From Nodularia sp. LEGE 06071 (GTDB lineage Bacteria; Cyanobacteriota; Cyanobacteriia; Cyanobacteriales; Nostocaceae), in assembly GCF_015207755.1 (NCBI RefSeq), contig NZ_JADEWH010000001.1, positions 620,001-684,000 on the forward strand: DNA of 64,000 bases, read 5' to 3'. The stretch's first letter is position 1. Each line of letters starts with the position of its first letter. A program made the position numbers and the translations under genes. Below are positions 1-64,000 of the stretch, in pieces. The notes beneath the pieces were generated by a model, which was given only the letters and a program-made list of their open reading frames with translations, made no database searches and had not been told where the DNA came from.

Positions 1-710
1 GCGATCGCGTTATTCTCCTGCAACGCTACCCAAGCCGTATTAGAATCTGGAGAAACTGTGATGTACTCAGGCTCGAAATCCTGTGCAACAGTAGCATTCG
101 GCCCAAAAACTCGGACTCCGGCATTCCGTAACTGATCAATTTGGCTATTAAACTGGGCAAAGCCAGCATTAATTACACTAAAATCTGCCAGATTTATAAT
201 ACTGACTGAGCCTTCGGGGTCAATTGTATAGTCATTATTCGGTTCCCCTTCGTTTGCCACTATCACGCGAGTCCCATCTGGTGTGAAGGTAAGCATATCA
301 GGCAAAGCTCCCACGGTGACAGCATTGAGAAAATTACCACCAGCGTCAAAAAATACTGCCTGTCCCGGATCTTGGGTAACGAATGCTTCTACTGCTACTG
401 CTAGTAAGCCATTCTTAAAAGCGACACTGTTAGCAATACCACCGAAGTCCGCAAGATTTATATTAGAAAATAATGATGGATTGGTCGGGTCGCTAATGCC
501 TATGATATCGATAGTGTTGGCTTGAGCATTCACCACAAACAGCCGTTGACTTACCGGGTCATAAGTCGGAATTTCAGCAGCACTAGCATCGAAAATTCCT
601 GTGCTATAAGTACCGATAGGCGTGAGCGAAATTGCCTCTGCTGGATTCGCCATTATTCCCAACAAAAAAGCGGATGGAGCAATGAAGGCAATAAGCTTTT
701 GGATGATCAT
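1..710 (-). CDS. Choice-of-anchor I family secreted protein, 3' end cut by window edge
   Basis: This is an open frame read from the ATG at 710 down to the window edge, so only the first ~236 residues are visible. Residues 1-26 are a clear signal peptide (MIIQKLIAF... ending in AEA), so the product is probably exported. The mature part has beta-propeller-like repeats with phrases such as FVVNAQANTIDII, VANEGEPNNDYTIDPEGSV and PEYITVSPD, which are typical of the choice-of-anchor I / LVIVD-like family often annotated as alkaline-phosphatase-like. I know no defined substrate for this family. No strong Shine-Dalgarno is seen. The family call rests on recalled motifs; the truncation means the C-terminal anchor cannot be seen. 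Confidence 0.72.
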   Translation of the reverse strand, partial: MIIQKLIAFIAPSAFLLGIMANPAEAISLTPIGTYSTGIFDASAAEIPTYDPVSQRLFVVNAQANTIDIIGISDPTNPSLFSNINLADFGGIANSVAFKNGLLAVAVEAFVTQDPGQAVFFDAGGNFLNAVTVGALPDMLTFTPDGTRVIVANEGEPNNDYTIDPEGSVSIINLADFSVINAGFAQFNSQIDQLRNAGVRVFGPNATVAQDFEPEYITVSPDSNTAWVALQENNAI

Positions 711-1078
711 GATCTCAACAAATAATTGAATGCTTGGCTTTAAGAAACTCGTTCAAACGCGGTGTACCCCTAAGCGCAAATTGAACGCACGAAAAACTTC
801 CCACTTAGCTGCATAGCAGCCATGCGGGGTATTAGGATATTTTTGTGAAAAAATTACATCTATCGGCAGTTATTACGCAGGATAGAGAATTTCAACAAAT
901 ATTAGGTATATTTGCAACCTATCTGTTAAAGGTTAAGTGAAATCAAAGTTTAGGTTAACTAAAGGTAAAAAAAGCCTATTTTCCCGAACATACAGCGTTT
1001 TGCTGGTTGAGGTAAGTAAGTCAGGACTTTTGACAGTAAGTAGGTCAACATAATTAAACATAAAACCTTGAGGATATA
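711..1078. other. Intergenic stretch, no gene seen
   Basis: About 370 bases lie between the divergent-side start of the anchor-I gene and the hairpin after flv1. The sequence is AT-rich with no ORF of convincing composition. It should hold the promoter of the minus-strand gene starting at 710, but I cannot point to a specific box. Confidence 0.4.
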
Positions 1079-1109
1079 GATCCCCGACTTCTTCGAGAAG
1101 TCGGGGATC
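1079..1109. repeat. 31-nt perfect palindrome after flv1 (14-bp stem, 3-nt loop)
   Basis: The two arms start GATCCCCGACTTCT and pair perfectly around a TCG loop. It begins 12 bases beyond the flv1 stop codon on the minus strand, so it could end flv1 transcription, although there is no long U run. A sister palindrome with compensating arm changes (GATACCCGACTTCT) is at 33216-33246, which marks this as a dispersed palindromic repeat and not a unique terminator. Confidence 0.7.
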
Positions 1110-1120
1110 TGGGTATTAGT

Positions 1121-2833
1121 TTAATAATGACTTCCCGTTTTTCTTTGATGGACTGCTGTCACACCATCTTTATTTAATACTTTGCCATGATCTACCGTGG
1201 CATAAACTAGCCAATGGTCTGCCGATTCCAACCGACCTTTTACGGAACATTCCAAATATGCTAAAGCATCAGTGAGGATGGGCGAACCACTTTCGCTGTC
1301 CTGGGTAGCAACATCACCAAATCGGTCTTGTGCTGGGCCAAAAGGTTTGAGGAAGTGTTTCATCAAGCCGAGATGCTTGCCTTCTGGGAGAATATTCAGG
1401 ACAAATTTATTTCCTGAGTGCATCAGCGTTTCTAAAGCCCGGTCTTTAGCTACAGCTATGGTTAAACCAGGAGGATTAAAGCTGGCTTGAGACACCCAAG
1501 AAGCTAACATGGCGCTGGATATATCCCCTTCTTTGGCTGTGACGACGCAAAGAGAACCCACGATGCGCCCAACTGCTTGTTCGACATTTGTGGCTGGTTG
1601 GCTGGGAACACGCACTTTTTTGGCTTTTTTCAGGGCTTGGGCAAAGTCGGTTCCGGCTTCTTCACACAATTGTAAGGTGACATCATCGGGTTTGAATTTG
1701 ACGCGAATGGCATCGAAACCGAATCTGTAGCCAGCGTCTTTGAGTTTGTTTTCAATTAAATCAACAGCTTCACCACTCCAGCCAAAGGAACCAAAAACAC
1801 CAGCAAGTTTATTGTTTGTCGCGGTGGAGAGGACAATTCCTAATGCTGTTTGGACTGGTGTGGGTGCGTGACCGCCCAGGGTAGGTGAACCGATGACGAA
1901 ACCAGCAGATTTTTCCACAGCAGCGCGGATTTCTTCGGGTTCTGTAAATTCACAGTTAATTGATTCCACTGCTACGCCAGCTTTAGTAATACCACGCGCG
2001 ATCGCCTGTGCTAATGTAGCTGTATTTCCATAAGCTGAAGCATAAATCAATGCTACTGTCAAGTCAGCCGAGGCTTGCTGTTGAATCCATTGCCGATAAG
2101 CTTTAGTTAGTTCGATTAAGCCATAACGGACTATGGGGCCATGTCCAGTTGCGTACATTCTGGTAGGTAAATCAGCCAGTTTATCTAATGCTGTTTCTAC
2201 TTGACGCGCGTGGGGAGCCATCAGACAATCAAAATAATAGCGTCGGTCTTCGTTGATTGTTTCCCAGCCTTCATCAAATACCTGATCACCACAAATATGC
2301 GCCCCAAATAGTTTATCTGAGTAGAGAATTTCTGTTTGTGGGTCATAGGTGCAAAGCTGGTCTGCATAGCGGGGGTTAGGGGTAGGAATGAATTGTAAAT
2401 CATGTCCTTTACCTAAATTCAGGGTTTCTTCCCCCCGCATGACGATAATTGGTAAATCCTCATTTTCTAAAGCACCGCGTAAATTTTTAGCCCCAGGATT
2501 AGAACAGACAAAGGTAATCTGCGGTGCTAGTTCTAATAAAGCTTTGATAGTGGCGGCGCGGTTGGGATTAATATGACCCAGAATGACATAATCAATGGTG
2601 GTGACATCCATCCGTTGCTGCAATGCTTCCAGGTGAATGTCGGTGAATGTTTCTCCTGGAGGGTCAATGAGAGCGATTTTATCACCCTGAATTAGATAAG
2701 AATTAGCAGTTGTACCTTTAGCTAGAGCATATTCAATTTCAAATCTCAGCCTTGACCAACTGCGCGATCGCATTATTGTTGTATCTGTCCCAATGGGCAG
2801 AACTTGAACATCACGGGGTTTATTTTCTGACAT
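1121..2833 (-). CDS. flv1: Diflavin flavodiiron protein Flv1 (non-canonical diiron site)
   Basis: This 570-residue protein has the three-part cyanobacterial flavodiiron layout: a metallo-beta-lactamase-like domain (about 1-255), a flavodoxin-like FMN domain beginning near TVALIYASAYGN, and a C-terminal NAD(P)H:flavin reductase-like domain beginning near AVGRIVGSLCVVTAKEGD. With its partner Flv3 it reduces O2 to water at the acceptor side of photosystem I (Mehler-like reaction). The usual H-x-E-x-D-H iron ligands are replaced here by GHINPNR at residues 86-92, which is the known signature of the Flv1/Flv2 subgroup and separates it from Flv3. It lies downstream of flv3 and a DUF559 gene on the same strand. 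Whether it is the vegetative (A) or heterocyst (B) paralogue cannot be decided here. Confidence 0.93.
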   Translation of the reverse strand: MSENKPRDVQVLPIGTDTTIMRSRSWSRLRFEIEYALAKGTTANSYLIQGDKIALIDPPGETFTDIHLEALQQRMDVTTIDYVILGHINPNRAATIKALLELAPQITFVCSNPGAKNLRGALENEDLPIIVMRGEETLNLGKGHDLQFIPTPNPRYADQLCTYDPQTEILYSDKLFGAHICGDQVFDEGWETINEDRRYYFDCLMAPHARQVETALDKLADLPTRMYATGHGPIVRYGLIELTKAYRQWIQQQASADLTVALIYASAYGNTATLAQAIARGITKAGVAVESINCEFTEPEEIRAAVEKSAGFVIGSPTLGGHAPTPVQTALGIVLSTATNNKLAGVFGSFGWSGEAVDLIENKLKDAGYRFGFDAIRVKFKPDDVTLQLCEEAGTDFAQALKKAKKVRVPSQPATNVEQAVGRIVGSLCVVTAKEGDISSAMLASWVSQASFNPPGLTIAVAKDRALETLMHSGNKFVLNILPEGKHLGLMKHFLKPFGPAQDRFGDVATQDSESGSPILTDALAYLECSVKGRLESADHWLVYATVDHGKVLNKDGVTAVHQRKTGSHY

Positions 2834-2883
2834 AGCTTTTGTTTCTTATTTCTCATAACTCTTGTCCCCCTCTTCATTCTTGT

Positions 2884-2921
2884 CCCCCTCCTCGCTTGCG
2901 GGGAGGGGCTAGGGGTGGGGT
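2884..2921. repeat. Dispersed G/C-rich repeat, copy 1
   Basis: The sequence contains CTCCTCGCTTGCGGGGAG followed by GGGCTAGGGGTGGGGT. Related copies are at 3281-3322 (inverted), 3537-3573, 6366-6402 and 30201-30238. This copy lies in the gap between the DUF559 stop codon and flv1, and forms one flank of the DUF559 gene. Confidence 0.85.
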
Positions 2922-2922
2922 C

Positions 2923-3399
2923 TTATTCCAACCAACGCACAATTTCTCCTAAAACATTCTCTATCCTGAACAAAACATCCTCATTTTTAAACCTCATCAC
3001 CCGCAAACCCAAAGATTCTAAAAACTCTTGTCGAATAGCATCTTCTACTTGAGTGTAATTGTGAACCTCTCCATCCACCTCAATCACTAATTTGATTTCC
3101 TGGCAATAAAAGTCAACGATAAATCTATCAATAACCTGCTGACGACGAAACTTAAAACCTAGCAGTTGCTTATTTTTTAATCTTTGCCAAAGTTGCTTTT
3201 CTGACAATGTGGGTTCAGTCCGCATCTGTCTTGCAAAAGGTTTAAGTTGTTTCCAGAGGTATGGGCGACTTTGCCAAGAGACCCCACCCCCTAGCCCCCT
3301 CCCCGCAAGCGAGGAGGGGGGACCGGAATTATTTGACTCTGTAAGCGAGGAGGGGGGACTGGAATTAGGATTACTGGTGATGTGTTGATTTTGCATCAT
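2923..3399 (-). CDS. DUF559 endonuclease-like protein with repeat-derived N-terminus
   Basis: The C-terminal ~105 residues match the DUF559 family (restriction-endonuclease/very-short-patch-repair-like fold): LSEKQLWQRLKNKQLLGFKFRRQ, then IDRFIVDFYCQEIKLVIEVDGE with the acidic D and E-x-D-G-E residues expected of a PD-(D/E)XK-type site, then LGLRVMRFKNEDV. DUF559 genes are scattered through cyanobacterial genomes and their role is not established. Residues about 10-42 (SPPSSL...GPPSSLAGRGLGGG) are encoded by the dispersed repeat at 3281-3365, so the true start may be further in, near residue 59. The gene sits between flv3 and flv1 with repeats on both sides, suggesting insertion into an older flv3-flv1 unit. 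Confidence 0.8.
   Translation of the reverse strand: MMQNQHITSNPNSSPPSSLTESNNSGPPSSLAGRGLGGGVSWQSRPYLWKQLKPFARQMRTEPTLSEKQLWQRLKNKQLLGFKFRRQQVIDRFIVDFYCQEIKLVIEVDGEVHNYTQVEDAIRQEFLESLGLRVMRFKNEDVLFRIENVLGEIVRWLE
3281..3322. repeat. Dispersed G/C-rich repeat, copy 2 (inverted), inside the DUF559 ORF
   Basis: It is the reverse complement of the copy at 2884-2921 and is read as coding sequence by the DUF559 frame. A further partial unit (AGCGAGGAGGGGGGACTGGAA) follows around 3343-3363. The inverted pair 2884/3281 brackets most of the DUF559 gene. Confidence 0.8.
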
Positions 3400-3536
3400 T
3401 TCATATCACTGTTTACGTATATTTATGCATCTACTTCGGTTGAATATAGATTGATAACTTATACTTTGGAGAAAAAATCATGCTTAGGACTAATTTGCAG
3501 AAAATGGGGGGATAGGATTTAAACGGAAATCCAGTT

Positions 3537-3573
3537 CCCCTCCTCGCTTGCAGTCCGGGGTTAGGGGTGGGGT
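3537..3573. repeat. Dispersed G/C-rich repeat, copy 3 (degenerate)
   Basis: It matches the family core (CCCCTCCTCGCTTGC, then TTAGGGGTGGGGT) but the central GGGGAGGGG arm is altered to AGTCCGGGG. Flanking bases AAATCC-GTT and GTTATA resemble those around the copy at 6366. It lies just downstream of the flv3 stop codon. Confidence 0.75.
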
Positions 3574-3610
3574 GTTATACCAGAAAAAAGCAATTTCCCC
3601 ACTACCTCTC

Positions 3611-5335
3611 TTAATAATGATTCCCGACTTTACGATGATGAACGGCTGTGAGTGCTTCTGGTTTAGAAACTCGTCCTTCGTAAACGTTGCTATATACTGC
3701 CCAGTGGTCGCCGCAGTCCATCCGACTCACAACTTCACACTCCATGTAGGCTAAGGCATCGGTGAGAATGGGAGCGCCGTTTTGGGCTGGCTGAGTTCTT
3801 ACACCTTCAAAACGATCAGCACCAGGGGCGAACCGTTTTAAGAAGTGTCTCATCAGTGTTTGGTAATTGCCTTCTTCTAAGACGTTGAGGACAAAGCGAT
3901 CGCCTACTTGCATCAGTGATTCAATTGCTCTGTCTTTGGCGACTGCTATGGATAATCCCAGCGGTTTGAAGCTGGCTTGAGAAACCCAGGAGGCTAACAT
4001 AGCACTGGAAACGTCGCCTTTTTTGGCAGTAATGATATATAGTCCGCCGCTGATTCTGCCTAGTGCTTTGTCCAGGTCTGCACCCAGAGATTTCATCGCT
4101 TTAATGCTGCGATCGCGTGTTACCCATTGTCCCAAGTCTGTACCCGCTTCTTCACAAAGTTGGTAAGTATTTTCTGTAGGCGTTTGTTTAATCCGAATCG
4201 CTGGGAAAACTGTTGTTAAACCCAAGTTGCGGAATTTAGTCAGCAGAGGATCTATAGGTTCGTCATCTCCACCACCTGTTTCAAAGATGCCGATGGCTTG
4301 TTTTTCTTTGGCTGATCCGATAATCGTACTGACTGCGGCTTGGATATTAGCACTACTTTCTACAGGCGGCATACCGATGACAATTCCTGTACAACGGCTG
4401 ACTAATTCCCGTAATTCTTGTAAATCTATCCCAGCGCCCAAGTCCACAATTTCCACAGCGACATCAGTTTTATTGATACCTTTGGCAATTGCTTGGGCTA
4501 GGCGATCGCTATACCCATATTCGGAAACGTAAAATATTCCTACTGCTGTTTCCGCTTTGCTTTGGCTTTGGCTCCAAGTGCGGTAGCGTCCGGTTAACTC
4601 TGGGACATTGTGGGATAATAAGGGGCCGTGACCAGTGGCAATCATATCAATGGTTTTCAGTTCAGCCATCCGCTTCAGGGCCGATAAAACTGACCGCGCA
4701 TTTGGCCCCATTAAGCACTCGTAGTAATATTTAAAATCTGCTTCAATCGCTGCTAAATCATCGTCAAAGGTGCTATCGGAGCAATAATGCAGCCCAAAAG
4801 CATCACAGGTGTAGAGAACTTTCGTTTTATGGTCGAAGCTGAATATAGTATCTGGCCAGTGTAAATTCGGGGCAATCACAAATTCAAATTCGTGACCATT
4901 GCCTAAATCTAAGCGATCGCCATTTTTGACAATTTGGCGTTTAAATGGCTGATGGACTAAATTTTCCAGAAACTGAATTGCTACCTTAGAAGCCACAACT
5001 GTAATATCTGGAGCCATTTGCAGCAAATCTTTCACTAAGCCGCTATGGTCTGGCTCAGTGTGGCTGATAATCAGATAATCAATTTCTGTAGGATTGATTA
5101 ATCCGGTGAGAGTATCAAAATATAACTGGCGAAACTTTTCGTGAGAAGTGTCAACTAAAGCAGTTTGCTCACCGCGAATCAGAAACGAGTTATAAGTTGT
5201 ACCGTTTTGTAAACCGAACTCAATATCAAAGCGATCGCGATCCCAATCTAAAGACCGAATGGCGATCGTTTCTTGAGCAATTTCCACAGTCTCTATGGTG
5301 AGCCGTTTTTCAGTTCTTTCGGTGAGTGCTACCAT
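3611..5335 (-). CDS. flv3: Diflavin flavodiiron protein Flv3 (canonical diiron site)
   Basis: The protein has 574 residues from the ATG at 5335, which is preceded by a perfect AAGGAGG six bases upstream; a GTG further up would place that ribosome site inside the gene and is rejected. Domains are metallo-beta-lactamase-like (1-~260), flavodoxin-like (from about AVGIFYVSEYGY) and flavin reductase-like (from about ALGRISGGLYIITAKKGD). The diiron motif SHTEPDHSG at residues 91-99 is intact (H92, E94, D96, H97), which places it in the Flv3/Flv4 subgroup; pairing with a neighbouring Flv1 indicates Flv3. Flv1 and Flv3 act as a heteromer in light-driven O2 photoreduction. Divergent from coaX. Confidence 0.93.
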   Translation of the reverse strand: MVALTERTEKRLTIETVEIAQETIAIRSLDWDRDRFDIEFGLQNGTTYNSFLIRGEQTALVDTSHEKFRQLYFDTLTGLINPTEIDYLIISHTEPDHSGLVKDLLQMAPDITVVASKVAIQFLENLVHQPFKRQIVKNGDRLDLGNGHEFEFVIAPNLHWPDTIFSFDHKTKVLYTCDAFGLHYCSDSTFDDDLAAIEADFKYYYECLMGPNARSVLSALKRMAELKTIDMIATGHGPLLSHNVPELTGRYRTWSQSQSKAETAVGIFYVSEYGYSDRLAQAIAKGINKTDVAVEIVDLGAGIDLQELRELVSRCTGIVIGMPPVESSANIQAAVSTIIGSAKEKQAIGIFETGGGDDEPIDPLLTKFRNLGLTTVFPAIRIKQTPTENTYQLCEEAGTDLGQWVTRDRSIKAMKSLGADLDKALGRISGGLYIITAKKGDVSSAMLASWVSQASFKPLGLSIAVAKDRAIESLMQVGDRFVLNVLEEGNYQTLMRHFLKRFAPGADRFEGVRTQPAQNGAPILTDALAYMECEVVSRMDCGDHWAVYSNVYEGRVSKPEALTAVHHRKVGNHY

Positions 5336-5445
5336 AGCTGGCCTCCTTGACACAATAAGTATTTTTTCCCCTGGTTTTATTGTGACACGCCTTGATTGTT
5401 AAGCTTTATTAAAAAACCTATGACTGACTTAAAAAAATTAAAACT

Positions 5446-6252
5446 GTGAAACCACCCAAACACAGAGAAAATCTTTGGTTAGCTTTGGAAATTGGCAATT
5501 CGCGGTTGCACTGGGCTTTATTTACAGGTGACACCCTCCAGCACACTTGGGATACCGAGCATTTTTCAGAGTCACTAGCACATCAACTAGCTCAATGTCA
5601 AACACTTGCTGATTTACCACCAGAAATTTTTCCTCCCAGGGAAGTAGGAGCAAAAAATTCGCCTCATCCCCCTATCTTTTTAGCCTCTGTTGTTCCCCAG
5701 CAAACAGCACTTTGGCAAACTCACCCTCATGTGCGCGTGATTACCTTAGACCAAATCCCCCTATTAAATATGTATCCCACCTTGGGAATTGACCGGGCGC
5801 TGGCTTTGTGGGGGGCTGGAAAAACTTGGGATTTTCCGATGCTGGTAATTGATGCTGGAACTGCACTAACTTTTACGGGTGCGGATGCTAACGAGACTTT
5901 GGTGGGAGGCGCAATTATGCCAGGACTGGGTTTACAATTTAGGACTTTGGGTGAAAAAACCGGACAATTACCACAGTTAGAAACAGAAATTATCTCTTTA
6001 CCTCCACGTTTTGCCATGAATACACCAGAGGCCATTCAAAGTGGAATTATTTACACTTTATTAGCTGGAATTAAAGATTTTATTACAGCCTGGGGGCAGT
6101 TATTTCCTGACGGCAAAATTGTTCTTAAAGGTGGCGATCGCATCTTACTGCTAAACTATCTCCAATATCAGTTCCCAGAAATTGCCGCGCATTTAATTGT
6201 GGAACCAAATTTAACCTTTTGGGGAATACGAGAAATAACCAGAGACTTTTAA
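5446..6252 (+). CDS. coaX: Type III pantothenate kinase
   Basis: The 268-residue product phosphorylates pantothenate with ATP, the first step of coenzyme A synthesis. It belongs to the ASKHA fold: an N-terminal phosphate loop ([15 protein letters not shown]), the [10 protein letters not shown] segment, and [12 protein letters not shown] with the conserved Asp and Thr of the type III family; [18 protein letters not shown] also fits. The start is a GTG at 5446; the ATG at 5420 is out of frame and closed by a TGA. The length fits the family. It stands alone, divergent from flv3 across a ~110-base gap. Confidence 0.9.
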
Positions 6253-6281
6253 ATTCTCCCCTCTCCTAAATTCTCCCCTCT

Positions 6282-6458
6282 CCTTAATAAGGCTACCGTG
6301 TACACACATCCTGATCCAAAAAGGGTTTCCAGGCCTAAAAACAGAATTTCACTGTAAATCCGGTTCCCCTCCTCGCTTGCGGGGAGGGGCTAGGGGTGGG
6401 GTGTTATGACACAAAAAAGGATTTCAAGACTTGTGTGTACACCGTAGCCTTAATAAGG
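6282..6458. mobile_element. MITE-like element, copy 1, with 11-bp target duplication
   Basis: A 155-bp element occupies 6293-6447. Its ends are inverted copies of CTACSGTGTACACACA (15 of 16 match) and it is bounded by an exact 11-bp direct repeat CCTTAATAAGG at 6282-6292 and 6448-6458. The target is a palindromic host repeat (CTCCTTAATAAGGAG) that would be restored on excision. Inside lies a copy of the G/C-rich dispersed repeat (6366-6402). It has no coding capacity. A related element with the same ends but different contents is at 31745-31889. Ends and duplications are read directly; mobilisation by a transposase in trans is inferred. Confidence 0.82.
6366..6402. repeat. Dispersed G/C-rich repeat, copy 4, nested in the MITE-like element
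   Basis: It is a near-identical match to the copy at 2884-2921 (CTCCTCGCTTGCGGGGAG core). It is the internal cargo of the element at 6293-6447. Confidence 0.85.
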
Positions 6459-6513
6459 AGAGGGGCTGGGGGTGAGGTTCTGTATTTTATTAAATCCCCA
6501 TTCCGAGCAAACT

Positions 6514-7326
6514 TTAATTAGCCTGGATAAAATTCTGAATATCTCTAGCTAAAATCCCAGGACAAGAACCAGGTAAATCATTTCCAGCGTGAGCAATTAT
6601 TTGCAACTCCACTTTAGGAAGCAGTTGAGTGTAAGTTTGACTTTTAACTACAGCATCTAGTAAATCTTGACCGCCTTGCAAAATTAAAACTGGAACTTCC
6701 ATCAAATGCAATCTTTTATGCAGCAATTCTGCTTCAATTTCTAACTCACGCCGTTGGAATAATAACTGACAAGCCGTGGGATATTTTAACAACTTCTGAC
6801 GCAGACTAAAATTCTGATCAATTTTTTCTTTCAACCCCCAAATTTTATTTAAAGGTCGAAACAATTTTAATAGTTGCGATAATATTGGTGGACCACTGAC
6901 TAATTTTCGCATTTGACGCGAATATTTTTCTTGTCTTTCTATGCCTACACCTTCTGGCGCTAGTAATACTAAACCACAAACTTGCTCTGGATACTTTAAA
7001 GCATAGCTAGCAGCAATCCAACCGCCCAGAGAATAGCCGACTAAGTATACCTTTTTTAATCTCACAGCTTGAATAAATTCAGCAATACACTCCACCTGTA
7101 AATCAATTGAGTGATGAACATGAGGATTTTCTGACTCACCAAACCCTAACAAATCTGGTGACAGGCAATGGAAATTCTGAGATAATGACTCAATTACTGA
7201 TACCCATTGACTGCTATCGTTCCAAGCACCATGTAAAAAAATTACCGGAGTACCTTGACCAGCTTCGCGCCAGAATAGTAGCCCTTGAGAAAGTTTCCTT
7301 CGGGAGTTACGGAATAGGGTACTCAT
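6514..7326 (-). CDS. Alpha/beta hydrolase
   Basis: The 270-residue protein is a single-domain alpha/beta hydrolase. The oxyanion-hole motif LHGAWNDS is at residues 31-38 and the nucleophile elbow is GYSLGGW with Ser99. GGQDLLD near residue 220 and AHAGNDLP near residue 245 are good candidates for the Asp and His of the triad. There is no signal peptide. The closest general class is the lipase/esterase/haloalkane-dehalogenase-like group, but the substrate cannot be predicted. The neighbouring minus-strand NUDIX gene starts a separate unit 36 bases upstream and may be co-transcribed. Confidence 0.85.
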   Translation of the reverse strand: MSTLFRNSRRKLSQGLLFWREAGQGTPVIFLHGAWNDSSQWVSVIESLSQNFHCLSPDLLGFGESENPHVHHSIDLQVECIAEFIQAVRLKKVYLVGYSLGGWIAASYALKYPEQVCGLVLLAPEGVGIERQEKYSRQMRKLVSGPPILSQLLKLFRPLNKIWGLKEKIDQNFSLRQKLLKYPTACQLLFQRRELEIEAELLHKRLHLMEVPVLILQGGQDLLDAVVKSQTYTQLLPKVELQIIAHAGNDLPGSCPGILARDIQNFIQAN

Positions 7327-7362
7327 TTTAATTTAACGTTAAATCTTAAATTCAAAATAGCT

Positions 7363-7854
7363 TTACGCCAGTGTTGTCAACCCATTCAAGTAGTCTTTTA
7401 ACTGCCGAGTGTGGTCATGAGACATTTTTCCTGGAGGTAAAGAATCGGTAGTAAAAGCCTGGATGTCCATAACCTCCAAACTATCTTGGATCTCCATTTT
7501 ACCTTGAACTTTAGCTTCAACCACAACACAAATTGAATGAATGCGAGGATCTCGGTCAGGTGCTGAGTAAACTCCTACTAAACGGGTAATTTTCACCAAC
7601 TCTAGTCCAGTTTCTTCTATCAATTCTCGGTTGACTGTTTTAGGAATGTCCTCTCCCCAGTCCACCATACCTCCAGGTAATGCCCAACAGCCATCATCGC
7701 GCCGCTTAATCAGGACAATTCGACCATCTGGTAATATCGGAATGATACTAGCGCCAGTAATGGGATGACGGAAGATCATACCCAGTACCGTTTGTCCTAC
7801 ACGCCATAAATTACGTGTGGACTGGACAACTGTGGCAAAAAAAAGCAAGAACAT
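7363..7854 (-). CDS. NUDIX hydrolase
   Basis: The 163-residue protein carries a full Nudix box (residues ~61-84: GGMVDWGED, then RELIEETGLEL), the Mg-binding helix that hydrolyses nucleoside diphosphates linked to another group. The N-terminal ~20 residues are hydrophobic and may be an uncleaved leader or an incorrect extension. The substrate is unknown; ADP-ribose or sugar nucleotides are common for this type. It is upstream of the alpha/beta hydrolase on the same strand. Confidence 0.85.
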   Translation of the reverse strand: MFLLFFATVVQSTRNLWRVGQTVLGMIFRHPITGASIIPILPDGRIVLIKRRDDGCWALPGGMVDWGEDIPKTVNRELIEETGLELVKITRLVGVYSAPDRDPRIHSICVVVEAKVQGKMEIQDSLEVMDIQAFTTDSLPPGKMSHDHTRQLKDYLNGLTTLA

Positions 7855-8404
7855 TCAAACTTAAGTTATGTATGTGTGTTGTGTTCTCTAATTTCCTACA
7901 ATTTACATAAAATCCAGGAATTTGGCGTTAATTTTTGTAGAACACAAATATGCTTGTATTTGAGGATTTTATGCTAGTGACTTCGTATAGTATATCAATC
8001 TTCCCATTTGTTGCGAAAGAAATAATGAAAATTCAGTATTTAATTATACAAATATTGCCTTGAGGTCATTTATAGCTGGGGAGTAGGGAGTCGGGAGTTA
8101 CTTCGACTTACTTCGACTTCGCTCAGTACAAGTCGCTCAGTCACCGGGGGAGTGGGTTAAAACACTTTTGGTGTCTAAGTTTGATTATCCGTTTGCTGCT
8201 TTAGCTAAATGCTCAACACCTTGGGACTGGAGAAACGATTCAGGGTACTATTGACATAAATAAATTAAATACGATAGACTAGTATACTGTTAAAAGTATC
8301 TGGATTACTAAACTAGGCCAAAATTATATCAATAGCATAAGTAGCTGATATTGCTTATGTGATGCCTAGTTACACTTTTTTGTTGTTTATTAAATGAGGT
8401 GAAC
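7855..8404. other. Intergenic stretch, no gene seen
   Basis: About 550 bases. The only structure noted is a short direct repetition near 8098-8140 (TTACTTCGACTTACTTCGACTT, then CGCTCAGTACAAGTCGCTCAGT) next to a GGGAGTAGGGAGTCGGGAG run, typical of Nostoc low-complexity spacers. The last part (from about 8260) is AT-rich and should hold the promoter of the small gene at 8405. Confidence 0.4.
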
Positions 8405-8569
8405 ATGGCCAAGCGCCGTAACCCGAAAAAAGAAAAGGCGCTACGGAACCAGGCGTATGCCAGAAAGTTTCGTAAACGGACTACTACAGGAAGAATGCAG
8501 AGAAGATTCCAACAAAGACCTCCGAAGAGTGAGGAAGAAGAAGGCGCAGCAGCAGCTGATACAGAATAA
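8405..8569 (+). CDS. Small basic/acidic conserved cyanobacterial protein (54 aa)
   Basis: This 54-codon ORF begins ATG GCC AAG CGC CGT and has GAGGTG as ribosome site just upstream. The first ~40 residues are strongly basic (MAKRRNPKKEKALRNQAYAR, then KFRKRTTTGRMQRRFQQR) and the last ~14 are acidic and Ala-rich (SEEEEGAAAADTE). I recall similar short proteins annotated as hypothetical in Nostoc relatives. The basic half suggests nucleic acid or ribosome contact, but that is inference. A stem-loop follows at 8613-8636. No known function. Confidence 0.7.
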   Translation: MAKRRNPKKEKALRNQAYARKFRKRTTTGRMQRRFQQRPPKSEEEEGAAAADTE

Positions 8570-8612
8570 GCCCTCTGTTGAAATCCTTATTACTTGAGTT
8601 TTTGAATTTTTA

Positions 8613-8636
8613 GGGCGTGCAGCTAGCTGTACGCCC
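8613..8636. terminator. Near-perfect palindrome after the 54-aa gene
   Basis: GGGCGTGCAGCT pairs with AGCTGTACGCCC (one G-T wobble position) and is followed by ATATTTTATC. It lies 43 bases beyond the stop codon of the small gene. The U run is weak, so it may be a terminator or a small dispersed palindrome; it could also serve the converging argH. Confidence 0.45.
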
Positions 8637-8745
8637 ATATTTTATCTAAACTGCTACCAGAAAACCCTGAAGCTGATTGCCTCATTACCGTGGCATTCCG
8701 CCTGTTCCTCTTTTCTGGCAATCAAGTCACAGTTTTTCCCATTTT

Positions 8746-10140
8746 CTATTGAATCGATTGATCAATTTGAGCGCGGGCTGTAGCAATTGCCTGATTGACC
8801 TGTGTAAAACCTGTACCACCGTAACTGTTGCGTGCTGCGACAACTTGACGGGGCGATATTGCTTCATAAATATCTGCGGCAAATGCTGGATGTAATTGTT
8901 GCCACTCTTCTAAGGTTAAATCTTTTAACAGTTTACCTGCGGCAATACTGGTTTTTACTACTTTACCCACGAGATTATAGGCTTCCCGGAAAGGGACACC
9001 CCTGGCGGCTAGATAATCGGCTACATCGGTGGCATTGGAAAAATCTTCAGCTACGGCTGCTGCTAAACGCTGGGTACGAAATTCTAAGCCTTCCCGTAAC
9101 AATATTGTCATTGCTTCTAGAGACGCTTTGATGGTGTTAACGCTGTCAAATAAACCTTCTTTGTCTTCTTGGAGGTCTTTGTTATATGCCAGGGGTAGCC
9201 CTTTCATAATTACCAGCATTCCTTGGAGATGACCAAATACCCGCCCGGTTTTTCCTCGGACTAATTCTGGTACGTCGGGGTTTTTCTTTTGGGGCATAAT
9301 GCTGGAACCAGTGGCACAGCTATCTTTGAGGGTGATAAAACGAAATTCTTCCGATGACCAGAGAATAATTTCCTCGGAAAGACGGCTGAGGTGAACCATG
9401 ATTAAGCTAGCCGCACAGATAAATTCAATGGCAAAGTCGCGATCGCTTACTCCATCCAAGCTGTTAGCATAAATACTCTCAAAATGCAAGAGTTCGGCGG
9501 TGTAATGTCTGTCAATGGGGAAAGTCGTTCCTGCCAATGCACCACACCCCAGAGGCGAAATATTGACTCGGCGGGCAACATCCTCCAGGCGTTCCCAGTC
9601 CCGTTGTGCCATTTGGAAATATGCCATGAGGTGATGAGCTAAACTCAGGGGTTGGGCGCGTTGGAGGTGAGTATAGCCAGGAATTAAAGTTTCAACGTGC
9701 TGTTCCGCTATATCTAACAATACACCTTGAAATTCCCGTAAGTGGCTCCGAATTTCTTGGATTTGGTCGCGGAGATAAAGTCTGGTGTCAGTCCCAACTT
9801 GGTCATTACGCGATCGCGCGGTATGCAGCTTTTTACCCACATCACCCACAATTTCTGTCAATCGCCGTTCCACAGCAAAATGGACATCCTCCGCATCAAT
9901 CCCCGGCTGAAATTTGCCCTGGCGGTATTCTTGGCGAATTTGTTCTAAACCCGCCACCAATTCTTCACCCTCGGCTAGGGAAATAATGCCTGTGTGAGCC
10001 AACATTTTGGCATGAGCTTGAGAACCAGTCAGGTCATATTCGATTAATTCAATATCGAAACCTATACTGGCATTAAAACGAGCGATCGCAGGATGCAATG
10101 CTGACTCAAATCGCTGACTCCACGTTTGTTCTTTGGTCAT
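8746..10140 (-). CDS. argH: Argininosuccinate lyase
   Basis: The 464-residue enzyme splits argininosuccinate into arginine and fumarate, the last step of arginine synthesis. The fumarase/aspartase superfamily signature [12 protein letters not shown] is intact, as are [10 protein letters not shown], the [12 protein letters not shown]-like segment ([15 protein letters not shown]) and [17 protein letters not shown]. Length and start (ATG at 10140) fit the family. In a cyanobacterium arginine also feeds cyanophycin, whose genes are 5 kb away, but the two loci are not one operon. Confidence 0.96.
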
Positions 10141-10364
10141 AGATTAATAAGAAATTAGGAAGTGGAGAAGTGGAGATGTCTATTGAGGAAGACACAATAG
10201 AAATTTATCACTTATTCCCTTCCCCAGTCCCCATAAGAAGCAGGGGAGCAGGGAGCGGGGGTGAGTGGGAAATTATTTTACACTCCCGGCTGCTTAACAA
10301 CCTTTCCTCTTCTCCTCTGCACCCTCCACCCTGCCCCCTGCGCCTCTACCTCAGTCCCTAGTCC

Positions 10365-10571
10365 TTAACCGTAGCTTGTCAGATTCTTGAGGATATAGCC
10401 AATTACTATCCCAATCAACAGCGCCCAGATTTGACCTGTGATGACAAAGTTATTCCAAGCTTGTTGCATCTGGCCTAAGACATCTGTATCGTTAATTGTT
10501 TGAGCTAGCATCGTCAGATTTACTGGCAGTTGCCAAACTAACTGAGATATTACACCACTGAAGTAGTTCAT
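10365..10571 (-). CDS. Small single-span membrane protein of unknown function
   Basis: From the ATG at 10571 the product has 68 residues (MNYFSGVISQLVWQLPVNL...). One strong membrane segment lies near the C-terminus (IWALLIGIVIGYILKNL). An upstream TTG at 10634 would add 21 residues with no supporting ribosome site, so the ATG is preferred. I do not recognise a named family; the sequence looks like a conserved cyanobacterial small protein. It sits just upstream of argH and downstream of larB on the same strand. Confidence 0.55.
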   Translation of the reverse strand: MNYFSGVISQLVWQLPVNLTMLAQTINDTDVLGQMQQAWNNFVITGQIWALLIGIVIGYILKNLTSYG

Positions 10572-10684
10572 AGCTTGATAATTTATGGGTGATCTACGGA
10601 AGTTATTAGTAGCCAGTTGTTTATTTTTTCCCAATAAACACTGACTAAGTATTGAAATCCTAAGTATAGCTTAACTGTAACCAT

Positions 10685-11473
10685 TCAAGATCCAGAAGAT
10701 GCTATCCGTAATTTCTCGGCTGTTCGCAAAATTTGCCCAGCTAAAACAGCCGCACCAAACCCATTATCAATATTCACCACACCCACCCCAGCCGCACAAG
10801 AGTTGAGCATTGTCAACAGGGGGGCTAAACCGCCAAAACTCGCGCCATAACCGATGCTGGTGGGAACAGCAATCACCGGACAATCTGCCAAACCTGCCAC
10901 AACGCTGGGTAAAGCGCCTTCCATTCCTGCCACAACAATCAGAACTGATGATGATGAAATCAGATCGCGATTACTGAGCAAGCGGTGAATCCCAGCAACA
11001 CCCACATCCCAAAGACGCTGTACACGAAAGCCAGAAAGTTCTGCTGTCACAGCGGCCTCTTCAGCTACAGCTAGATCAGCAGTGCCGGCAGAGAGAATCC
11101 CAATTAACCCCTCCATCTTGGGTTCGAGGGTAGGGGGAATAATCGCACAAATGCGCGCCAATTCGTAATAATGCAAATCTGTAATCTTGAGTTGCAGTGC
11201 AGTATAAACGGCTGGTTCAATGCGGGTAGCCATCACCACCGAATTACGCAGGCGCATCACCTCCATAATTTGAGCAATCTGTTCGGGGGTTTTACCAGGC
11301 CCCCAAATTACTTCCGGAAAACCAGTTCTGAGTTCACGATGGTGGTCAATTTTGGCAAACTCCCCCACAGGTTCATAGGCTAAGTCTTTTAATGAGTCTA
11401 AGGCCATATCTGGGGTAACTTTACCATTGGCAACGGCTTCGAGGAGCGATCGCAAAGTTTCAGGTTGAGTCAC
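10685..11473 (-). CDS. larB: LarB-type protein (nickel-pincer cofactor synthesis, AIR-carboxylase fold)
   Basis: The 262-residue protein has the LarB arrangement: an N-terminal helical segment (LRSLLEAVANGKVTPDMAL), FPEVIWGPGKTPEQI, and a C-terminal PurE-like domain with GMEGALPSVVAGL, VIAVPTSIGYGASFGG and NIDNGFGAAVLAG. In Lactobacillus LarB carboxylates nicotinic acid adenine dinucleotide on the way to the nickel pincer cofactor of lactate racemase. No larC or larE is in this window, as is common for cyanobacterial larB copies, so its actual product here is uncertain. The start is GTG at 11473 without a clear ribosome site. Confidence 0.85.
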   Translation of the reverse strand: MTQPETLRSLLEAVANGKVTPDMALDSLKDLAYEPVGEFAKIDHHRELRTGFPEVIWGPGKTPEQIAQIMEVMRLRNSVVMATRIEPAVYTALQLKITDLHYYELARICAIIPPTLEPKMEGLIGILSAGTADLAVAEEAAVTAELSGFRVQRLWDVGVAGIHRLLSNRDLISSSSVLIVVAGMEGALPSVVAGLADCPVIAVPTSIGYGASFGGLAPLLTMLNSCAAGVGVVNIDNGFGAAVLAGQILRTAEKLRIASSGS

Positions 11474-11535
11474 AGTAATTTTAGATGAGGGGATGGAGAG
11501 ATGAACAAGATGAGAAAATAGAGTGTAATATTTGC

Positions 11536-13329
11536 CTACTCGATAATGTTGATTTCATGAATGTTCCAGAATGCGCCTCCCAAAGCTGAGAATTTGATAT
11601 TCTCAAATTTATTCCGCACTGCTGACAACGAATAGGGATTAACCAAGTAAATAAACGGTAAATTTTCCTGGGTAATCTTCTGAGTTTCCGCATAAATTGC
11701 TTTTCGCTTGGCTGCGTCTAATTCCCTGGCGGCTTGAATGTAAAGGTCACCAATTCTAGCCTCCCAAGGAGCAACTTCCCAGCCTTCTATGGGCTTTTGT
11801 CCCGCTTGGGGTTTTTGATTAAACATATGTAATCCACCTTCAGGGTTCCAGACGTTAGCCCCATTATTCGGTTCTAAACCACCACTTAATCCGAGTAAAG
11901 AAGCATCCCAGTCAAGAGTATTGGCTAGCTTATCTGTGTAAGTATTCCATGCCAAAGGCGTGAAATCGACTTGCATCCCAATTTTGCCTAAATCTTGGCT
12001 AATTTGCGCTCCCATTGCTTCACGGATTCTGTTGCCGGCATTCGTCAGTAAAGTGAAGCGAACGCGGTTACCTTGGGCATCTAATAGTTGCCCTTGGGCA
12101 TTATATTTGAATCCAGCTTTTTTGAGCAATTCTTTCGCTTTTTCTGGATTGTAATCGTAGGTTTTTAGTCCTTCTTCAGGTGCAAGATAAAAGGGACTTT
12201 GGATAGTAAGTGGCGAATCTTGAGTTTGACCCAAGCCGCGAAAAGTATTATTAATCATGGTTTGGCGGTCAATAGCATAAGCTACAGCCTGCCGAAATTC
12301 AACTGTATTGAACCAACGTGATTTTATCGGATCTACTAACGGTTTACCATCTCTTATACCTTTGTTGAGATTAAATAAAACAAATGATGTTCCAGTCGCT
12401 GGTCCGCCGTTGTAGATTGTGAAATTACCCTGTTTTTCTTGCTTTTTTAGCAGCGAAAAATAATCTGGTGTGACTGACACAGAATCTAAACTACCAGAAC
12501 GAAATTGCAGCAATGAAGTATCTGTGGATTCTACAATTGACCATACTATCCTTTCAATATAAGGTTGAGATTCTCCTTGTGTCCCTTTACGCCAATAGTA
12601 GGGGTTGCGCTGGAGAATTACACGTTGACTTGTGTCATAACGCTCTAACTTATAAGGGCCATTAACAATAATTTGCTCTACAGGAGTATCAACGCCCCAT
12701 TTTGACAGAAATATGGGCTTACCTTCTTGGTCTTTTGTCTTGATAGATTCTGCTAGGACATGGGCAGGTAAAATTGGTATTCCTAAAATTCCTAAAAATG
12801 GTGCAAATGGTTCAGGAGTTGTGAATTCAACCCGCCGATTATCGATTTTTTTGACATTAGGTAATGCCCGACTTTCACCAATCCGCAAAACATCTCTCGT
12901 ATCTGTGGGAATTTCTTCATTCAGGTAAATGTCGTTGTAAGTAAAAACTACATCATCTACTGTTAATGGTTTACCATCAGACCATTTCAAACCTTCTCGG
13001 AGGGTAAAGATAAATCCCAAGTTATCATCGGCAGTTTCCCATGATTCTGCTAAGTTTGGCTCTATTTCACCAGTTATCGGGTTTTGGGTGGTTAAACCCT
13101 CGTAAGTCAATCCCAGCAGACTTGATGTTGATGCATCTTGATTGAGAGGATAGTTAAAGGTTTGGGGGTCACTCAGAATACTGTTTACTAACTGTGGTAC
13201 TTGAGCCGCTGTACTTTTAAAATTAGATGGGTTACAAGCGGCAATTGTCATGGCTGTAAACGCAATTAGACTGATGAGCAACCAAGAACGTTTTGCTTGA
13301 TTAGAGATTTTTTTATGTAATATCATCAT
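11536..13329 (-). CDS. ABC transporter substrate-binding lipoprotein, peptide/nickel (SBP_bac_5) type
   Basis: The 597-residue protein has a lipoprotein signal: a hydrophobic stretch and then a lipobox-like IAAC at about residues 29-32, so it is likely anchored outside the inner membrane. The body is of the DppA/OppA/NikA class (PNLAESWETADDNLGFIFTLREGLKWSDGKPLTVDDVVFTY condensed features, then RQAVAYAIDR and PEKAKELLKKAGF). These receptors deliver oligopeptides or similar solutes to an ABC permease. No permease or ATPase gene is adjacent, so it must work with a system encoded elsewhere. Two ATG codons are adjacent at the start. Confidence 0.9.
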   Translation of the reverse strand: MMILHKKISNQAKRSWLLISLIAFTAMTIAACNPSNFKSTAAQVPQLVNSILSDPQTFNYPLNQDASTSSLLGLTYEGLTTQNPITGEIEPNLAESWETADDNLGFIFTLREGLKWSDGKPLTVDDVVFTYNDIYLNEEIPTDTRDVLRIGESRALPNVKKIDNRRVEFTTPEPFAPFLGILGIPILPAHVLAESIKTKDQEGKPIFLSKWGVDTPVEQIIVNGPYKLERYDTSQRVILQRNPYYWRKGTQGESQPYIERIVWSIVESTDTSLLQFRSGSLDSVSVTPDYFSLLKKQEKQGNFTIYNGGPATGTSFVLFNLNKGIRDGKPLVDPIKSRWFNTVEFRQAVAYAIDRQTMINNTFRGLGQTQDSPLTIQSPFYLAPEEGLKTYDYNPEKAKELLKKAGFKYNAQGQLLDAQGNRVRFTLLTNAGNRIREAMGAQISQDLGKIGMQVDFTPLAWNTYTDKLANTLDWDASLLGLSGGLEPNNGANVWNPEGGLHMFNQKPQAGQKPIEGWEVAPWEARIGDLYIQAARELDAAKRKAIYAETQKITQENLPFIYLVNPYSLSAVRNKFENIKFSALGGAFWNIHEINIIE

Positions 13330-13497
13330 AATTTCTCGTTTAGTTAGTTTGATGACCTAGACGTAAACCAGTCAAACAATTTTAGATTTTAGATTTTAGA
13401 TTTTGGATTTTGGTTCGACCCCACAGATAAATCAGGGGGCTTGTACCATTAAGGAACTATTGGTCATAGCAGAATATCTGATCATTCAATAAATTGA

Positions 13498-13983
13498 CTA
13501 ATCACTAGCTACTAATAAAATCACGGCATAAGCACATATACCTTCTTCTCTGCCAACAGGGCCTAATTTTTCGTTAGTGGTAGCTTTGATCCCAATTTGA
13601 TTTGGTGCTAATTGTAAAACAGTCGCTAACTGATCACGCATTTTTTCAATATGCGGTTTCAATTTGGGACGTTCTGCTACTACTACTGTGTCAATATTGC
13701 CTATCTGCCAACCTTGATCCTTAATCAGCTGATGTACTTGAGTTAATAGCACTAAGCTATCAGCCCCTGCCCATTGAGGATCAGTAGGGGGAAAATAATG
13801 ACCAATATCCCCCAGGGATAATGCCCCTAACATGGCATCCATAATGGCGTGGGTGAGTACATCAGCGTCACTATGCCCCAATAAGCCCAATTCATGAGGA
13901 ATTTGGATTCCTCCTAAAATTAAAGGGCGATCGCTTACTAATTTGTGGATATCGTAGCCGTTACCAATCCGGATTTTAGTCAT
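13498..13983 (-). CDS. ispF: 2-C-methyl-D-erythritol 2,4-cyclodiphosphate synthase
   Basis: The 161-residue enzyme forms the cyclic diphosphate in the MEP isoprenoid pathway, which supplies carotenoids, phytol and quinones. The metal site DIH (GNGYDIHKL) is at the N-terminus, [15 protein letters not shown] and [11 protein letters not shown] follow, and the C-terminal [17 protein letters not shown] is typical. It is a trimeric enzyme of normal length. It lies 73 bases downstream of trmD on the same strand, with a heptamer-repeat spacer between them. Confidence 0.96.
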
Positions 13984-14012
13984 TAGTCATTAGTCCTTAG
14001 TCCTTAGTCATT
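13981..14012. repeat. Heptamer STRR spacer between trmD and ispF
   Basis: The spacer is built of repeated CATTAGT / CCTTAGT units, the kind of short tandemly repeated repetitive sequence well known in heterocystous cyanobacteria. It overlaps the ispF start codon (the CAT of 13981-13983). Confidence 0.65.
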
Positions 14013-14056
14013 GGGAAGTTTCTTCTCCCCTGCTCCCTGCTCCCCTGCTTCTTCCC

Positions 14057-14767
14057 CTACTCCCCACTCCCCACTCCCTTCTCTTCTTGCCATTTTTTCA
14101 GCAAATCGGGGCGGCGATCGCCTGTTCTTTGAATTTGTTGTTCATATCGCCATCGGGCAATTTCGGCATGATTCCCAGATAGCAAGACATCAGGAACTTT
14201 CCAGCCGCGAAAATTAGCTGGGCGAGTGTACTGGGGATAATCCAACAACCCCTCCTCCTCAAAACTTTCTGCTTTCAGGGATTCCACTTTGCCCACAGTG
14301 CCTGGTAGAAGCCTCACTACACCATTAAGTAATGCCATAGAGGGAATTTCTCCCCCAGTCAGAATAAAATCGCCTAAAGACACCTCACGAGTCACTAAAT
14401 GCAGCACCCGCTCATCTACCCCTTCGTAATGGCCGCAGATCACTACTAGCTGGTCATAATTTGTAGCCAATTCTTTCAACAAGGGTTGATTTATGGTTTG
14501 ACCTTGGGGACTCATTAAAATAATCTCTCTGCGGGGTAGAGTTGGCAACGACTCCACAGCAAGAAAGATCGGTTCTGGCTTCATCAGCATCCCCACTCCA
14601 CCACCATAAGGTTCATCATCAGCCTTATGATGCTTATCAGTGGTAAAATCTCTGGGATTAACCAGATTTACTTGGGCTATCTGTTTTGCTAAGGCTTTAG
14701 CCAGCAGCCCGGAACTTAAAACTGAGGTAAAACAGTCAGGAAAAAGTGTAACTATATCAAAGCGCAC
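14057..14767 (-). CDS. trmD: tRNA (guanine-N1)-methyltransferase
   Basis: The 236-residue enzyme methylates G37 of tRNAs reading CNN codons, which prevents frameshifting. SPOUT-class motifs are visible: RFDIVTLFPDCF at the N-terminus, DDEPYGGGVGMLMKPEPI, VVICGHYEGVDERV and SLGDFILTGGE. The start is GTG at 14767, giving the conserved MRFDIVTLFP. It is the first gene of a short minus-strand unit with ispF. Confidence 0.95.
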   Translation of the reverse strand: MRFDIVTLFPDCFTSVLSSGLLAKALAKQIAQVNLVNPRDFTTDKHHKADDEPYGGGVGMLMKPEPIFLAVESLPTLPRREIILMSPQGQTINQPLLKELATNYDQLVVICGHYEGVDERVLHLVTREVSLGDFILTGGEIPSMALLNGVVRLLPGTVGKVESLKAESFEEEGLLDYPQYTRPANFRGWKVPDVLLSGNHAEIARWRYEQQIQRTGDRRPDLLKKWQEEKGVGSGE

Positions 14768-15376
14768 AGTAATTCGTATTCGAGAACACTAATCTTAAAT
14801 TTGAATGTCTAGCAAACACAATCAGTCAATGTAGGATAGAACTACAGATAAGTTTAATCAATAGTGACTAAAAGTACCAGAACTATTGATTTTAGGTACA
14901 ATCAAAAGTTTTTCTAATTACTTAATTTGTGTTTAAATATTGTCACAAGTACATTTAAATTAATAATCTGACTAAGTTAACAACTTCGGTGGCTGCATAG
15001 GCCCAGCTTCAAAAAAAGGGTGTTAAGACCGGATAGTCCCAATACCAGAGGAAAAAAGGACATTTTTTTCAAAGGGGGACACCCCGGCACACCAAGTGTC
15101 AACTTTATTCTCCCAAGCATTATTTTGCCAGTCTGGAAAAAGTGTACAGGTGAACAACAAGGCACTTGCTTTGAGGAACAGCAACGGACACATGAATCTT
15201 GAAGCTTCTGCTGAGGTCGAAGCTGGGCGAATATGTGGATCAGTCCAGAAGTTAAATCGGCAACTTATCCCGATCCTAACTTCAGACAAGTTTCCTCTCA
15301 AAAAAGCCAAGTGCAAAAATCATCAGCCTACTGAACCTTGTTAAATTCACCTGAAGTTGTTGACAGGAGAAACATA
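14768..15376. promoter_or_regulatory. Long leader/intergenic region before cphB
   Basis: About 610 bases separate trmD from cphB. The first ~230 bases are AT-rich and promoter-like; from about 15000 the base composition rises and several frames stay open on both strands, but none has convincing protein features. A GGAG ribosome site (CAGGAG) lies 10 bases before the cphB ATG. A GTA-N9-TAC at about 14832 resembles but does not meet the NtcA consensus. The 15000-15370 part could be an untranslated leader or a small RNA; this is inference. Confidence 0.35.
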
Positions 15377-16240
15377 ATGCCGCAATTAAAAGCTAAATCG
15401 CTGGAAATGAGGACACCCCAAGCAACTAAAACCGCCGTTCTGGTTATCGGAGGCGCAGAAGATAAAGTTCATGGACGCGATATCCTCAGAACTTTTTTTG
15501 GTCGTGCTGGTGCTAGTAAGGCCTATATTACAATTATTCCATCGGCTTCTCGTGAACCCGCTATCATCGGTGGTAGGTATATTCGCCTGTTTGAAGAAAT
15601 GGGTGCTGAAAAAGTCGAGATTTTAGACATCCGCGAACGTGAACAGTGCGAAACAGCCCAAGTTAAAGAGTCCTTGGAAGCCTGTAGTGGGGTATTTCTC
15701 ACCGGAGGCGACCAATTACGTCTTTGCGGCGTACTGTCAGATACCCCAGCGATGGAAATTATCCGACAACGAGTGCGAGCCGGACAACTGACCCTAGCAG
15801 GCACTAGTGCGGGGGCGGCTGTCATGGGACATCACATGATTGCTGGCGGTGGTAGTGGTGAAACTCCAAATCGTTCCTTGGTCGATATGGCAACTGGTTT
15901 GGGTTTTATCCCGGAAGTGATTGTAGACCAGCATTTTCACAATCGGAATCGCATGGGTCGCCTAATTAGTGCGATCGCAGCTCATCCTGACCGTCTAGGT
16001 ATTGGCATTGATGAAGATACCTGTGCTGTATTTGAACGTGATGGTTGGCTACAAGTTGTGGGTAAAGGCAGTGTCACCATTGTCGATCCCACAGAAGTTA
16101 CCCATACCAATGAACCTCATGTCGGCGCTAATGAACCTCTAACTGTGCATAATTTGCGCCTGCACATCCTCAGCTATGGCGATCGATTTCATTTGTATCA
16201 AAGGACTGTATTGCCAGCTGTGCATCGCATATCTAGCTGA
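15377..16240 (+). CDS. cphB: Cyanophycinase
   Basis: The 287-residue serine peptidase hydrolyses cyanophycin to beta-aspartyl-arginine. The nucleophile elbow is LAGTSAGAAVM, and VFLTGGDQLRL, VDQHFHNRNRMGRL and GIGIDEDTCAVF are family hallmarks of peptidase S51. The ATG at 15377 has a CAGGAG ribosome site; an upstream ATG at 15338 lacks one and would add 13 unrelated residues. cphA follows 189 bases downstream on the same strand, the standard cyanophycin pair, so nitrogen storage is made and mobilised from one locus. Confidence 0.96.
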   Translation: MPQLKAKSLEMRTPQATKTAVLVIGGAEDKVHGRDILRTFFGRAGASKAYITIIPSASREPAIIGGRYIRLFEEMGAEKVEILDIREREQCETAQVKESLEACSGVFLTGGDQLRLCGVLSDTPAMEIIRQRVRAGQLTLAGTSAGAAVMGHHMIAGGGSGETPNRSLVDMATGLGFIPEVIVDQHFHNRNRMGRLISAIAAHPDRLGIGIDEDTCAVFERDGWLQVVGKGSVTIVDPTEVTHTNEPHVGANEPLTVHNLRLHILSYGDRFHLYQRTVLPAVHRISS

Positions 16241-16429
16241 GGAGATAGAGTATGGTCGGTTACACTGTGTTATTGCTTGCGGCCGAAGGCATCGCTGATT
16301 TGGTTTTTGGCTGTAAAAAAATCATAAGCATACCATGAAAAATAAAAAACTGTTCGTAATAAACAGTTTAGCGGTCAATTTGAGTAAGAAACTAGAATTT
16401 TGGTTCCGAATCTCCATCTACCTATTCCC

Positions 16430-19132
16430 ATGAGAATCCTCAAGATCCAGACCTTACGTGGCCCAAACTACTGGAGCATTCGACGCCACAAGCTGATCGT
16501 TATGCGCCTTGATTTAGAAAACCTTGCCGAGATGCCCTCGAATGAAATCCCTGGCTTTTATGAAGGATTAGTAGAGGCGCTGCCAAGTCTGGAGGGTCAC
16601 TATTGCTCACCTGGCTGTCGCGGTGGTTTCCTGATGCGGGTCAAAGAAGGCACCATGATGGGCCACATCGTGGAACACGTAGCCTTAGAACTTCAGGAAT
16701 TAGCCGGAATGCACGTCGGCTTTGGGCGCACCCGTGAAACTGCCACACCTGGAATATTCCAGGTAGTGATTGAGTACCTGAATGAGGAAGCGGGACGCTA
16801 CGCTGGACGAGCAGCTGTGCGGCTGTGCCAAAGTATCGTTGATAGAGGTCGTTATCCAAAAGCAGAACTCGATCAAGATATCCTAGACCTGAAAGATTTA
16901 TGGCGTGAATCTTCTTTAGGTCCTTCTACAGAAGCAATTGTCAAAGAAGCCGAAAAAAGGGGTATTCCCTGGATACAGTTGAGCGCCCGCTTTTTGATTC
17001 AGATGGGTTACGGCGTGAATCAGAAGCGAATGCAGGCGACCATGACCAATCACACGGGCATTTTGGGAGTGGAACTTGCTTGCGACAAAGAAGCGACCAA
17101 ACGCATTCTCGCGGCAGCTGGAGCGCCAGTACCCAGAGGTACGGTGATCAACTTTTTAGACGACTTGGAAGAAGCCATTGAATATGTGGGCGGCTATCCC
17201 ATCGTCATCAAACCATCAGATGGTAACCACGGGCGTGGTATTACCATTGATATTAGAACCTGGGATGAAGCGGAGGCAGGTTACGAAGCGGCTAGACTTG
17301 TTTCTCGGTCAATTATTATTGAGCGCTATTACGTTGGGCGAGATCATCGCGTACTAGTTGTAGACGGCAAAGTCGTAGCAGTAGCCGAACGCGTCCCAGC
17401 TCACGTAGTTGGTAATGGCAGATCCACCATTGGCGACCTGATTTCCGAAACCAACCAAGACCCCAATCGGGGTGACGGTCATGATAAAATCCTCACTAAA
17501 ATTGAACTAGACCGCAACAGCTACCAACTGTTAGAAAGACAAGGTTACACTCTCAATAGCGTACCACCAAAGGGAGTAATTTGTTACCTGCGTGCAACAG
17601 CTAATTTAAGTACGGGTGGTAGTGCTATAGATCGCACTGATGAAATCCACCCCGAAAATGTTTGGCTGGCACAAAGGATCGTAAAAATTATTGGTTTGGA
17701 TATCGCCGGACTGGATATTGTGACTACAGATATTAGTCGTCCTCTGCGAGAAATGGATGCTGTAATTGTGGAAGTGAATGCTGCACCTGGGTTCAGGATG
17801 CACGTTGCCCCAAGTATTGGCATCCCCCGCAACGTTGCCGGGGCAGTGATGGATATGCTGTTTCCCAACCAACAGTCCGGACTCATTCCCATCTTGAGTG
17901 TCACAGGTACTAATGGTAAAACCACTACAACTCGACTATTAGCACATATCTACAAACAGACAGGTAAGGTAGTAGGATATACAACTACAGATGGGACTTA
18001 TATCGGTGAATACTTAGTTGAATCCGGAGATAATACAGGGCCGCAAAGCGCTCATGTGATTCTGGAAGACCCAACTGTAGAAGTAGCGGTACTGGAAACA
18101 GCTCGTGGTGGCATTCTCCGCTCTGGATTAGGGTTTGAAATGGCTAATGTAGGTGTAGTGTTGAATGTAGCTGCTGACCATCTGGGCATAGGCGATATAG
18201 ATACTATCGATCAATTAGCTAACCTGAAGAGCGTCGTAGCAGAAGCTGTATTTCCTGATGGCTACGCAGTCCTGAACGCTGATGATCACCGCGTTGCGGC
18301 GATGGCAGAAAAAACGAAAGCTAATATTGCCTACTTCACCATGAATCCTGATTCGGAATTAGTGCGGAAGCACGTCCAAAAGGGAGGAGTAGCGGCAGTT
18401 TACGAAAATGGCTATCTGTCAATTGTCAAAGGTGATTGGACGCACCGCATCGAAAGGGCAGAAAATATTCCCTTGACAATGGGTGGACGTGCGCCGTTCA
18501 TGATTGCTAATGCTTTAGCAGCTAGTTTGGCAGCCTTTGTCCAAAACGTCACCATTGAGGAGATTCGGGCTGGTTTGAAGTCGTTCCGTGCTTCGGTAAG
18601 TCAAACGCCAGGACGGATGAATTTATTTAATTTAGGGAGATACCACGCTTTAGTAGATTATGCTCACAATCCAGCTAGTTATGAAGCTTTGGGTTCTTTT
18701 GTGCGTAATTGGACAACAGGAGAGCGCATTGGCGTAATTGGTGGACCTGGCGATCGCCGTGATGAAGATTTTGTCACTTTGGGTAAATTGTCAGCAGATA
18801 TTTTTGACCACATCATTGTCAAAGAAGATGATGACACCAGGGGACGGTCACGGGGATCAGCTGCGGATTTAATTACTAAAGGCATCACCGAAGTTAATCC
18901 AGATTCTCGTTATGAGTCGATTTTGGATGAAACCGCAGCGATTAATAAAGCTTTAGATATGGCTCCCGATAACAGTCTGGTGGTAATTTTGCCAGAAAGT
19001 GTGAATCGAGCCATCAAGTTAATCAAGCTGCGTGGTTTAGTGACAGAGGAGGTACAAGAACAAAATATCTCCACAACCATCGCAGATAACCAAAATGGGG
19101 TGACATCTTCTGTGATCAATACTTTGCTTTAG
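16430..19132 (+). CDS. cphA: Cyanophycin synthetase
   Basis: The 900-residue enzyme builds multi-L-arginyl-poly-L-aspartate from Asp and Arg with ATP. It starts with the conserved MRILKIQTLRGPNYWS at the ATG 16430 (a TTG at 16400 is rejected). The N-terminal domain (1-160) is followed by an ATP-grasp domain (about 220-480, with PIVIKPSDGNHGRGI and VIVEVNAAPGFRMH) and a Mur-ligase-like domain whose P-loop is SVTGTNGKTTTTRL near residue 490, with VDYAHNPASYEAL further on. Length is normal for the family. It is paired with cphB. Confidence 0.97.
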   Translation: MRILKIQTLRGPNYWSIRRHKLIVMRLDLENLAEMPSNEIPGFYEGLVEALPSLEGHYCSPGCRGGFLMRVKEGTMMGHIVEHVALELQELAGMHVGFGRTRETATPGIFQVVIEYLNEEAGRYAGRAAVRLCQSIVDRGRYPKAELDQDILDLKDLWRESSLGPSTEAIVKEAEKRGIPWIQLSARFLIQMGYGVNQKRMQATMTNHTGILGVELACDKEATKRILAAAGAPVPRGTVINFLDDLEEAIEYVGGYPIVIKPSDGNHGRGITIDIRTWDEAEAGYEAARLVSRSIIIERYYVGRDHRVLVVDGKVVAVAERVPAHVVGNGRSTIGDLISETNQDPNRGDGHDKILTKIELDRNSYQLLERQGYTLNSVPPKGVICYLRATANLSTGGSAIDRTDEIHPENVWLAQRIVKIIGLDIAGLDIVTTDISRPLREMDAVIVEVNAAPGFRMHVAPSIGIPRNVAGAVMDMLFPNQQSGLIPILSVTGTNGKTTTTRLLAHIYKQTGKVVGYTTTDGTYIGEYLVESGDNTGPQSAHVILEDPTVEVAVLETARGGILRSGLGFEMANVGVVLNVAADHLGIGDIDTIDQLANLKSVVAEAVFPDGYAVLNADDHRVAAMAEKTKANIAYFTMNPDSELVRKHVQKGGVAAVYENGYLSIVKGDWTHRIERAENIPLTMGGRAPFMIANALAASLAAFVQNVTIEEIRAGLKSFRASVSQTPGRMNLFNLGRYHALVDYAHNPASYEALGSFVRNWTTGERIGVIGGPGDRRDEDFVTLGKLSADIFDHIIVKEDDDTRGRSRGSAADLITKGITEVNPDSRYESILDETAAINKALDMAPDNSLVVILPESVNRAIKLIKLRGLVTEEVQEQNISTTIADNQNGVTSSVINTLL

Positions 19133-19139
19133 TCACACA

Positions 19140-19165
19140 GTAGAGACGAGTAATTGCGTCTCTAC
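19140..19165. terminator. GTAGAGACG hairpin between convergent cphA and tatA
   Basis: GTAGAGACG and CGTCTCTAC form a perfect 9-bp stem around AGTAATTG. It lies 8 bases beyond the cphA stop and 7 beyond the tatA stop on the other strand. Related GAGACG...CGTCTC sequences occur at about 39971 and 54762, so it is a dispersed palindrome that may act as a bidirectional terminator here. Confidence 0.55.
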
Positions 19166-19171
19166 CATTGG

Positions 19172-19345
19172 CTATTGCTGTTCTTGTTCAGCAGTGGTGT
19201 CATCATCATCAGAGTTCAATTCTTCCTTAAAACCCCGTAAGGTTTTACCCAGTGCATTTCCCAATTCAGGAATTTTTTTAGTGCCAAAAATCACAATAGC
19301 TACTATGGAAATTATGACTACTTCCGGCCATCCCAGTCCAAACAT
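19172..19345 (-). CDS. tatA: Twin-arginine translocase subunit TatA/TatE
   Basis: The 57-residue product begins MFGLGWPEVVIISIVAIVIF, a single membrane helix, followed by the hinge GTKKIPELG and the amphipathic helix NALGKTLRGFKEEL, then an acidic tail (NSDDDDTTAEQEQQ). This is the complete TatA/E plan; TatA oligomers form the pore that passes folded proteins across thylakoid or plasma membrane. The gene is convergent with cphA. No tatC is present in the window. Confidence 0.93.
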   Translation of the reverse strand: MFGLGWPEVVIISIVAIVIFGTKKIPELGNALGKTLRGFKEELNSDDDDTTAEQEQQ

Positions 19346-19456
19346 AAGTCTTGCCTGTTAAGGGTCTATAAAGATTAAAGTAGCATTATCTGCCAATTCA
19401 TCTCAGATGTTGCTGACCATAATAATTGCTAATCACGCTAGAAATTATAATACTAC

Positions 19457-20899
19457 TTATTGGCTGATTTCCATCCCTAACCAATCACTTAATTCATGGG
19501 CTAGCCATTCCAATTCCCCTTCCAATTCAGTATTATCCATATTTAGAACATCATGGAGAATACTAGGAGTGCCACCACCAAGCTGATACTTTTGTACTCC
19601 TGCCCAAATCTCCAATTTTGCTGATTTTTTTACTATATTTCCGTCAGACTGCTTCTCAAAGTGTTCGGGAATATAAACAAGTTTAGTAATACTTTCTCTG
19701 AGGGCTGGACGGGGATGATCAAATTTAAATCCTAATAACTCATATCGCCAGGAAATTTGCTGCTGATCTAAGCTCAGTCTAATGTTGCCAAATAAACTCC
19801 ACAATATTCTAGATACCGATAAGAAGCCAATCAAACAGACAGGAACTGTCCACATAGCAAAAGCAAAAGAGAGATTGTCAGGAAAGGGGGCAGAAAGAAG
19901 AGCTTGAATTATCGTTGAAACACTAAAAAGAATCAAGGAGATCGCACCTATACCAACAAAGAACATCACAAAGAACATCAACGGATGACAGACAACTGGT
20001 GGAATCAGAATTTCAAGATGATCCCAATTCTTGGTGAGTTGAATTTTACTCCCCGCAGGTTTAACAACATTTAAAGTGTCTGGAGTGTTCAATTCCGACT
20101 TATCCAAAGCTTTTAAAGCTTCCAAAGCAGAACTGCTCCGCCGTTCCAAGCTTGGTTCAGTCATCCACTGTAACCAACTCCTCAAGCCGGGACTCAGATG
20201 AGTCACTTGCTCAAACTGAATGCGAAAATCTTTTTGGGGTAAATCGGCGGGATGAGTACCCGTACTTAAATAAATTAAAGTTGCACCTAAACTATAAAGG
20301 TCAGAAGCGGGAACAGTCCGCGCCCCAAATTGCTCTGGTGGCATATAACCATAAGTTCCGACTACAGTCCTAGTTCCACCTTCAGCCGCGAGAACGGTTT
20401 GTACAGAACCAAAATCGACTAGGTAAACTTGACCAACACTATTCCCAGAACGCTCACCTAATAAAATATTGCTAGGCTTAAGATCACGGTGAATCACAGG
20501 GGGATGCAGCCCATGTAGGTAAATCAAAATTTCTAAAACTGCTATAGCTACCTGTTTAACTTCAGCTTCTGTAAAAGTTCGCCCAGTTTGTAGATATTGC
20601 TCTAAGGTTTGCGCGGGGATATAACTCTGTACTAAAGCAAATCCTTTAATAGTAGATGAATTTACTTCAAAATAGTCTAAATAGCGAGGGATGGCGGGAT
20701 GGGACAAAGATTTTAATGTTTCAGCCTCACGCTCAAACAGCTTGAGATCATCCCATTCAAAGTCACTATTAAACGAGAGTAACTTCACAACTACCAATTC
20801 TCCGGTTACTTGATCCTTCGCTAATAGCGATCGCCGCCCTGATTTTTTTCCCAATAGCTGCTGGACTTCGTAGCGGTCACCTAAGATTTCGCTGACCAT
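19457..20899 (-). CDS. Membrane-anchored Ser/Thr protein kinase
   Basis: The 480-residue protein has an N-terminal Hanks-type kinase domain (about 10-270): glycine loop LLGKKSGRRSLLAK, catalytic loop VIHRDLKPSNILL, DFGSVQ, and YGYMPPEQFG. Two hydrophobic segments follow (around 310-340 and 350-375: PLMFFVMFFVGIGAISLILF, FAFAMWTVPVCLIGFLSV), then a ~110-residue cytoplasmic-looking tail without recognised domain. The glycine loop is atypical (GKKSGRRS). Such kinases are numerous in Nostocales and their targets are mostly unknown. Monocistronic. Confidence 0.9.
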   Translation of the reverse strand: MVSEILGDRYEVQQLLGKKSGRRSLLAKDQVTGELVVVKLLSFNSDFEWDDLKLFEREAETLKSLSHPAIPRYLDYFEVNSSTIKGFALVQSYIPAQTLEQYLQTGRTFTEAEVKQVAIAVLEILIYLHGLHPPVIHRDLKPSNILLGERSGNSVGQVYLVDFGSVQTVLAAEGGTRTVVGTYGYMPPEQFGARTVPASDLYSLGATLIYLSTGTHPADLPQKDFRIQFEQVTHLSPGLRSWLQWMTEPSLERRSSSALEALKALDKSELNTPDTLNVVKPAGSKIQLTKNWDHLEILIPPVVCHPLMFFVMFFVGIGAISLILFSVSTIIQALLSAPFPDNLSFAFAMWTVPVCLIGFLSVSRILWSLFGNIRLSLDQQQISWRYELLGFKFDHPRPALRESITKLVYIPEHFEKQSDGNIVKKSAKLEIWAGVQKYQLGGGTPSILHDVLNMDNTELEGELEWLAHELSDWLGMEISQ

Positions 20900-20993
20900 G
20901 ATGATTGCTGATAACGCTGTGTTTTAACGCTTTTTTAGCTGATAGCTTGTCAAATTGGGCAAGCTGATATGTTTAGTATAATTGTGTCTTTGT

Positions 20994-21596
20994 ATGCCTT
21001 CCCAACTTTGGCCTTATGTTACCCCTGGTATTCCCGATGAATTGTTTGAGCATTTGCCAGGTATTCCCTTCAGCCAGCGAGAATTTCGGCTATTATTGAT
21101 TTCTCAACTGCGGCTAAAACCTGATTCAGTATTATGGGATATTGGGGCGGGAACTGGGACAATTCCCGTAGAAGCCGGACTGCTATGTCCTGGTGGAAAA
21201 ATTATTGCTGTGGAACGAGATGAAGATGTCGCCAATTTGATTAAACGCAACTGCGATCGCTTTGAAGTCAAAAATGTGGAAGTAATTGAAGGTAGCGCCC
21301 CAGAGTGTTTGCATGATCTCAAAGTAGCCCCTCACCGCGTTTGTATTGAGGGTGGAAAGCCCATACAGGATATTTTGCCAGCAGTATGGCATTATTTGCC
21401 CCCATCAGGTAGAGTGGTCGCCACAGCTGCTAATCTAGAAGGCTTGTATGCTATTTCTCAAAGCTTCTCCGTGTTGCGCGCTAGAAATATTGAAGTCGTC
21501 CAGTCTGCGGTCAACCGCTTGGAGACGCGCGGCTTTTCTCAAACCTTTGTAGCTGTTGATCCCATTTTTATCCTGAGTGGTGAGAAACTAGACTAA
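20994..21596 (+). CDS. cbiT: Precorrin-6B C15-methyltransferase (decarboxylating), CbiT type
   Basis: From the ATG at 20994 the protein has 200 residues (a TTG at 20982 would add four). It is a class I SAM methyltransferase: WDIGAGTGTIPVEAG is the SAM-binding glycine loop and IIAVERDED the ribose-binding acidic strand; GIPDELFEHLPGIPFSQREFR at the N-terminus is characteristic of CbiT. It methylates and decarboxylates precorrin in cobalamin synthesis. CbiE is often fused or adjacent in other organisms; here CbiT is separate. cdsA follows 88 bases downstream. Confidence 0.88.
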   Translation: MPSQLWPYVTPGIPDELFEHLPGIPFSQREFRLLLISQLRLKPDSVLWDIGAGTGTIPVEAGLLCPGGKIIAVERDEDVANLIKRNCDRFEVKNVEVIEGSAPECLHDLKVAPHRVCIEGGKPIQDILPAVWHYLPPSGRVVATAANLEGLYAISQSFSVLRARNIEVVQSAVNRLETRGFSQTFVAVDPIFILSGEKLD

Positions 21597-21684
21597 ATTC
21601 GGAGGATGAAAACTGAGGCATAAAGGATAAATCAATCACACCTCATACTTCAGACTTCATCCTTTATACTTCATACTGACTTCT

Positions 21685-22581
21685 ATGCCTTGGTCTCGGA
21701 TTATTAGTGGAATTGTCGCGATCGCCCTTGCTCTACTTGCCACCCTTTTGGGAGGCTGGTACTTTACTATCGCCATTGCGGTAGTCGTGTTTTTAGGTCA
21801 AGAAGAATATTTTAATTTGGTACGAGCTAGAGGTATTTTTCCTGCTGCTAAAACCACCATATTTGTTAGTCAAGCCTTACTGGTAATTTGTAACGTTAAT
21901 GAAACTTTAGCTGATGCCGTCATGCCCATAGCTGGGACGTTGATTTGTTTTTATTTACTGTTTCAGCCAAAAATGGCCACAATTGCCGATATTTCTGCTT
22001 CGATTATGGGACTATTTTATGTCGGCTATTTATCAAGTTACTGGGTACGATTACGCAGCCTTGGTAGTTTAGCCAACAGCAATCTCCCTTTCGGTGGTTA
22101 CTGGCCTACAGATTGGACAAATATTTTCAACTTAGATCAAAAAAGTTGGGCTTCAGTACCACAAGGTTTGACTTTAACAGTTTTGACTTTCTTATGTATT
22201 TGGGCAGCTGACATTGGTGCTTACGTTATTGGTAAATTCTTCGGAAAAACCCGTTTATCTGACATCAGTCCCAAAAAAACAGTTGAAGGTGCAGTTTTTG
22301 GCATCACTGCCAGCATTGCTGTAGCCTTAGCAGGAGCCTATTATCTGCACTTGCCAAAATTTGTATTCACTGGTGTAGCTTTGGGTTTACTGATTGGTAT
22401 TGCCAGTCTTTTGGGTGACCTTACTGAGTCTATGCTCAAGCGTGACGCTGGGGTGAAGGATTCAGGCCAGTTAATTCCTGGTCACGGTGGCATTTTAGAC
22501 CGCACCGATAGTTATATCTTTACAGCTCCCTTGGTTTATTATTTTGTCACCCTTCTCTTGCCGTTGATAGCAGATATGTGA
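21685..22581 (+). CDS. cdsA: Phosphatidate cytidylyltransferase
   Basis: The 298-residue integral membrane protein makes CDP-diacylglycerol from phosphatidate and CTP, the branch point for phosphatidylglycerol, an essential thylakoid lipid. It shows about seven membrane segments and the C-terminal CDS signature region (SPKKTVEGAVFG, LGDLTESMLKRDAGVKDSG, PGHGGILDRTDS). Length is normal. It is on the same strand as cbiT and may be co-transcribed with it, though the pairing has no obvious metabolic logic. Confidence 0.95.
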   Translation: MPWSRIISGIVAIALALLATLLGGWYFTIAIAVVVFLGQEEYFNLVRARGIFPAAKTTIFVSQALLVICNVNETLADAVMPIAGTLICFYLLFQPKMATIADISASIMGLFYVGYLSSYWVRLRSLGSLANSNLPFGGYWPTDWTNIFNLDQKSWASVPQGLTLTVLTFLCIWAADIGAYVIGKFFGKTRLSDISPKKTVEGAVFGITASIAVALAGAYYLHLPKFVFTGVALGLLIGIASLLGDLTESMLKRDAGVKDSGQLIPGHGGILDRTDSYIFTAPLVYYFVTLLLPLIADM

Positions 22582-22721
22582 AGTGGGAACTGGGAGGAGG
22601 CAGAGGGGCAGGGGGCAGGGTGCAGGGGAGAAGAGGCAAGGAGGCAGAGGAGAAGAAGAGTGCTATTTATTTTGTTTCAAACTCCCCCCCGCTCCCTGCG
22701 CCCCGCTCCCCTGCCTCTTCT

Positions 22722-23432
22722 TTAAGGATTGACGTTAATTCTTCCTTGGCATACCAGCTTACCAGGGATCAAACTGAGTTCTTGAATATCAACATCTGAG
22801 CCAAGATCCAGATTGTAACTATGCTCATCTTCTAAAAGTGGGACATCATTTTGAATGACTTGGATCTTTTCTAGCTTCAACTCATGACCGCTGATTAAGT
22901 CTAATTTAAAATAAATTTCCAGAGGTGTGGGTTCGCTGGCTGGTGATAGAATGGACTTAAGTATAATTTCATTATTACCAATTACTATTTTTTGCCAAGA
23001 GATTGCAGATTTTAAAGAGTTTTCTGGTAAGATTTTAAACAACACATCATTTAAAGCGGTAGATAATAGTTCAGATGATAGAGAAGTATTGAGATCCTTT
23101 TCCTCTATGAGGAGATTACCAATTACTGGTACTATTTCTAATAGTCTTAGTTGTTGCCCCTTGAGTATTGAGCCGATATTCACCTGAATATTTTCTGCTA
23201 CGAGTTGAATTCGGGTAATATGAAGGCCTTGATACACGGCATCACTGGCAATAATAGATACCCAAGGAATAAAACCTGAGAGAAGTTGGCGATCGCTCGC
23301 TTTAATCTCGACTTCTAACTGCGATACTTCGCTAACTTGTGATTTCAACCAAAGCTTGAGCGCTGCTGTCAGTACCTTTGTAATTATGCGGATTTTGTGT
23401 GAATTTTTAGTTGGGGAATTTTTATCAGGCAT
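22722..23432 (-). CDS. DUF2993 (LmeA-like) protein
   Basis: The 236-residue protein matches the DUF2993 family, common in cyanobacteria and actinobacteria and related to the LmeA phospholipid-binding fold. Visible are the repeated long beta-strand pattern (SQLEVEIKASDRQLLSGFIPWV, GLHITRIQLVAENIQVNIG) and the spacing of buried aliphatic residues. No cleavable signal peptide is evident. It may bind a lipid at the membrane face, which would suit its position next to cdsA, but that is inference. Confidence 0.75.
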   Translation of the reverse strand: MPDKNSPTKNSHKIRIITKVLTAALKLWLKSQVSEVSQLEVEIKASDRQLLSGFIPWVSIIASDAVYQGLHITRIQLVAENIQVNIGSILKGQQLRLLEIVPVIGNLLIEEKDLNTSLSSELLSTALNDVLFKILPENSLKSAISWQKIVIGNNEIILKSILSPASEPTPLEIYFKLDLISGHELKLEKIQVIQNDVPLLEDEHSYNLDLGSDVDIQELSLIPGKLVCQGRINVNP

Positions 23433-23588
23433 TTCACCACTCTATTGATGGGTATTTGCTCAACCACTAACGGAACTGAAATCAGCTTTAAATGTAACAT
23501 TGATGACTGCTCAACACAAAGCATAAATATTATGATTATTATCTAAAAACTGCAAACCATACATCAGACCATACACAGTAATTCCAAC

Positions 23589-24398
23589 ATGGAGGCACGG
23601 TTACAAAAAATTCTAGCCCAAAGGGGTATTGCCTCACGTCGCGAAGCTGAAGAAATGATTCGGCGATCGCGTGTGCGGATAAATGGGGTATTGGCACATT
23701 TAGGTCAAAAAGTTGACCCAGAACGAGACAACATTTCAGTTGATGGTAAGCTAGTTTCGTTTCAGCAGCGGCCGCCCTTAATATATTTATTGCTACACAA
23801 GCCAGCAGGGGTAGTTTCCACTTGCTACGACCCTCAAGGAAGAAAAACAGTTTTGGATTTACTCCCCCAAGAATTAAGCAAAGGTTCAGGTTTACACCCA
23901 GTTGGTCGTTTAGATGCAGAATCTACAGGAGCATTAATTCTGACCAACGATGGCGACCTGACATTTGGACTCACCCACCCCAGCCACCGTATTCCTAAGA
24001 CTTATCAGGTTTTAGTCAAGGGACATCCTGACGCAGCAGTTCTAGAAATGTGGCGTAAAGGTGTAGTCTTGGATGGGAGAAAAACACATCCCGCAAAAGT
24101 GCGGCTAATAGAAATTTTGGCAAAAAATAGCCATTTAGAAATAGTTTTGAAAGAGGGAAGAAATCGACAAATTCGCCGTGTAGCCCAACAGTTAGGATAT
24201 CCAGTAATTAGGCTGCATCGTACTTCCATCGGTTCAATTCAATTACAAATGCCAAAATTACCCTTTCTAGCTGAGGGTAACTATCGTTTTCTTCAAGATG
24301 CTGAAATTATCTGTTTGAAAGAGTTTATTAAGCATCTACCAATTAAAGTTCAGCTGAGGTCAGGAGCGCAAAAAAAGCATGAAATGGCTAAAAAATAA
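23589..24398 (+). CDS. RsuA/RluB-family rRNA pseudouridine synthase
   Basis: The 269-residue protein has an N-terminal S4 RNA-binding domain (1-60: RLQKILAQRGIASRREAEEMI) and a pseudouridine synthase domain with the catalytic GRLDAESTGALILTNDG (Asp109). KTYQVLVKG and EGRNRQIRRVAQQLGYPV complete the RsuA/RluB/E/F subfamily pattern. The most likely target is 23S rRNA (RluB-like), but RsuA cannot be excluded. The last 20 bases overlap the start of the following RodZ-like gene, indicating translational coupling. Confidence 0.92.
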   Translation: MEARLQKILAQRGIASRREAEEMIRRSRVRINGVLAHLGQKVDPERDNISVDGKLVSFQQRPPLIYLLLHKPAGVVSTCYDPQGRKTVLDLLPQELSKGSGLHPVGRLDAESTGALILTNDGDLTFGLTHPSHRIPKTYQVLVKGHPDAAVLEMWRKGVVLDGRKTHPAKVRLIEILAKNSHLEIVLKEGRNRQIRRVAQQLGYPVIRLHRTSIGSIQLQMPKLPFLAEGNYRFLQDAEIICLKEFIKHLPIKVQLRSGAQKKHEMAKK

Positions 24399-25209
24399 AC
24401 AGGACAAACTTTCATTAAAACAACAACAAGCGAAAAAATTGGCAGAACTGGGCGATCGCCTGTGCGCTTCTCGTCAAGAACAAGCTTTATCACTAGAACA
24501 AATGGTAGTTCTGACCAAAATTCCTCAGAAGTTATTACAAGCCATTGAACAAGGTCAATTAGATGATCTGCCAGAACCAGTTTATCTGAAGGGTTTAATC
24601 AGGCAATTTGCTGATGCATTAGATTTTAATGGCGTGGATTTTGCCAGTAGTTTTCCTCTCGGTGATCAACCAATAAATTCACGGATAACCAAGAAAAAAC
24701 ACTCAAAGAGTGTACTACGTCCTCTGCAAACGCAGTCCATGACTCCACTCCGTCCTGTTCATCTTTACTTCCTTTATATTTTTGTCATTGTATGTTCTGT
24801 AAGTAGCTTATCTCATGTACTGAATAATAATGGTCTGAGCGACAGCAATCAACAGCTAGGGCTAGAAACTGTGTTAAAACCAGACCCAAATAACTTAAAT
24901 TCTCCAGCATCAACCAAGTTACAACCTGTTAGCGATAACTATTATTCCAGTAATAACAGTCAGTCAGTACAGATTGGTGTCACCTTGAAAGCATCATCCT
25001 GGATTCGTGTAGTTGCTGATGGAAAAACCGAGTTTGAAGGTGTTCTCCCCAAAGGAACTCAGCGCACATGGAAAGCCCAAGACGAAGTAACGGTGAAAAC
25101 TGATAATGCGGGTAGTGTGTTCATGAGTGTCAATCAGGAACAAGCGCAGCTGATGGGAGAACCGGGAAAAGAGAGAGAGATTAAGATAGGTGCTAAACCT
25201 AGACCTTGA
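24379..25209 (+). CDS. RodZ-like helix-turn-helix / DUF4115 membrane protein
   Basis: The 276-residue protein has a cytoplasmic HTH_25 domain (about 25-95: LGDRLCASRQEQALSLEQMV, PQKLLQAIEQGQLDDLPE), one membrane span (about 127-148: LYFLYIFVIVCSVSSLSHVL) and a C-terminal DUF4115 domain (SSWIRVVADGKTEFEGVLPKG). This is the RodZ plan, a partner of MreB in rod-cell elongation. It overlaps the pseudouridine synthase gene by 20 bases. No mre genes are nearby, so the role in cell shape is family-based. Confidence 0.85.
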   Translation: MKWLKNKQDKLSLKQQQAKKLAELGDRLCASRQEQALSLEQMVVLTKIPQKLLQAIEQGQLDDLPEPVYLKGLIRQFADALDFNGVDFASSFPLGDQPINSRITKKKHSKSVLRPLQTQSMTPLRPVHLYFLYIFVIVCSVSSLSHVLNNNGLSDSNQQLGLETVLKPDPNNLNSPASTKLQPVSDNYYSSNNSQSVQIGVTLKASSWIRVVADGKTEFEGVLPKGTQRTWKAQDEVTVKTDNAGSVFMSVNQEQAQLMGEPGKEREIKIGAKPRP

Positions 25210-25344
25210 GGAGGACAGAGGAATGTACCCCACCTCAAACCCCTCCCAGCCAGCCCAGAGTGGAGAGAAAGCCGCGTTTTTGGGGAGTTCCGGGCTTAAT
25301 TAAGTGATCAAACGGAGTTGATTAACATCACTCCTTGCTTGTTG

Positions 25345-26853
25345 CTATTTACCCTGCGGTGCGCGTCCATAGAGTTGGGTGAGATTTTTCAGGCGATCGC
25401 CTAATTCCGATGTTAAAATTGACGGCTGATAACGCCAATCCCAGTTACCCTCAGCAGTACTAGGAAAATTCATCCGCGCCTCGGTTCCCAAACCTAAAAT
25501 ATCTTGCAAAGGAATAATTGCTTGATTGGCGATCGAACTCAAAGCTAGTCGAATCACATCCCAGTGGATACCTTCCGGAGTGATACAACCTAAATAAAGT
25601 AGTAAATTGCGCTTTTCCCAATCATTAGCTTGATTGAACCAGCCTACAGTTGTGTCATTATCGTGAGTTCCCGTATAAACTACAGCATTACGTGTGTAGT
25701 TGAAAGGTAAAAATGGATTACCGGGATCAGAACCAAAAGCAAACTGCAAAACCTTCATACCGGGAAATTCATACTTGTCCCGCAATGCTTCTACTTCTGG
25801 GGTAATCACCCCCAAATCTTCCGCTAAAACGGGTAAAGTACCCAATTTATTCTTAATCGCATCAAATAACTCATCTCCTGGAGCCTTCATCCACACTCCA
25901 TTCATAGCTGTTTCTTCTCCTCGTTCCACAGCCCAGTAAGCTTCAAAGCCCCGGAAATGGTCAATGCGAATTACATCTATATAATCCAGCATTGCTTCAA
26001 AGCGACCCAGCCACCACTTAAAGTCTTGTTTTTGTAATTCTTCCCAGTTATAAACCGGATTTCCCCATAATTGACCAGTTTCACTAAAGTAATCTGGTGG
26101 AACTCCCGCCATTAAAGCCGGTTCTCTAGTCTCTTCATCTAGACAAAAGATATTCGAGTGCGCCCACACATCAGCGCTATCTTGGGCTACATAGATAGGA
26201 ATATCGCCAATAATGTAAATCCCACTCATGTTCGCATAGGATTTGAGTTCGGACCACTGGCGGAAAAATTCAAATTGGACAAACTTATAATAAAAAATTT
26301 CAGCGGTTAATTTTTCCCTAGCTTCATCCATTGCGGCTGATTCACGCTTGACAAGTTCCGCCTCCCAAGTATGCCAACTGGTATTATTATGAGCATCTTT
26401 CAGCGCCATAAATAAAGCGTAATCATCGAGCCAATAGGCTTTGCTGTCACAAAAACCGGCAAATGCGGTTTTTTGTAAAGGTGTTGCTTTAACTTGAAAA
26501 TTTTCGCAAGCTTTTTTGAGGAATGCAGTCTTGATTGAGTTTACTTGGTCGTAATCTACCTGAGAGTCGTTAAATCCTGGTAAATTAGCAAAGTCTTCTT
26601 CAGCTAGTAAACCTTGCTCTTGCAGTTTTTCTGGGCTGATGAGCATGGGGTTTCCCGCCATTGCTGAATATGCAGCATAGGGAGAATTACCGTATCCAGT
26701 CGGACCTAAAGGTAATACTTGCCAATATTGCTGGTAACTTTCTCTGAGAAAATCAATAAATTTATAGGCTTCTAAGCCTAAATCTCCAATACCAAATCGA
26801 CTGGGAAAAGATGTAGGATGCAGCAAAATACCACTGGATCTAGGAAAAGGCAT
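25345..26853 (-). CDS. malQ: 4-alpha-glucanotransferase (amylomaltase)
   Basis: From the ATG at 26853 (MPFPRSSGILLHPTSFPS) the enzyme has 502 residues; a TTG at 26877 is rejected. It belongs to glycoside hydrolase family 77 and transfers glucan segments between maltodextrins in glycogen turnover. Motifs: FGIGDLG, QVLPLGPTGYGNSPY, VIRIDHFRGF with the nucleophile Asp, LPVLAEDLG with the acid Glu, and VYTGTHDNDT. Length is normal. Monocistronic. Confidence 0.95.
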   Translation of the reverse strand: MPFPRSSGILLHPTSFPSRFGIGDLGLEAYKFIDFLRESYQQYWQVLPLGPTGYGNSPYAAYSAMAGNPMLISPEKLQEQGLLAEEDFANLPGFNDSQVDYDQVNSIKTAFLKKACENFQVKATPLQKTAFAGFCDSKAYWLDDYALFMALKDAHNNTSWHTWEAELVKRESAAMDEAREKLTAEIFYYKFVQFEFFRQWSELKSYANMSGIYIIGDIPIYVAQDSADVWAHSNIFCLDEETREPALMAGVPPDYFSETGQLWGNPVYNWEELQKQDFKWWLGRFEAMLDYIDVIRIDHFRGFEAYWAVERGEETAMNGVWMKAPGDELFDAIKNKLGTLPVLAEDLGVITPEVEALRDKYEFPGMKVLQFAFGSDPGNPFLPFNYTRNAVVYTGTHDNDTTVGWFNQANDWEKRNLLLYLGCITPEGIHWDVIRLALSSIANQAIIPLQDILGLGTEARMNFPSTAEGNWDWRYQPSILTSELGDRLKNLTQLYGRAPQGK

Positions 26854-27062
26854 ATTTAACTTCAAATATAGAAACAAGCGATCCCATAGAATCTATCATG
26901 CTCAGGTCAGCATTGAAAGCTGTCGCCAGATGGAAGTATATGGCGAATTGAGGCAGATTTTCCCCAATGACCAATGACTAATGACCGAAATTTAAAATTT
27001 TCACCCCCCTAGATTTATCTGTGGAGTCAATCCCAAATCCCAAATCTAAAATCTAAAATTGT

Positions 27063-27500
27063 ATGACTTATAGAAATCCTGCACCGACGGTGGATATCAT
27101 CATTGAGTTGGTGGATCGACCACATCGACCGATAGTGTTAATTGAGCGTCACAATTCACCTTTGGGTTGGGCTATTCCTGGTGGTTTTGTGGATTATGGT
27201 GAGGCTGTGGAAGTGGCGGCGCGGCGGGAAGCTGAGGAAGAAACGGGTTTGCAGGTGGAGTTAATTGAACAGTTTTTGGTCTATTCTGACCCTAAGCGCG
27301 ATCGCCGTCAGCATACTATCAGTATTGTGTTTTTGGCAACAGCATCGGGTGAACCAATGGCGGGTGATGATGCTAAGAATGTCGGGGTTTTTGAGTCTTG
27401 GCGTGTGCCGAGTAATTTATGTTTTGACCACGATCGCATTCTGCGGGATTATTGGCAATATCGGCATTATGGGCTGCGTCCGAGGTTGGGTTTTGATTGA
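27063..27500 (+). CDS. NUDIX hydrolase
   Basis: The 145-residue protein has a complete Nudix box ([10 protein letters not shown], then [12 protein letters not shown]) and a short C-terminal tail ending in RPRLGFD. It may act on ADP-ribose or similar nucleotide derivatives; the substrate is not determinable. The last bases of its coding sequence are repeated at 28954, where they form the junction of the downstream tandem duplication. A start at ATG 27063 has no strong ribosome site. Confidence 0.88.
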
Positions 27501-28953
27501 CGAACCGCCAAGTCGCCAAGTACGCCAAGAAAAGAGATAATTTCTGCGATTATACTGGGTTGGTGGTATTTTAGGGTGCGTTATGGATGCTGAGGAATTG
27601 TTGGAGAAATATGCACAAGGTCATCGGGACTTTAAGAGTGCAAATTTAAGAGGAGTAGACCTCAAAGGTGCTGATTTAAGTGGAATAGACCTAAATGGTG
27701 CTGACCTAATGGGTGCTGATTTAAATGAAGTTAACCTCAGCAAAGCAAATCTTCAAGGCACAAACCTCACTAGAGCATCTTTGACGGGTGCAAATTTAAG
27801 TTGTTTGCAGGAAAGTGCTTCTGCAAATTTCAGTTGGGCAGATTTGAGTGGTACTGACTTGAGTCAGGCGAAGCTGGGTAGTACAAACTTTAGTAGTGCC
27901 AACCTTGATAGTGCCAACTTAAGTGGAGCAAATCTAAGTGGCGCAAACTTTAGTAGTGCCAACCTGGATACTGCTAACTTAAGCGGAGCAAATCTCACTG
28001 GAGTTAAATTTATTAATGCCAACTTGGATAATACTAATTTGAGTGATGCTACGGTACAATCAGCAAACTTAACTGAAGCATCTTTTAAAAACGCAAACTT
28101 TGTTAGAGCGAAACTTACGGGTTCTAATTTTAGTGGTGCTAATTTGCTTGGGGCTGATTTCAGTCAAGCAATCCTAATAAACGTCACGCTCAAAAATGCC
28201 AATTTACAGCTAACCAAGATTCGGGGCGTTAATTTATGCAACGCCGATTTGTCTGGGATGAATCTGGCTGAGGCTGATTTACGTGCTGCTAACCTTAATG
28301 GCGTAAATTTCAAAAAAGCCTATCTTCAAGGAATAAACTTAGATAAAGCAGAGTTGCAAAAAGTAGATTTGACGAAAGCGAATCTGAATGGAGCCAGCCT
28401 CAGAAAGGTAGACTTAACTGGAGCAAATATCTATGGAGCCAGCTTTAAAAATGCTGACCTCACGGGTGCGATAATGCCTGATGGGGAAGTTTACCAGCCG
28501 ACAACCTCTGAAGGGGAAATTGGTCAGGCGGAAACATTATTAGAAAAAGTGATATTTATGACTCGTGAAGTAATTCGCACAGATAACGCACCAGCTCCAG
28601 TGGGACCATATAATCAAGCGATCGCTGCTTCGGGTAAAATGATCTTCGTAGCTGGTCAAATTGCCATTGACCCCCGCCTCGGTGATGTCGTCTACACGGA
28701 TGACGTGAAAAAGCAAACAGAGCAAGTAATGGCTAATCTGGAAGCTATTCTGACTGCATCTGGTGCTAGCTTTGCCGATGTGGTCAAAACCACAGTATTT
28801 TTAGCTGATATGAATGATTTTGCCGCAGTGAATGCGGTTTATGCTCTATCTTTTCCCGAAGAAACCGCTCCAGCGCGTGCTTGTGTGCAGGTGTCACGTC
28901 TGCCAAAGAATGTTTTAGTAGAAATTGATTGTATTGCAGTCATCTGAAAATTT
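27489..28953. repeat. Tandem duplication, unit 1 (~1.46 kb)
   Basis: The unit starts in the last codons of the NUDIX gene (GGTTTTGATT) and runs to just after the first pentapeptide-RidA ORF. The spacer with GAACCGCCAAGTCGCCAAG and TGGGTTGGTGGTATTTTAGG recurs almost base for base from 28954. The offset between matching spacer bases is 1465. Confidence 0.88.
27583..28947 (+). CDS. Pentapeptide-repeat solenoid fused to RidA domain, copy 1
   Basis: The 454-residue protein joins two families. Residues ~15-300 are continuous pentapeptide repeats (A[DN][23 protein letters not shown]...), a right-handed quadrilateral beta-helix. After a linker ([16 protein letters not shown]) residues 326-454 form a complete RidA (YjgF/UK114) domain: [20 protein letters not shown], and [14 protein letters not shown] with the conserved catalytic Arg and C-terminal EIDCIAV. 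RidA deaminates reactive enamines from PLP enzymes. An in-frame ATG at 28558 begins where stand-alone RidA proteins begin, so RidA could also be made separately. A second copy follows. Confidence 0.88.
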
Positions 28954-30190
28954 GGTTTTGATTAACGAACCGCCAAGTCGCCAAGTACGCCAAGAGAATA
29001 GAGAATTTCTGCGATTATACTGGGTTGGTGGTATTTTAGGGTGCTTTATGGATACTAATGAATTGTTGGAACAATACGCACAAGGTCAACGGGACTTTAA
29101 TAGTGCAAAATTAAGCAGTGTAGACCTCAAAGGTGCTGATTTAAATGATGTTAACCTGAGCAAAGCAAATCTTCAACAAGCAAATCTCACTAGAGCATCT
29201 TTGACAGGTGCAAATTTAAGTTCTTTGCAGAACGGTTATAATGCAAATTTCAGCTGGGCAGATTTGAGTGGTACTGACTTGAGTCATGCGAACGTGAGTA
29301 GCGCAAACTTTCGTCATGCCAATCTTGATAGTGCCAAATTCAGTCAAACAAATCTAAATAGCGCAAACCTAACTAATGCATCCTTGAAAAATGCAATTCT
29401 TGTAAGAGCAGACCTCACAAGTGCTAATTTGAGTGGAGCTAACCTGGCTGGGGCTGATTTGAGTCAAGCAACTCTAAAGAGTGCGACGCTCAAGAATACG
29501 GATTTCCAGCGAACCAAGATTCGAGGTGTTGACTTATCTCAAGCAAGTTTGTTTGGTGTAAATATGGCTAACGCGGATTTAGAAAGAGCCTGTTTGTCAG
29601 ATGCAAATTTAATGATGGCAAACTTTGATGGTGCAAATCTAAAAAAGGTGAATTTAACTGGAGCAAATATTTACGGTGCTACCTTCAAAAATGCAGACCT
29701 CACTGGTGCAATAATGCCTAATGGGGAAGTTTACCAGCCGACAACCTCTGAGGGGGAAATTGGTAAACAAAATACATTATTAGAAAAAGTGATATTTATG
29801 GCTCGTCAAGTAATTCGTACAGATAACGCACCGGCTCCAGTTGGACCATATAATCAAGCGATCGCTGCTTCTGGTCAAATGATCTTCGTAGCTGGTCAAA
29901 TTGCCATTGACCCCCGTCTCGGTGATGTCGTCTACACGGATGACGTGAAAAAGCAAACCGAGCAGGTAATGGCTAATATGGAAGCTATTCTGACTGCATC
30001 TGGTGCTAGCTTTGCCGATGTAGTCAAAACAACAGTATTTTTAGCTGATATGAATGATTTTGCCGCAGTCAATGCGGTTTATGCTCAATCTTTTCCGGAA
30101 GAAACCGCCCCAGCGCGTGCTTGTGTGCAGGTGTCACGTCTGCCCAAGAATGTTTTAGTAGAAATAGATTGCATAGCCGTTATCTAAAAA
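28954..30190. repeat. Tandem duplication, unit 2
   Basis: It contains the same spacer and second fusion gene as unit 1. The RidA portions differ in only 5 of 129 residues, whereas the pentapeptide portion is 75 residues shorter and more diverged, as expected for repeats that gain and lose units. Confidence 0.88.
29048..30187 (+). CDS. Pentapeptide-repeat solenoid fused to RidA domain, copy 2
   Basis: From the ATG at 29048 (MDTNELLEQYAQGQRDF), matching the start of copy 1, the protein has 379 residues; an upstream in-frame extension to 28925 lies in the duplicated spacer and is not used. Pentapeptide repeats cover ~15-225, and a full RidA domain ([20 protein letters not shown] start, coding from 29798) forms the C-terminus with the same catalytic Arg. 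It arose by tandem duplication with copy 1. Fusion of a structural solenoid to RidA is not a standard architecture that I know. Confidence 0.87.
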   Translation: MDTNELLEQYAQGQRDFNSAKLSSVDLKGADLNDVNLSKANLQQANLTRASLTGANLSSLQNGYNANFSWADLSGTDLSHANVSSANFRHANLDSAKFSQTNLNSANLTNASLKNAILVRADLTSANLSGANLAGADLSQATLKSATLKNTDFQRTKIRGVDLSQASLFGVNMANADLERACLSDANLMMANFDGANLKKVNLTGANIYGATFKNADLTGAIMPNGEVYQPTTSEGEIGKQNTLLEKVIFMARQVIRTDNAPAPVGPYNQAIAASGQMIFVAGQIAIDPRLGDVVYTDDVKKQTEQVMANMEAILTASGASFADVVKTTVFLADMNDFAAVNAVYAQSFPEETAPARACVQVSRLPKNVLVEIDCIAVI

Positions 30191-30200
30191 CACTCTTGCT

Positions 30201-30238
30201 CCCCTCCTCGCTTGCGGGGAGGGGTTGGGGGTGGGGTT
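30201..30238. repeat. Dispersed G/C-rich repeat, copy 5
   Basis: The core CTCCTCGCTTGCGGGGAG followed by GGGTTGGGGGTGGGGT lies 14 bases after the stop of the second fusion gene. It belongs to the family seen at 2884 and 6366. Confidence 0.85.
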
Positions 30239-30390
30239 TCTGGGTTTCCGCGTTGAGCGATCGCCTTGAGAAAAATTATCAAATTTAGGCGATGGGCAAA
30301 GCCCCGCCAAAGGCGATCGCACATCAGAAAAAACACTAAATAAATACTTATTAAATTTCTCAATAAAAAATCACAAATTTACCAGCAGAT

Positions 30391-31029
30391 TCAGCCAAAA
30401 TTGCTATGGCGTATAACTGGCGGCTCTTCTTTGCTATCCTCGGCAAAGTGCTTGTCCATAATTTTAGGAACTTGTGTAGATGGAATGCGACTATAGCGGG
30501 TTTTGTCTGGCATCACTATATTAGGCCCAGCCTTGCAGTTCTTCATACAGCCAGTACCTTTAATAGTTACTTTATCTTCCAAACCGCGATGACTTAAAGC
30601 CGCCTCCAATGCTTGACAAACTGCTTTACCACCACGTTTCATGCAATCAGACTTTTGACACACCAAAATTGTGTCTTTATTTTTACCTGATTTGTCCTTA
30701 GCGGTTTTCATTGCTGGGGGTTCCTGTATTGGGGTAACAGTTGCGACTTTCCCTATCTCAGGACGTGCTGCCATCACACGCTCGGCTTTTAATGTCACCT
30801 TATCCTTTTTTATATCATGCTTCTTGTAGCCCACAACTTGTAACCAAGTCCCTGGCGCTAAACGCAAATCAAAAGCCATGCGTAAATGTTTAGCGAGTTT
30901 AACATAGCATTCACCATCGGCAGTGCCTAATAACAAACCTTTGACCTTGTAGCCATCTTTAATTACAAAATCGACAAACCTTCCTTCCAGGCAAAATTCT
31001 GAGATATCTGTACTATAGGATGCATTCAT
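30391..31029 (-). CDS. Thioredoxin-like 2Fe-2S ferredoxin with extra N-terminal domain
   Basis: The 212-residue protein has a C-terminal thioredoxin-like 2Fe-2S domain (about 125-200): CQKSDCMKRGG and GTGCMKNCKAGPNIV supply four cysteines in the usual spacing, as in NuoE/HoxE-like and Shethna-type ferredoxins. The N-terminal ~110 residues (FVDFVIKDGYKVKGLLLGTADGECYVKLAKHLR) look like a small beta-barrel and are not part of a usual ferredoxin. An AGGAGG ribosome site precedes the ATG at 31029. It is probably a soluble electron carrier or redox sensor; the partner is unknown. Confidence 0.82.
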   Translation of the reverse strand: MNASYSTDISEFCLEGRFVDFVIKDGYKVKGLLLGTADGECYVKLAKHLRMAFDLRLAPGTWLQVVGYKKHDIKKDKVTLKAERVMAARPEIGKVATVTPIQEPPAMKTAKDKSGKNKDTILVCQKSDCMKRGGKAVCQALEAALSHRGLEDKVTIKGTGCMKNCKAGPNIVMPDKTRYSRIPSTQVPKIMDKHFAEDSKEEPPVIRHSNFG

Positions 31030-31085
31030 TTTTCTTAACCTCCTGTTAACTAACTGAGTCTGAATATCTGTTATACGTCAAAACT

Positions 31086-31364
31086 TCAAAACTTTCGGTA
31101 GCGGCCTTTCCAACAGTGTTCAAGATTCCCAATCAACTCTTGACGAGGTGCTGTTAATTGCTGCATTACAGACCACAATTGAACAACTGTTAAAGGGTTG
31201 TTAATCTCCACCCGCAATGGCTGGTTAGCCTCACACCAACAGGGAATATCTAACTCCTGTAAGCGTTGATAGACTTGCCATCGGTCAGCCCAGTCCACCC
31301 CTACCCCGACGACAAAATTTTTCTCGATTTCTGAACTTAACGATTTCAAGCGACTAGCCCTCAA
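31086..31364 (-). CDS. Asr1405/Asl0597-like small protein
   Basis: The ORF encodes up to 92 residues; the core WADRWQVYQRLQELDIPCWC and NQPLRVEINNPLTVVQLWSV is what I recall for the Asr1405/Asl0597 family of Nostocales, whose function is unknown. The assigned start is a TTG at 31364; an internal GTG (GTG GAC TGG) is another possibility, so the N-terminus is uncertain. It lies 56 bases upstream of the ferredoxin gene on the same strand and may be its operon partner. Confidence 0.68.
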   Translation of the reverse strand: MRASRLKSLSSEIEKNFVVGVGVDWADRWQVYQRLQELDIPCWCEANQPLRVEINNPLTVVQLWSVMQQLTAPRQELIGNLEHCWKGRYRKF

Positions 31365-31733
31365 CGTGCGACTAAATTGCAGTAACTAAATTGTTTTGAC
31401 CCCCTAATTCCGAGAATCTTTGGGAGTACTACCTCTTTAAACCAGCATACCTTAAGTGCAAACAATTCTCAGTTACATAAATAAAAAATATCAAAACTTT
31501 GTCATAATTTCCGGTTATGAATCTGAAATTCGGGAGGAGGGAGTAGGCTTCGCCGAAGGTCTGAACGGCTATAGCCAGTGTGGAAAGTGTCAAAACACAA
31601 GGTAGATTCTTCCCCAATACCCCCAAATGGATGAAAAATACCTTTTTTGCTCATGCAGAACAGAAAAGTTTGGGGATTTGAAGTTTAAAGGTTTTGATGA
31701 AGCGGATCTCAGTTTTGCAAATTCCGGCTCCCT

Positions 31734-31900
31734 CTCCTTAGTAACTACGGTGTACACACAAGTCTTATCAAGTTGCCTAACAGCGTTTCGATCCCCCCTA
31801 ACCCCCCTTGAGAAGGGGGGAATTGGAATTAAAGTCCCCCTTTTTAAGGGGGATTTAGGGGGATCAGATCACTTGTGTGTACACGATAGCTCCTTAGTAA
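31734..31900. mobile_element. MITE-like element, copy 2, with 11-bp target duplication
   Basis: A 145-bp element at 31745-31889 has ends related to copy 1 (CTACGGTGTACACACAAGT on the left; CTATCGTGTACACACAAGT on the other strand at the right). It is bounded by an exact 11-bp repeat CTCCTTAGTAA at 31734-31744 and 31890-31900, within a host palindrome (CTCCTTAGTAAGGAG). Its inner part is a different palindromic repeat (GATCCCCCCTAACCCCC ... AAGGGGGATTTAGGGGGATC). It has no coding capacity. Confidence 0.82.
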
Positions 31901-32175
31901 GGAGAGGGTTGGGGTGAGGTTTTATCAAGCTCACACAAAAAGTCAGATGCTGGCATTTTGATGTTTATAAAATAGTTTCAAATTATTCTCATTAGGAAAA
32001 ATAAAACATTACATAATGGGGCTGAAATTATCTTACTTAAGAGGAATAATTGCTATTTTAGAGACAGAAAAATTTAATTTATTAGATATTAATTAAGCTT
32101 GCTTTTATTTTTTAAATGTTAAGATGTAAAAGATAAGCAGTTAAATGTCACTACTGTTAAAAACCGAGGAGAACC
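31901..32175 (+). promoter_or_regulatory. AT-rich upstream region of dps with strong ribosome site
   Basis: The sequence is very AT-rich from about 31960 and ends with CCGAGGAGAACC directly before the dps ATG, a GAGGAGA ribosome site at ideal spacing. A promoter is expected here; no regulator box could be assigned with confidence. Confidence 0.4.
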
Positions 32176-32730
32176 ATGTCTGATACACAAACCTTATTAC
32201 AAAACTTTGGTCAGGTTTATGACAATCCTGTATTGCTAGATCGCAGTGTAACCGCTCCAGTTACTGAAGGTTTTAACGTTGTATTAGCGAGCTTTCAAGC
32301 ACTATTCTTGCAATATCAAAAGCATCATTTTGTAGTGGAAGGTGCAGAATTTTACTCACTGCATGAGTTCTTTAGCGACCACTACGAGCAAGTACAAGAT
32401 CATATCCATGAAATTGGCGAGCGGTTAAACGGACTGGGTGGTGTACCAGCTGCTAGTTTCAGCAAGTTAGCAGAATTAACCTGTTTTGAACAAGAACCCG
32501 ATGGCGTATATTCTTGTCGCCAAATGGTAGAAAATGACTTAGCCGCAGAACAAGCCATCCTCAACGTTATTCGTCGTCAAGCTTCTCAGGCTGAAAGTTT
32601 AGGCGACCGGGGTACACGCTATCTCTACGAGCAAATTCTGTTAAAAACTGAAGAAAGAGCTTACCACTTAGCGCACTTCCTCGCTAAAGATAGCTTAACT
32701 TTAGGATTTGTCCAACCTGCTCAAAATTAG
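32176..32730 (+). CDS. dps: Dps-family ferritin-like protein
   Basis: The 184-residue protein fits the Dps family: four-helix bundle with [33 protein letters not shown], in which the H...H...D/E ferroxidase residues of the intersubunit site ([18 protein letters not shown]) are recognisable, and [13 protein letters not shown]. Dps 12-mers oxidise and store iron with H2O2 and protect DNA. Nostocales encode several Dps paralogues; which one this is cannot be told. It has a strong ribosome site and a downstream terminator, so it is probably monocistronic. Confidence 0.9.
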
Positions 32731-32803
32731 TCCGTTGATAATTCCAGGTTAGTGAAGTCTACACTGAGGAAAGAGTTGGCAGACTTAAACCTTAAAAAAA
32801 TCT

Positions 32804-32842
32804 AAAAATGGCAGGGGTATGTGATTACTCTCTGCCATTTTT
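32804..32842 (+). terminator. Intrinsic terminator after dps
   Basis: AAAAATGGCAG and CTGCCATTTTT form a perfect 11-bp stem around a 17-base loop, ending in a U run, 74 bases after the dps stop. Confidence 0.82.
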
Positions 32843-33470
32843 AATGTCAACTCGTTTTCTGATGAGAATATACCAAATTAGCTTGTGTAAGTAGGCTTAG
32901 TTTTTGTAGACTCAGGTCTTGGTTACTGTGGGGAAAGCAAGCACAGTCTTAGCTAAACTTGGTATAAATAAAAAGACACATGAAAAACATTATCTAGGTA
33001 AGCAATAAACATGAGAAAATATTGTCAATGAGCTATTCAGAAAATATTTCTATTAAGTTAAGATGTAGAAATTAAACTGTCAGTAAAATTTTGATGCGAA
33101 AAGAATTAATTATTTGATTATATAGTTAGTTTTAATTACAAATATTTGCTAATAAACAGCATATAGTTACTGAGAATTAATCAAAATTGTTTATACAATA
33201 AATTACAATCCAAAAGATACCCGACTTCTTCAAGAAGTCGGGTATCTGAGCCTCTCAGTTGAGGGAATGAGGTAAACCGAAGAAATCAGCAGAGGTGGGC
33301 TAATTATTCGCCTGTTATAGCAACCGCCAAGGTTGTTAGGACATGGCAAAAGCCTAAAATCCAGTCACAGCGAGTCTTTCACTTTTGACTTTAGCTATAC
33401 CTTTCCCGCTCAGTCGGGATGGCGATATCTACAACGGGCTGCGCCGACGCTTATAGCACTGATACACTGT
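32843..33470. other. Intergenic stretch with one palindromic repeat
   Basis: The region is AT-rich without a convincing gene. It holds the 31-nt palindrome at 33216-33246. From about 33290 the base composition rises as the IS605-type remnant begins. Confidence 0.4.
33216..33246. repeat. 31-nt perfect palindrome, sister of 1079-1109
   Basis: Arms GATACCCGACTTCT and AGAAGTCGGGTATC pair perfectly around a TCA loop. Compared with the copy at 1079, the C-to-A change in one arm is matched by a G-to-T change in the other, so the pairing is conserved. Confidence 0.8.
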
Positions 33471-34013
33471 GACACTCCCCGCGATAAATCGACGGGGATT
33501 CTTAGTTCATCGACGTGCCTTAAAATTGTCTATCCTTGCGGCAATACTTAAACCTGATACCCGTTCAATAGAACCAAGTATCTAGTCTAATTTAAACAAC
33601 TCCAGTGGGCTTCATCTCCCTAAGCGTTGGAGAATAATTCTCCAGTTCCGGTATGCCCTACCGTACTTTAATTCAATTAATAGTTTGATTTACTGGATTG
33701 AATGCTCATTGGCATCCTGGCTTTTTTTATCGTGGTATTTCGCTACCCACTATCCATTGTTTTTTCCTAGCCAGTCGTTTTGGGGTTGGTTATCCATTTG
33801 TGCTAGCGGTTATTCTACCTGTGGCATAATTACATTGTACCCTCAAATGTTCGTGTATGTCTAGGGAGAAATCAATTAAGGTTAGGCTATCTCAGTATGA
33901 GCTTCAGCAGTTAAAACAAGAGGCTGAAAAACAAGGGGTAGGAATGTCTGATATTCTCAGGAAGTGTATAGCTCAATTCCCAAAGCCGTCGTAGAACGAC
34001 GGGGCTTTAAACC
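33471..34013. mobile_element. IS200/IS605-type remnant with RHH gene, transposase lost
   Basis: On the minus strand, GAATCCCCGTCGATTTATCG followed by CGGGGAGTGTCA (about 33470-33501) is the end-hairpin form I know from cyanobacterial tnpB elements. At the other side, next to the small RHH gene, CCGTCG-TAGAA-CGACGG with GGGCTTTAAACCC forms the second end (33986-34013). No tnpA or tnpB frame remains between them. The 33500-33850 segment, where an omega-RNA/tnpB tail would lie, has several hairpins. The assignment rests on recalled end structures. Confidence 0.5.
33857..33994 (+). CDS. Small ribbon-helix-helix-like protein of IS605-type element
   Basis: The 45-residue ORF (MSREKSIKVRLSQYELQQLK, then QEAEKQGVGMSDILRKCIAQF) shows the beta-strand plus two-helix pattern of small CopG/Arc-type DNA-binding proteins. 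Similar ORFs sit at one end of tnpB-type elements in cyanobacteria, reading outward, and their role is unknown. Its stop codon lies inside the end hairpin at 33986-34002, so the gene and the element end overlap. Confidence 0.6.
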   Translation: MSREKSIKVRLSQYELQQLKQEAEKQGVGMSDILRKCIAQFPKPS

Positions 34014-34187
34014 CAACTTTTCGGTAATTACGGCAGTTTCCCTGATCAAATAGCTGGCGTTCCAGATGAGAAAAATCAAGGTCTGTGCTATCTCAAACCT
34101 GGAAAACTTAATAATAAATAATATGACCGAGGGTAAAGACCCTTAAAATAATCAAGATTTGTATTCTCTTACTCAAACCCAAATACT

Positions 34188-37100
34188 ATGCCCCGCCGTC
34201 AAGATATACATAAAATACTGCTGTTAGGCTCTGGTCCTATTGTCATAGGACAAGCCTGTGAATTTGACTATTCTGGGACTCAAGCCTGTAAAGCCCTGCG
34301 AGAAGAAGGCTATGAAGTGGTGTTAATCAATTCTAACCCCGCAACGATTATGACCGATCCAGAAACGGCTGATCGTACCTATATTGAGCCGCTAACACCG
34401 GATTTCGTGGAAAAAGTCATTGCTAAAGAACGTCCTGATGCTTTGCTACCCACAATGGGAGGACAAACTGCGCTCAATCTGGCTGTAGCCTTGGCGAAAA
34501 ATGGCGCTTTAGATAAGTATAACGTGGAGTTAATCGGCGCTAAGTTACCAGCGATTGAGAAAGCCGAAGATCGTAAACTGTTTAACGAGGCGATGGCTAA
34601 GATAGGCGTGGCTGTGTGTCCTAGTGGTACAGCTTCATCTTTAGCAGAATCCAAGGCGATCGCACAAAAAATTGGTACTTATCCCCTAATTATCCGTCCT
34701 GCCTTTACAATGGGTGGTACTGGTGGGGGTATCGCCTACAACAAAGAAGAATTTGAAGAAATGGCACAGGTAGGTATTGATGCTAGCCCTGTTTCTCAAA
34801 TTCTGATTGACCAATCTTTACTCGGTTGGAAAGAATACGAATTAGAAGTGATGCGCGATTTGGCAGATAACGTTGTGATTATCTGTTCCATCGAAAACAT
34901 TGACCCTATGGGTATCCACACAGGGGACTCCATTACCGTCGCTCCCGCCCAAACTCTGACTGATAAAGAATATCAGCGTCTGCGGGATATGGCGATTAAA
35001 ATTATCCGCGAGATTGGGGTAGAAACTGGCGGTTCTAATATCCAATTTGCTGTGAATCCCGTGAATGGGGATGTGGTAGTCATTGAGATGAATCCTCGTG
35101 TTTCGCGGAGTTCCGCTTTGGCTTCTAAAGCTACTGGTTTCCCCATTGCGAAAATTGCGGCGAAGTTAGCTGTGGGTTATACCCTGGATGAAATTAAAAA
35201 CGATATCACCAAGCAAACCCCTGCATCCTTTGAGCCGACTATTGACTATGTAGTTACCAAAATTCCCCGCTTCGCTTTTGAGAAGTTCCCCGGTTCTGAC
35301 CCGGTGCTGACCACTCAAATGAAGTCGGTGGGTGAAGCGATGGCTATTGGGCGGACATTTAATGAATCTTTCCAAAAGGCGTTGCGTTCCTTAGAAACTG
35401 GACGCGCTGGCTGGGGTTGCGACCAAGCCGAAAAGTTACCCAGTGGTGAACAAATTCGCGCGCAACTACGAACACCTCATCCTGACCGGATTTTTTCGGT
35501 GCGTCATGCTTTACAACTGGGGATAAGTACGGAGGAAATCTATGAACTTACGGCTATTGATCCGTGGTTCTTGGATAAAATGCAGCAAATGCTGGATGTG
35601 GAAAAGTTCCTGAAGCGGACTCCTTTAAAGCAGTTGACAAAAGAGCAGCTTTATGATGTCAAACGGGATGGTTTTAGCGATCGCCAAATTGCTTTTGCAA
35701 CTAAAACTACTGAAGATGAAGTTCGCAGTTACCGCAAACAATTAGGTGTTATTCCAGTTTACAAAACTGTGGATACCTGTGCGGCTGAGTTTGAAGCTTT
35801 TACTCCTTACTATTACTCCACCTACGAAGACGAAACCGAAGTCTTACCCACAACCAAGCCCAAGGTGATGATTTTGGGCGGAGGTCCGAACCGCATTGGA
35901 CAGGGAATTGAGTTTGACTATTGTTGTTGTCACGCCGCTTATGCTTTGAAGAAGGCGGGTTTTGAGACAATTATGGTCAATTCTAATCCTGAAACAGTTT
36001 CTACAGATTATGACACAAGCGATCGCCTCTACTTTGAGCCGTTGACCAAAGAAGATGTCATCAACATTATCGAAGCCGAAAATCCCGTAGGCATAATTAT
36101 TCAGTTTGGCGGACAAACACCCCTAAAATTGGCGGTTCCTTTAGAACAATTTCTCAAAAATAACCCGTCTCTCCCCACCAAAATTTGGGGAACATCCCCA
36201 GATTCTATCGATATGGCGGAAAATCGGGAACGATTTGAGAAGATTCTCAATCAGTTAAATATTGCTCAACCGCCGAATGGAATTGCTCGCAGTTATGAAG
36301 ATGCGCTGATTGTGGCGAAACGCATTGGTTATCCGGTGGTTGTGCGTCCTAGTTACGTGTTAGGCGGTCGGGCGATGGAAATCGTCTATTCTGATACGGA
36401 ATTGGAACGTTACATGACCTTTGCGGTGTTGGTGGAACCAGAACATCCGATTTTAATCGATAAGTTCTTGGAAAATGCCATCGAAGTTGATGTGGATGCG
36501 ATCGCCGATCATACCGGACGAGTGGTGATTGGTGGCATTATGGAACACATCGAGCAAGCGGGGATTCACTCAGGAGATTCTGCTTGTTCTTTACCGTCTA
36601 TTTCCCTGTCGCCAGCAGTTCTGCAACAAATCCGCACCTGGACAGTGCAGTTAGCCCAAGCCTTATCAGTTGTGGGATTGATGAATATTCAATTCGCCGT
36701 TGTGGGCGCTCAAGGCTATTCTCCCCAAGTTTATATTCTGGAAGCCAACCCCCGCGCCTCGCGCACCGTGCCTTTTGTATCTAAATCTACTGGTGTACCT
36801 TTGGCAAAAGTCGCATCCTTGATTATGTCCGGTAAAACCTTAGAAGAGCTTAACTTTACCGAAGAAGTGATTCCATCCCATATTGCTGTCAAAGAAGCAG
36901 TATTACCGTTTAATAAATTCCCTGGAACTGATACAATATTAGGCCCAGAAATGCGCTCGACTGGTGAAGTGATGGGAATCGACAAAGACTTTGGGCGGGC
37001 GTTTGCTAAGGCAGAATTAGCGGCTGGTGAGTTTTTACCCCTCAAAGGAACTGTATTTGTCTCCATGAGCGATCGCGACAAATCTGATGCCGTTAATGTA

Positions 37101-37454
37101 GTCAAAGAACTGATAGCATTGGGCTTCACGGTCATGGCCACATTAGGTACACGCCGTGTCCTCCAGGAAAACGGCTTAGATGTGGAGTTAGTCCTCAAAC
37201 TTCATGAAGGTCGTCCCCATGTTCTAGATGCGATTAAAAATCAGAACATTCAACTGATCATTAACACACCTTCAGGGGAAGAAGCCCAAACTGATGCCAG
37301 ATTAATCCGGCGCACAGCCTTAGCTTACAAAATCCCGATTATTACGACCATCGCCGGAGCCAGAGCGACTGTGGCCGCTATCCATTCACTACAGACTACT
37401 ACTTTAGACGTAAAAGTTATCCAAGATTACTGCACGGTTCTAGACCTGGGCTAA
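34188..37454 (+). CDS. carB: Carbamoyl-phosphate synthase large subunit
   Basis: The 1088-residue protein makes carbamoyl phosphate for arginine and pyrimidine synthesis from ammonia delivered by CarA, bicarbonate and two ATP. It has the characteristic duplicated ATP-grasp halves: first half with [21 protein letters not shown], second with [23 protein letters not shown], each with its own PxxxRPS/RPAF segment, and a C-terminal MGS-like allosteric domain ([23 protein letters not shown]). Length is normal. carA is not in the window. Confidence 0.97.
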
Positions 37455-38309
37455 AAGCTGAGAAAGTAGGAGGAGACTAGGCTTTACTCAGCCAGTTGGG
37501 GACTATGGGGGAAAATTAATCTGAAAAATCCCCCCCTCTTCTTTTCTTAATCTGCATTAAGCGGTATTTACAAGAAAAATTAAGCAATTATTATAGAAGC
37601 AGGATTATTGTTTCCATTGAGATATGTTAAGAAATATGAGGAATTATTTTCTTTGCCAGACAAAGATTATCAAGTCTGCTACAAGCAGAATGTCCCAGAA
37701 AACGGTAATGTAAGTCCTTTGGTAAAAGTCAGTGTCTTTTATTTAGAGGTTGGTAGTTGTGGATAAATTCGATCTCAGTAGTAAAGTCGGCTCTAGTGGT
37801 CGTCAGCAGAAATTATTTATGTCAGTAACCCCAGGAGTCTTCAAGTGTGATCTCTGTGGGTTGGGGAGAGCTAGAGCTATGCTGTAATGAATTGGCCGCA
37901 GTCCGACAATGGATAACGCCGATGCTGCGTGGTAAAAACAAACAGAAAATGTGATTTACAGTGGCTATTTTTGACATCGGTAAAGACATCAGCAAAATCC
38001 AGCAGACAAGGAAAGTTTTCCTCTGCATATGAACTGGAAAAGCTAAAAAAATCAGGGACACAGGTCTTTCCATTTTTTCTCATAAAGGTTACAATTATTA
38101 ATATTCGACAATACATAAAGCTTTTGTTTACTACGTTTTATCTAACCTGAGACACTTGTGAAAAATGCAAAATCATCGTAGCGTCTAGCAGTCAAGACCT
38201 TAAATTTGATTAATATGAGCAGCCGACAACATCGGAGGCGTAAATTAACCACCTGAGCATGGGTTCTCAGTCTAACTGGGTAATACCCCGCAGCAGCATC
38301 TATCAGTGA
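37455..38309. other. Intergenic region upstream of the sigma factor gene
   Basis: About 855 bases. Short frames are open on both strands around 37820-38150, including a GTG-started 42-codon frame at 37759 with a CDLCG motif, but none is convincing. A weak GGGGGA...TCCCCC stem just after carB (about 37507-37534) could be its terminator. The part from about 38150 should contain the sigma gene promoter and a long untranslated leader. Confidence 0.4.
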
Positions 38310-39308
38310 ATGACCCCACCGTCAAATCCATCATTACCACAGAGTAGCGCCATGAAGACCGCTCAGACAGCCACAGACCTCGTGCGGACTTACCTGCGTG
38401 AGATTGGCCGTGTGCCACTCTTAACCCACGAGGAAGAAATTTGCTATGGCAAACAGGTGCAATATTCCCGTATTTTGCATGAAGTCAGGGATTCTCTTGT
38501 CAACCAACTGGGTCGTCAACCGAGTCTAGATGAGTGGGCTATAGCCGCAAATTTAGAAGTAGCACAATTGAACGATGCGATCGCCGATGGTGAAATTGCG
38601 AAACGCAAGATGGTAGAAGCCAATTTGCGTCTAGTGGTATCCGTTGCCAAAAAGTATATTAAACGTAACGTCGATCTACTGGATTTGATTCAAGAAGGTA
38701 GTATCGGGATGCAGCGGGGTGTAGAAAAATTTGACCCGACCAAAGGCTACAGATTTTCGACCTACGCTTATTGGTGGATACGTCAAGCCATCACGAGAGC
38801 GATCGCCGAAAAAGCGCGAACGATCAGATTACCAATTCACATTACAGAAAAATTAAATAAAATTAAAAAGGCACAGCGCCAGTTATCTCAGCAACTAGGA
38901 CGCGCACCTTCAGCTGCTGAATTAGCTGATGAATTAGAGTTGACACCAAAGCAGGTACGAGAGTATCTAGAAAGGGCGCGTTTACCTCTGTCCCTAGATT
39001 TGCGCTTGGGAGATAACTACGACACCGAACTGGGAGAAATGTTAGAAGATCCAGGCGCTTCTCCCGAAGAGTTTGTCATGCAATCTTCTCTATCTTATGA
39101 CTTAGAGCGTCTGATGGAAGAACTCACCCCGCAACAAAAGGAAGTGCTGAAACTTCGCTTTGGGTTACTTGATGGACAAGCTCTAACTCTAGCAAAAATA
39201 GGTGATCTCCTGAATATTAGCCGCGAACGAGTCCGGCAAATTGAACGGGAAGCCTTAACCAAACTTCGCAAGTCCAAAGCCAACATGAACGAATATTTGG
39301 CGAGTTAA
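38310..39308 (+). CDS. Group 2 sigma-70 factor (RpoD/SigA-like)
   Basis: The 332-residue protein has regions 1.2 ([21 protein letters not shown]), 2 ([52 protein letters not shown]), 3 and 4 ([31 protein letters not shown]). It lacks the long N-terminal extension of primary SigA, so it is a non-essential group 2 factor of the SigB/C/D/E kind used in nitrogen, carbon or stress responses. I cannot assign the letter. ATG 38310 is used; an internal ATG at 38352 is a possible alternative. Monocistronic. Confidence 0.92.
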
Positions 39309-39391
39309 CGTGTCGAGGAAGTCCCCATCCTCAATGTACTCATAGGGTGGGGTAGTGACGCTTTCGGCGACGATTACACCTCCGACCGATA

Positions 39392-39571
39392 TCAACCGTT
39401 AGGTTGATCAGGGAGTGGGGTGGACAAGGAGTCGTCAATCTTGGAACTAGGCAGCCTGTCAATCCAATCCTCAACCAACTGCGTAACCGTTTTTTCTCTG
39501 TTTTCTGCATAGATTTTGAGTTTGGCTAATCTCTTCTCAGATATCCTTAAATTCAATCTTCCAGTTTTCAT
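39392..39571 (-). CDS. Small ribbon-helix-helix-like protein of IS605-type element
   Basis: The 59-residue ORF (MKTGRLNLRISEKRLAKLKI, then YAENREKTVTQLVEDWIDRL) is a CopG/Arc-like fold: a short strand with alternating basic/hydrophobic residues and two amphipathic helices. It reads away from the tnpB remnant, the same arrangement as in the 33.5-34.0 kb remnant. The last codons run through the stem ATCAACC-GTTA-GGTTGAT (39391-39408). A regulatory role for such proteins is presumed, not shown. Confidence 0.6.
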   Translation of the reverse strand: MKTGRLNLRISEKRLAKLKIYAENREKTVTQLVEDWIDRLPSSKIDDSLSTPLPDQPNG

Positions 39572-39719
39572 GAGTAGACGTACAATGTATGTCTATTTAT
39601 GGTAATATATAAATGGTTGCTAACCCACCCGACCGGATTGAACAGACAGGCTAACTTCAAAGTAGTAGTAGTAAGATACTTGCCGCAGATAAATCGGTAG
39701 ATCGGGGAAGGAACACTGT

Positions 39720-39911
39720 TAGCTGGTTGACTATTGTCGTAAATCCAAGCGGTGTTGTACAAGTAAACAATCAAACCGCCTGTGGTAGATGGGCGGCTGC
39801 CTGTGGACGCTGTGTAAGACCATGATCGGGTTTAGTCCCGAACTTCTATTGCTAGAAGTTCCTAACGTGGCGACGGCGGTTGAGACGGGAAACCCGAAAG
39901 ACGAATAAGAC
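39720..39911 (+). pseudogene. Frameshifted tnpB 3' fragment
   Basis: One frame reads VQVNNQTACGRWAAACGRCV and stops at TGA; the overlapping frame from the ATG at about 39821 reads MIGFSPELLLLEVPN and TAVETGNPKDE before TAA. Both resemble the C-terminal tail of cyanobacterial TnpB proteins, so a single coding tail appears broken by a frameshift. The upstream nuclease domain is absent. This is pattern recall without an alignment. Confidence 0.4.
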
Positions 39912-40280
39912 CGTCGTTGTTGTAGTTGAAATTGGAAGCCCCTTTTTCAGCGAAGCAAAAAGGGGTACTTCACGCAGTAGAGACGCGATTAATCAGCCAG
40001 CGCTTTGTGGCGGTCAACTGGGGTCGCGTCTCGACAAAAAAATGCTTTGAGCGCAGATTGGGAAGTCAACAGCCTGCCGATGCCAAACTAATACTGTGTT
40101 GAGAGGAGAAAATACGCTCCTTGAGGTACGGTTACACCGACTTCAAACTGCGAATGACACTGTTACATTAATTGATAGGAATAGTTCATAGCCAGTTAAA
40201 TTTTAGAAGAAACCAGGCATTTACTATTCAAGTTGCAAACACTACACTACAGCTAGTAGTGGTAGTACAGGAGGTACAAC

Positions 40281-40625
40281 ATGAGTAACAGATCCAATAA
40301 AGTCTCAGAATTTTTTAACGGTGAGTCAGAAACCAGTAACTTGCTATGGCAATACGTTAAATCCCTGAGTCCGGACACAGTTACCCAGCTATCCAAACCT
40401 ACTTCTTCAGAAGTTTTTCAGGTGATGGAACGTAATATCATTGGATTATTAGGTAACCTACCTTCAGAACACTTCGACATCACAGTCACCACCAGCCGGG
40501 AAAGTCTTGGTCAGTTACTTGCTTCCGCGATGATTAGTGGTTATTTTCTGCGGAACGCCGAACAGAGAATGAATTTTGAAGCTGTTTTGCAAGGAACCGA
40601 AAATAATCATCACGAAATTGACTAA
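40281..40625 (+). CDS. DUF760 family protein
   Basis: The 114-residue protein matches the DUF760 family of cyanobacteria and plant plastids: LWQYVKSLSPDTVTQLSKP, VMERNIIGLLGNLPSEHF and LASAMISGYFLRNAEQRM. No biochemical function is known for cyanobacterial members; plastid homologues include proteins turned over by chloroplast Clp. A strong AGGAGGT ribosome site precedes the ATG. Expression is likely monocistronic given the terminator-like stem downstream. Confidence 0.88.
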   Translation: MSNRSNKVSEFFNGESETSNLLWQYVKSLSPDTVTQLSKPTSSEVFQVMERNIIGLLGNLPSEHFDITVTTSRESLGQLLASAMISGYFLRNAEQRMNFEAVLQGTENNHHEID

Positions 40626-40627
40626 AT

Positions 40628-40677
40628 AATCCCCAATGTCAGCTAAAAAATTCCACATTATTGGGTGGGGATTTCTT
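40628..40677 (+). terminator. Terminator-like stem after DUF760 gene
   Basis: AATCCCC at 40628-40634 pairs with GGGGATT at 40667-40673 and a nested CCCAAT/ATTGGG is an alternative; ATTTCTTT follows. It starts 3 bases after the stop codon. Confidence 0.45.
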
Positions 40678-40897
40678 TACATTCATGGATAAACCCATTA
40701 AATTTAATTTCATGTAGAATTTTCAAAATCTAACTTTCCTGAAAATAAATGGCAAGCTCGGCAGAAAGTAAGTTTATTTTGCCGATTTTTGCTATTTTTT
40801 GGATTTTCAGTTGATCTAAAATTCAGAACTCGGTTTTCTTAACCCGGCAGAAACCCTGGCTGATTAGCAAATACTTGTTCTACGCCACCGATAATCT

Positions 40898-41350
40898 ATG
40901 AGTGTAACTAGTTCTTTCCCACCCCACAAAATTATTGGTGTGGCTGTAATTTGGAACGACCATGAGCAAATTTTAATTGATCGTCGCCTTCCAGAAGGTG
41001 TAATGGGTGGTTTATGGGAATTTCCTGGTGGCAAAATTGAGCCTGGTGAAACCATTGAAGAGTGTATTCAACGGGAAATTCAAGAAGAATTAGCAATAGA
41101 AATTGAAGTGGGAAAGCATTTGATCACCATTGATCACACTTACACTCACTTGCGCGTCACTCTCACAGTGCATCACTGTCATCTAATTACAGGTATTCCC
41201 CAACCTCTAGAATGTGATGAAATTTGCTGGGTAAATTTGGAAGATTTGGAAAACTTTACTTTCCCCGAAGCTAATAGTCAAATTATCGCCGCCTTGAAGC
41301 AGGGAGCAGAAGAGGTAGGGGTGCAGGGTGCAGGGAGCAGGGGGGAGTAG
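40898..41350 (+). CDS. mutT: MutT-type 8-oxo-dGTP diphosphatase
   Basis: The 150-residue protein has the MutT features: IIGVAVIWNDHEQILIDRRL, WEFPGGKIEPGETIEECIQREI with a complete Nudix box and QEELAIEI, and TYTHLRVTLTVHHC. It removes oxidised dGTP from the nucleotide pool, useful under photosynthetic oxidative load. The natural domain ends near ANSQIIAALKQ; the final ~13 residues (EVGVQGAGSRGE) are encoded by the first unit of a 41-bp tandem repeat (41311-41433), in which the stop codon lies. Confidence 0.88.
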   Translation: MSVTSSFPPHKIIGVAVIWNDHEQILIDRRLPEGVMGGLWEFPGGKIEPGETIEECIQREIQEELAIEIEVGKHLITIDHTYTHLRVTLTVHHCHLITGIPQPLECDEICWVNLEDLENFTFPEANSQIIAALKQGAEEVGVQGAGSRGE

Positions 41351-41433
41351 AAGAGGCAGGGGTGCAGGGTGCAGGGAGCAGGGGGGAGTAGACGAGGCAG
41401 GGGTGCAGGGTGCAGGGAGCAGGGGGGAGTAGA
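41311..41433. repeat. Three 41-bp tandem repeats overlapping the mutT 3' end
   Basis: Units run 41311-41351, 41352-41392 and 41393-41433, each like AGAGGCAGGGGTGCAGGG followed by TGCAGGGAGCAGGGGGGAGTAGA, with only a few differences. The mutT stop TAG is at 41348-41350, inside unit 1. Similar GCAGGGTGCAGGG strings occur near 22600 and 10240. Confidence 0.93.
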
Positions 41434-41552
41434 CGGTAACTTCCCAATGACTAATGACTAAATTCCGTAACAATGTATTAACTGAATCAGGTTGAGTCCC
41501 GCAATTTTCTACAATGGTTGCAGAGACTTTGATCAAGGTGATCAGCAAGCAA

Positions 41553-42011
41553 ATGCCTAAAACCGTTACCGACGTGATGAGCCGTGACCCTATTGTTGTC
41601 CGGACGGAAACTCCACTGAAGGAAGCTATCCAAATTCTGGCAGAAAAACGCATCAGTGGTATACCTGTTGTGGATGATGTTGGTAAATTGGTGGGAATTA
41701 TTTCCGAAACAGATTTGATGTGGCAAGAAACGGGAGTAACTCCTCCGGCGTACATCATGTTTCTTGATAGCGTGATCTATTTACAAAATCCTGCTACTTA
41801 CGAACGGGAATTACACAAAGCATTAGGTCAAACTGTAGGTGAGGTAATGAGCAAAAATCCTGTGACTATTTCTCCAGAAAAAACCGTAAAAGAAGCGGCT
41901 CAACTGATGCATGATCGCAGCATTCACCGCTTACCTGTAATTGACAGCGCGAGTCAAGTTGTTGGTATTCTTACCCGTGGTGATATTGTTCGGGCAATGG
42001 CAGCTAGTTAA
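41553..42011 (+). CDS. Tandem CBS-domain protein
   Basis: From ATG 41553 (MPKTVTDVMSRDPIVVRTET) the protein has 152 residues; an upstream ATG at 41514 would add 13 residues and cannot be excluded, but AAGGTGAT lies nearer the inner start. It consists of two CBS domains only (VMSRDPIVV...GIISETDLM and VMSKNPVTIS...GILTRGDIVRAM), forming one Bateman module that senses adenine nucleotides in other proteins. An unfused CBS pair suggests a regulatory partner encoded elsewhere. Confidence 0.88.
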   Translation: MPKTVTDVMSRDPIVVRTETPLKEAIQILAEKRISGIPVVDDVGKLVGIISETDLMWQETGVTPPAYIMFLDSVIYLQNPATYERELHKALGQTVGEVMSKNPVTISPEKTVKEAAQLMHDRSIHRLPVIDSASQVVGILTRGDIVRAMAAS

Positions 42012-42106
42012 TATGGTTATTGGTCATTATTCCCGAACTTTTTAGCTTTGGTTGTGACTGTTAATTATTCAGCTTTTTTAACACTTAAGAAAATTAGGAC
42101 AAATAA

Positions 42107-42769
42107 ATGAGTATTACTCCTGAGTCTGTAAAGCAAATGCTCAGTTCTGAAGATTTGGGCGATCGCTTGCGTGCAGTTAATCAAGCTCGTGACTTGGAAC
42201 CAGCAAAGGCGTTTGAACTCATTCAAATTGCTATTGGTGACAGAAATTCGCGAGTGCGATACTCAGCAGTAAGTCAGATGGATACCCTGGGAAACCAAGA
42301 TTTACAGTTATCTTTAGATGTCTTGCGTAGTCTGCTCAGTGACCCCGAACCTGATGTCCAAGCCGCAGCCGCAGACTGTTTGGGTGCATTAAAGCTACAC
42401 GATGCTTTTGACGATTTGCAGCAACTCTACAATACAACCCCAGAATGGCTAGTACAATTCAGCATCATTGCCACATTAGGAGAGTTAGGCGATCCACGAT
42501 CCTTTGAACTACTCAAACAAGCACTCTCGTCAGAAAATGAATTAGTCCAAACAGCTGCCATTAGTTCCTTTGGAGAATTGGGAGATATTCAAGCAATTCC
42601 CCTGTTAGCTCCCTTTGCTAGCAACTCCGATTGGCAAATTCGCTACAGAGTGGTCCAAGCATTGAATCATTTGGGTGGTGCAGATGCTAAATCGGTTTTA
42701 GAAACTCTCACTCATGATCAAGTTGAAGCAGTGGCAATTGAAGCTAAAAAATCTTTGCAATCAACTTGA
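42107..42769 (+). CDS. nblB: HEAT-repeat protein, NblB-like
   Basis: The 220-residue protein is built of about five HEAT repeats (LRAVNQARDLEPAKAFELIQ, VRYSAVSQMDTLGNQDLQLS, VQAAAADCLGALKLHDAFD, VQFSIIATLGELGDPRSFEL, VQTAAISSFGELGDIQAIPL). Length and wording match what I recall of NblB, needed for phycobilisome breakdown during nitrogen starvation and related to phycobilin lyases of the CpcE/F kind. A different HEAT-repeat lyase-like role is possible. It follows the CBS gene by 95 bases on the same strand. Confidence 0.65.
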   Translation: MSITPESVKQMLSSEDLGDRLRAVNQARDLEPAKAFELIQIAIGDRNSRVRYSAVSQMDTLGNQDLQLSLDVLRSLLSDPEPDVQAAAADCLGALKLHDAFDDLQQLYNTTPEWLVQFSIIATLGELGDPRSFELLKQALSSENELVQTAAISSFGELGDIQAIPLLAPFASNSDWQIRYRVVQALNHLGGADAKSVLETLTHDQVEAVAIEAKKSLQST

Positions 42770-43349
42770 ATTCAAGTTAATATATACCATCACGGAATTT
42801 TAGTCGTTGAGCAAAAATTACTAGTGATTGCCAGAACTATTACTGTGTCTTATTAGAGCTATTAAAGTCACATCATAGATAACAGCCCAATCAATCTTAA
42901 CGATTGGGTTTTTGTGTACTTTATAACAGGTATAATAATTTTAATAGCATCAAGACTAGAAAAATTTACACAAACTTAGTGTGATCTTTACTGCTTTTTT
43001 AAAAAAAATCTACAATTGCGTGTGATAATGTCGCTATGTCAAGCATAAGACTTTGCCCACAAGAAAATTTGGAGTTGAGTTTATACTATTTGTTAGTGTA
43101 GTATTTACTTAAATTTAGTTCTCATCAGGCAAAAGCTTGTGATTAACTAAATGAACTGTGTTTCTAGAACTGCATATCAACAGTATTCTTCCCAGAACCA
43201 CGGCATTAATTTCTAAAGATGCGCCTAACTAGGCTATTCATAAAGATATAGCCTATTAATAAAGTGGCACAGGTGCAGTTAAACAAGGTGTATTTTTACC
43301 CTAAACTTTCGTATCAAACACAACTGTAAAGTTTTACATAGACAAAACC
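42770..43349. other. Intergenic region with terminator
   Basis: About 580 bases. The terminator at 42886-42913 closes the upstream gene. The rest is AT-rich and should contain the promoter of the PEP-CTERM gene; there is no ORF of note. Confidence 0.45.
42886..42913 (+). terminator. Intrinsic terminator after NblB-like gene
   Basis: CCCAATC and GATTGGG form a 7-bp stem with a 9-base loop, followed by TTTTTG. Confidence 0.75.
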
Positions 43350-43985
43350 ATGAAAACACTCAACAAGATCGGTATTGGCGCAGCCTTGGCTGCTGGCACA
43401 TTAGCTTTCAGCACTGTAGGTATGTCCTCTGCTCAAGCATTCATTATTGGTGAAGTCAACTTAGCTGGCAGTGCCAATATATTGAATAGCGGTGACTTAG
43501 ATCCTCTCTCCGAAGCAATTACATTTAGTAACGCTTTTATTTTGCCAGGAGCGCAAGGTAGCTTTGCTAGTTTGGCAGAATTAACTCCAGGAGAAGTAAC
43601 ATTAAGTAATGTTAGCCTAGATCGGACTGCCCCAACTGTATACACTGGTACAGCAGGCAATCCATTCATCTCCTTCGCTAATGGTTGGACATTCGAGATT
43701 GATAATCCTTTCACTGCTAGTAGAGATACAGTGGTTAACCCTGTCTTAGGTACTCTAACCAGCATAGATATGTCATTTACTGGTATGTTCTTTAATGATC
43801 AAGGTGCAAGTATCGGTGCAGGTCTTTTGACTGCTAACAATATCCAGAATGGTAGCTTTTCTGCTACTCTCACAGCGGCTAGAGTACCCGAACCTACAAC
43901 CACCCTTGGACTTGCAGCTTTAGGATTGGGAGCATTCTTCAGCAGCAGCGTGGCTAAAAAGAAGAAAGCCTCAGCAAACGCTTAA
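43350..43985 (+). CDS. PEP-CTERM sorting-domain exported protein
   Basis: The 211-residue protein has a signal peptide (MKTLNKIGIGAALAAGTLAF, cleaved about SSAQA) and a C-terminal PEP-CTERM tripartite tail: VPEP, then a hydrophobic stretch (TTTLGLAALGLGAFFSSSV), then basic KKKK. PEP-CTERM proteins are sorted and processed by exosortase and are linked to exopolysaccharide. The middle (ASLAELTPGEVTLSNVSLDR...) is beta-rich with no catalytic motif that I recognise. No exosortase gene is near. Confidence 0.9.
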   Translation: MKTLNKIGIGAALAAGTLAFSTVGMSSAQAFIIGEVNLAGSANILNSGDLDPLSEAITFSNAFILPGAQGSFASLAELTPGEVTLSNVSLDRTAPTVYTGTAGNPFISFANGWTFEIDNPFTASRDTVVNPVLGTLTSIDMSFTGMFFNDQGASIGAGLLTANNIQNGSFSATLTAARVPEPTTTLGLAALGLGAFFSSSVAKKKKASANA

Positions 43986-44080
43986 TATAAACCGTTTATA
44001 ACCATAATTACCCAAATTTGGTGATGATGGTAGGTAAAGTTTATCTGGCGTACAGCTGCAATAAAAACTGTAGCTCGTAA

Positions 44081-44118
44081 ATAACCAGCTACTTAGAGCA
44101 AATACAGTAGCTGGTTAT
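44081..44118. terminator. 12-bp inverted repeat after PEP-CTERM gene
   Basis: ATAACCAGCTAC and GTAGCTGGTTAT are perfect inverted copies around a 14-base loop. No U run follows, so it may be a processing or mRNA-stability hairpin. Confidence 0.6.
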
Positions 44119-44140
44119 GTATCCAAACTTATAACCCTAT

Positions 44141-44174
44141 ATACCCCTATGACTCGTCACAGTCGCAGGGGTAT
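44141..44174. terminator. Intrinsic terminator, likely for PEP-CTERM transcript
   Basis: ATACCCCT and AGGGGTAT pair, with an inner GACT-CGTCAC-AGTC stem, followed by TTTAATTTGATT. It is also positioned to stop the opposing DUF456 transcript. Confidence 0.7.
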
Positions 44175-44341
44175 TTTAATTTGATTAAATAAATATATAA
44201 CAGGAAATAAAATTTTGACTTGAGTCCAAAGGCACATAATCTGAAATTCTGTGATTTTTTGCTGGGTGTGACTGAGAAGAAAAAGCCCAATTTCTTGAAT
44301 AAAGCAGGCTTTAGGCATCGAGCCTGAGAAAATGTCAAGAA

Positions 44342-44863
44342 TTATGAAACCCCATAAACTTGAGGCCAAGTTGTGATTATGAAAACGACAACTGCGGCGA
44401 TCGCCAAAACGCCTTGAATCAAATTTCCAATCAGCGACCCGACAATAATTCCGATACCAGCTTTAACGGCTAACCATAATTGACGACGATAAATAAATTC
44501 CCCAATAATTGCGCCCAGCAGAGGCCCTAATAAAATGCCTAACAAGGGTCCGCCGAAAGGTAGCGTTGGTAGTAAACCGAAAAAGCCCACGATTAACCCC
44601 ACAATTGCGCCAATCTGTCCCCACTTACTCGCACCTGCTTTTTTTGCTCCTAAATAGCTAGCTAAAAAATCAACTCCGATGCTCAAGACTAAAACTAAAA
44701 CTGTCACAATCAGTGGTGTTTTAATGGCTGCAAAGGAACCGCCCAGAACACCCCAAATAATAATCGAGGTTAAAATTAAACCGCTACCAGGAAGTCCAGG
44801 AACCACAGCACCGATGATACCCACCACCATGATCAGAATTAGTAGCCAATAAATAACTTGCAT
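44342..44863 (-). CDS. DUF456 domain membrane protein
   Basis: The 173-residue protein is almost entirely membrane (about five helices: VIYWLLILIMVVGIIGAVVPGLPGSGLIL, ASYLGAKKAGASKWGQIGAIVGLIVGFFGL, LLGPLLGAIIGEF). The Gly-rich helices and the VPGLPG and GAKKAGASK segments are typical of DUF456, of unknown function. The ATG is 6 bases after the stop of the complex C assembly gene, so the two form an operon. Confidence 0.85.
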   Translation of the reverse strand: MQVIYWLLILIMVVGIIGAVVPGLPGSGLILTSIIIWGVLGGSFAAIKTPLIVTVLVLVLSIGVDFLASYLGAKKAGASKWGQIGAIVGLIVGFFGLLPTLPFGGPLLGILLGPLLGAIIGEFIYRRQLWLAVKAGIGIIVGSLIGNLIQGVLAIAAVVVFIITTWPQVYGVS

Positions 44864-44869
44864 AAACTT

Positions 44870-45532
44870 TTAAATTTCCGCATCAGCTAGCAAAGAAGAA
44901 TCGAGCGTCACTGCTAATTTGTCAGCAATTCCAGCAATCCATTGTTCATCTTGTTTGGTGTAACTGCGGGGTGCATTCGCTCCTAAAATCAAGACACCCT
45001 GATTACCAATTGGTTGACAAACTACACCTTGTGTATTTTCAGGTAAATAATCAAATTCGATTCTGCCTGGATACACATACAAAGCAACTAGATAAATTGG
45101 CTTTTGTGTTTCCAAGACTCGTTTTAAGATTGGCCCTGGTACTACTTCTGCTTTAGCAGCCAGAATACCGCGACGCAACAATATTTTGCCTTGATAGTAA
45201 ACTATGAGCGATCGCGTCACCGTATTGGTCAATAATAAATGGGATGCCCAAGCTAATTCTGTTTTGACAGCTTCTGGTAAATCTGCTGCAAGTACGAAAC
45301 CTTGCTCCCCAATTAGTTCTACAGTATCAGGCGATCGCGGTTGTACTTGCTGCCAAATTAAACCTGTTAAAATCAACACAGCGCTCAAAATTACACCCAC
45401 TACATCCCCACGCGCTTGAGACTCCGTTAATTCTGGAGTCAGCAAACGGTTAATCAGTAAAAGTACAGCGCCTAACCCACCCACAACTAAGGGTAAACGC
45501 CGTAAAATTCGATTGGGATCAGATTTAGTCAT
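44870..45532 (-). CDS. Cofactor assembly of complex C subunit B (CCB2/CCB4-like)
   Basis: The 220-residue protein has two N-terminal membrane helices (LPLVVGGLGAVLLLINRLL, GVILSAVLILTGLIWQQVQP) and a soluble GAF-like domain. It matches the cyanobacterial CCB2/CCB4 family that, in chloroplasts, helps attach the c' haem to cytochrome b6 of the b6f complex. An operon with DUF456 downstream and possibly rpaB upstream (84-base STRR spacer) is likely. The haem role is from plastid homologues. Confidence 0.8.
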   Translation of the reverse strand: MTKSDPNRILRRLPLVVGGLGAVLLLINRLLTPELTESQARGDVVGVILSAVLILTGLIWQQVQPRSPDTVELIGEQGFVLAADLPEAVKTELAWASHLLLTNTVTRSLIVYYQGKILLRRGILAAKAEVVPGPILKRVLETQKPIYLVALYVYPGRIEFDYLPENTQGVVCQPIGNQGVLILGANAPRSYTKQDEQWIAGIADKLAVTLDSSLLADAEI

Positions 45533-45570
45533 TAGTCATTGGTCATTAGTCATCAGTCATTAGTCATTAG
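45533..45570. repeat. Heptamer STRR spacer between rpaB and the CCB gene
   Basis: Repeated CATTAGT/CATTGGT/CATCAGT units are followed by a CCCTACTCCCTACTCC run (45590-45616), giving two adjacent low-complexity tracts of the Nostoc type. Confidence 0.7.
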
Positions 45571-45616
45571 AAAATTTCTTCTTCCCCCCTATTCCCTACT
45601 CCCTACTCCCTACTCC

Positions 45617-46345
45617 CTATTCTTCCCCAGGTTCTATGATTCTCTGAAACAAATAGCCAGTACCTCTGGCGGTGAGAATTAATTCTGGGTTACTAGGATC
45701 ATCTTCTAACTTTGCCCGCAAACGGGAAATATGGACATCTACGACACGAGTATCCACATGGCGTTCTGGTGTGTAACCCCATACTTCCTGTAAAATTTCG
45801 GAACGAGAAAACGCTTCTCCAGAACGGCTGACTAGCAACTCTAGGAGGCTAAATTCCATTCCTGTCAAGCGAATGCGCTCATCGCCTTTGTAGACTTGGC
45901 GTTTATTGGTATCTATTTTGATGTTACCAACATGAATCACCCCAGAGCTAGGTATACCAGAAGCTCCGGTTTTGTCTACTCGTCGCAGCACTGAACGAAT
46001 TCGTGCTTCTAATTCCTTCGGGGAAAATGGTTTGACTACATAATCATCAGCGCCCAATTCTAAACCCGTGATGCGATCGGCAACGTCGCCCAAGGCTGTT
46101 AGCATAATAATTGGGACATCCGATTCCTTCCGCAATTCTTGACACACACCGTAGCCGTCAAGTTTTGGCATCATTACATCTAACACAACTAGGTCAGGTT
46201 CTGATTTGCGAAAGGTTTCTAGAGCTTCTTCTCCATCGCCAGCCGTTACTACATCGTAGCCAATCATGGAAAGGCGCGTTTCCAAAATCCGGCGAATGCT
46301 GGCTTCGTCGTCTACCACCAGGATTTTTTCTTTATGGCTTTCCAA
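45617..46345 (-). CDS. rpaB: OmpR-family response regulator RpaB (Ycf27)
   Basis: The 242-residue regulator has a receiver domain (KILVVDDEASIRRILETRLS; phospho-acceptor Asp56 in LVVLDVMMPKLDG; conserved Lys in YVVKPFSPKE) and a winged-helix DNA-binding domain (RLTGMEFSLLELLVSRSGEAF, VWGYTPERHVDTRVVDVHISRLR). The sequence is that of RpaB, the essential cyanobacterial regulator of high-light and photosystem genes, partner of NblS/Hik33. The start is a TTG (TTG GAA AGC CAT), as the reading frame has no ATG in the right place. Divergent from radA. Confidence 0.93.
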   Translation of the reverse strand: MESHKEKILVVDDEASIRRILETRLSMIGYDVVTAGDGEEALETFRKSEPDLVVLDVMMPKLDGYGVCQELRKESDVPIIMLTALGDVADRITGLELGADDYVVKPFSPKELEARIRSVLRRVDKTGASGIPSSGVIHVGNIKIDTNKRQVYKGDERIRLTGMEFSLLELLVSRSGEAFSRSEILQEVWGYTPERHVDTRVVDVHISRLRAKLEDDPSNPELILTARGTGYLFQRIIEPGEE

Positions 46346-46516
46346 GTTTCTCAGCGCTCCCTAACTAAAATTTCTCATGATTAATTTTTAATACCATAAT
46401 ATTAAGATATCATTCCATCAATTGATTGAGAAAAACCTGTATCTTTTAGTATTCCTGGATTCTAACTTTAGCTAAAACATTAAGTAAATATTAAGATTAT
46501 TTAATAAATTTTAAGA

Positions 46517-48136
46517 ATGGCAAAGCCTAAAACCTCTTTCATTTGTAACGCCTGTGGGGCAGAATCTTCTCAATGGTTTGGCAAATGTCCAGCCTGCGGT
46601 ACTTACAACTCCTTAGAAGAGCAGATTTCCATCCAATCATCGGTAGACGTACCATCTAGAGGAGGAATTAGTAATTGGCAAGCAAATCAAAATAATGGCA
46701 AACCTGCTGCGAAACCAGCCAAAGCACGAGCTTCGCTGACATTTGATCAAATTACCGATCGCCAAATTGCGCGATGGGAATCAGGCTATGGTGAACTAGA
46801 TCGGGTGCTGGGGGGTGGAATTGTTCCTGGTTCGATGGTTCTCATTGGTGGTGACCCCGGCATTGGTAAATCTACCTTACTGTTACAAGTATCAAATGCA
46901 CTGGCGCAGAGATACCGTATTCTCTACGTAACTGGGGAAGAATCCGGACAACAGGTAAAATTACGAGCTTCGCGCTTGGGAGTATCCAAAATTCCTGATT
47001 TGCCTAGTAATGAGGATGATGAGCATAATGAGAACGGTAAAGTAGCAGCAGAAAGTCTTGATTTGCCTAGTAATGAGGATGAAGATCATGCTGAGAACGG
47101 CAAAGCAGCCGTCAAAATTCTGACTTCTGAAGAAATCGAAGAAGGTAAAAATGCAAACTTGTATGTATTACCGGAAACAGATTTAGAAGAGATTTTACGA
47201 GAAATTGATTCTCTCAGACCGAATTTAGCAGTAATTGATAGTATTCAAACGGTGTTTTTTCCAGCACTGACTTCTGCGCCAGGTTCTGTAGCCCAAGTCA
47301 GGGAATGTACCTCAGCCTTGATGAAGGTGGCAAAGCATGAAGATATTACCATGTTAATTGTGGGACACGTCACCAAAGAAGGTGCGATCGCCGGGCCGAA
47401 AGTTTTAGAACACTTAGTTGATACTGTATTGTATTTTGAAGGCGATCGCTTTGCCTCCCATCGATTGTTAAGAACAGTCAAAAACCGTTTTGGCGCAACT
47501 CACGAAATCGGCATCTTTGAAATGGTGGAACACGGACTGCAAGAAGTGTCCAATCCTTCAGAGCTATTTTTAGGTAATCGTGATGATCCTGCACCGGGTA
47601 CAGCCATTGTCGTAGCTTGCGAAGGGACTCGCCCCATCGTGGTGGAATTGCAAGCGTTGGTAAGTCCTACCAGTTATCCTTCCCCCCGGCGTGCGGGTAC
47701 AGGTATAGACTATAACCGCCTCGTGCAGATTCTCGCCGTGTTAGAAAAACGTGTCGGGATTCCCATGTCCAAACTAGATTCTTACGTCGCCTCAGCCGGT
47801 GGGTTGAATGTAGCAGAACCAGCAGTAGATTTAGGAATTGCGATCGCCATTGTAGCCAGTTTCCGCGATCGCATCGTCGATCCTGGGACAGTATTAATCG
47901 GTGAAGTTGGCTTAGGCGGACAAGTGCGCTCAGTGTCCCAAATGGAACTACGATTAAAAGAAGCAGCCAAACTGGGATTTAAACGTGCGATCGTACCCAA
48001 AGGGCAAAAATACCCTGACTATGACATCGAGATATTACCAGTCTCCAAAGTAATAGATGCAATTATCGCCGCCATCCCCCACCAAACCCTAGAAGCCAGC
48101 GACTTAGAACTGGATGAAGAGGAAGAGGAAGAATAA
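46517..48136 (+). CDS. radA: DNA repair protein RadA with tandem acidic insertion
   Basis: The 539-residue protein has the N-terminal zinc finger (FICNACGAESSQWFGKCPACG), Walker A GGDPGIGKSTLL, the RadA-specific KNRFGATHEIGIF motif and a C-terminal Lon-like domain (SAGGLNVAEPAVDLGIA). It is a helicase-like recombinase acting on branched DNA. Between the Walker region and EETDLEEIL-like segment it carries an extra ~42-residue acidic segment made of two 21-residue copies of DLPSNEDDEHNENGKVAAES (residues 161-202, 63-bp DNA repeat). The C-terminus ends DEEEEEE. Function should be normal. Confidence 0.95.
   Translation: MAKPKTSFICNACGAESSQWFGKCPACGTYNSLEEQISIQSSVDVPSRGGISNWQANQNNGKPAAKPAKARASLTFDQITDRQIARWESGYGELDRVLGGGIVPGSMVLIGGDPGIGKSTLLLQVSNALAQRYRILYVTGEESGQQVKLRASRLGVSKIPDLPSNEDDEHNENGKVAAESLDLPSNEDEDHAENGKAAVKILTSEEIEEGKNANLYVLPETDLEEILREIDSLRPNLAVIDSIQTVFFPALTSAPGSVAQVRECTSALMKVAKHEDITMLIVGHVTKEGAIAGPKVLEHLVDTVLYFEGDRFASHRLLRTVKNRFGATHEIGIFEMVEHGLQEVSNPSELFLGNRDDPAPGTAIVVACEGTRPIVVELQALVSPTSYPSPRRAGTGIDYNRLVQILAVLEKRVGIPMSKLDSYVASAGGLNVAEPAVDLGIAIAIVASFRDRIVDPGTVLIGEVGLGGQVRSVSQMELRLKEAAKLGFKRAIVPKGQKYPDYDIEILPVSKVIDAIIAAIPHQTLEASDLELDEEEEEE
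46997..47122 (+). repeat. Two 63-bp in-frame tandem repeats inside radA
   Basis: Units 46997-47059 and 47060-47122 both start GATTTGCCTAGTAATGAGGA and differ at a modest number of positions. They encode 21 residues each and keep the frame. Confidence 0.9.
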
Positions 48137-48170
48137 GGGAACACCAAAAAACAAATTCCCAAAAATTGTA

Positions 48171-48200
48171 GGGTGGGTTAGCGTAGCGTAACCCACCATC
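48171..48200. repeat. Palindromic repeat (GGGTGGGTTAGCG type)
   Basis: GGGTGGGTTAGCG and its near-inverse GCGTAACCCACC form a compact hairpin just downstream of radA. It is a well-known kind of cyanobacterial dispersed palindrome and may end the radA transcript. Confidence 0.7.
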
Positions 48201-48360
48201 ATCCATGAATTCCTCACCTAACTCTCTGCTCTGAAAATCGCACTTTTCCCGCGTGACAGCTTCCGTAGGCGGAATCAGCAGCAACTCCCAACTTTTCTGC
48301 CAAAAAAACCAGATTTTAACTGTGTCACAATAAATATCAATAAATCTACCGACTTTACCA

Positions 48361-50043
48361 ATGGCGTGGAATCCAGGGCAAAAATTATTTGGTGGGCGCT
48401 ACATAATCGAGAAACATCTGGGTGAAGGTGGTATGGGTATCACCTACTTAGCTAAAAATCTGAAGGGTGAACTGCGGGTAATTAAAACTCTGCGCGAAGA
48501 AATACTAAATAGAAAAGTTAAAGATAAACTCAAACAGGACTTCAAACAAGAAACTTTACGCTTGGCTTTATGTCGCCATCCTCACATTGTAGAAATAAAA
48601 GACTATTTTGATGAGGGTGATTTACCCTGTACGGTGATGGAATACATTGAGGGTGAGGATTTAGGCGAACGAATAGAAACAAAAGGAGCATTACCAGAAG
48701 CAGAAGCACTGCAATATATTAGGCAAATTGGTGAAGCATTGACTGTAGTTCACGAAAAGGGTTTGCTGCATCGAGATTTAAAGCCCAGTAACATTATGAT
48801 CCGTGCAGGCAAGCCAGAAGCCGTACTGATTGATTTTGGTCTGGCGAGACAGTTTATTCCCGGTGCTGTTTTAGATCATACAGAGCATTTAACTCCTGGT
48901 TATGCACCACCAGAACAGTATTTATCTCAAGCAGAACGGGGAGAATACATAGACGTTTACGCCTTAGCGGCAACGCTGTATACTTTGCTGACTGGACAAA
49001 AACCCATTTCAGCATTTGAAAGACAGTACAACTACAACCTCAAACAACCCCAATATTTAAATTCCAGCATTAGCGACAGGGTGAATGAGGCAATTATGAA
49101 AGGCATGGAGCTTGACTACAAATCTCGTCCCCAGTCAGTGCGGGAGTGGTTGGATTTGTTGGCAATACCAAATAACTGGGAATGTGTTCACAATATTCTA
49201 GATATTTCTGGAGAAAGAGCCTTTAGCCCCAAGGAAGATATACACGCAAGTGTAGCTGGTAGGGTTATTCACTTGTTGTCGGCATCTACTGGTAAACTTA
49301 TCCGCACCCTCTCTGGTCATTCCGACTGTGTTCGTTCCGTAGCCTTCAGTAGAGATGGGCAGTTTCTCGCTAGTGGTAGTTTTGACAAAACTATCAAATT
49401 GTGGAATGTGTCCACTGGCAAAGAAATTTACACACTCTCTTGTCATTCCAACCCTGTTCGTTGCGTAGCCTTCAGTAGAGATGGGCAGTTTCTCGCTAGT
49501 GGTAGTTTTGACAAAACTATCAAATTGTGGAATGTGTCCACTGGCAAAGAAATTTACACCCTCTCTGGTCATTCCCGCTTTGTTAATTGCGTAGCCTTCA
49601 GTAGTGATGGGCAGTTTCTCGCTAGTGGTAGTTTTGACAACACTATCAAATTGTGGAATGTGTCCACTGGCAAAGAAATTTACACACTCTCTTGTCATTC
49701 CAACGATGTTTATTCCGTAGCCTTCAGTAGAGATGGGCAGTTTCTCGCTAGTGGTAGTGATGACAACACTATCAAATTGTGGAATGTGTCCACTGGCAAA
49801 GAAATTTACACCCTCTCTGGTCATTCCGACGATGTTTATTCCGTAGCCTTCAGTAGAGATGGGCAGTTTCTCGCTAGTGGTAGTCCGGGCAACACTATCA
49901 AATTGTGGAATGTGGCGACAGGCAAAGAAATTCAGACATTGAGTCATTTTGATAAAGTTTTTTCCGTCGCCTTTAGCCCCGATGGAGGTTGGCTAGCTGC
50001 TAGAGACAAAGGCGGAAATATTAAAATTTGGCGGCGATGTTAA
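48361..50043 (+). CDS. Ser/Thr protein kinase with C-terminal WD40 propeller
   Basis: The 560-residue protein has a Hanks-type kinase domain (about 12-265): glycine loop LGEGGMGITYLAK, LLHRDLKPSNIMI, DFGLARQF and YAPPEQYL. A linker leads to six WD40 repeats (about 311-560), most of them near-identical: GHS-xx-VRSVAFSRDGQFLASGS, then KTIKLWNVSTGKEIYTLS. WD40 kinases are abundant in Nostocales and are thought to assemble partners; targets are unknown. A six-bladed set is on the short side for a seven-bladed propeller, so a blade may be supplied differently or the fold may be incomplete. Confidence 0.93.
   Translation: MAWNPGQKLFGGRYIIEKHLGEGGMGITYLAKNLKGELRVIKTLREEILNRKVKDKLKQDFKQETLRLALCRHPHIVEIKDYFDEGDLPCTVMEYIEGEDLGERIETKGALPEAEALQYIRQIGEALTVVHEKGLLHRDLKPSNIMIRAGKPEAVLIDFGLARQFIPGAVLDHTEHLTPGYAPPEQYLSQAERGEYIDVYALAATLYTLLTGQKPISAFERQYNYNLKQPQYLNSSISDRVNEAIMKGMELDYKSRPQSVREWLDLLAIPNNWECVHNILDISGERAFSPKEDIHASVAGRVIHLLSASTGKLIRTLSGHSDCVRSVAFSRDGQFLASGSFDKTIKLWNVSTGKEIYTLSCHSNPVRCVAFSRDGQFLASGSFDKTIKLWNVSTGKEIYTLSGHSRFVNCVAFSSDGQFLASGSFDNTIKLWNVSTGKEIYTLSCHSNDVYSVAFSRDGQFLASGSDDNTIKLWNVSTGKEIYTLSGHSDDVYSVAFSRDGQFLASGSPGNTIKLWNVATGKEIQTLSHFDKVFSVAFSPDGGWLAARDKGGNIKIWRRC
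49297..49949 (+). repeat. 126-bp WD40-coding tandem repeats with near-identical DNA
   Basis: Matching CATTCC starts recur every 126 bases (49318, 49444, 49570, 49696, 49822). Several units are identical over more than 90 bases, far beyond protein-level selection, which indicates recent expansion or gene conversion. Confidence 0.93.
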
Positions 50044-50263
50044 AGTATTACCGTGGTTCAGTCAGTGGTCAATCAACTGATAGGAATGATCACGCAAAGG
50101 CGCATTCGTTTCTTCTTACTTCGTGTTCTTTGTTTCTTCTCCCAAAGGGAGAGGCTAGCGCCAACGTGGTTCGTGCAATAAGATAAACATAAAGATAGAT
50201 ATGCGATCGCCTAAAATTTGTCACCATTAATCACATGAACCGTTATTATTGAGCCTCATTCCT

Positions 50264-51157
50264 ATGGACTTTGGCATTGGTGATTTATTCTGGATTTTCC
50301 TGCTCTTAACTTCCCTACAACCCCTCTGGCAAAAACGCCAAATAGAATCTCAGCGCCTACGCACCCTACACGGATTCCAGCAGGAACGCAAAAGTCGAGT
50401 AATATTACTGATACATCGCCAAGAATCCATCAGTTTATTAGGAATTCCCATATCCCGCTACATTACTATTGAAGACTCAGAACAGATATTACGGGCAATT
50501 CGCCTCACCCCGCCCGATGTTCCCATAGACTTGATTCTACACACCCCTGGCGGTTTGGTCTTAGCCACCGAACAAATCGCTAGAGCATTAATTCGACACC
50601 CTGCCAAAGTCACCGTTTTTGTGCCTCACTATGCCATGAGTGGCGGTACAATGCTTGCCCTCGCCTCAGATGAAATTATTATGGATGCCAACGCTGTCTT
50701 AGGGCCAGTTGATCCCCAATTAGGTAATTATCCGGCAGCCAGTATTTTAAAAGTGGTTGCAGATAAACCCATCGGTGATATTGACGACCAAACCCTAATT
50801 ATGGCAGACCTAGCAGGCAAAGCAATTCAGCAGGTACAGCGCTTTGTCAGGACTCTACTGAAAGACAGCATACCCAAACAAAAAGTTTTACCAGAAGATA
50901 TCGAACCGATTATCGAAGCCTTAACAACAGGACGCGTCACCCACGACTATCCAGTCACCGTTGAGGAAGCAACAGAAATGGGGTTGCCCATAACCGTCGG
51001 GCTACCCCTTTCTATTTACAAACTCATGGATTTGTATCCACAACCACAAGGAGGACGACCCAGCGTCCAGTACATTCCCATGCCCTACAATGACCGTCGT
51101 CCCCTATTACCCTCGCCCAAAGGCAGACCAATGGAAGAACCAAATCAGCGCTCTTGA
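50264..51157 (+). CDS. ClpP-fold membrane serine protease (SDH family)
   Basis: From ATG 50264 the protein has 297 residues (a TTG at 50249 is rejected). After a hydrophobic N-terminus (GIGDLFWIFLLLTSLQPLW) comes the ClpP/crotonase-type fold: LILHTPGGLVLATEQIARAL, AMSGGTMLALASDEIIMD with the likely nucleophile Ser in the SGGTM turn, and VLGPVDPQLG. It matches the SDH (Ser-Asp-His) Clp-fold proteinase family (DUF114-like). A regulated membrane or signal-peptide-type protease is plausible; its substrates are unknown. Confidence 0.85.
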   Translation: MDFGIGDLFWIFLLLTSLQPLWQKRQIESQRLRTLHGFQQERKSRVILLIHRQESISLLGIPISRYITIEDSEQILRAIRLTPPDVPIDLILHTPGGLVLATEQIARALIRHPAKVTVFVPHYAMSGGTMLALASDEIIMDANAVLGPVDPQLGNYPAASILKVVADKPIGDIDDQTLIMADLAGKAIQQVQRFVRTLLKDSIPKQKVLPEDIEPIIEALTTGRVTHDYPVTVEEATEMGLPITVGLPLSIYKLMDLYPQPQGGRPSVQYIPMPYNDRRPLLPSPKGRPMEEPNQRS

Positions 51158-51279
51158 GGTTGTAGGCTAGAATTCATCTAATTTGCATAACCATGTGTCT
51201 TGAACCTTTTGTGGGGTGGGCATCTTGCCCGCCCTAACTATGCAAGTTAAATGGAATAGCTTGACTATTTTGTTAGCGC

Positions 51280-52152
51280 TTACGGTGTTGGTGTTGGCGT
51301 TGGTGTTGGTGTTGGCGTTGGTGTTGGTGTTGGTGTTGCTCTCGGTGTTGGTGTTGCTCTCGGTGTCGGCGTTGGTGTTGGTGTCGGTGTTGGTGTCGGA
51401 GTTGGCGTTGGTGTCGGTGTTGGCGTTGCTCTCGGTGTTGGCGTTGGTGTTGGCGTTGCTCTCGGTGTTGGCGTTGGTGTTGGTGTTGGCGTTGCTCTCG
51501 GCGTTGGTGTTGGTGTTGGTGTTGGTGTTGCTCTCGGTGTTGGTGTTGGTGTTGGTGTTGGTGTTGGTGTCGGCGTTGCTCTCGGTGTTGGCGTTGGAGT
51601 TGGTGTCGGCGTTGCTCTCGGTGTTGGAGTTGGTGTCGGTGTTGCTCTCGGCGTTGGTTTTGGCGTTCCTGTAGGCTGAGTTATAACTTTCCTTGCCTCT
51701 TCATTCAACCTCTGGCGAAATCGCAAATTAGCAATGCCGGTTTCTTCCATCTGAAATTTTTTCTGAGCCTCTCTCACCGCAGTTTCTGTCTGAGTTCCAT
51801 AAAATTGATCACGGGGTAAAGAAGTAGCTGGTTTAAGTACCGCATTCAAATTTGCTTGCAAAATTTGCACAATATTAGCGGCAAAATTTTGGGTTTGAGG
51901 GCCTGCTATACCATCAATAGTCAGCTTATAGCCCCTTTGAAATTCTCTGATTGCCTTTCTCGTTTCCTCATCTGTGAGAGGGGTATTTGCCACCTTCACC
52001 TCATAGCCTAATCCCCGCAACACAGTACGGAATTCTTCTGGTGTATAATTACGCTGACGAGCTGCAAAAGTTGAATCCGCAACCACGAAACTAGCAGTTA
52101 CGAAGCAGGTAACTGCAATTGTCATACTCGATTTTCCAAATCCACACCACAT
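51280..52152 (-). CDS. Secreted peptidoglycan-binding protein with long Pro-Thr repeat tail
   Basis: The 290-residue protein begins with a signal peptide (to about residue 30). A domain near [12 protein letters not shown] and a peptidoglycan-binding-type repeat ([51 protein letters not shown]) follow, a pattern seen in PG_binding_1 proteins. The last ~130 residues are [13 protein letters not shown] repeats, encoded by a hexanucleotide minisatellite (51284-51660). Such tails are flexible cell-wall-spanning linkers. It ends with the repeat and has no C-terminal anchor. Confidence 0.85.
51284..51660. repeat. Hexamer minisatellite in the Pro-Thr gene
   Basis: The plus strand reads as repeated GGTGTT/GGCGTT/GGTGTC with periodic GCTCTC interruptions that encode the Arg-Ala steps. 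Units are multiples of six, so length changes stay in frame. The tract also leaves a false Leu/Val/Ser ORF open on the plus strand (51216-51674). Confidence 0.95.
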
Positions 52153-52394
52153 AATTTCAAACTCCTCTCGGTTAAAGCAACAATTTTCAGAAGTATATAG
52201 AATTTTTGAGATAAATTTTACATTTATTTAAACTTTGTGTCTAGAATTATCAATAATTGTTGATTAATGTAAATTAAATTTATTAAATTTAGTCATTGTC
52301 TAAAAAAATATTTTTGCCATCATTCTATAGAGGTATTTTAATTTAGCCGTCATCATGGGTTTAATAATTATGCAACGATAATAAATGCATTTTT

Positions 52395-53864
52395 ATGTAT
52401 AAGAAAACCGAAAAAATGACTAAACGAAAATTACCAAAACGGCAAAACCTGATCTTTGAAAGATTAATGGCTATGATTGCCACCGTAAATTTATTCTTAG
52501 TATTGTTTGATTTGAGTTACGTACCTTGGCGGGATTTCTATTTGCGTAATTTTCCCCAAATCACCCAAATTTATGACCCGGTTAAGGGAATTGAAGATCA
52601 TAGAGAAACCACAAATTATTTAAATAAAATCGACGCACTCCAAGAACAGGTGAGTCAAACTGGGTTAACTTCACCAGAAGCGAAGACTAAATTAGAGGAA
52701 ATTGAGCGTCTCAGCAACGAAATGGTTGACAGTAATCCATTTGCAGCAGTGAATAAAAGTGGTAACTTTGAAAAAGCCAAAAATCGGATGCGCGATCGCA
52801 TCGGTGAAGAATCTGCAAAAGAGTCATTTTCCCGATTTTGGAGTCCAGAACATTTATCACAACAGGGCTGGAACCAAGAAATTAATTTTTTTAACAGGCA
52901 AATCCGCCCTTTAATCGCCACCAACTATTTCCGCCGTATCGGTGAAAATGGCGAGCTTCTAGATCATTTTTGGCTGATTGACTTACCATTTGTCTTGTTA
53001 TTTAGCGCAGAGTTGCTGGCGCGCTCCTTTTATCTGCGTCGTCGTCATCCCAGTTTTAGTTGGATAAATGCCATATTGTGGCGGTGGTACGACCTATTTC
53101 TGCTGTTTCCTTTTGTGCGGTGGTTACGCATTCTACCCGTAATCATTCGCCTTGACCAAGGGCGGTTATTGAATCTGCAACCCTTACAGCAGCAAATAAA
53201 TCAATCAATAGTAGCTAATTTTGCCGAAGATATCACAGAAATAGTCGTAGTTCGAGTAATTAACCAAATTCAAGGTTCAATTCGGCGCGGTGATTTAACC
53301 AGATGGCTGACGCAAAAAGAAAATCTGCGACCCTACATAGATATTAATAATACAAATGAAATTGAAGCGATCGCAGGGATTTTGGTGCAAACATTAGTCT
53401 ATCAAGTGCTGCCCAAAATTCAACCAGAAATCATTGCCCTTTTACGTCACAACATTTCCACCACAATCAATCAAGTCCCCGTCTACCGCAACCTCCACAA
53501 CGTTCCTGGGATGGGAGATATGCAAAACCAACTTAGCGAACAGCTAGCAACTCAAATTACCACCAACCTTTATAGTGCTGTCACTGCGGCCATGGAAGAT
53601 CCCGTGGGAGCAAAACTTTCTAGTCAACTCGCCGAAAGCTTCACCAAAGCCTTGGGGGAACAAGTACAACAAAAACACATACTTACCGAAATTCAAAGCT
53701 TAATGTCTGACTTCCTCGAAGAAGTTAAGCTCAACTATGTCCAGCGCTTGTCCCAAGAAGACATCGACCAGATTATGGAGCAAACTAGACAACTAAGAAC
53801 ACAACCATCAGTTCAGCCATTAGTAGATAAAGGTACTGTTCTCCCAGTCAAGAAAGAAAGTTAG
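52395..53864 (+). CDS. Membrane protein with voltage-sensor-like S3-S4 segment
   Basis: The 489-residue protein has a basic N-terminus, a first membrane segment (about 24-40: MAMIATVNLFLVLFDL), a ~150-residue soluble loop with a coiled-coil-like part, then two more segments (192-210 and 225-240) and a positively charged stretch RWLRILPVIIRLDQGR (242-257, with Arg at 242, 245, 252 and 257). This resembles S3-S4 of voltage-gated channels, but no pore or selectivity filter is visible; the C-terminal ~230 residues are helical and soluble. I recognise no named family. It may be a conserved cyanobacterial hypothetical protein. Confidence 0.75.
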   Translation: MYKKTEKMTKRKLPKRQNLIFERLMAMIATVNLFLVLFDLSYVPWRDFYLRNFPQITQIYDPVKGIEDHRETTNYLNKIDALQEQVSQTGLTSPEAKTKLEEIERLSNEMVDSNPFAAVNKSGNFEKAKNRMRDRIGEESAKESFSRFWSPEHLSQQGWNQEINFFNRQIRPLIATNYFRRIGENGELLDHFWLIDLPFVLLFSAELLARSFYLRRRHPSFSWINAILWRWYDLFLLFPFVRWLRILPVIIRLDQGRLLNLQPLQQQINQSIVANFAEDITEIVVVRVINQIQGSIRRGDLTRWLTQKENLRPYIDINNTNEIEAIAGILVQTLVYQVLPKIQPEIIALLRHNISTTINQVPVYRNLHNVPGMGDMQNQLSEQLATQITTNLYSAVTAAMEDPVGAKLSSQLAESFTKALGEQVQQKHILTEIQSLMSDFLEEVKLNYVQRLSQEDIDQIMEQTRQLRTQPSVQPLVDKGTVLPVKKES

Positions 53865-54137
53865 CCAAAGATCAAGGAAATCAGCTCAGAAATGTGGATT
53901 TAATCAAATACACCAACCTCACACCCAACCAGAGGCGAAACTTTGAGACAAGTTAAAGGCAACTTGAGGTGAAAAACCTTTCTTTGGATCTGATTGAATT
54001 CATCTTCCTCATGACTAATGACCAATGACCAATGACTATTGACTATTGACTGTTAAAGAAATGCGCTAAACTCGGAATAGAGACGAACCATTATTGATTC
54101 GTCACAAGACTTCTTGGAAGATATCCCTATCGCAGGA
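53865..54137. other. Spacer with heptamer repeats
   Basis: About 270 bases, including the heptamer-like tract near 54010-54050 (ATGACTAATGACCAATGACC...). No gene seen. The rimP leader follows. Confidence 0.45.
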
Positions 54138-54162
54138 AGTGGGTCTATGCCCACTTTTTTTA
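54137..54162 (+). terminator. Leader hairpin with U run directly upstream of rimP
   Basis: AAGTGGG and CCCACTT form a 7-bp stem with a short loop (TCTATG) and are followed by seven T residues. It ends about 13 bases before the rimP ATG, so transcription of the whole rimP-nusA-infB operon must pass a terminator-like structure. This is a candidate attenuator or the structured rimP leader known from other bacteria. Confidence 0.65.
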
Positions 54163-54174
54163 TTGAAATTTCGC

Positions 54175-54636
54175 ATGACTCATCCCTTAGTTCCACAAAT
54201 TATAGATTTGGCGACACCAGTAGCCGCAGAACTGGGCTTGGAAGTCGTTGGCATAGTTTTCCACACTAACCAGCGCCCACCAGTATTACGGGTAGATATC
54301 CGCAATCTCCAGGAAGACACTGGTTTGAATGATTGTGAGCGGATGAGTCGTGCTTTAGAAGCTTCCTTAGATGCGGCAGAGATCATTCCAGATGCTTATG
54401 TCTTGGAAGTGTCCAGTCCTGGAATTTCACGACAATTAATAACAGACAGAGAGTTTATTTCCTTCAAAGGATTTCCTGTAATCATCTCCACTTCCCAACC
54501 CTACGACGGACAACAAGAGTGGATTGGTCAGTTAATTCGGCGGGATGAAACCACTGTTTACTTAAACCAAAAAGGTCGCGTTATCGAGATTCCTCGCACC
54601 CTAATTTCTAGGGTGTTGCTAGATGAGCGCCAATAG
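54175..54636 (+). CDS. rimP: Ribosome maturation factor RimP
   Basis: From ATG 54175 ([20 protein letters not shown]) the protein has 153 residues; the upstream in-frame ATG at 54094 would run through the leader hairpin and is rejected. RimP assists 30S assembly. Motifs: [39 protein letters not shown] and [14 protein letters not shown]. It is the first gene of the rimP-nusA-ylxR-infB operon, the same order as in most bacteria. Confidence 0.94.
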
Positions 54637-54833
54637 ACAAGGAACTAAGGGCTAGGGGCTAGAGACTAAGGACTAGAAGCTAAAAGAGAGGGAATAGAGT
54701 CAAAATTTTCTCTAATCCCCAGTCTTTGATGCGTAGTTTCTCAGACCTCACCCCTTTGTACAGACGTGATTAATTGCGTCTCTACTCTGGCTTATCCCTA
54801 ATTTTTAAACTCTGATTTTAAAGGAGATTGCTT

Positions 54834-56105
54834 ATGTCAATGGTTAGTTTACCAGGATTAAAAGAATTAATTGAAAGTATCAGTCGCGAGCGCAATTTAC
54901 CTCGTCTAGCAGTTCAAACAGCTATTAGAGAAGCATTACTTAAAGGCTACGAACGTTATCGTCGCGCCCAAAACTTAGAAAGAAGACAGTTTGATGAAGA
55001 ATATTTTGATAATTTTGAAGTAGAACTTGATATCGAAGGAGAAGGGTTTCGTGTTCTTTCCACGAAAAGCATCGTGGAAGCAGTCGATAACTCCGACCAT
55101 CAGATTTCCCTAGAGGAAGTACAACAAGTTGCCCCTGAAGCCCAGTTGGGAGATTCTGTAGTCCTGGATGTCACGCCAGATCAAGGTGAATTTGGTCGGA
55201 TGGCGGCAATGCAAACCAAGCAAGTGCTAGCGCAGAAACTCCGGGATCAACAACGGCAAATGGTGCAAGAAGAGTTCCAAGACTTGGAAGGAACTGTTTT
55301 GCAAGCCAGAGTCTTGCGGTTTGAGCGACAATCGGTGATTTTGGCAGTAGCCAGTGGCTTTGGTCAGCCAGAAGTGGAAGCTGAATTACCAAAGCGAGAA
55401 CAACTGCCCAATGATAATTATCGGGCAAATGCCACCTTTAAGGTATATCTTAAAAAAGTTTCCCAAGGGCAACAACGAGGACCTCAGTTGCTAGTATCTC
55501 GTGCTGATGCTGGTTTGGTAGTTTATCTGTTTGCCAACGAAGTCCCAGAAATTGAGGATGAAGTGGTAAGAATTGTTGCCGTAGCACGAGAAGCTAATCC
55601 CCCTTCCCGTTATGTCGGGCCGCGGACTAAAATTGCTGTAGATACCCTTGATCGCGATGTAGACCCTGTTGGTGCTTGTATTGGAGCCAGGGGATCACGG
55701 ATTCAAGTGGTAGTCAACGAATTACGCGGCGAAAAAATAGATGTGATTCGCTGGTCTCCAGACCCATCCACATATATTGCTAACGCCTTGAGTCCCGCAC
55801 GGGTAGATGAAGTCCGCCTCATGGACCCGGAAACCCGGCAAACTCACGTACTGGTGGCTGAAGACCAACTCAGTCTAGCTATTGGTAAAGAAGGACAAAA
55901 CGTTCGTTTGGCAGCCCGTTTAACTGGTTGGAAAATCGACATTAAAGACAAAGCTAAGTACGATTATGCAGGAGAAGATACTAAGTTTGCGGCTGCACGG
56001 GCTAAATATCAACCAGAGGATGATGATCTTGAACTAGAGGAGCTAGATTATGAAAATCAAGAAGAACTAGAAGAGGAATCTTTTGAGACGAGTGATCAAG
56101 ATTAA
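54834..56105 (+). CDS. nusA: Transcription termination/antitermination factor NusA
   Basis: From ATG 54834, preceded by AAGGAGA, the protein has 423 residues; a TTG at 54828 overlaps the ribosome site and is rejected. It has the RNA-polymerase-binding N-terminal domain, S1 domain (about [40 protein letters not shown]), and two KH domains ([42 protein letters not shown]), then an acidic tail ([20 protein letters not shown]). It controls pausing, termination and antitermination. The C-terminal repeats of E. coli NusA are absent, as is normal outside Proteobacteria. Confidence 0.96.
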
Positions 56106-56256
56106 TTTATTAGTCTTATGGACTTCTGCTACTATTTACAACATTACTAGTCTTAATGATTACCACCGAATCAATCATTCTCGTGTAAGTAAAGATTGGT
56201 AAAGCCAAGTTTATTTTCACAACCAGATTGCTCACCTGTAAGTCAAATTAAGACTA

Positions 56257-56526
56257 ATGAAACCAAATTATCGGCGTTGTATTAGTTGTCGCAAAGTAGG
56301 CTTGAAAGAGGACTTTTGGCGGATTGTCCGCGTCTTTCCATCTGGAAAGGTACAATTAGATCAGGGCATGGGGCGTTCTGCCTATATTTGCCCACAAATG
56401 AGTTGCCTACAAGCGGCTCAGAAAAAAAATCGACTAGGGCGATCGCTACATGCATCAGTGCCAGAAGCATTGCATCAAACATTGTGGCAGCGTCTAGCCC
56501 AAAGCCATCCCCAAAATCAAAATTGA
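56257..56526 (+). CDS. YlxR (DUF448) family RNA-binding protein
   Basis: The 89-residue protein has the YlxR signature YRRCISCRKVGLKEDFWRIVR, GRSAYICPQMSCLQAAQKKNRLGRSL. It belongs to the nusA-infB operon family, where it binds nucleic acid, and in Bacillus acts as a nucleoid-associated regulator. It follows nusA by 151 bases. The basic stretches and conserved GRSAYIC support RNA/DNA contact. Confidence 0.92.
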   Translation: MKPNYRRCISCRKVGLKEDFWRIVRVFPSGKVQLDQGMGRSAYICPQMSCLQAAQKKNRLGRSLHASVPEALHQTLWQRLAQSHPQNQN

Positions 56527-56942
56527 AATTAGGTGGAAAAACCTCCTGGCGGTAATCCCCAGAGTCCTTGTGCATAAAGCCGACTCTGCAATTGATGGGG
56601 TGAATGCCAAAATAGTAAATGGGTGTAGTCAGCTGCGGCTTTTTCACAAGCAGAGTGGCAGAGCAATACTCCCAAAAAGTTTTACTCGATTGTGTTGTAG
56701 AAGACTCAGAATCAGCAAAACAAAAAACTAAAAAATGGCAACCTGGTAGCGCTCAGGCGCAGCTTGGCATCAACCATCATTCTTGGTGGTCATGCCAGAG
56801 TTAAACCGAAACATCTCTCTTTCCTGACTGGAGGCACCGGCAAAATCACCAAGGGCAACCTAAAAACAGTAATCAAAGGATGGAGATGTCGAAAACCAGG
56901 CAACCATCCGCTAAAAAACTGTAAATTAAAGGGGAAGAGTGG
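56527..56942. other. Gap between ylxR and infB
   Basis: About 415 bases. In Firmicutes an L7Ae-like gene (ylxQ) lies here; none is seen. Short frames (for example 56764-56946, with a basic composition) lack support. A GGGGAAGAG ribosome site precedes infB. The stretch may be an untranslated leader of infB. Confidence 0.4.
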
Positions 56943-59900
56943 ATGAACAACGGCAAAGTTAGAATCTACGAATTATCAAAGGAATTGAATTTGGATAACA
57001 AAGAGCTATTAGCAATTTGCGACCAGCTCAACATTGCGGTCAAAAGTCATAGCAGCACGATTTCAGAATCAGAGGCAGAACGCATCCGCACGACTGCCGA
57101 AAAACTGACAGCTACTAATGTGATGCAAAAAAAGGAACAAGGTATATCCAGCCATAAACCCAATTCATCACCAACTGGCGATCGCAACCGACCTACCCCA
57201 CCTCACAAACAGCAAATTTTGGAAATTCGCAAACCCAAAATATTGAGAAATACAACCTCCAACGCCCCAGAAGCTTCAGTTGCTAGTGATAGCCAACAAG
57301 CTTCCTCGGAAGTGAATTCTACTTCAGCACCACAGCCCTTCGATACAACAGTCTCACCCATGAAGCCGACGGCACCAATTCGACCTGTACCCCGGAATCA
57401 ATCTGAGACCTCAGCAGAACCTGCAATCACACAAGCAGATCAAGTTTCTAATCCAGAGGCACCGGAAACAATAGCCACGGGAAAACCGGAACAAGCTGGC
57501 ACTGAGCGCAGCCGAAGTGCGGTTTCACCAAGACCGAAAGCGGAAAAACCACCAAAACCGCAACTGGTGTCCCCACCAGCTAGACCGGCATCGGAAAATT
57601 CTCCGGTCACCGCTGACCAGCTAGCGACCGCTGATAAACCATTACTCAAAAGAGATCAAGTCAAGCAAAAGGTTGCTCAACCAACCAGCACAGAAGCCCC
57701 ACAGGCTCCAGTTCCCAAACAAGCTCGTCCTACTCCATCTCCCACGCGATCAGAGCCAAGAGCAAATAGACCGCCGGCACACCAATCGGCAGATGGGCCA
57801 AGACCCAGCCGACCAGTACGTCCATCTGAAGTTGTAGCAGCAATGCCAATTGCTACTCCGCCTAAACCAATGTCCGGCGGACAAGGAAAAGCGGATTTAA
57901 ACAATGATCGGGCTTCAGTCGAACTACTTGATTTAAAACGCCCCACGCCACCGCGTCTAGCCAAAGGTGGTAAAAAGTGGCAAGAAGAAGAAATTATTGA
58001 CGAAATCAAGGAAAAGGCTGGCAAGTTAGGAGTTAAAGGCAAGCGGGTCAAACCAGTTGTTGATGATGACTTTGAAGAAGACGATTTACTTGATGGTGAC
58101 GATCAAGACTCACCAGCTACCGTCCAAGTCAGTCTTTCCATTGCCCGTCCTCCCAAACCAAAAGCCACACGATCTGCACAGTCACCCGGTGCAGCAGTTA
58201 TTAGCGCCCCCACTACCAGAAAGAAAAGATCCTTTTCTTCTCGCCGCGACCACAACCGTCGCCAAGAAGTCGAGACGAAGCTTGATCGTCCAGAAAAAGT
58301 AGAGATCACAGGGCCAATGACAGTCCAAGAACTGTCTGATGTTTTAGCTGTTGCCGATACAGAGATTGTCAAAATCCTGTTCCTCAAAGGCATGGCGGTG
58401 AGTATCACCCAGAATTTGGATATTCCAACCATTAATTTGGTAGGTAAAGAGCTAGAAATCGAAATCGAAATCGCCGAACGAGAAGCAGAAGCGCGCAAAG
58501 TCACAGAAATGTTGGATGTGGCAGATATGCAACTACTCCAGCGCCGTCCGCCAGTCGTGACTATTATGGGTCACGTAGACCACGGTAAGACAACTCTGCT
58601 CGATTCCATTCGCAAAACCAAAGTAGCTTCTGGTGAAGCTGGTGGTATTACCCAACACATTGGTGCATACCATGTGGATGTGGAACACGATGGCAAGGCG
58701 CAGCAAATCGTCTTCTTAGACACTCCCGGACACGAAGCATTCACAGCGATGCGCGCACGGGGTGCGAGAGTGACTGACATTGCCATCTTGGTAGTAGCTG
58801 CTGATGACGGCGTTCGTCCGCAAACTATTGAAGCTATTAGCCATGCTCAAGCCGCCGAAGTTCCAATTGTTGTAGCCATCAACAAAATTGATAAAGAAGG
58901 CGCACAGCCAGACCGCGTTAAACAAGAACTGACTCAGTATGGTCTCACACCTGAAGAATGGGGTGGTGAAACGATCATGGTTCCTGTGAGTGCAATCAAA
59001 GGTGAAAACCTCGATACCCTCTTAGAAATGATTCTGCTAGTCGCAGAAGTCGGAGAACTATCTGCTAACCCAGACCGTTCTGCTAAGGGAACAGTAATTG
59101 AGGCACATCTCGATAAGGCTAAAGGAGCAGTTGCTACCTTGCTGATTCAGAATGGGACCTTGCACGTAGGCGATATGTTAGTAGCTGGCTCGGCATTCGG
59201 TAAAGTGCGGGCGATGGTTGATGACAGAGGCAAACGAGTAGACATTGCTAGTCCTTCCTTTGCAGTCGAGGTACTGGGTTTAAGTGATGTACCGGGTGCA
59301 GGCGATGACTTTGAAGTCTTTGCGAATGAAAAAGAAGCCAGAACGTTGGCTGCAACTCGCGCGGACAAACAACGTATATCGCGCCTGTTACAAGGACGGA
59401 TTACTCTGACAACTCTCTCAGCTCAAGCACAAGAAGGCGAGTTGAAAGAACTCAACTTGATCCTGAAGGGAGATGTACAAGGTTCTGTGGAAGCCATTGT
59501 GGGATCTCTCAGACAAATCCCCCAAAACGAAGTTCAAATTCGGATGCTATTGGCTACTGCTGGAGAAATAACTGAGACAGATATTGACCTAGCCGCAGCC
59601 AGTGGAGCCGTAATTATTGGCTTCAATACCACCTTCGCCAGTGGTGCTAGACAAGCCGCCGACGAATCTGGTGTGGATGTGAGGGAATACAATATCATCT
59701 ACAAACTCTTGGAAGACATCCAAGGAGCCTTAGAAGGTCTTCTGGAACCAGAATTGGTGGAAGAACCCCTTGGTCAAACCGAAGTTCGTGCCGTCTTCCC
59801 AGTTGGTCGTGGAGCTGTTGCTGGTTGCTATGTGCAGTCTGGTAAATTGGTTCGCAACTGCAAAGTGCGAGTGCGTCGTTCCGGTAAGGTGGTTTACGAA

Positions 59901-60065
59901 GGTGTGCTTGACTCCCTCAAACGAATCAAAGAAGATGCGCGTGAAGTTAACTCCGGTTACGAATGCGGCATCAACATTGATAAATTCCATGATTGGGCTG
60001 AAGGTGATCTCATTGAAGCCTTCCAAATGGTAACCAAGCGTCGTACACTCACACTGACGAAGTAG
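56943..60065 (+). CDS. infB: Translation initiation factor IF-2
   Basis: The 1040-residue protein has the IF2-N domain ([19 protein letters not shown]), a very long Pro/Ala/Ser/Thr-rich linker (about 70-450, the usual cyanobacterial form), a second IF2-N domain ([21 protein letters not shown]) and the GTPase domain with G1 [14 protein letters not shown]3 DTPGHEAF and G4 NKID, followed by domains III and IV (C1/C2) including the fMet-tRNA-binding region ([24 protein letters not shown]). It delivers initiator tRNA to the 30S subunit. End of the rimP operon. Confidence 0.97.
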
Positions 60066-60100
60066 TGTCGGTGATTAACTGCTGGGTCATGAGTAAAAAT

Positions 60101-60150
60101 GATGAGTTTTGAGTTGAAAAGAGTTGACAACTCAAACTTCAAAACTCATC
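60101..60150 (+). terminator. Hairpin after infB
   Basis: GATGAGTTTTGA and TCAAAACTCATC are perfect 12-bp inverted copies, with a second small stem GAGTTG-A-CAACTC inside. It lies 35 bases after the infB stop; no long U run follows, so it may be a 3' processing or termination structure of the operon. Confidence 0.6.
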
Positions 60151-60313
60151 AATCCGCACTGGCTATGCCCTTGATGCTAAAAGCGTTCAGCAATGCCAGT
60201 TGCCACCCTAGAGATAAAGTCTTTTGCCGTTTCTCACGCAGGCTTTGGCCTATACCTCTGGGAGAAGACCGGACTAACGCCGCGCCAGCGTTTACAGCAC
60301 TCACAAGTTTTAT

Positions 60314-60949
60314 ATGGCCTCATTTCGTTCTGAACCTATATTGTGGATTCACGTCGCTGGATTGGCGATGCTGCCAATTTTTTTAGTCCTGTGTTTATTG
60401 TTCTTGTCGGTGGGTGAACCACTTTTGCCAGTTTGGATGGAGCTATTTCTCGTCGCTGGAATTGGTGTTTTACCACTGTTATGGATGCAATTACACCGCC
60501 CTTTTTATATATTTGCCATTTTGGGTGTAGCACTGAAGCCAGAAAATCTCACTGAGCAACAGCGTAAAATTCTCTGTTTAATTAATACAAAGTTAAATCG
60601 TTTTTTGTCCTTGGTGGCAGCCATATTATTAGTTGGAGTCTTGTGGCAACTCTATCAGGTAGTTCCACAGTTAGAAAGTTTAGCTAAATTTTTGCCCCAG
60701 TGGCGCAGCTTGGGTTTACTATTAGCTGCTTTAGCTTTTTTTGCCAGTAATCTATTTTTACAAATACCCGTGAGTGTGGCGCGAGTTTTGGTGACCAATG
60801 AGACAGAATTTGCCGCTATAGAACCATTATCTTTAGAAAAGATTCAGCAGGATTTTACTATTTTAGGTGTAAGGGTTAATCAAATTGTGCCTCGGTTATT
60901 TCTATCCCTGAGAGGGATTAACACAAACCCACAAAAACCCTTAAAGTAG
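60314..60949 (+). CDS. Low-complexity-tail membrane protein family member
   Basis: The 211-residue protein has four or five membrane helices (LWIHVAGLAMLPIFLVLCLLFL, LLPVWMELFLVAGIGVLPLLWM, FLSLVAAILLVGVLWQLYQVV, SLGLLLAALAFFASNLFL) and matches the start SEPILWIHVAGLA of the cyanobacterial 'low-complexity tail membrane protein' family. This copy ends shortly after SLRGINTNPQKPLK and lacks the long repetitive tail that gives the family its name, so either the tail is absent here or the family is variable. Function unknown. Confidence 0.78.
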   Translation: MASFRSEPILWIHVAGLAMLPIFLVLCLLFLSVGEPLLPVWMELFLVAGIGVLPLLWMQLHRPFYIFAILGVALKPENLTEQQRKILCLINTKLNRFLSLVAAILLVGVLWQLYQVVPQLESLAKFLPQWRSLGLLLAALAFFASNLFLQIPVSVARVLVTNETEFAAIEPLSLEKIQQDFTILGVRVNQIVPRLFLSLRGINTNPQKPLK

Positions 60950-61060
60950 ACCCTGATGGGTGTGAAACGAATTATGCACTTTTTCATTCAGGCAATGTCG
61001 TATTTGCTGAAAGTGAAAACTGCCATAACGGTTGAAGTTAAAACTGAGGAATGAGGAACT

Positions 61061-61258
61061 ATGGCTCAAATTCCATCTGCTAGCGATCGCCACTTTTCTG
61101 CTGATCCAGAAATTTGGTATAGTCTAAAATGCGCGATCGCCACTAGTTCAGGTTTTCAACGCTGGCAACTAGAACACCATGCCCAATTGCAGGGACTTCA
61201 CCTGGAACAACAGGTACAGAGATATTTACGAGAAACTTTAGAAACTTTAGCTTATTAA
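61061..61258 (+). CDS. Small conserved cyanobacterial protein
   Basis: The 65-residue ORF (MAQIPSASDRHFSADPEIWY, then SLKCAIATSSGFQRWQLEHH) has a GAGGA ribosome site and looks like a single helical domain. I have a sense of similar hypothetical proteins in Nostocales but no function. Its 3' end overlaps the end of the convergent DUF1400 gene by 4 bases. Confidence 0.6.
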   Translation: MAQIPSASDRHFSADPEIWYSLKCAIATSSGFQRWQLEHHAQLQGLHLEQQVQRYLRETLETLAY

Positions 61259-61773
61259 AAATTGAGCAACTCTTGTACACCTACTTGCAAGCGGCGAAGT
61301 TGATGGTAAGCATTCTCCAAGCGTTCTCCATCAACTTCTACATTTGTCGTGGGATAATTTTGAATTATTTCTAGTAACGTCACCTGCCCATCTTCACTAG
61401 CCGAGAGTACCAAAGCTGCGCGTAAAGCTTGCCTGTCGGCTGTACGGGATGGCGGATGAATAACTTGACTTAGCTCATCGAGGATCACGTTACCAATTGG
61501 GCTATTCAGAACTCTATCTAAAATCACCAAATCGATGTTTACAGGTGTCGTCAGATATGGACGAATTGCGTTGGGGTCTTGTTGCGCTAAAGCGAAATTG
61601 ACTCGTAGTGAACGTGAGAGTTCTCCAGTTTCGGCAAAAGTGGATAGTTCCTCCACTGAAATTGATTCACGGAAAATACCATATTTCAGCACTACTTGTT
61701 CAGCCGCAAAGGCAGCAGTGTGGAAGAATAGCAGACACGTACTAATTAAAAATAAGGCTCGGCGCAGCACCAT
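61255..61773 (-). CDS. DUF1400 domain secreted protein
   Basis: The 172-residue protein has a signal peptide (LFLISTCLLFFHTAAFAAEQ) and the DUF1400 pattern: VVLKYGIFRESISVEELSTF, TGELSRSLRVNFALAQQDP, VNIDLVILDRVLNSPIGNVIL and NVEVDGERLENAY. In larger proteins DUF1400 precedes an alpha/beta hydrolase; here only the DUF1400 part is present, about a third of the usual length. The role is unknown. Confidence 0.85.
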   Translation of the reverse strand: MVLRRALFLISTCLLFFHTAAFAAEQVVLKYGIFRESISVEELSTFAETGELSRSLRVNFALAQQDPNAIRPYLTTPVNIDLVILDRVLNSPIGNVILDELSQVIHPPSRTADRQALRAALVLSASEDGQVTLLEIIQNYPTTNVEVDGERLENAYHQLRRLQVGVQELLNF

Positions 61774-62157
61774 AAACTAATACAGCATATCTCTAGACTT
61801 GATTTCTCTAGCATGATATCCATCAAAACTAGTGGCAGCATCTGGCTCTAGTTATCTATTTGACCGAAACCACAATGCTATAGGCAGATATTGATATTTT
61901 TAATTTAACTCGTAAGCGGGTGTTAATCATCTAATTGGGCTATGGTCATACCTACGGTAAGCTACGCTCAGGTTGTGTTTTTTAAGCTAAACTGATCGAA
62001 TTTTGCCACCTGAACAAAATTATTTAGGTGTTTTCTTGCGAAACTTAGCTGATTCATTGCTAGTCATCCGATCTAGTTTGGCATGGATTAAATAGCTCTT
62101 AGCTGCTATATTTGACCCTGTTTAAGCAACTGTAATTCAGCTAACCACCAACATAAA
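61774..62157. other. Intergenic region upstream of SLH/beta-helix gene
   Basis: About 384 bases between two divergent genes, presumably holding both promoters. No gene or repeat of note. Confidence 0.4.
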
Positions 62158-63858
62158 ATGAAATATCGGGAATTTAATATTTCTCTGGCTGCGCCACGCC
62201 AGCTATCAGCAAAAAATTTTCGCCTTTTGTTTAGCAGTCACCTGAAATCGACTTTACCCTGGCGAGCCGGACTAACGGCTTTGTTAGTTGTATTCGGAGG
62301 TTCCATATTACTGACTAGTCAGGCAAATGCTGGTGCGACCCGCCAACAGACTTTAATGGCGCAAGTTCCTACCTCTGCAACCGTAATTTACGTTAATCCT
62401 CAAACCGGTGCAGATACAACTGGAGTTGGTACTACCGCAGCTGCGCCCTATAAAACTATTACTTTTGCTCTCAGACAAGCCCAACCAGGGACAATTATTC
62501 AACTAGCACCAGGGACTTATAACAGCGAATCTGGGGAACAATTTCCTCTGTTGCTCAACCCAGGGGTGACCCTACGTGGTGATGAATCTAGTAAAGGTCA
62601 GGCAGTCTTGATTACTGGTGGCGGTTTTTATACTAGCCGTACCTTTGCTCGACAAGATATAACCATCTTGGCTACCGAAAATACCACTGTTGCAGGTTTA
62701 ACTGTAACTAACCCAAATCAGCGTGGTACTGCCGTTTGGGTCGAATCAAGTAATCCCAGCATCCAAAATAATACTTTCACTAACAGTTCCAGAGAGGGTG
62801 TTTTTGTCACTGGTACAGGTAATCCCAAAATTGAAAATAACCTGTTTGTGCAGAATCAGGGTAACGGGATTTCAGTAGTTAGAACTGCCCAGGGTGAAAT
62901 TCGCAATAACTTGTTTCAGGATACAGGTTTTGGTCTAGCGATAGGCGGTACTTCCACACCCCTAATTGAGGGCAACCAAATCATCCAAAACCAAGATGGT
63001 CTGTTTATCTCAGAATCGGCTAGACCTGTACTGCGTAAGAATGTCATTCAAAACAATAAGCGGGATGGTATTGTTGCCACTGTCAATGCTCAACCTGACC
63101 TTGGTACCAATGAAAATCCTGGTGGCAATCTCATTCGTGGTAACACTCGGCATGATGTAAATAATGCCACTTCTAGTAATACGATTCTTGCTATTGGCAA
63201 CGATATTGATCAGAGTCGCATTGTTGGTCAAGTGAATTTCGTGGCTGCTAATGTTGACCTGCCCACTGGTCAAAGTGCCTTTGGAGATGTGCCAGAAGGT
63301 TATTGGGCAAAAGCTTACATTGAAGCCCTAGCATCGCAAAATATCATTGCTGGTTTCCCCGATGGTACTTTTAAACCCAATGACCCTGTAACTCGCGCTC
63401 AATTTGCCACCATTGTCACCAAAGCTTTGACACCACCAGTTAAACGCACAGGGATTAATTTTAGAGATGTCGCTAATAATTTCTGGGCTTACGGTGCGAT
63501 TCAATCTGCTTATCGAAGTGAATTTCTAGCTGGCTATCCTGATGGTAGATTTCAACCACAGCAGCAAATTCCTAGAGTACAGGCACTGGTTTCCTTAGCC
63601 AATGGTCTGGGTTTCACTGCCAATAATCAGAATGCTCTTTCTGTTTACAGCGATGCTGCCCAGATTCCTAATTACGCAATAGGCCCAGTCGCGGCCGCAA
63701 CTACACGACAATTAGTGATTAACTATCCCACAGCTAGACAACTTAATCCCAATCGTCCTGCAACTAGAGCAGAAATTGCTGCTTTTGTTTACCAGGCACT
63801 GGTCAATGCTGGACGTGTCCAACCAATTGCTTCACCTTATTTGGTAACAGCTCAGTAA
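62158..63858 (+). CDS. Surface protein: DUF1565 parallel beta-helix plus SLH domains
   Basis: The 566-residue protein has an N-terminal membrane/signal segment (AGLTALLVVFGGSILLTSQANA), a DUF1565 right-handed beta-helix (about 75-360: VIYVNPQTGADTTGVGTT, IQLAPGTYNSESGEQFPLLL, then NNTFTNSSREGVFV...-type coils) and three SLH-type repeats (about 368-550: FGDVPEGYWAKAYIEALA, AGFPDGTFKPNDPVTRAQF; FRDVANNFWAYGAIQSAY, AGYPDGRFQPQQQIPRVQ; INYPTARQLNPNRPATRAEI). SLH domains attach proteins to pyruvylated cell-wall polymers. Polysaccharide binding is inferred from the helix fold. Confidence 0.9.
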   Translation: MKYREFNISLAAPRQLSAKNFRLLFSSHLKSTLPWRAGLTALLVVFGGSILLTSQANAGATRQQTLMAQVPTSATVIYVNPQTGADTTGVGTTAAAPYKTITFALRQAQPGTIIQLAPGTYNSESGEQFPLLLNPGVTLRGDESSKGQAVLITGGGFYTSRTFARQDITILATENTTVAGLTVTNPNQRGTAVWVESSNPSIQNNTFTNSSREGVFVTGTGNPKIENNLFVQNQGNGISVVRTAQGEIRNNLFQDTGFGLAIGGTSTPLIEGNQIIQNQDGLFISESARPVLRKNVIQNNKRDGIVATVNAQPDLGTNENPGGNLIRGNTRHDVNNATSSNTILAIGNDIDQSRIVGQVNFVAANVDLPTGQSAFGDVPEGYWAKAYIEALASQNIIAGFPDGTFKPNDPVTRAQFATIVTKALTPPVKRTGINFRDVANNFWAYGAIQSAYRSEFLAGYPDGRFQPQQQIPRVQALVSLANGLGFTANNQNALSVYSDAAQIPNYAIGPVAAATTRQLVINYPTARQLNPNRPATRAEIAAFVYQALVNAGRVQPIASPYLVTAQ

Positions 63859-64000
63859 ACTTCTAGCTTTGGCATCCTTTGTGATTTGCTGAGGGTGTCA
63901 AAAATAGGGTGTTGGGGGTAGGGGTTAGGGTGTAGGGAAGACAGCATTGGTCGGGGCTTGGAACTCCCACCAATGCAATTGTCTTGAAAAGAGGGGGCTT
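63859..64000. other. Window end, no gene seen
   Basis: 142 bases after the last stop codon. A GGGTGTTGGGGGTAGGGG low-complexity tract occurs at about 63908; nothing else is visible. Confidence 0.4.

What the first reader, a model, noticed from the sequence alone, without database searches (positions are those of the whole stretch)
31734..31900. Second element of the same family with unrelated cargo (copy 2)
It shares the inverted ends (CTACGGTGTACACACAAGT) and the exact 11-bp direct repeat (CTCCTTAGTAA), and it sits in the same kind of palindromic host repeat, but the interior is a different palindrome (AGGGGGATC family). Two copies with the same ends, the same duplication length and the same target, yet different contents, suggest that a pair of ends can mobilise whatever lies between.
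Basis: partly seen in the sequence, partly recalled or inferred. Interest (0 to 1): 0.7.

Follow-up and report, generated by a model that had tools for sequence, protein, structure and literature searches.

The report
Miniature transposons with interchangeable interiors
The feature is a 145-base mobile element without genes of its own, whose two ends match a Tn5-like insertion sequence of cyanobacteria; elements with these ends carry several different interiors and sit at the tips of hairpin repeats.

Summary
Window 31745-31889 is a 145-bp unit with inverted ends (right end 2 mismatches), flanked by exact 11-bp repeats inside a split hairpin. I read it as a MITE of a 1487-bp IS4-family, Tn5-like insertion sequence, found intact in other Nostocales with the same 19-bp ends, 9-11 bp duplications and hairpin targets. 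Of 71 units extracted from this genome (not all), 42 have exact 9-12 bp duplications. The copy 1 site is an intact hairpin with one 11-mer in three of four relatives. No transposase for these ends was found in this genome, only a fragment.

Cargo swapping is partly right. Copy 2's palindrome is a diverged homologue of the commonest interior (57 of 71). But among 115 units from all fetched loci, 8 of 10 interior clusters include exact duplications, copy 2's palindrome also lies between other inverted repeats, and at copy 2's own locus two relatives carry other interiors. The commonest palindrome was never seen without these ends. That the ends move "whatever lies between" fits ends-only recognition, but only interiors under 0.6 kb, mostly palindromes, were seen, and movement was not tested.

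The parts
31730..31744 (+). left part of the split host hairpin, ending with the 11-bp target duplication CTCCTTAGTAA (31734-31744)
31745..31763 (+). left terminal inverted repeat CTACGGTGTACACACAAGT
   Evidence: same 19 bases at the ends of the 1487-bp IS
31745..31889 (+). copy 2: 145-bp non-autonomous element (MITE), interior class B
31790..31865 (+). interior palindrome GATCCCCC...GGGGGATC, about 76 bp, also found in other elements with different ends in relatives and once in this genome (L304)
31871..31889 (-). right terminal inverted repeat, 2 mismatches to the left one
31890..31908 (+). second copy of the 11-bp duplication (31890-31900) and right part of the host hairpin
6293..6447 (+). 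copy 1: 155-bp element of the same family, interior class C; the 40 bp inside its left end resemble the 3' end of the IS transposase gene (z 4.4)
6282..6292 (+). left target duplication of copy 1, CCTTAATAAGG
   Evidence: the 11-mer is single, in an intact hairpin, in G003, G002 and (as CCTTACTAAGG) G001
6448..6458 (+). right target duplication of copy 1, CCTTAATAAGG

Best explanation
[quoted passage not shown] It was (inferred) moved in trans by an IS4-family, IS50/Tn5-like DDE transposase that recognises the 19-bp ends, cuts the unit out and inserts it with a staggered cut of about 11 bp near the apex of a hairpin repeat, which splits the hairpin and duplicates 9-12 bp. If only the ends matter, the interior is free to change. 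Interiors are mostly palindromes; some units still keep about 40 bp resembling the transposase gene next to one end (shown), others only the end. The likely history (inferred) is deletion of an IS down to its ends, entry of a palindrome into the remnant or recombination between elements, then amplification of each new combination.
For: The IS: 1487 bp in G041, CTACGGTGTACACACAAGT at both ends, 480-codon transposase frame, duplication CCTTAGCAAGG in a hairpin; further copies in Calothrix, Nostoc and Scytonema. Transposase: NCBIfam NF033590 at 389.5 bits (cut-off 160), Tn5 transposase in PDB at 2.2e-37, Y(2)R(3)E(6)K readable as YTWRWRIEQLFAILK. The frame ends ...LLVCTP* inside the end repeat. 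Own genome: 111 exact 14-mer ends, reversed control 0; 71 units, 42 with exact duplication of 9 bp or more against mean 3.75, maximum 9, in 500 shuffles of right flanks. Pre-insertion sites: copy 1 locus is an intact hairpin with one 11-mer in G003, G002 and G001; copy 2 locus in G002 reads CCCTCTCCTTACTAACCAGAGGG without element. Target: 31 of the 42 sites lie within 6 nt of a hairpin centre, against 88 of 4000 random window positions and 4 of 84 sites slid by 30 nt. IS-like sequence inside the end: 14 of 230 subterminal stretches with z above 4, from class C, G031 and G070 units.
Against: No transposase for these ends was found in this genome: 0 matches of the protein at E 0.001; one 56-position fragment under the family cut-off with no ends nearby. 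Class A and B units, copy 2 included, show no IS sequence beyond the ends (z 3.0 at most). 16 of 71 units have no recognisable duplication, and both class D units are among these. Of 24 distinct IS copies 11 have no exact duplication, and 7 of the 13 that have one fail the strict hairpin criterion. Movement was not tested.
Confidence: 0.87

Rival explanations
1. There is no cargo exchange: the units carry one old palindrome family that drifted by mutation.
For: Copy 2's palindrome (B) and the main class (A) align far above chance: score 60 against a maximum of 23 in 500 shuffles. A and B share the modal length 145. Each of the 40 listed places of the A palindrome in this genome lies beside at least one end of the family (40 of 87 candidates were scored; I compared coordinates and fetched three places), so A was not seen apart from the ends.
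Against: Class C and several interiors of other genera show no similarity to A/B at E 1e-5 over 40 bp, and have duplications. The B palindrome is found between other inverted repeats. It lies in opposite orientation relative to the short and long arms in A and B (my reading).
Confidence: 0.12
2. The palindromes have a mobility of their own and enter MITEs, so the palindrome moves between end pairs, and the ends do not pick up cargo.
For: The B palindrome has recurrent limits in relatives (q 491-566, window 31790-31865) and lies in units with other ends. Matches in plasmids of several cyanobacteria cover only the interior of copy 2 (no record covers 80% of it).
Against: No duplication or transposase belonging to the palindrome itself was identified. 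The duplications seen lie outside the family's ends, so whole units moved after they formed. This may be an earlier step and not a full alternative.
Confidence: 0.35
3. REP/REPIN-type palindromes spread by a RAYT-like single-strand transposase.
For: High copy number of palindromic units.
Against: Paired inverted ends, 9-12 bp duplications and an IS with DDE transposase and the same ends. That RAYTs leave no such duplication is recalled.
Confidence: 0.02
4. The hairpin preference reflects survival of insertions in harmless repeats, not targeting.
For: The sites are mostly copies of a few dispersed repeats.
Against: Where the criterion is met, insertions sit at -2.5 to +2 nt from the hairpin centre, 23 of 31 at -2, 0 or +2; sites slid by 30 nt rarely meet it (31 of 42 against 4 of 84). 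Some IS copies in other genera do the same: 6 of 13 with exact duplication meet the strict criterion (L144/L194 and L156/L195 have the same flanks and were counted once each).
Confidence: 0.1

Closest known systems
ISSysp3 (IS4 family, Picosynechococcus sp. PCC 7002 plasmid pAQ7) and its cyanobacterial relatives
   Same: Transposase 64.8% identical to that of the G041 IS over 98%; ends CTACTGTGTACACACAAGT and 10-bp duplication CCCTCTAAAT.
   Different: Autonomous 1485-bp IS; its site did not meet the strict hairpin criterion.
IS4 family, subgroup IS50 (Tn5)
   Same: End pattern CW------Y---CA-A--W-, size range and YREK motif of PMC2266710 Table 1 (passages); Tn5 transposase is the best match among solved structures.
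   Different: Duplication 9-11 bp in IS copies and 9-12 in the units, against 8-9 in that table; hairpin apex targets.
IS231-MIC231 mobile insertion cassettes (IS4 family, Bacillus cereus group)
   Same: IS4-family elements described as modular, with passenger DNA (PMC2266710 passages and reference titles).
   Different: Those carry genes; here short palindromes or minisatellites. The MIC231 papers themselves were not read.
ISRm22 and other ISs that insert into REP palindromes (PMC1525189, abstract and passages)
   Same: An IS4-family IS whose nine copies in S. meliloti 1021 lie in palindromic repeats.
   Different: 6-bp duplications; no MITEs with changed interiors in what I saw.
BrickBuilt MITE of Porphyromonas gingivalis (PMC4596501, outline and abstract)
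   Same: A minisatellite between MITE ends, as in L109.
   Different: Other host; ends not compared.
Mosaic elements made by Tn3-derived miniature elements, TIMEs (PMC4133298, search listing only)
   Same: By its title, miniature elements generate mosaic non-autonomous transposons.
   Different: Tn3 family.
MITEs of Anabaena sp. 90 (PMC3542288, passages) and Nezha (title in a reference list)
   Same: MITEs of Nostocales or cyanobacteria; Anabaena 90 has 147 of 77-541 bp.
   Different: The Anabaena 90 authors saw no similarity between their MITE ends and the ISs of that genome; sequences were not compared here.

Membership tests
MITE | short multi-copy unit with terminal inverted repeats, too small for a transposase | tested here: met
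   145 bp, 71 units extracted in this genome
MITE | target duplication | tested here: met
   copy 2 exact 11 bp; 42 of 71 units exact 9-12 bp
MITE | moved in trans by a transposase | not testable with these tools
   needs an experiment
MITE derived from an IS with the same ends | ends identical to those of an autonomous IS in some genome | tested here: met
   same 19-bp ends as the 1487-bp IS; IS and MITE coexist in G041 (L166)
Type I MITE in the sense of PMC3542288 (partner IS in the same genome) | ends matching an IS of this genome | tested here: not met
   no such IS found; so not filed as type I. The one-contig relative G002 has 29 ends and no family match either
IS4 family (partner IS) | YREK motif, single ORF, duplication of about 10 bp (PMC2266710) | tested here: met
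IS50 subgroup (partner IS) | ends CW------Y---CA-A--W- | tested here: met
   CTACGGTGTACACACAAGT read against Table 1 of PMC2266710
IS50 subgroup (partner IS) | duplication 8-9 bp | tested here: not met
   9-11, all but one 10-11; so called IS50-like, not filed in the subgroup
Mobile insertion cassette (MIC) | IS ends around passenger genes without transposase | tested here: not met
   107 bp between the ends of copy 2, mostly a palindrome
REPIN/REP | no target duplication, RAYT partner (recalled) | tested here: not met
   duplications present; RAYT not searched for

The most novel reading that the evidence does not exclude
Cyanobacterial palindromes and MITE ends form a two-way modular system. 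One set of IS50-like ends picks up many palindromes, one palindrome is shared by several unrelated end pairs, and hairpins are both the landing sites and the cargo, so that insertion and exchange keep making new combinations, also at one and the same locus in sister species.
Probability: 0.33. Interest if true: 0.7.

Novelty: new variant of a known kind. Interest (0 to 1): 0.5.

Why it matters
It links abundant hairpin repeats of filamentous cyanobacteria to a definite, Tn5-like transposase that can be tested at the bench. It offers a case for how MITE families renew themselves by changing interiors while keeping ends. It also predicts insertion sites: apices of CTCCTTARTAAGGAG- and CCTCGCTTGCGGGGAGG-type hairpins.

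Tried and rejected
Searching papers for the end as letters found nothing (0 papers); IS names (ISSysp3 and others) gave 9 papers, none with ISSysp3. PF01609 in this genome found 3 places; none has ends of this family, but one (L139) ends with CTATCCATTACCCACA like another IS of G004. The 2840-bp span in L054 was rejected as one element: its outer ends have no matching duplication, it encloses ordinary open frames, and a 378-bp unit with its own 9-bp duplication lies at one side. An RNA role was rejected: the Rfam match MIR5565, on both strands, is far under its cut-off. Whether G004's different interior at the copy 2 locus arose by exchange or by separate insertion is unresolved: its two flanks do not match. 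In G003 the left end lies in another register of the same hairpin, which speaks for a separate insertion, but no right end was seen in the printed stretch. Wolk et al. 2010 on Anabaena PCC 7120 is not held.

Limits of the counts: one search listed 100 of 111 places; four further units (L300, L301, L302, L305), all with class A-type palindromes, and one-ended copies such as L072 are not in the 71. Units outside the genus come mainly from loci that I picked by paired spacing (18 regions), so class frequencies there mean nothing. Single linkage merges A and B. The z-values rest on 60 shuffles each.

Full report
What is there. Window 31745-31889 is a 145-bp unit with inverted ends, flanked by exact 11-bp copies of CTCCTTAGTAA. 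The flanks are the halves of one hairpin. In the 5.58-Mb genome (54 contigs) the 14-mer GTGTACACACAAGT occurs 111 times and its reversed control never. From the fetched loci and the window I extracted 71 distinct units of 100-420 bp with both ends (up to 3 mismatches each). Exact duplications of 9-12 bp flank 42 of them (28 of 11 bp), 12 more have one of 9-11 bp with one mismatch, 1 has an exact 7-mer and 16 have none. With right flanks shuffled among units the mean is 3.75 and the maximum 9 in 500 runs. The 71 are not all: at least four more were met later.

Interiors in this genome. All-against-all comparison gives four classes: A with 57 units, C with 7 (copy 1 among them), B with 5 (copy 2 among them) and D with 2; exact duplications are in 33 of 57, 5 of 7, 4 of 5 and 0 of 2. 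A and B are not unrelated: their palindromes align with score 60 against at most 23 in 500 shuffles.

Partner IS. In relatives the same ends bound longer elements. In G006 and G007 the sequence inside the end reads as the C-terminus of a transposase. A search with these 41 residues hit 12 of 60 genomes of the family. All 12 are among the 48 of 60 that have the 14-mer, which leaves 36 with ends and no detected transposase; the short query finds close relatives only, so 36 is an upper bound. In G041 five copies of a 1487-bp IS were found, four with exact 11-bp duplications, of which one (L162) is not in a hairpin by the strict criterion. The transposase is IS4 family (NF033590, 389.5 bits) and related to Tn5 transposase. 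Named hosts of near relatives (83-86% identity) include Calothrix membranacea FACHB-236, two Nostoc strains and Scytonema tolypothrichoides; the ISfinder-named ISSysp3 lies at 64.8%. In the window's genus, G002 (one contig) has 29 ends and no family match, G001 (one contig) 31 ends and one weak 55-position match, and the window's own genome one 56-position fragment; G003 and G004 have IS4_3 genes of another lineage (31-34% identity to the G041 protein). So in this genus the ends seem to have outlived their transposase, or it comes and goes.

Targets. The reconstructed 41-nt empty sites of 54 units (duplications exact or with one mismatch) fold with median -18.05 kcal/mol, against a mean of -5.3 (sd 3.1) for 2000 random window stretches and -4.9 (sd 3.8) for 1500 stretches outside long ORFs. 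Of the 42 sites with exact duplication, 31 have a hairpin centre within 6 nt of the centre of the duplication, 23 of these at -2, 0 or +2; random positions 88 of 4000; sites slid by 30 nt 4 of 84. For the IS, 13 of 24 distinct copies have exact duplications and 6 of those 13 meet this strict criterion. A second IS4-family element of G004 (31% identical transposase, ends CTATCCATTACCC) also splits the CCCCGCAAGCGAGG hairpin, with a 10-bp duplication that I read. REP targeting by an IS4-family IS is known for ISRm22 (PMC1525189, abstract and passages).

Empty and refilled sites. At the copy 1 locus G003 and G001 align on both sides with an overlap of exactly 11 bp, and G003, G002 and G001 read as an intact hairpin with one 11-mer; in G004 element and hairpin are both missing, which says nothing. 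At the copy 2 locus G002 has the 11-mer once and no element, in an imperfect hairpin; G004 has a class C unit; G003 has a left end with yet another interior; in G001 the site is not there. So one small hairpin has been occupied by different interiors in different species, by exchange or by separate insertion: the register in G003 suggests a separate insertion, and G004's flanks do not match each other.

Interchangeable parts. Over all loci fetched up to then, 115 units fall into 10 clusters of interiors (E 1e-5, 40 bp, single linkage); 8 clusters contain units with exact duplications of 9 bp or more, 58 of 115 units in all. They include a CATTGCGAG...CAATGACA repeat, a TTCCCAGGCAGAGCCTGGGAA repeat, a TTCTTCGTGTCCTTTGCG repeat and a minisatellite. 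Class D has no exact duplication and is no evidence. In the other direction, the B palindrome was looked at in ten places whose alignment covered the palindrome alone (L304, L306-L314): none has a pair of ends of this family (L307 has a single 4-mismatch match, likely chance), and in L304, L306, L308, L313 and L314 it is framed by another pair of inverted repeats, of the form GAGGATGTTTGAAAAGT or, in L304, AGGTTGTTTTAAAAGT. L310 has a related pair, L307 and L309 none reported, L311 and L312 were not run. An eleventh place, L303 in this genome, keeps a degraded right end of this family. For the A palindrome the result is opposite: all 40 listed places (40 of 87 candidates scored) lie beside at least one end of the family by coordinates, and three fetched to check have both. 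So two-way modularity is shown for B only. Class C units, G031 units and one G070 unit keep sequence like the transposase 3' end next to one terminal repeat (14 of 230 subterminal stretches with z above 4), which ties some foreign interiors to an IS remnant; A and B show none.

Mechanism. Shown: shared ends, duplications, empty sites, hairpin apices as targets, several interiors, IS-like remnants in some. Inferred: mobilisation in trans, ends-only recognition as in Tn5 (recalled), and the way interiors were acquired. I give 0.87 to the MITE and IS50-like explanation and leave the origin of the interiors open between entry of palindromes into deleted ISs, exchange between elements, and mobility of palindromes on their own.

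Novelty. MITEs, modular IS4-family cassettes (IS231-MIC231) and REP targeting by ISs are known. I did not find this end family, its hairpin targets or its interchange of palindromes described, but my searches cover only an open-licence library, and ISfinder and subscription papers on Nostoc and Anabaena MITEs were not read. New variant of a known kind.

Noticed in passing
L109:1501-2089 and L135 about 1290-1518 (both G007), L119 from 1501: Ends of this family around or next to minisatellite arrays with units of about 21 bp; L109 has both ends and an A-rich 9-bp duplication.
   Followed up: partly
L304:130-278 (own genome), L306:118-287, L308:126-296, L313:102-266, L314:139-301: Another small element family, with GAGGATGTTTGAAAAGT-like ends, that contains the same palindrome as copy 2.
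   Followed up: partly
L333 about 1324-2944 (G004:C39); L139 near 2036 (own genome C11): Another IS4-family IS with ends CTATCCATTACCC that also sits in the CCCCGCAAGCGAGG hairpin; two copies 98.8% alike in G004, and a transposase-domain remnant with such an end in this genome.
   Followed up: partly
L143:1498-1516: The transposase stop codon and last codons (..LLVCTP*) lie within the terminal inverted repeat.
   Followed up: yes
L335 (own genome C1:355570-355737): A 127-aa open frame with a weak match to the N-terminal part of the IS4 family model, without these ends nearby.
   Followed up: partly
G001:C1:960796-961615: Sequence right of the copy 1 locus, target hairpin included, is repeated several times in tandem in G001.
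   Followed up: no
L020:1496-1678 (own genome C2): Two left ends in a row: 38 bp that look like the IS 5' end (AGTAAACTACTAGGGG), then a class A unit; a hint that the IS once lived in this genome.
   Followed up: partly
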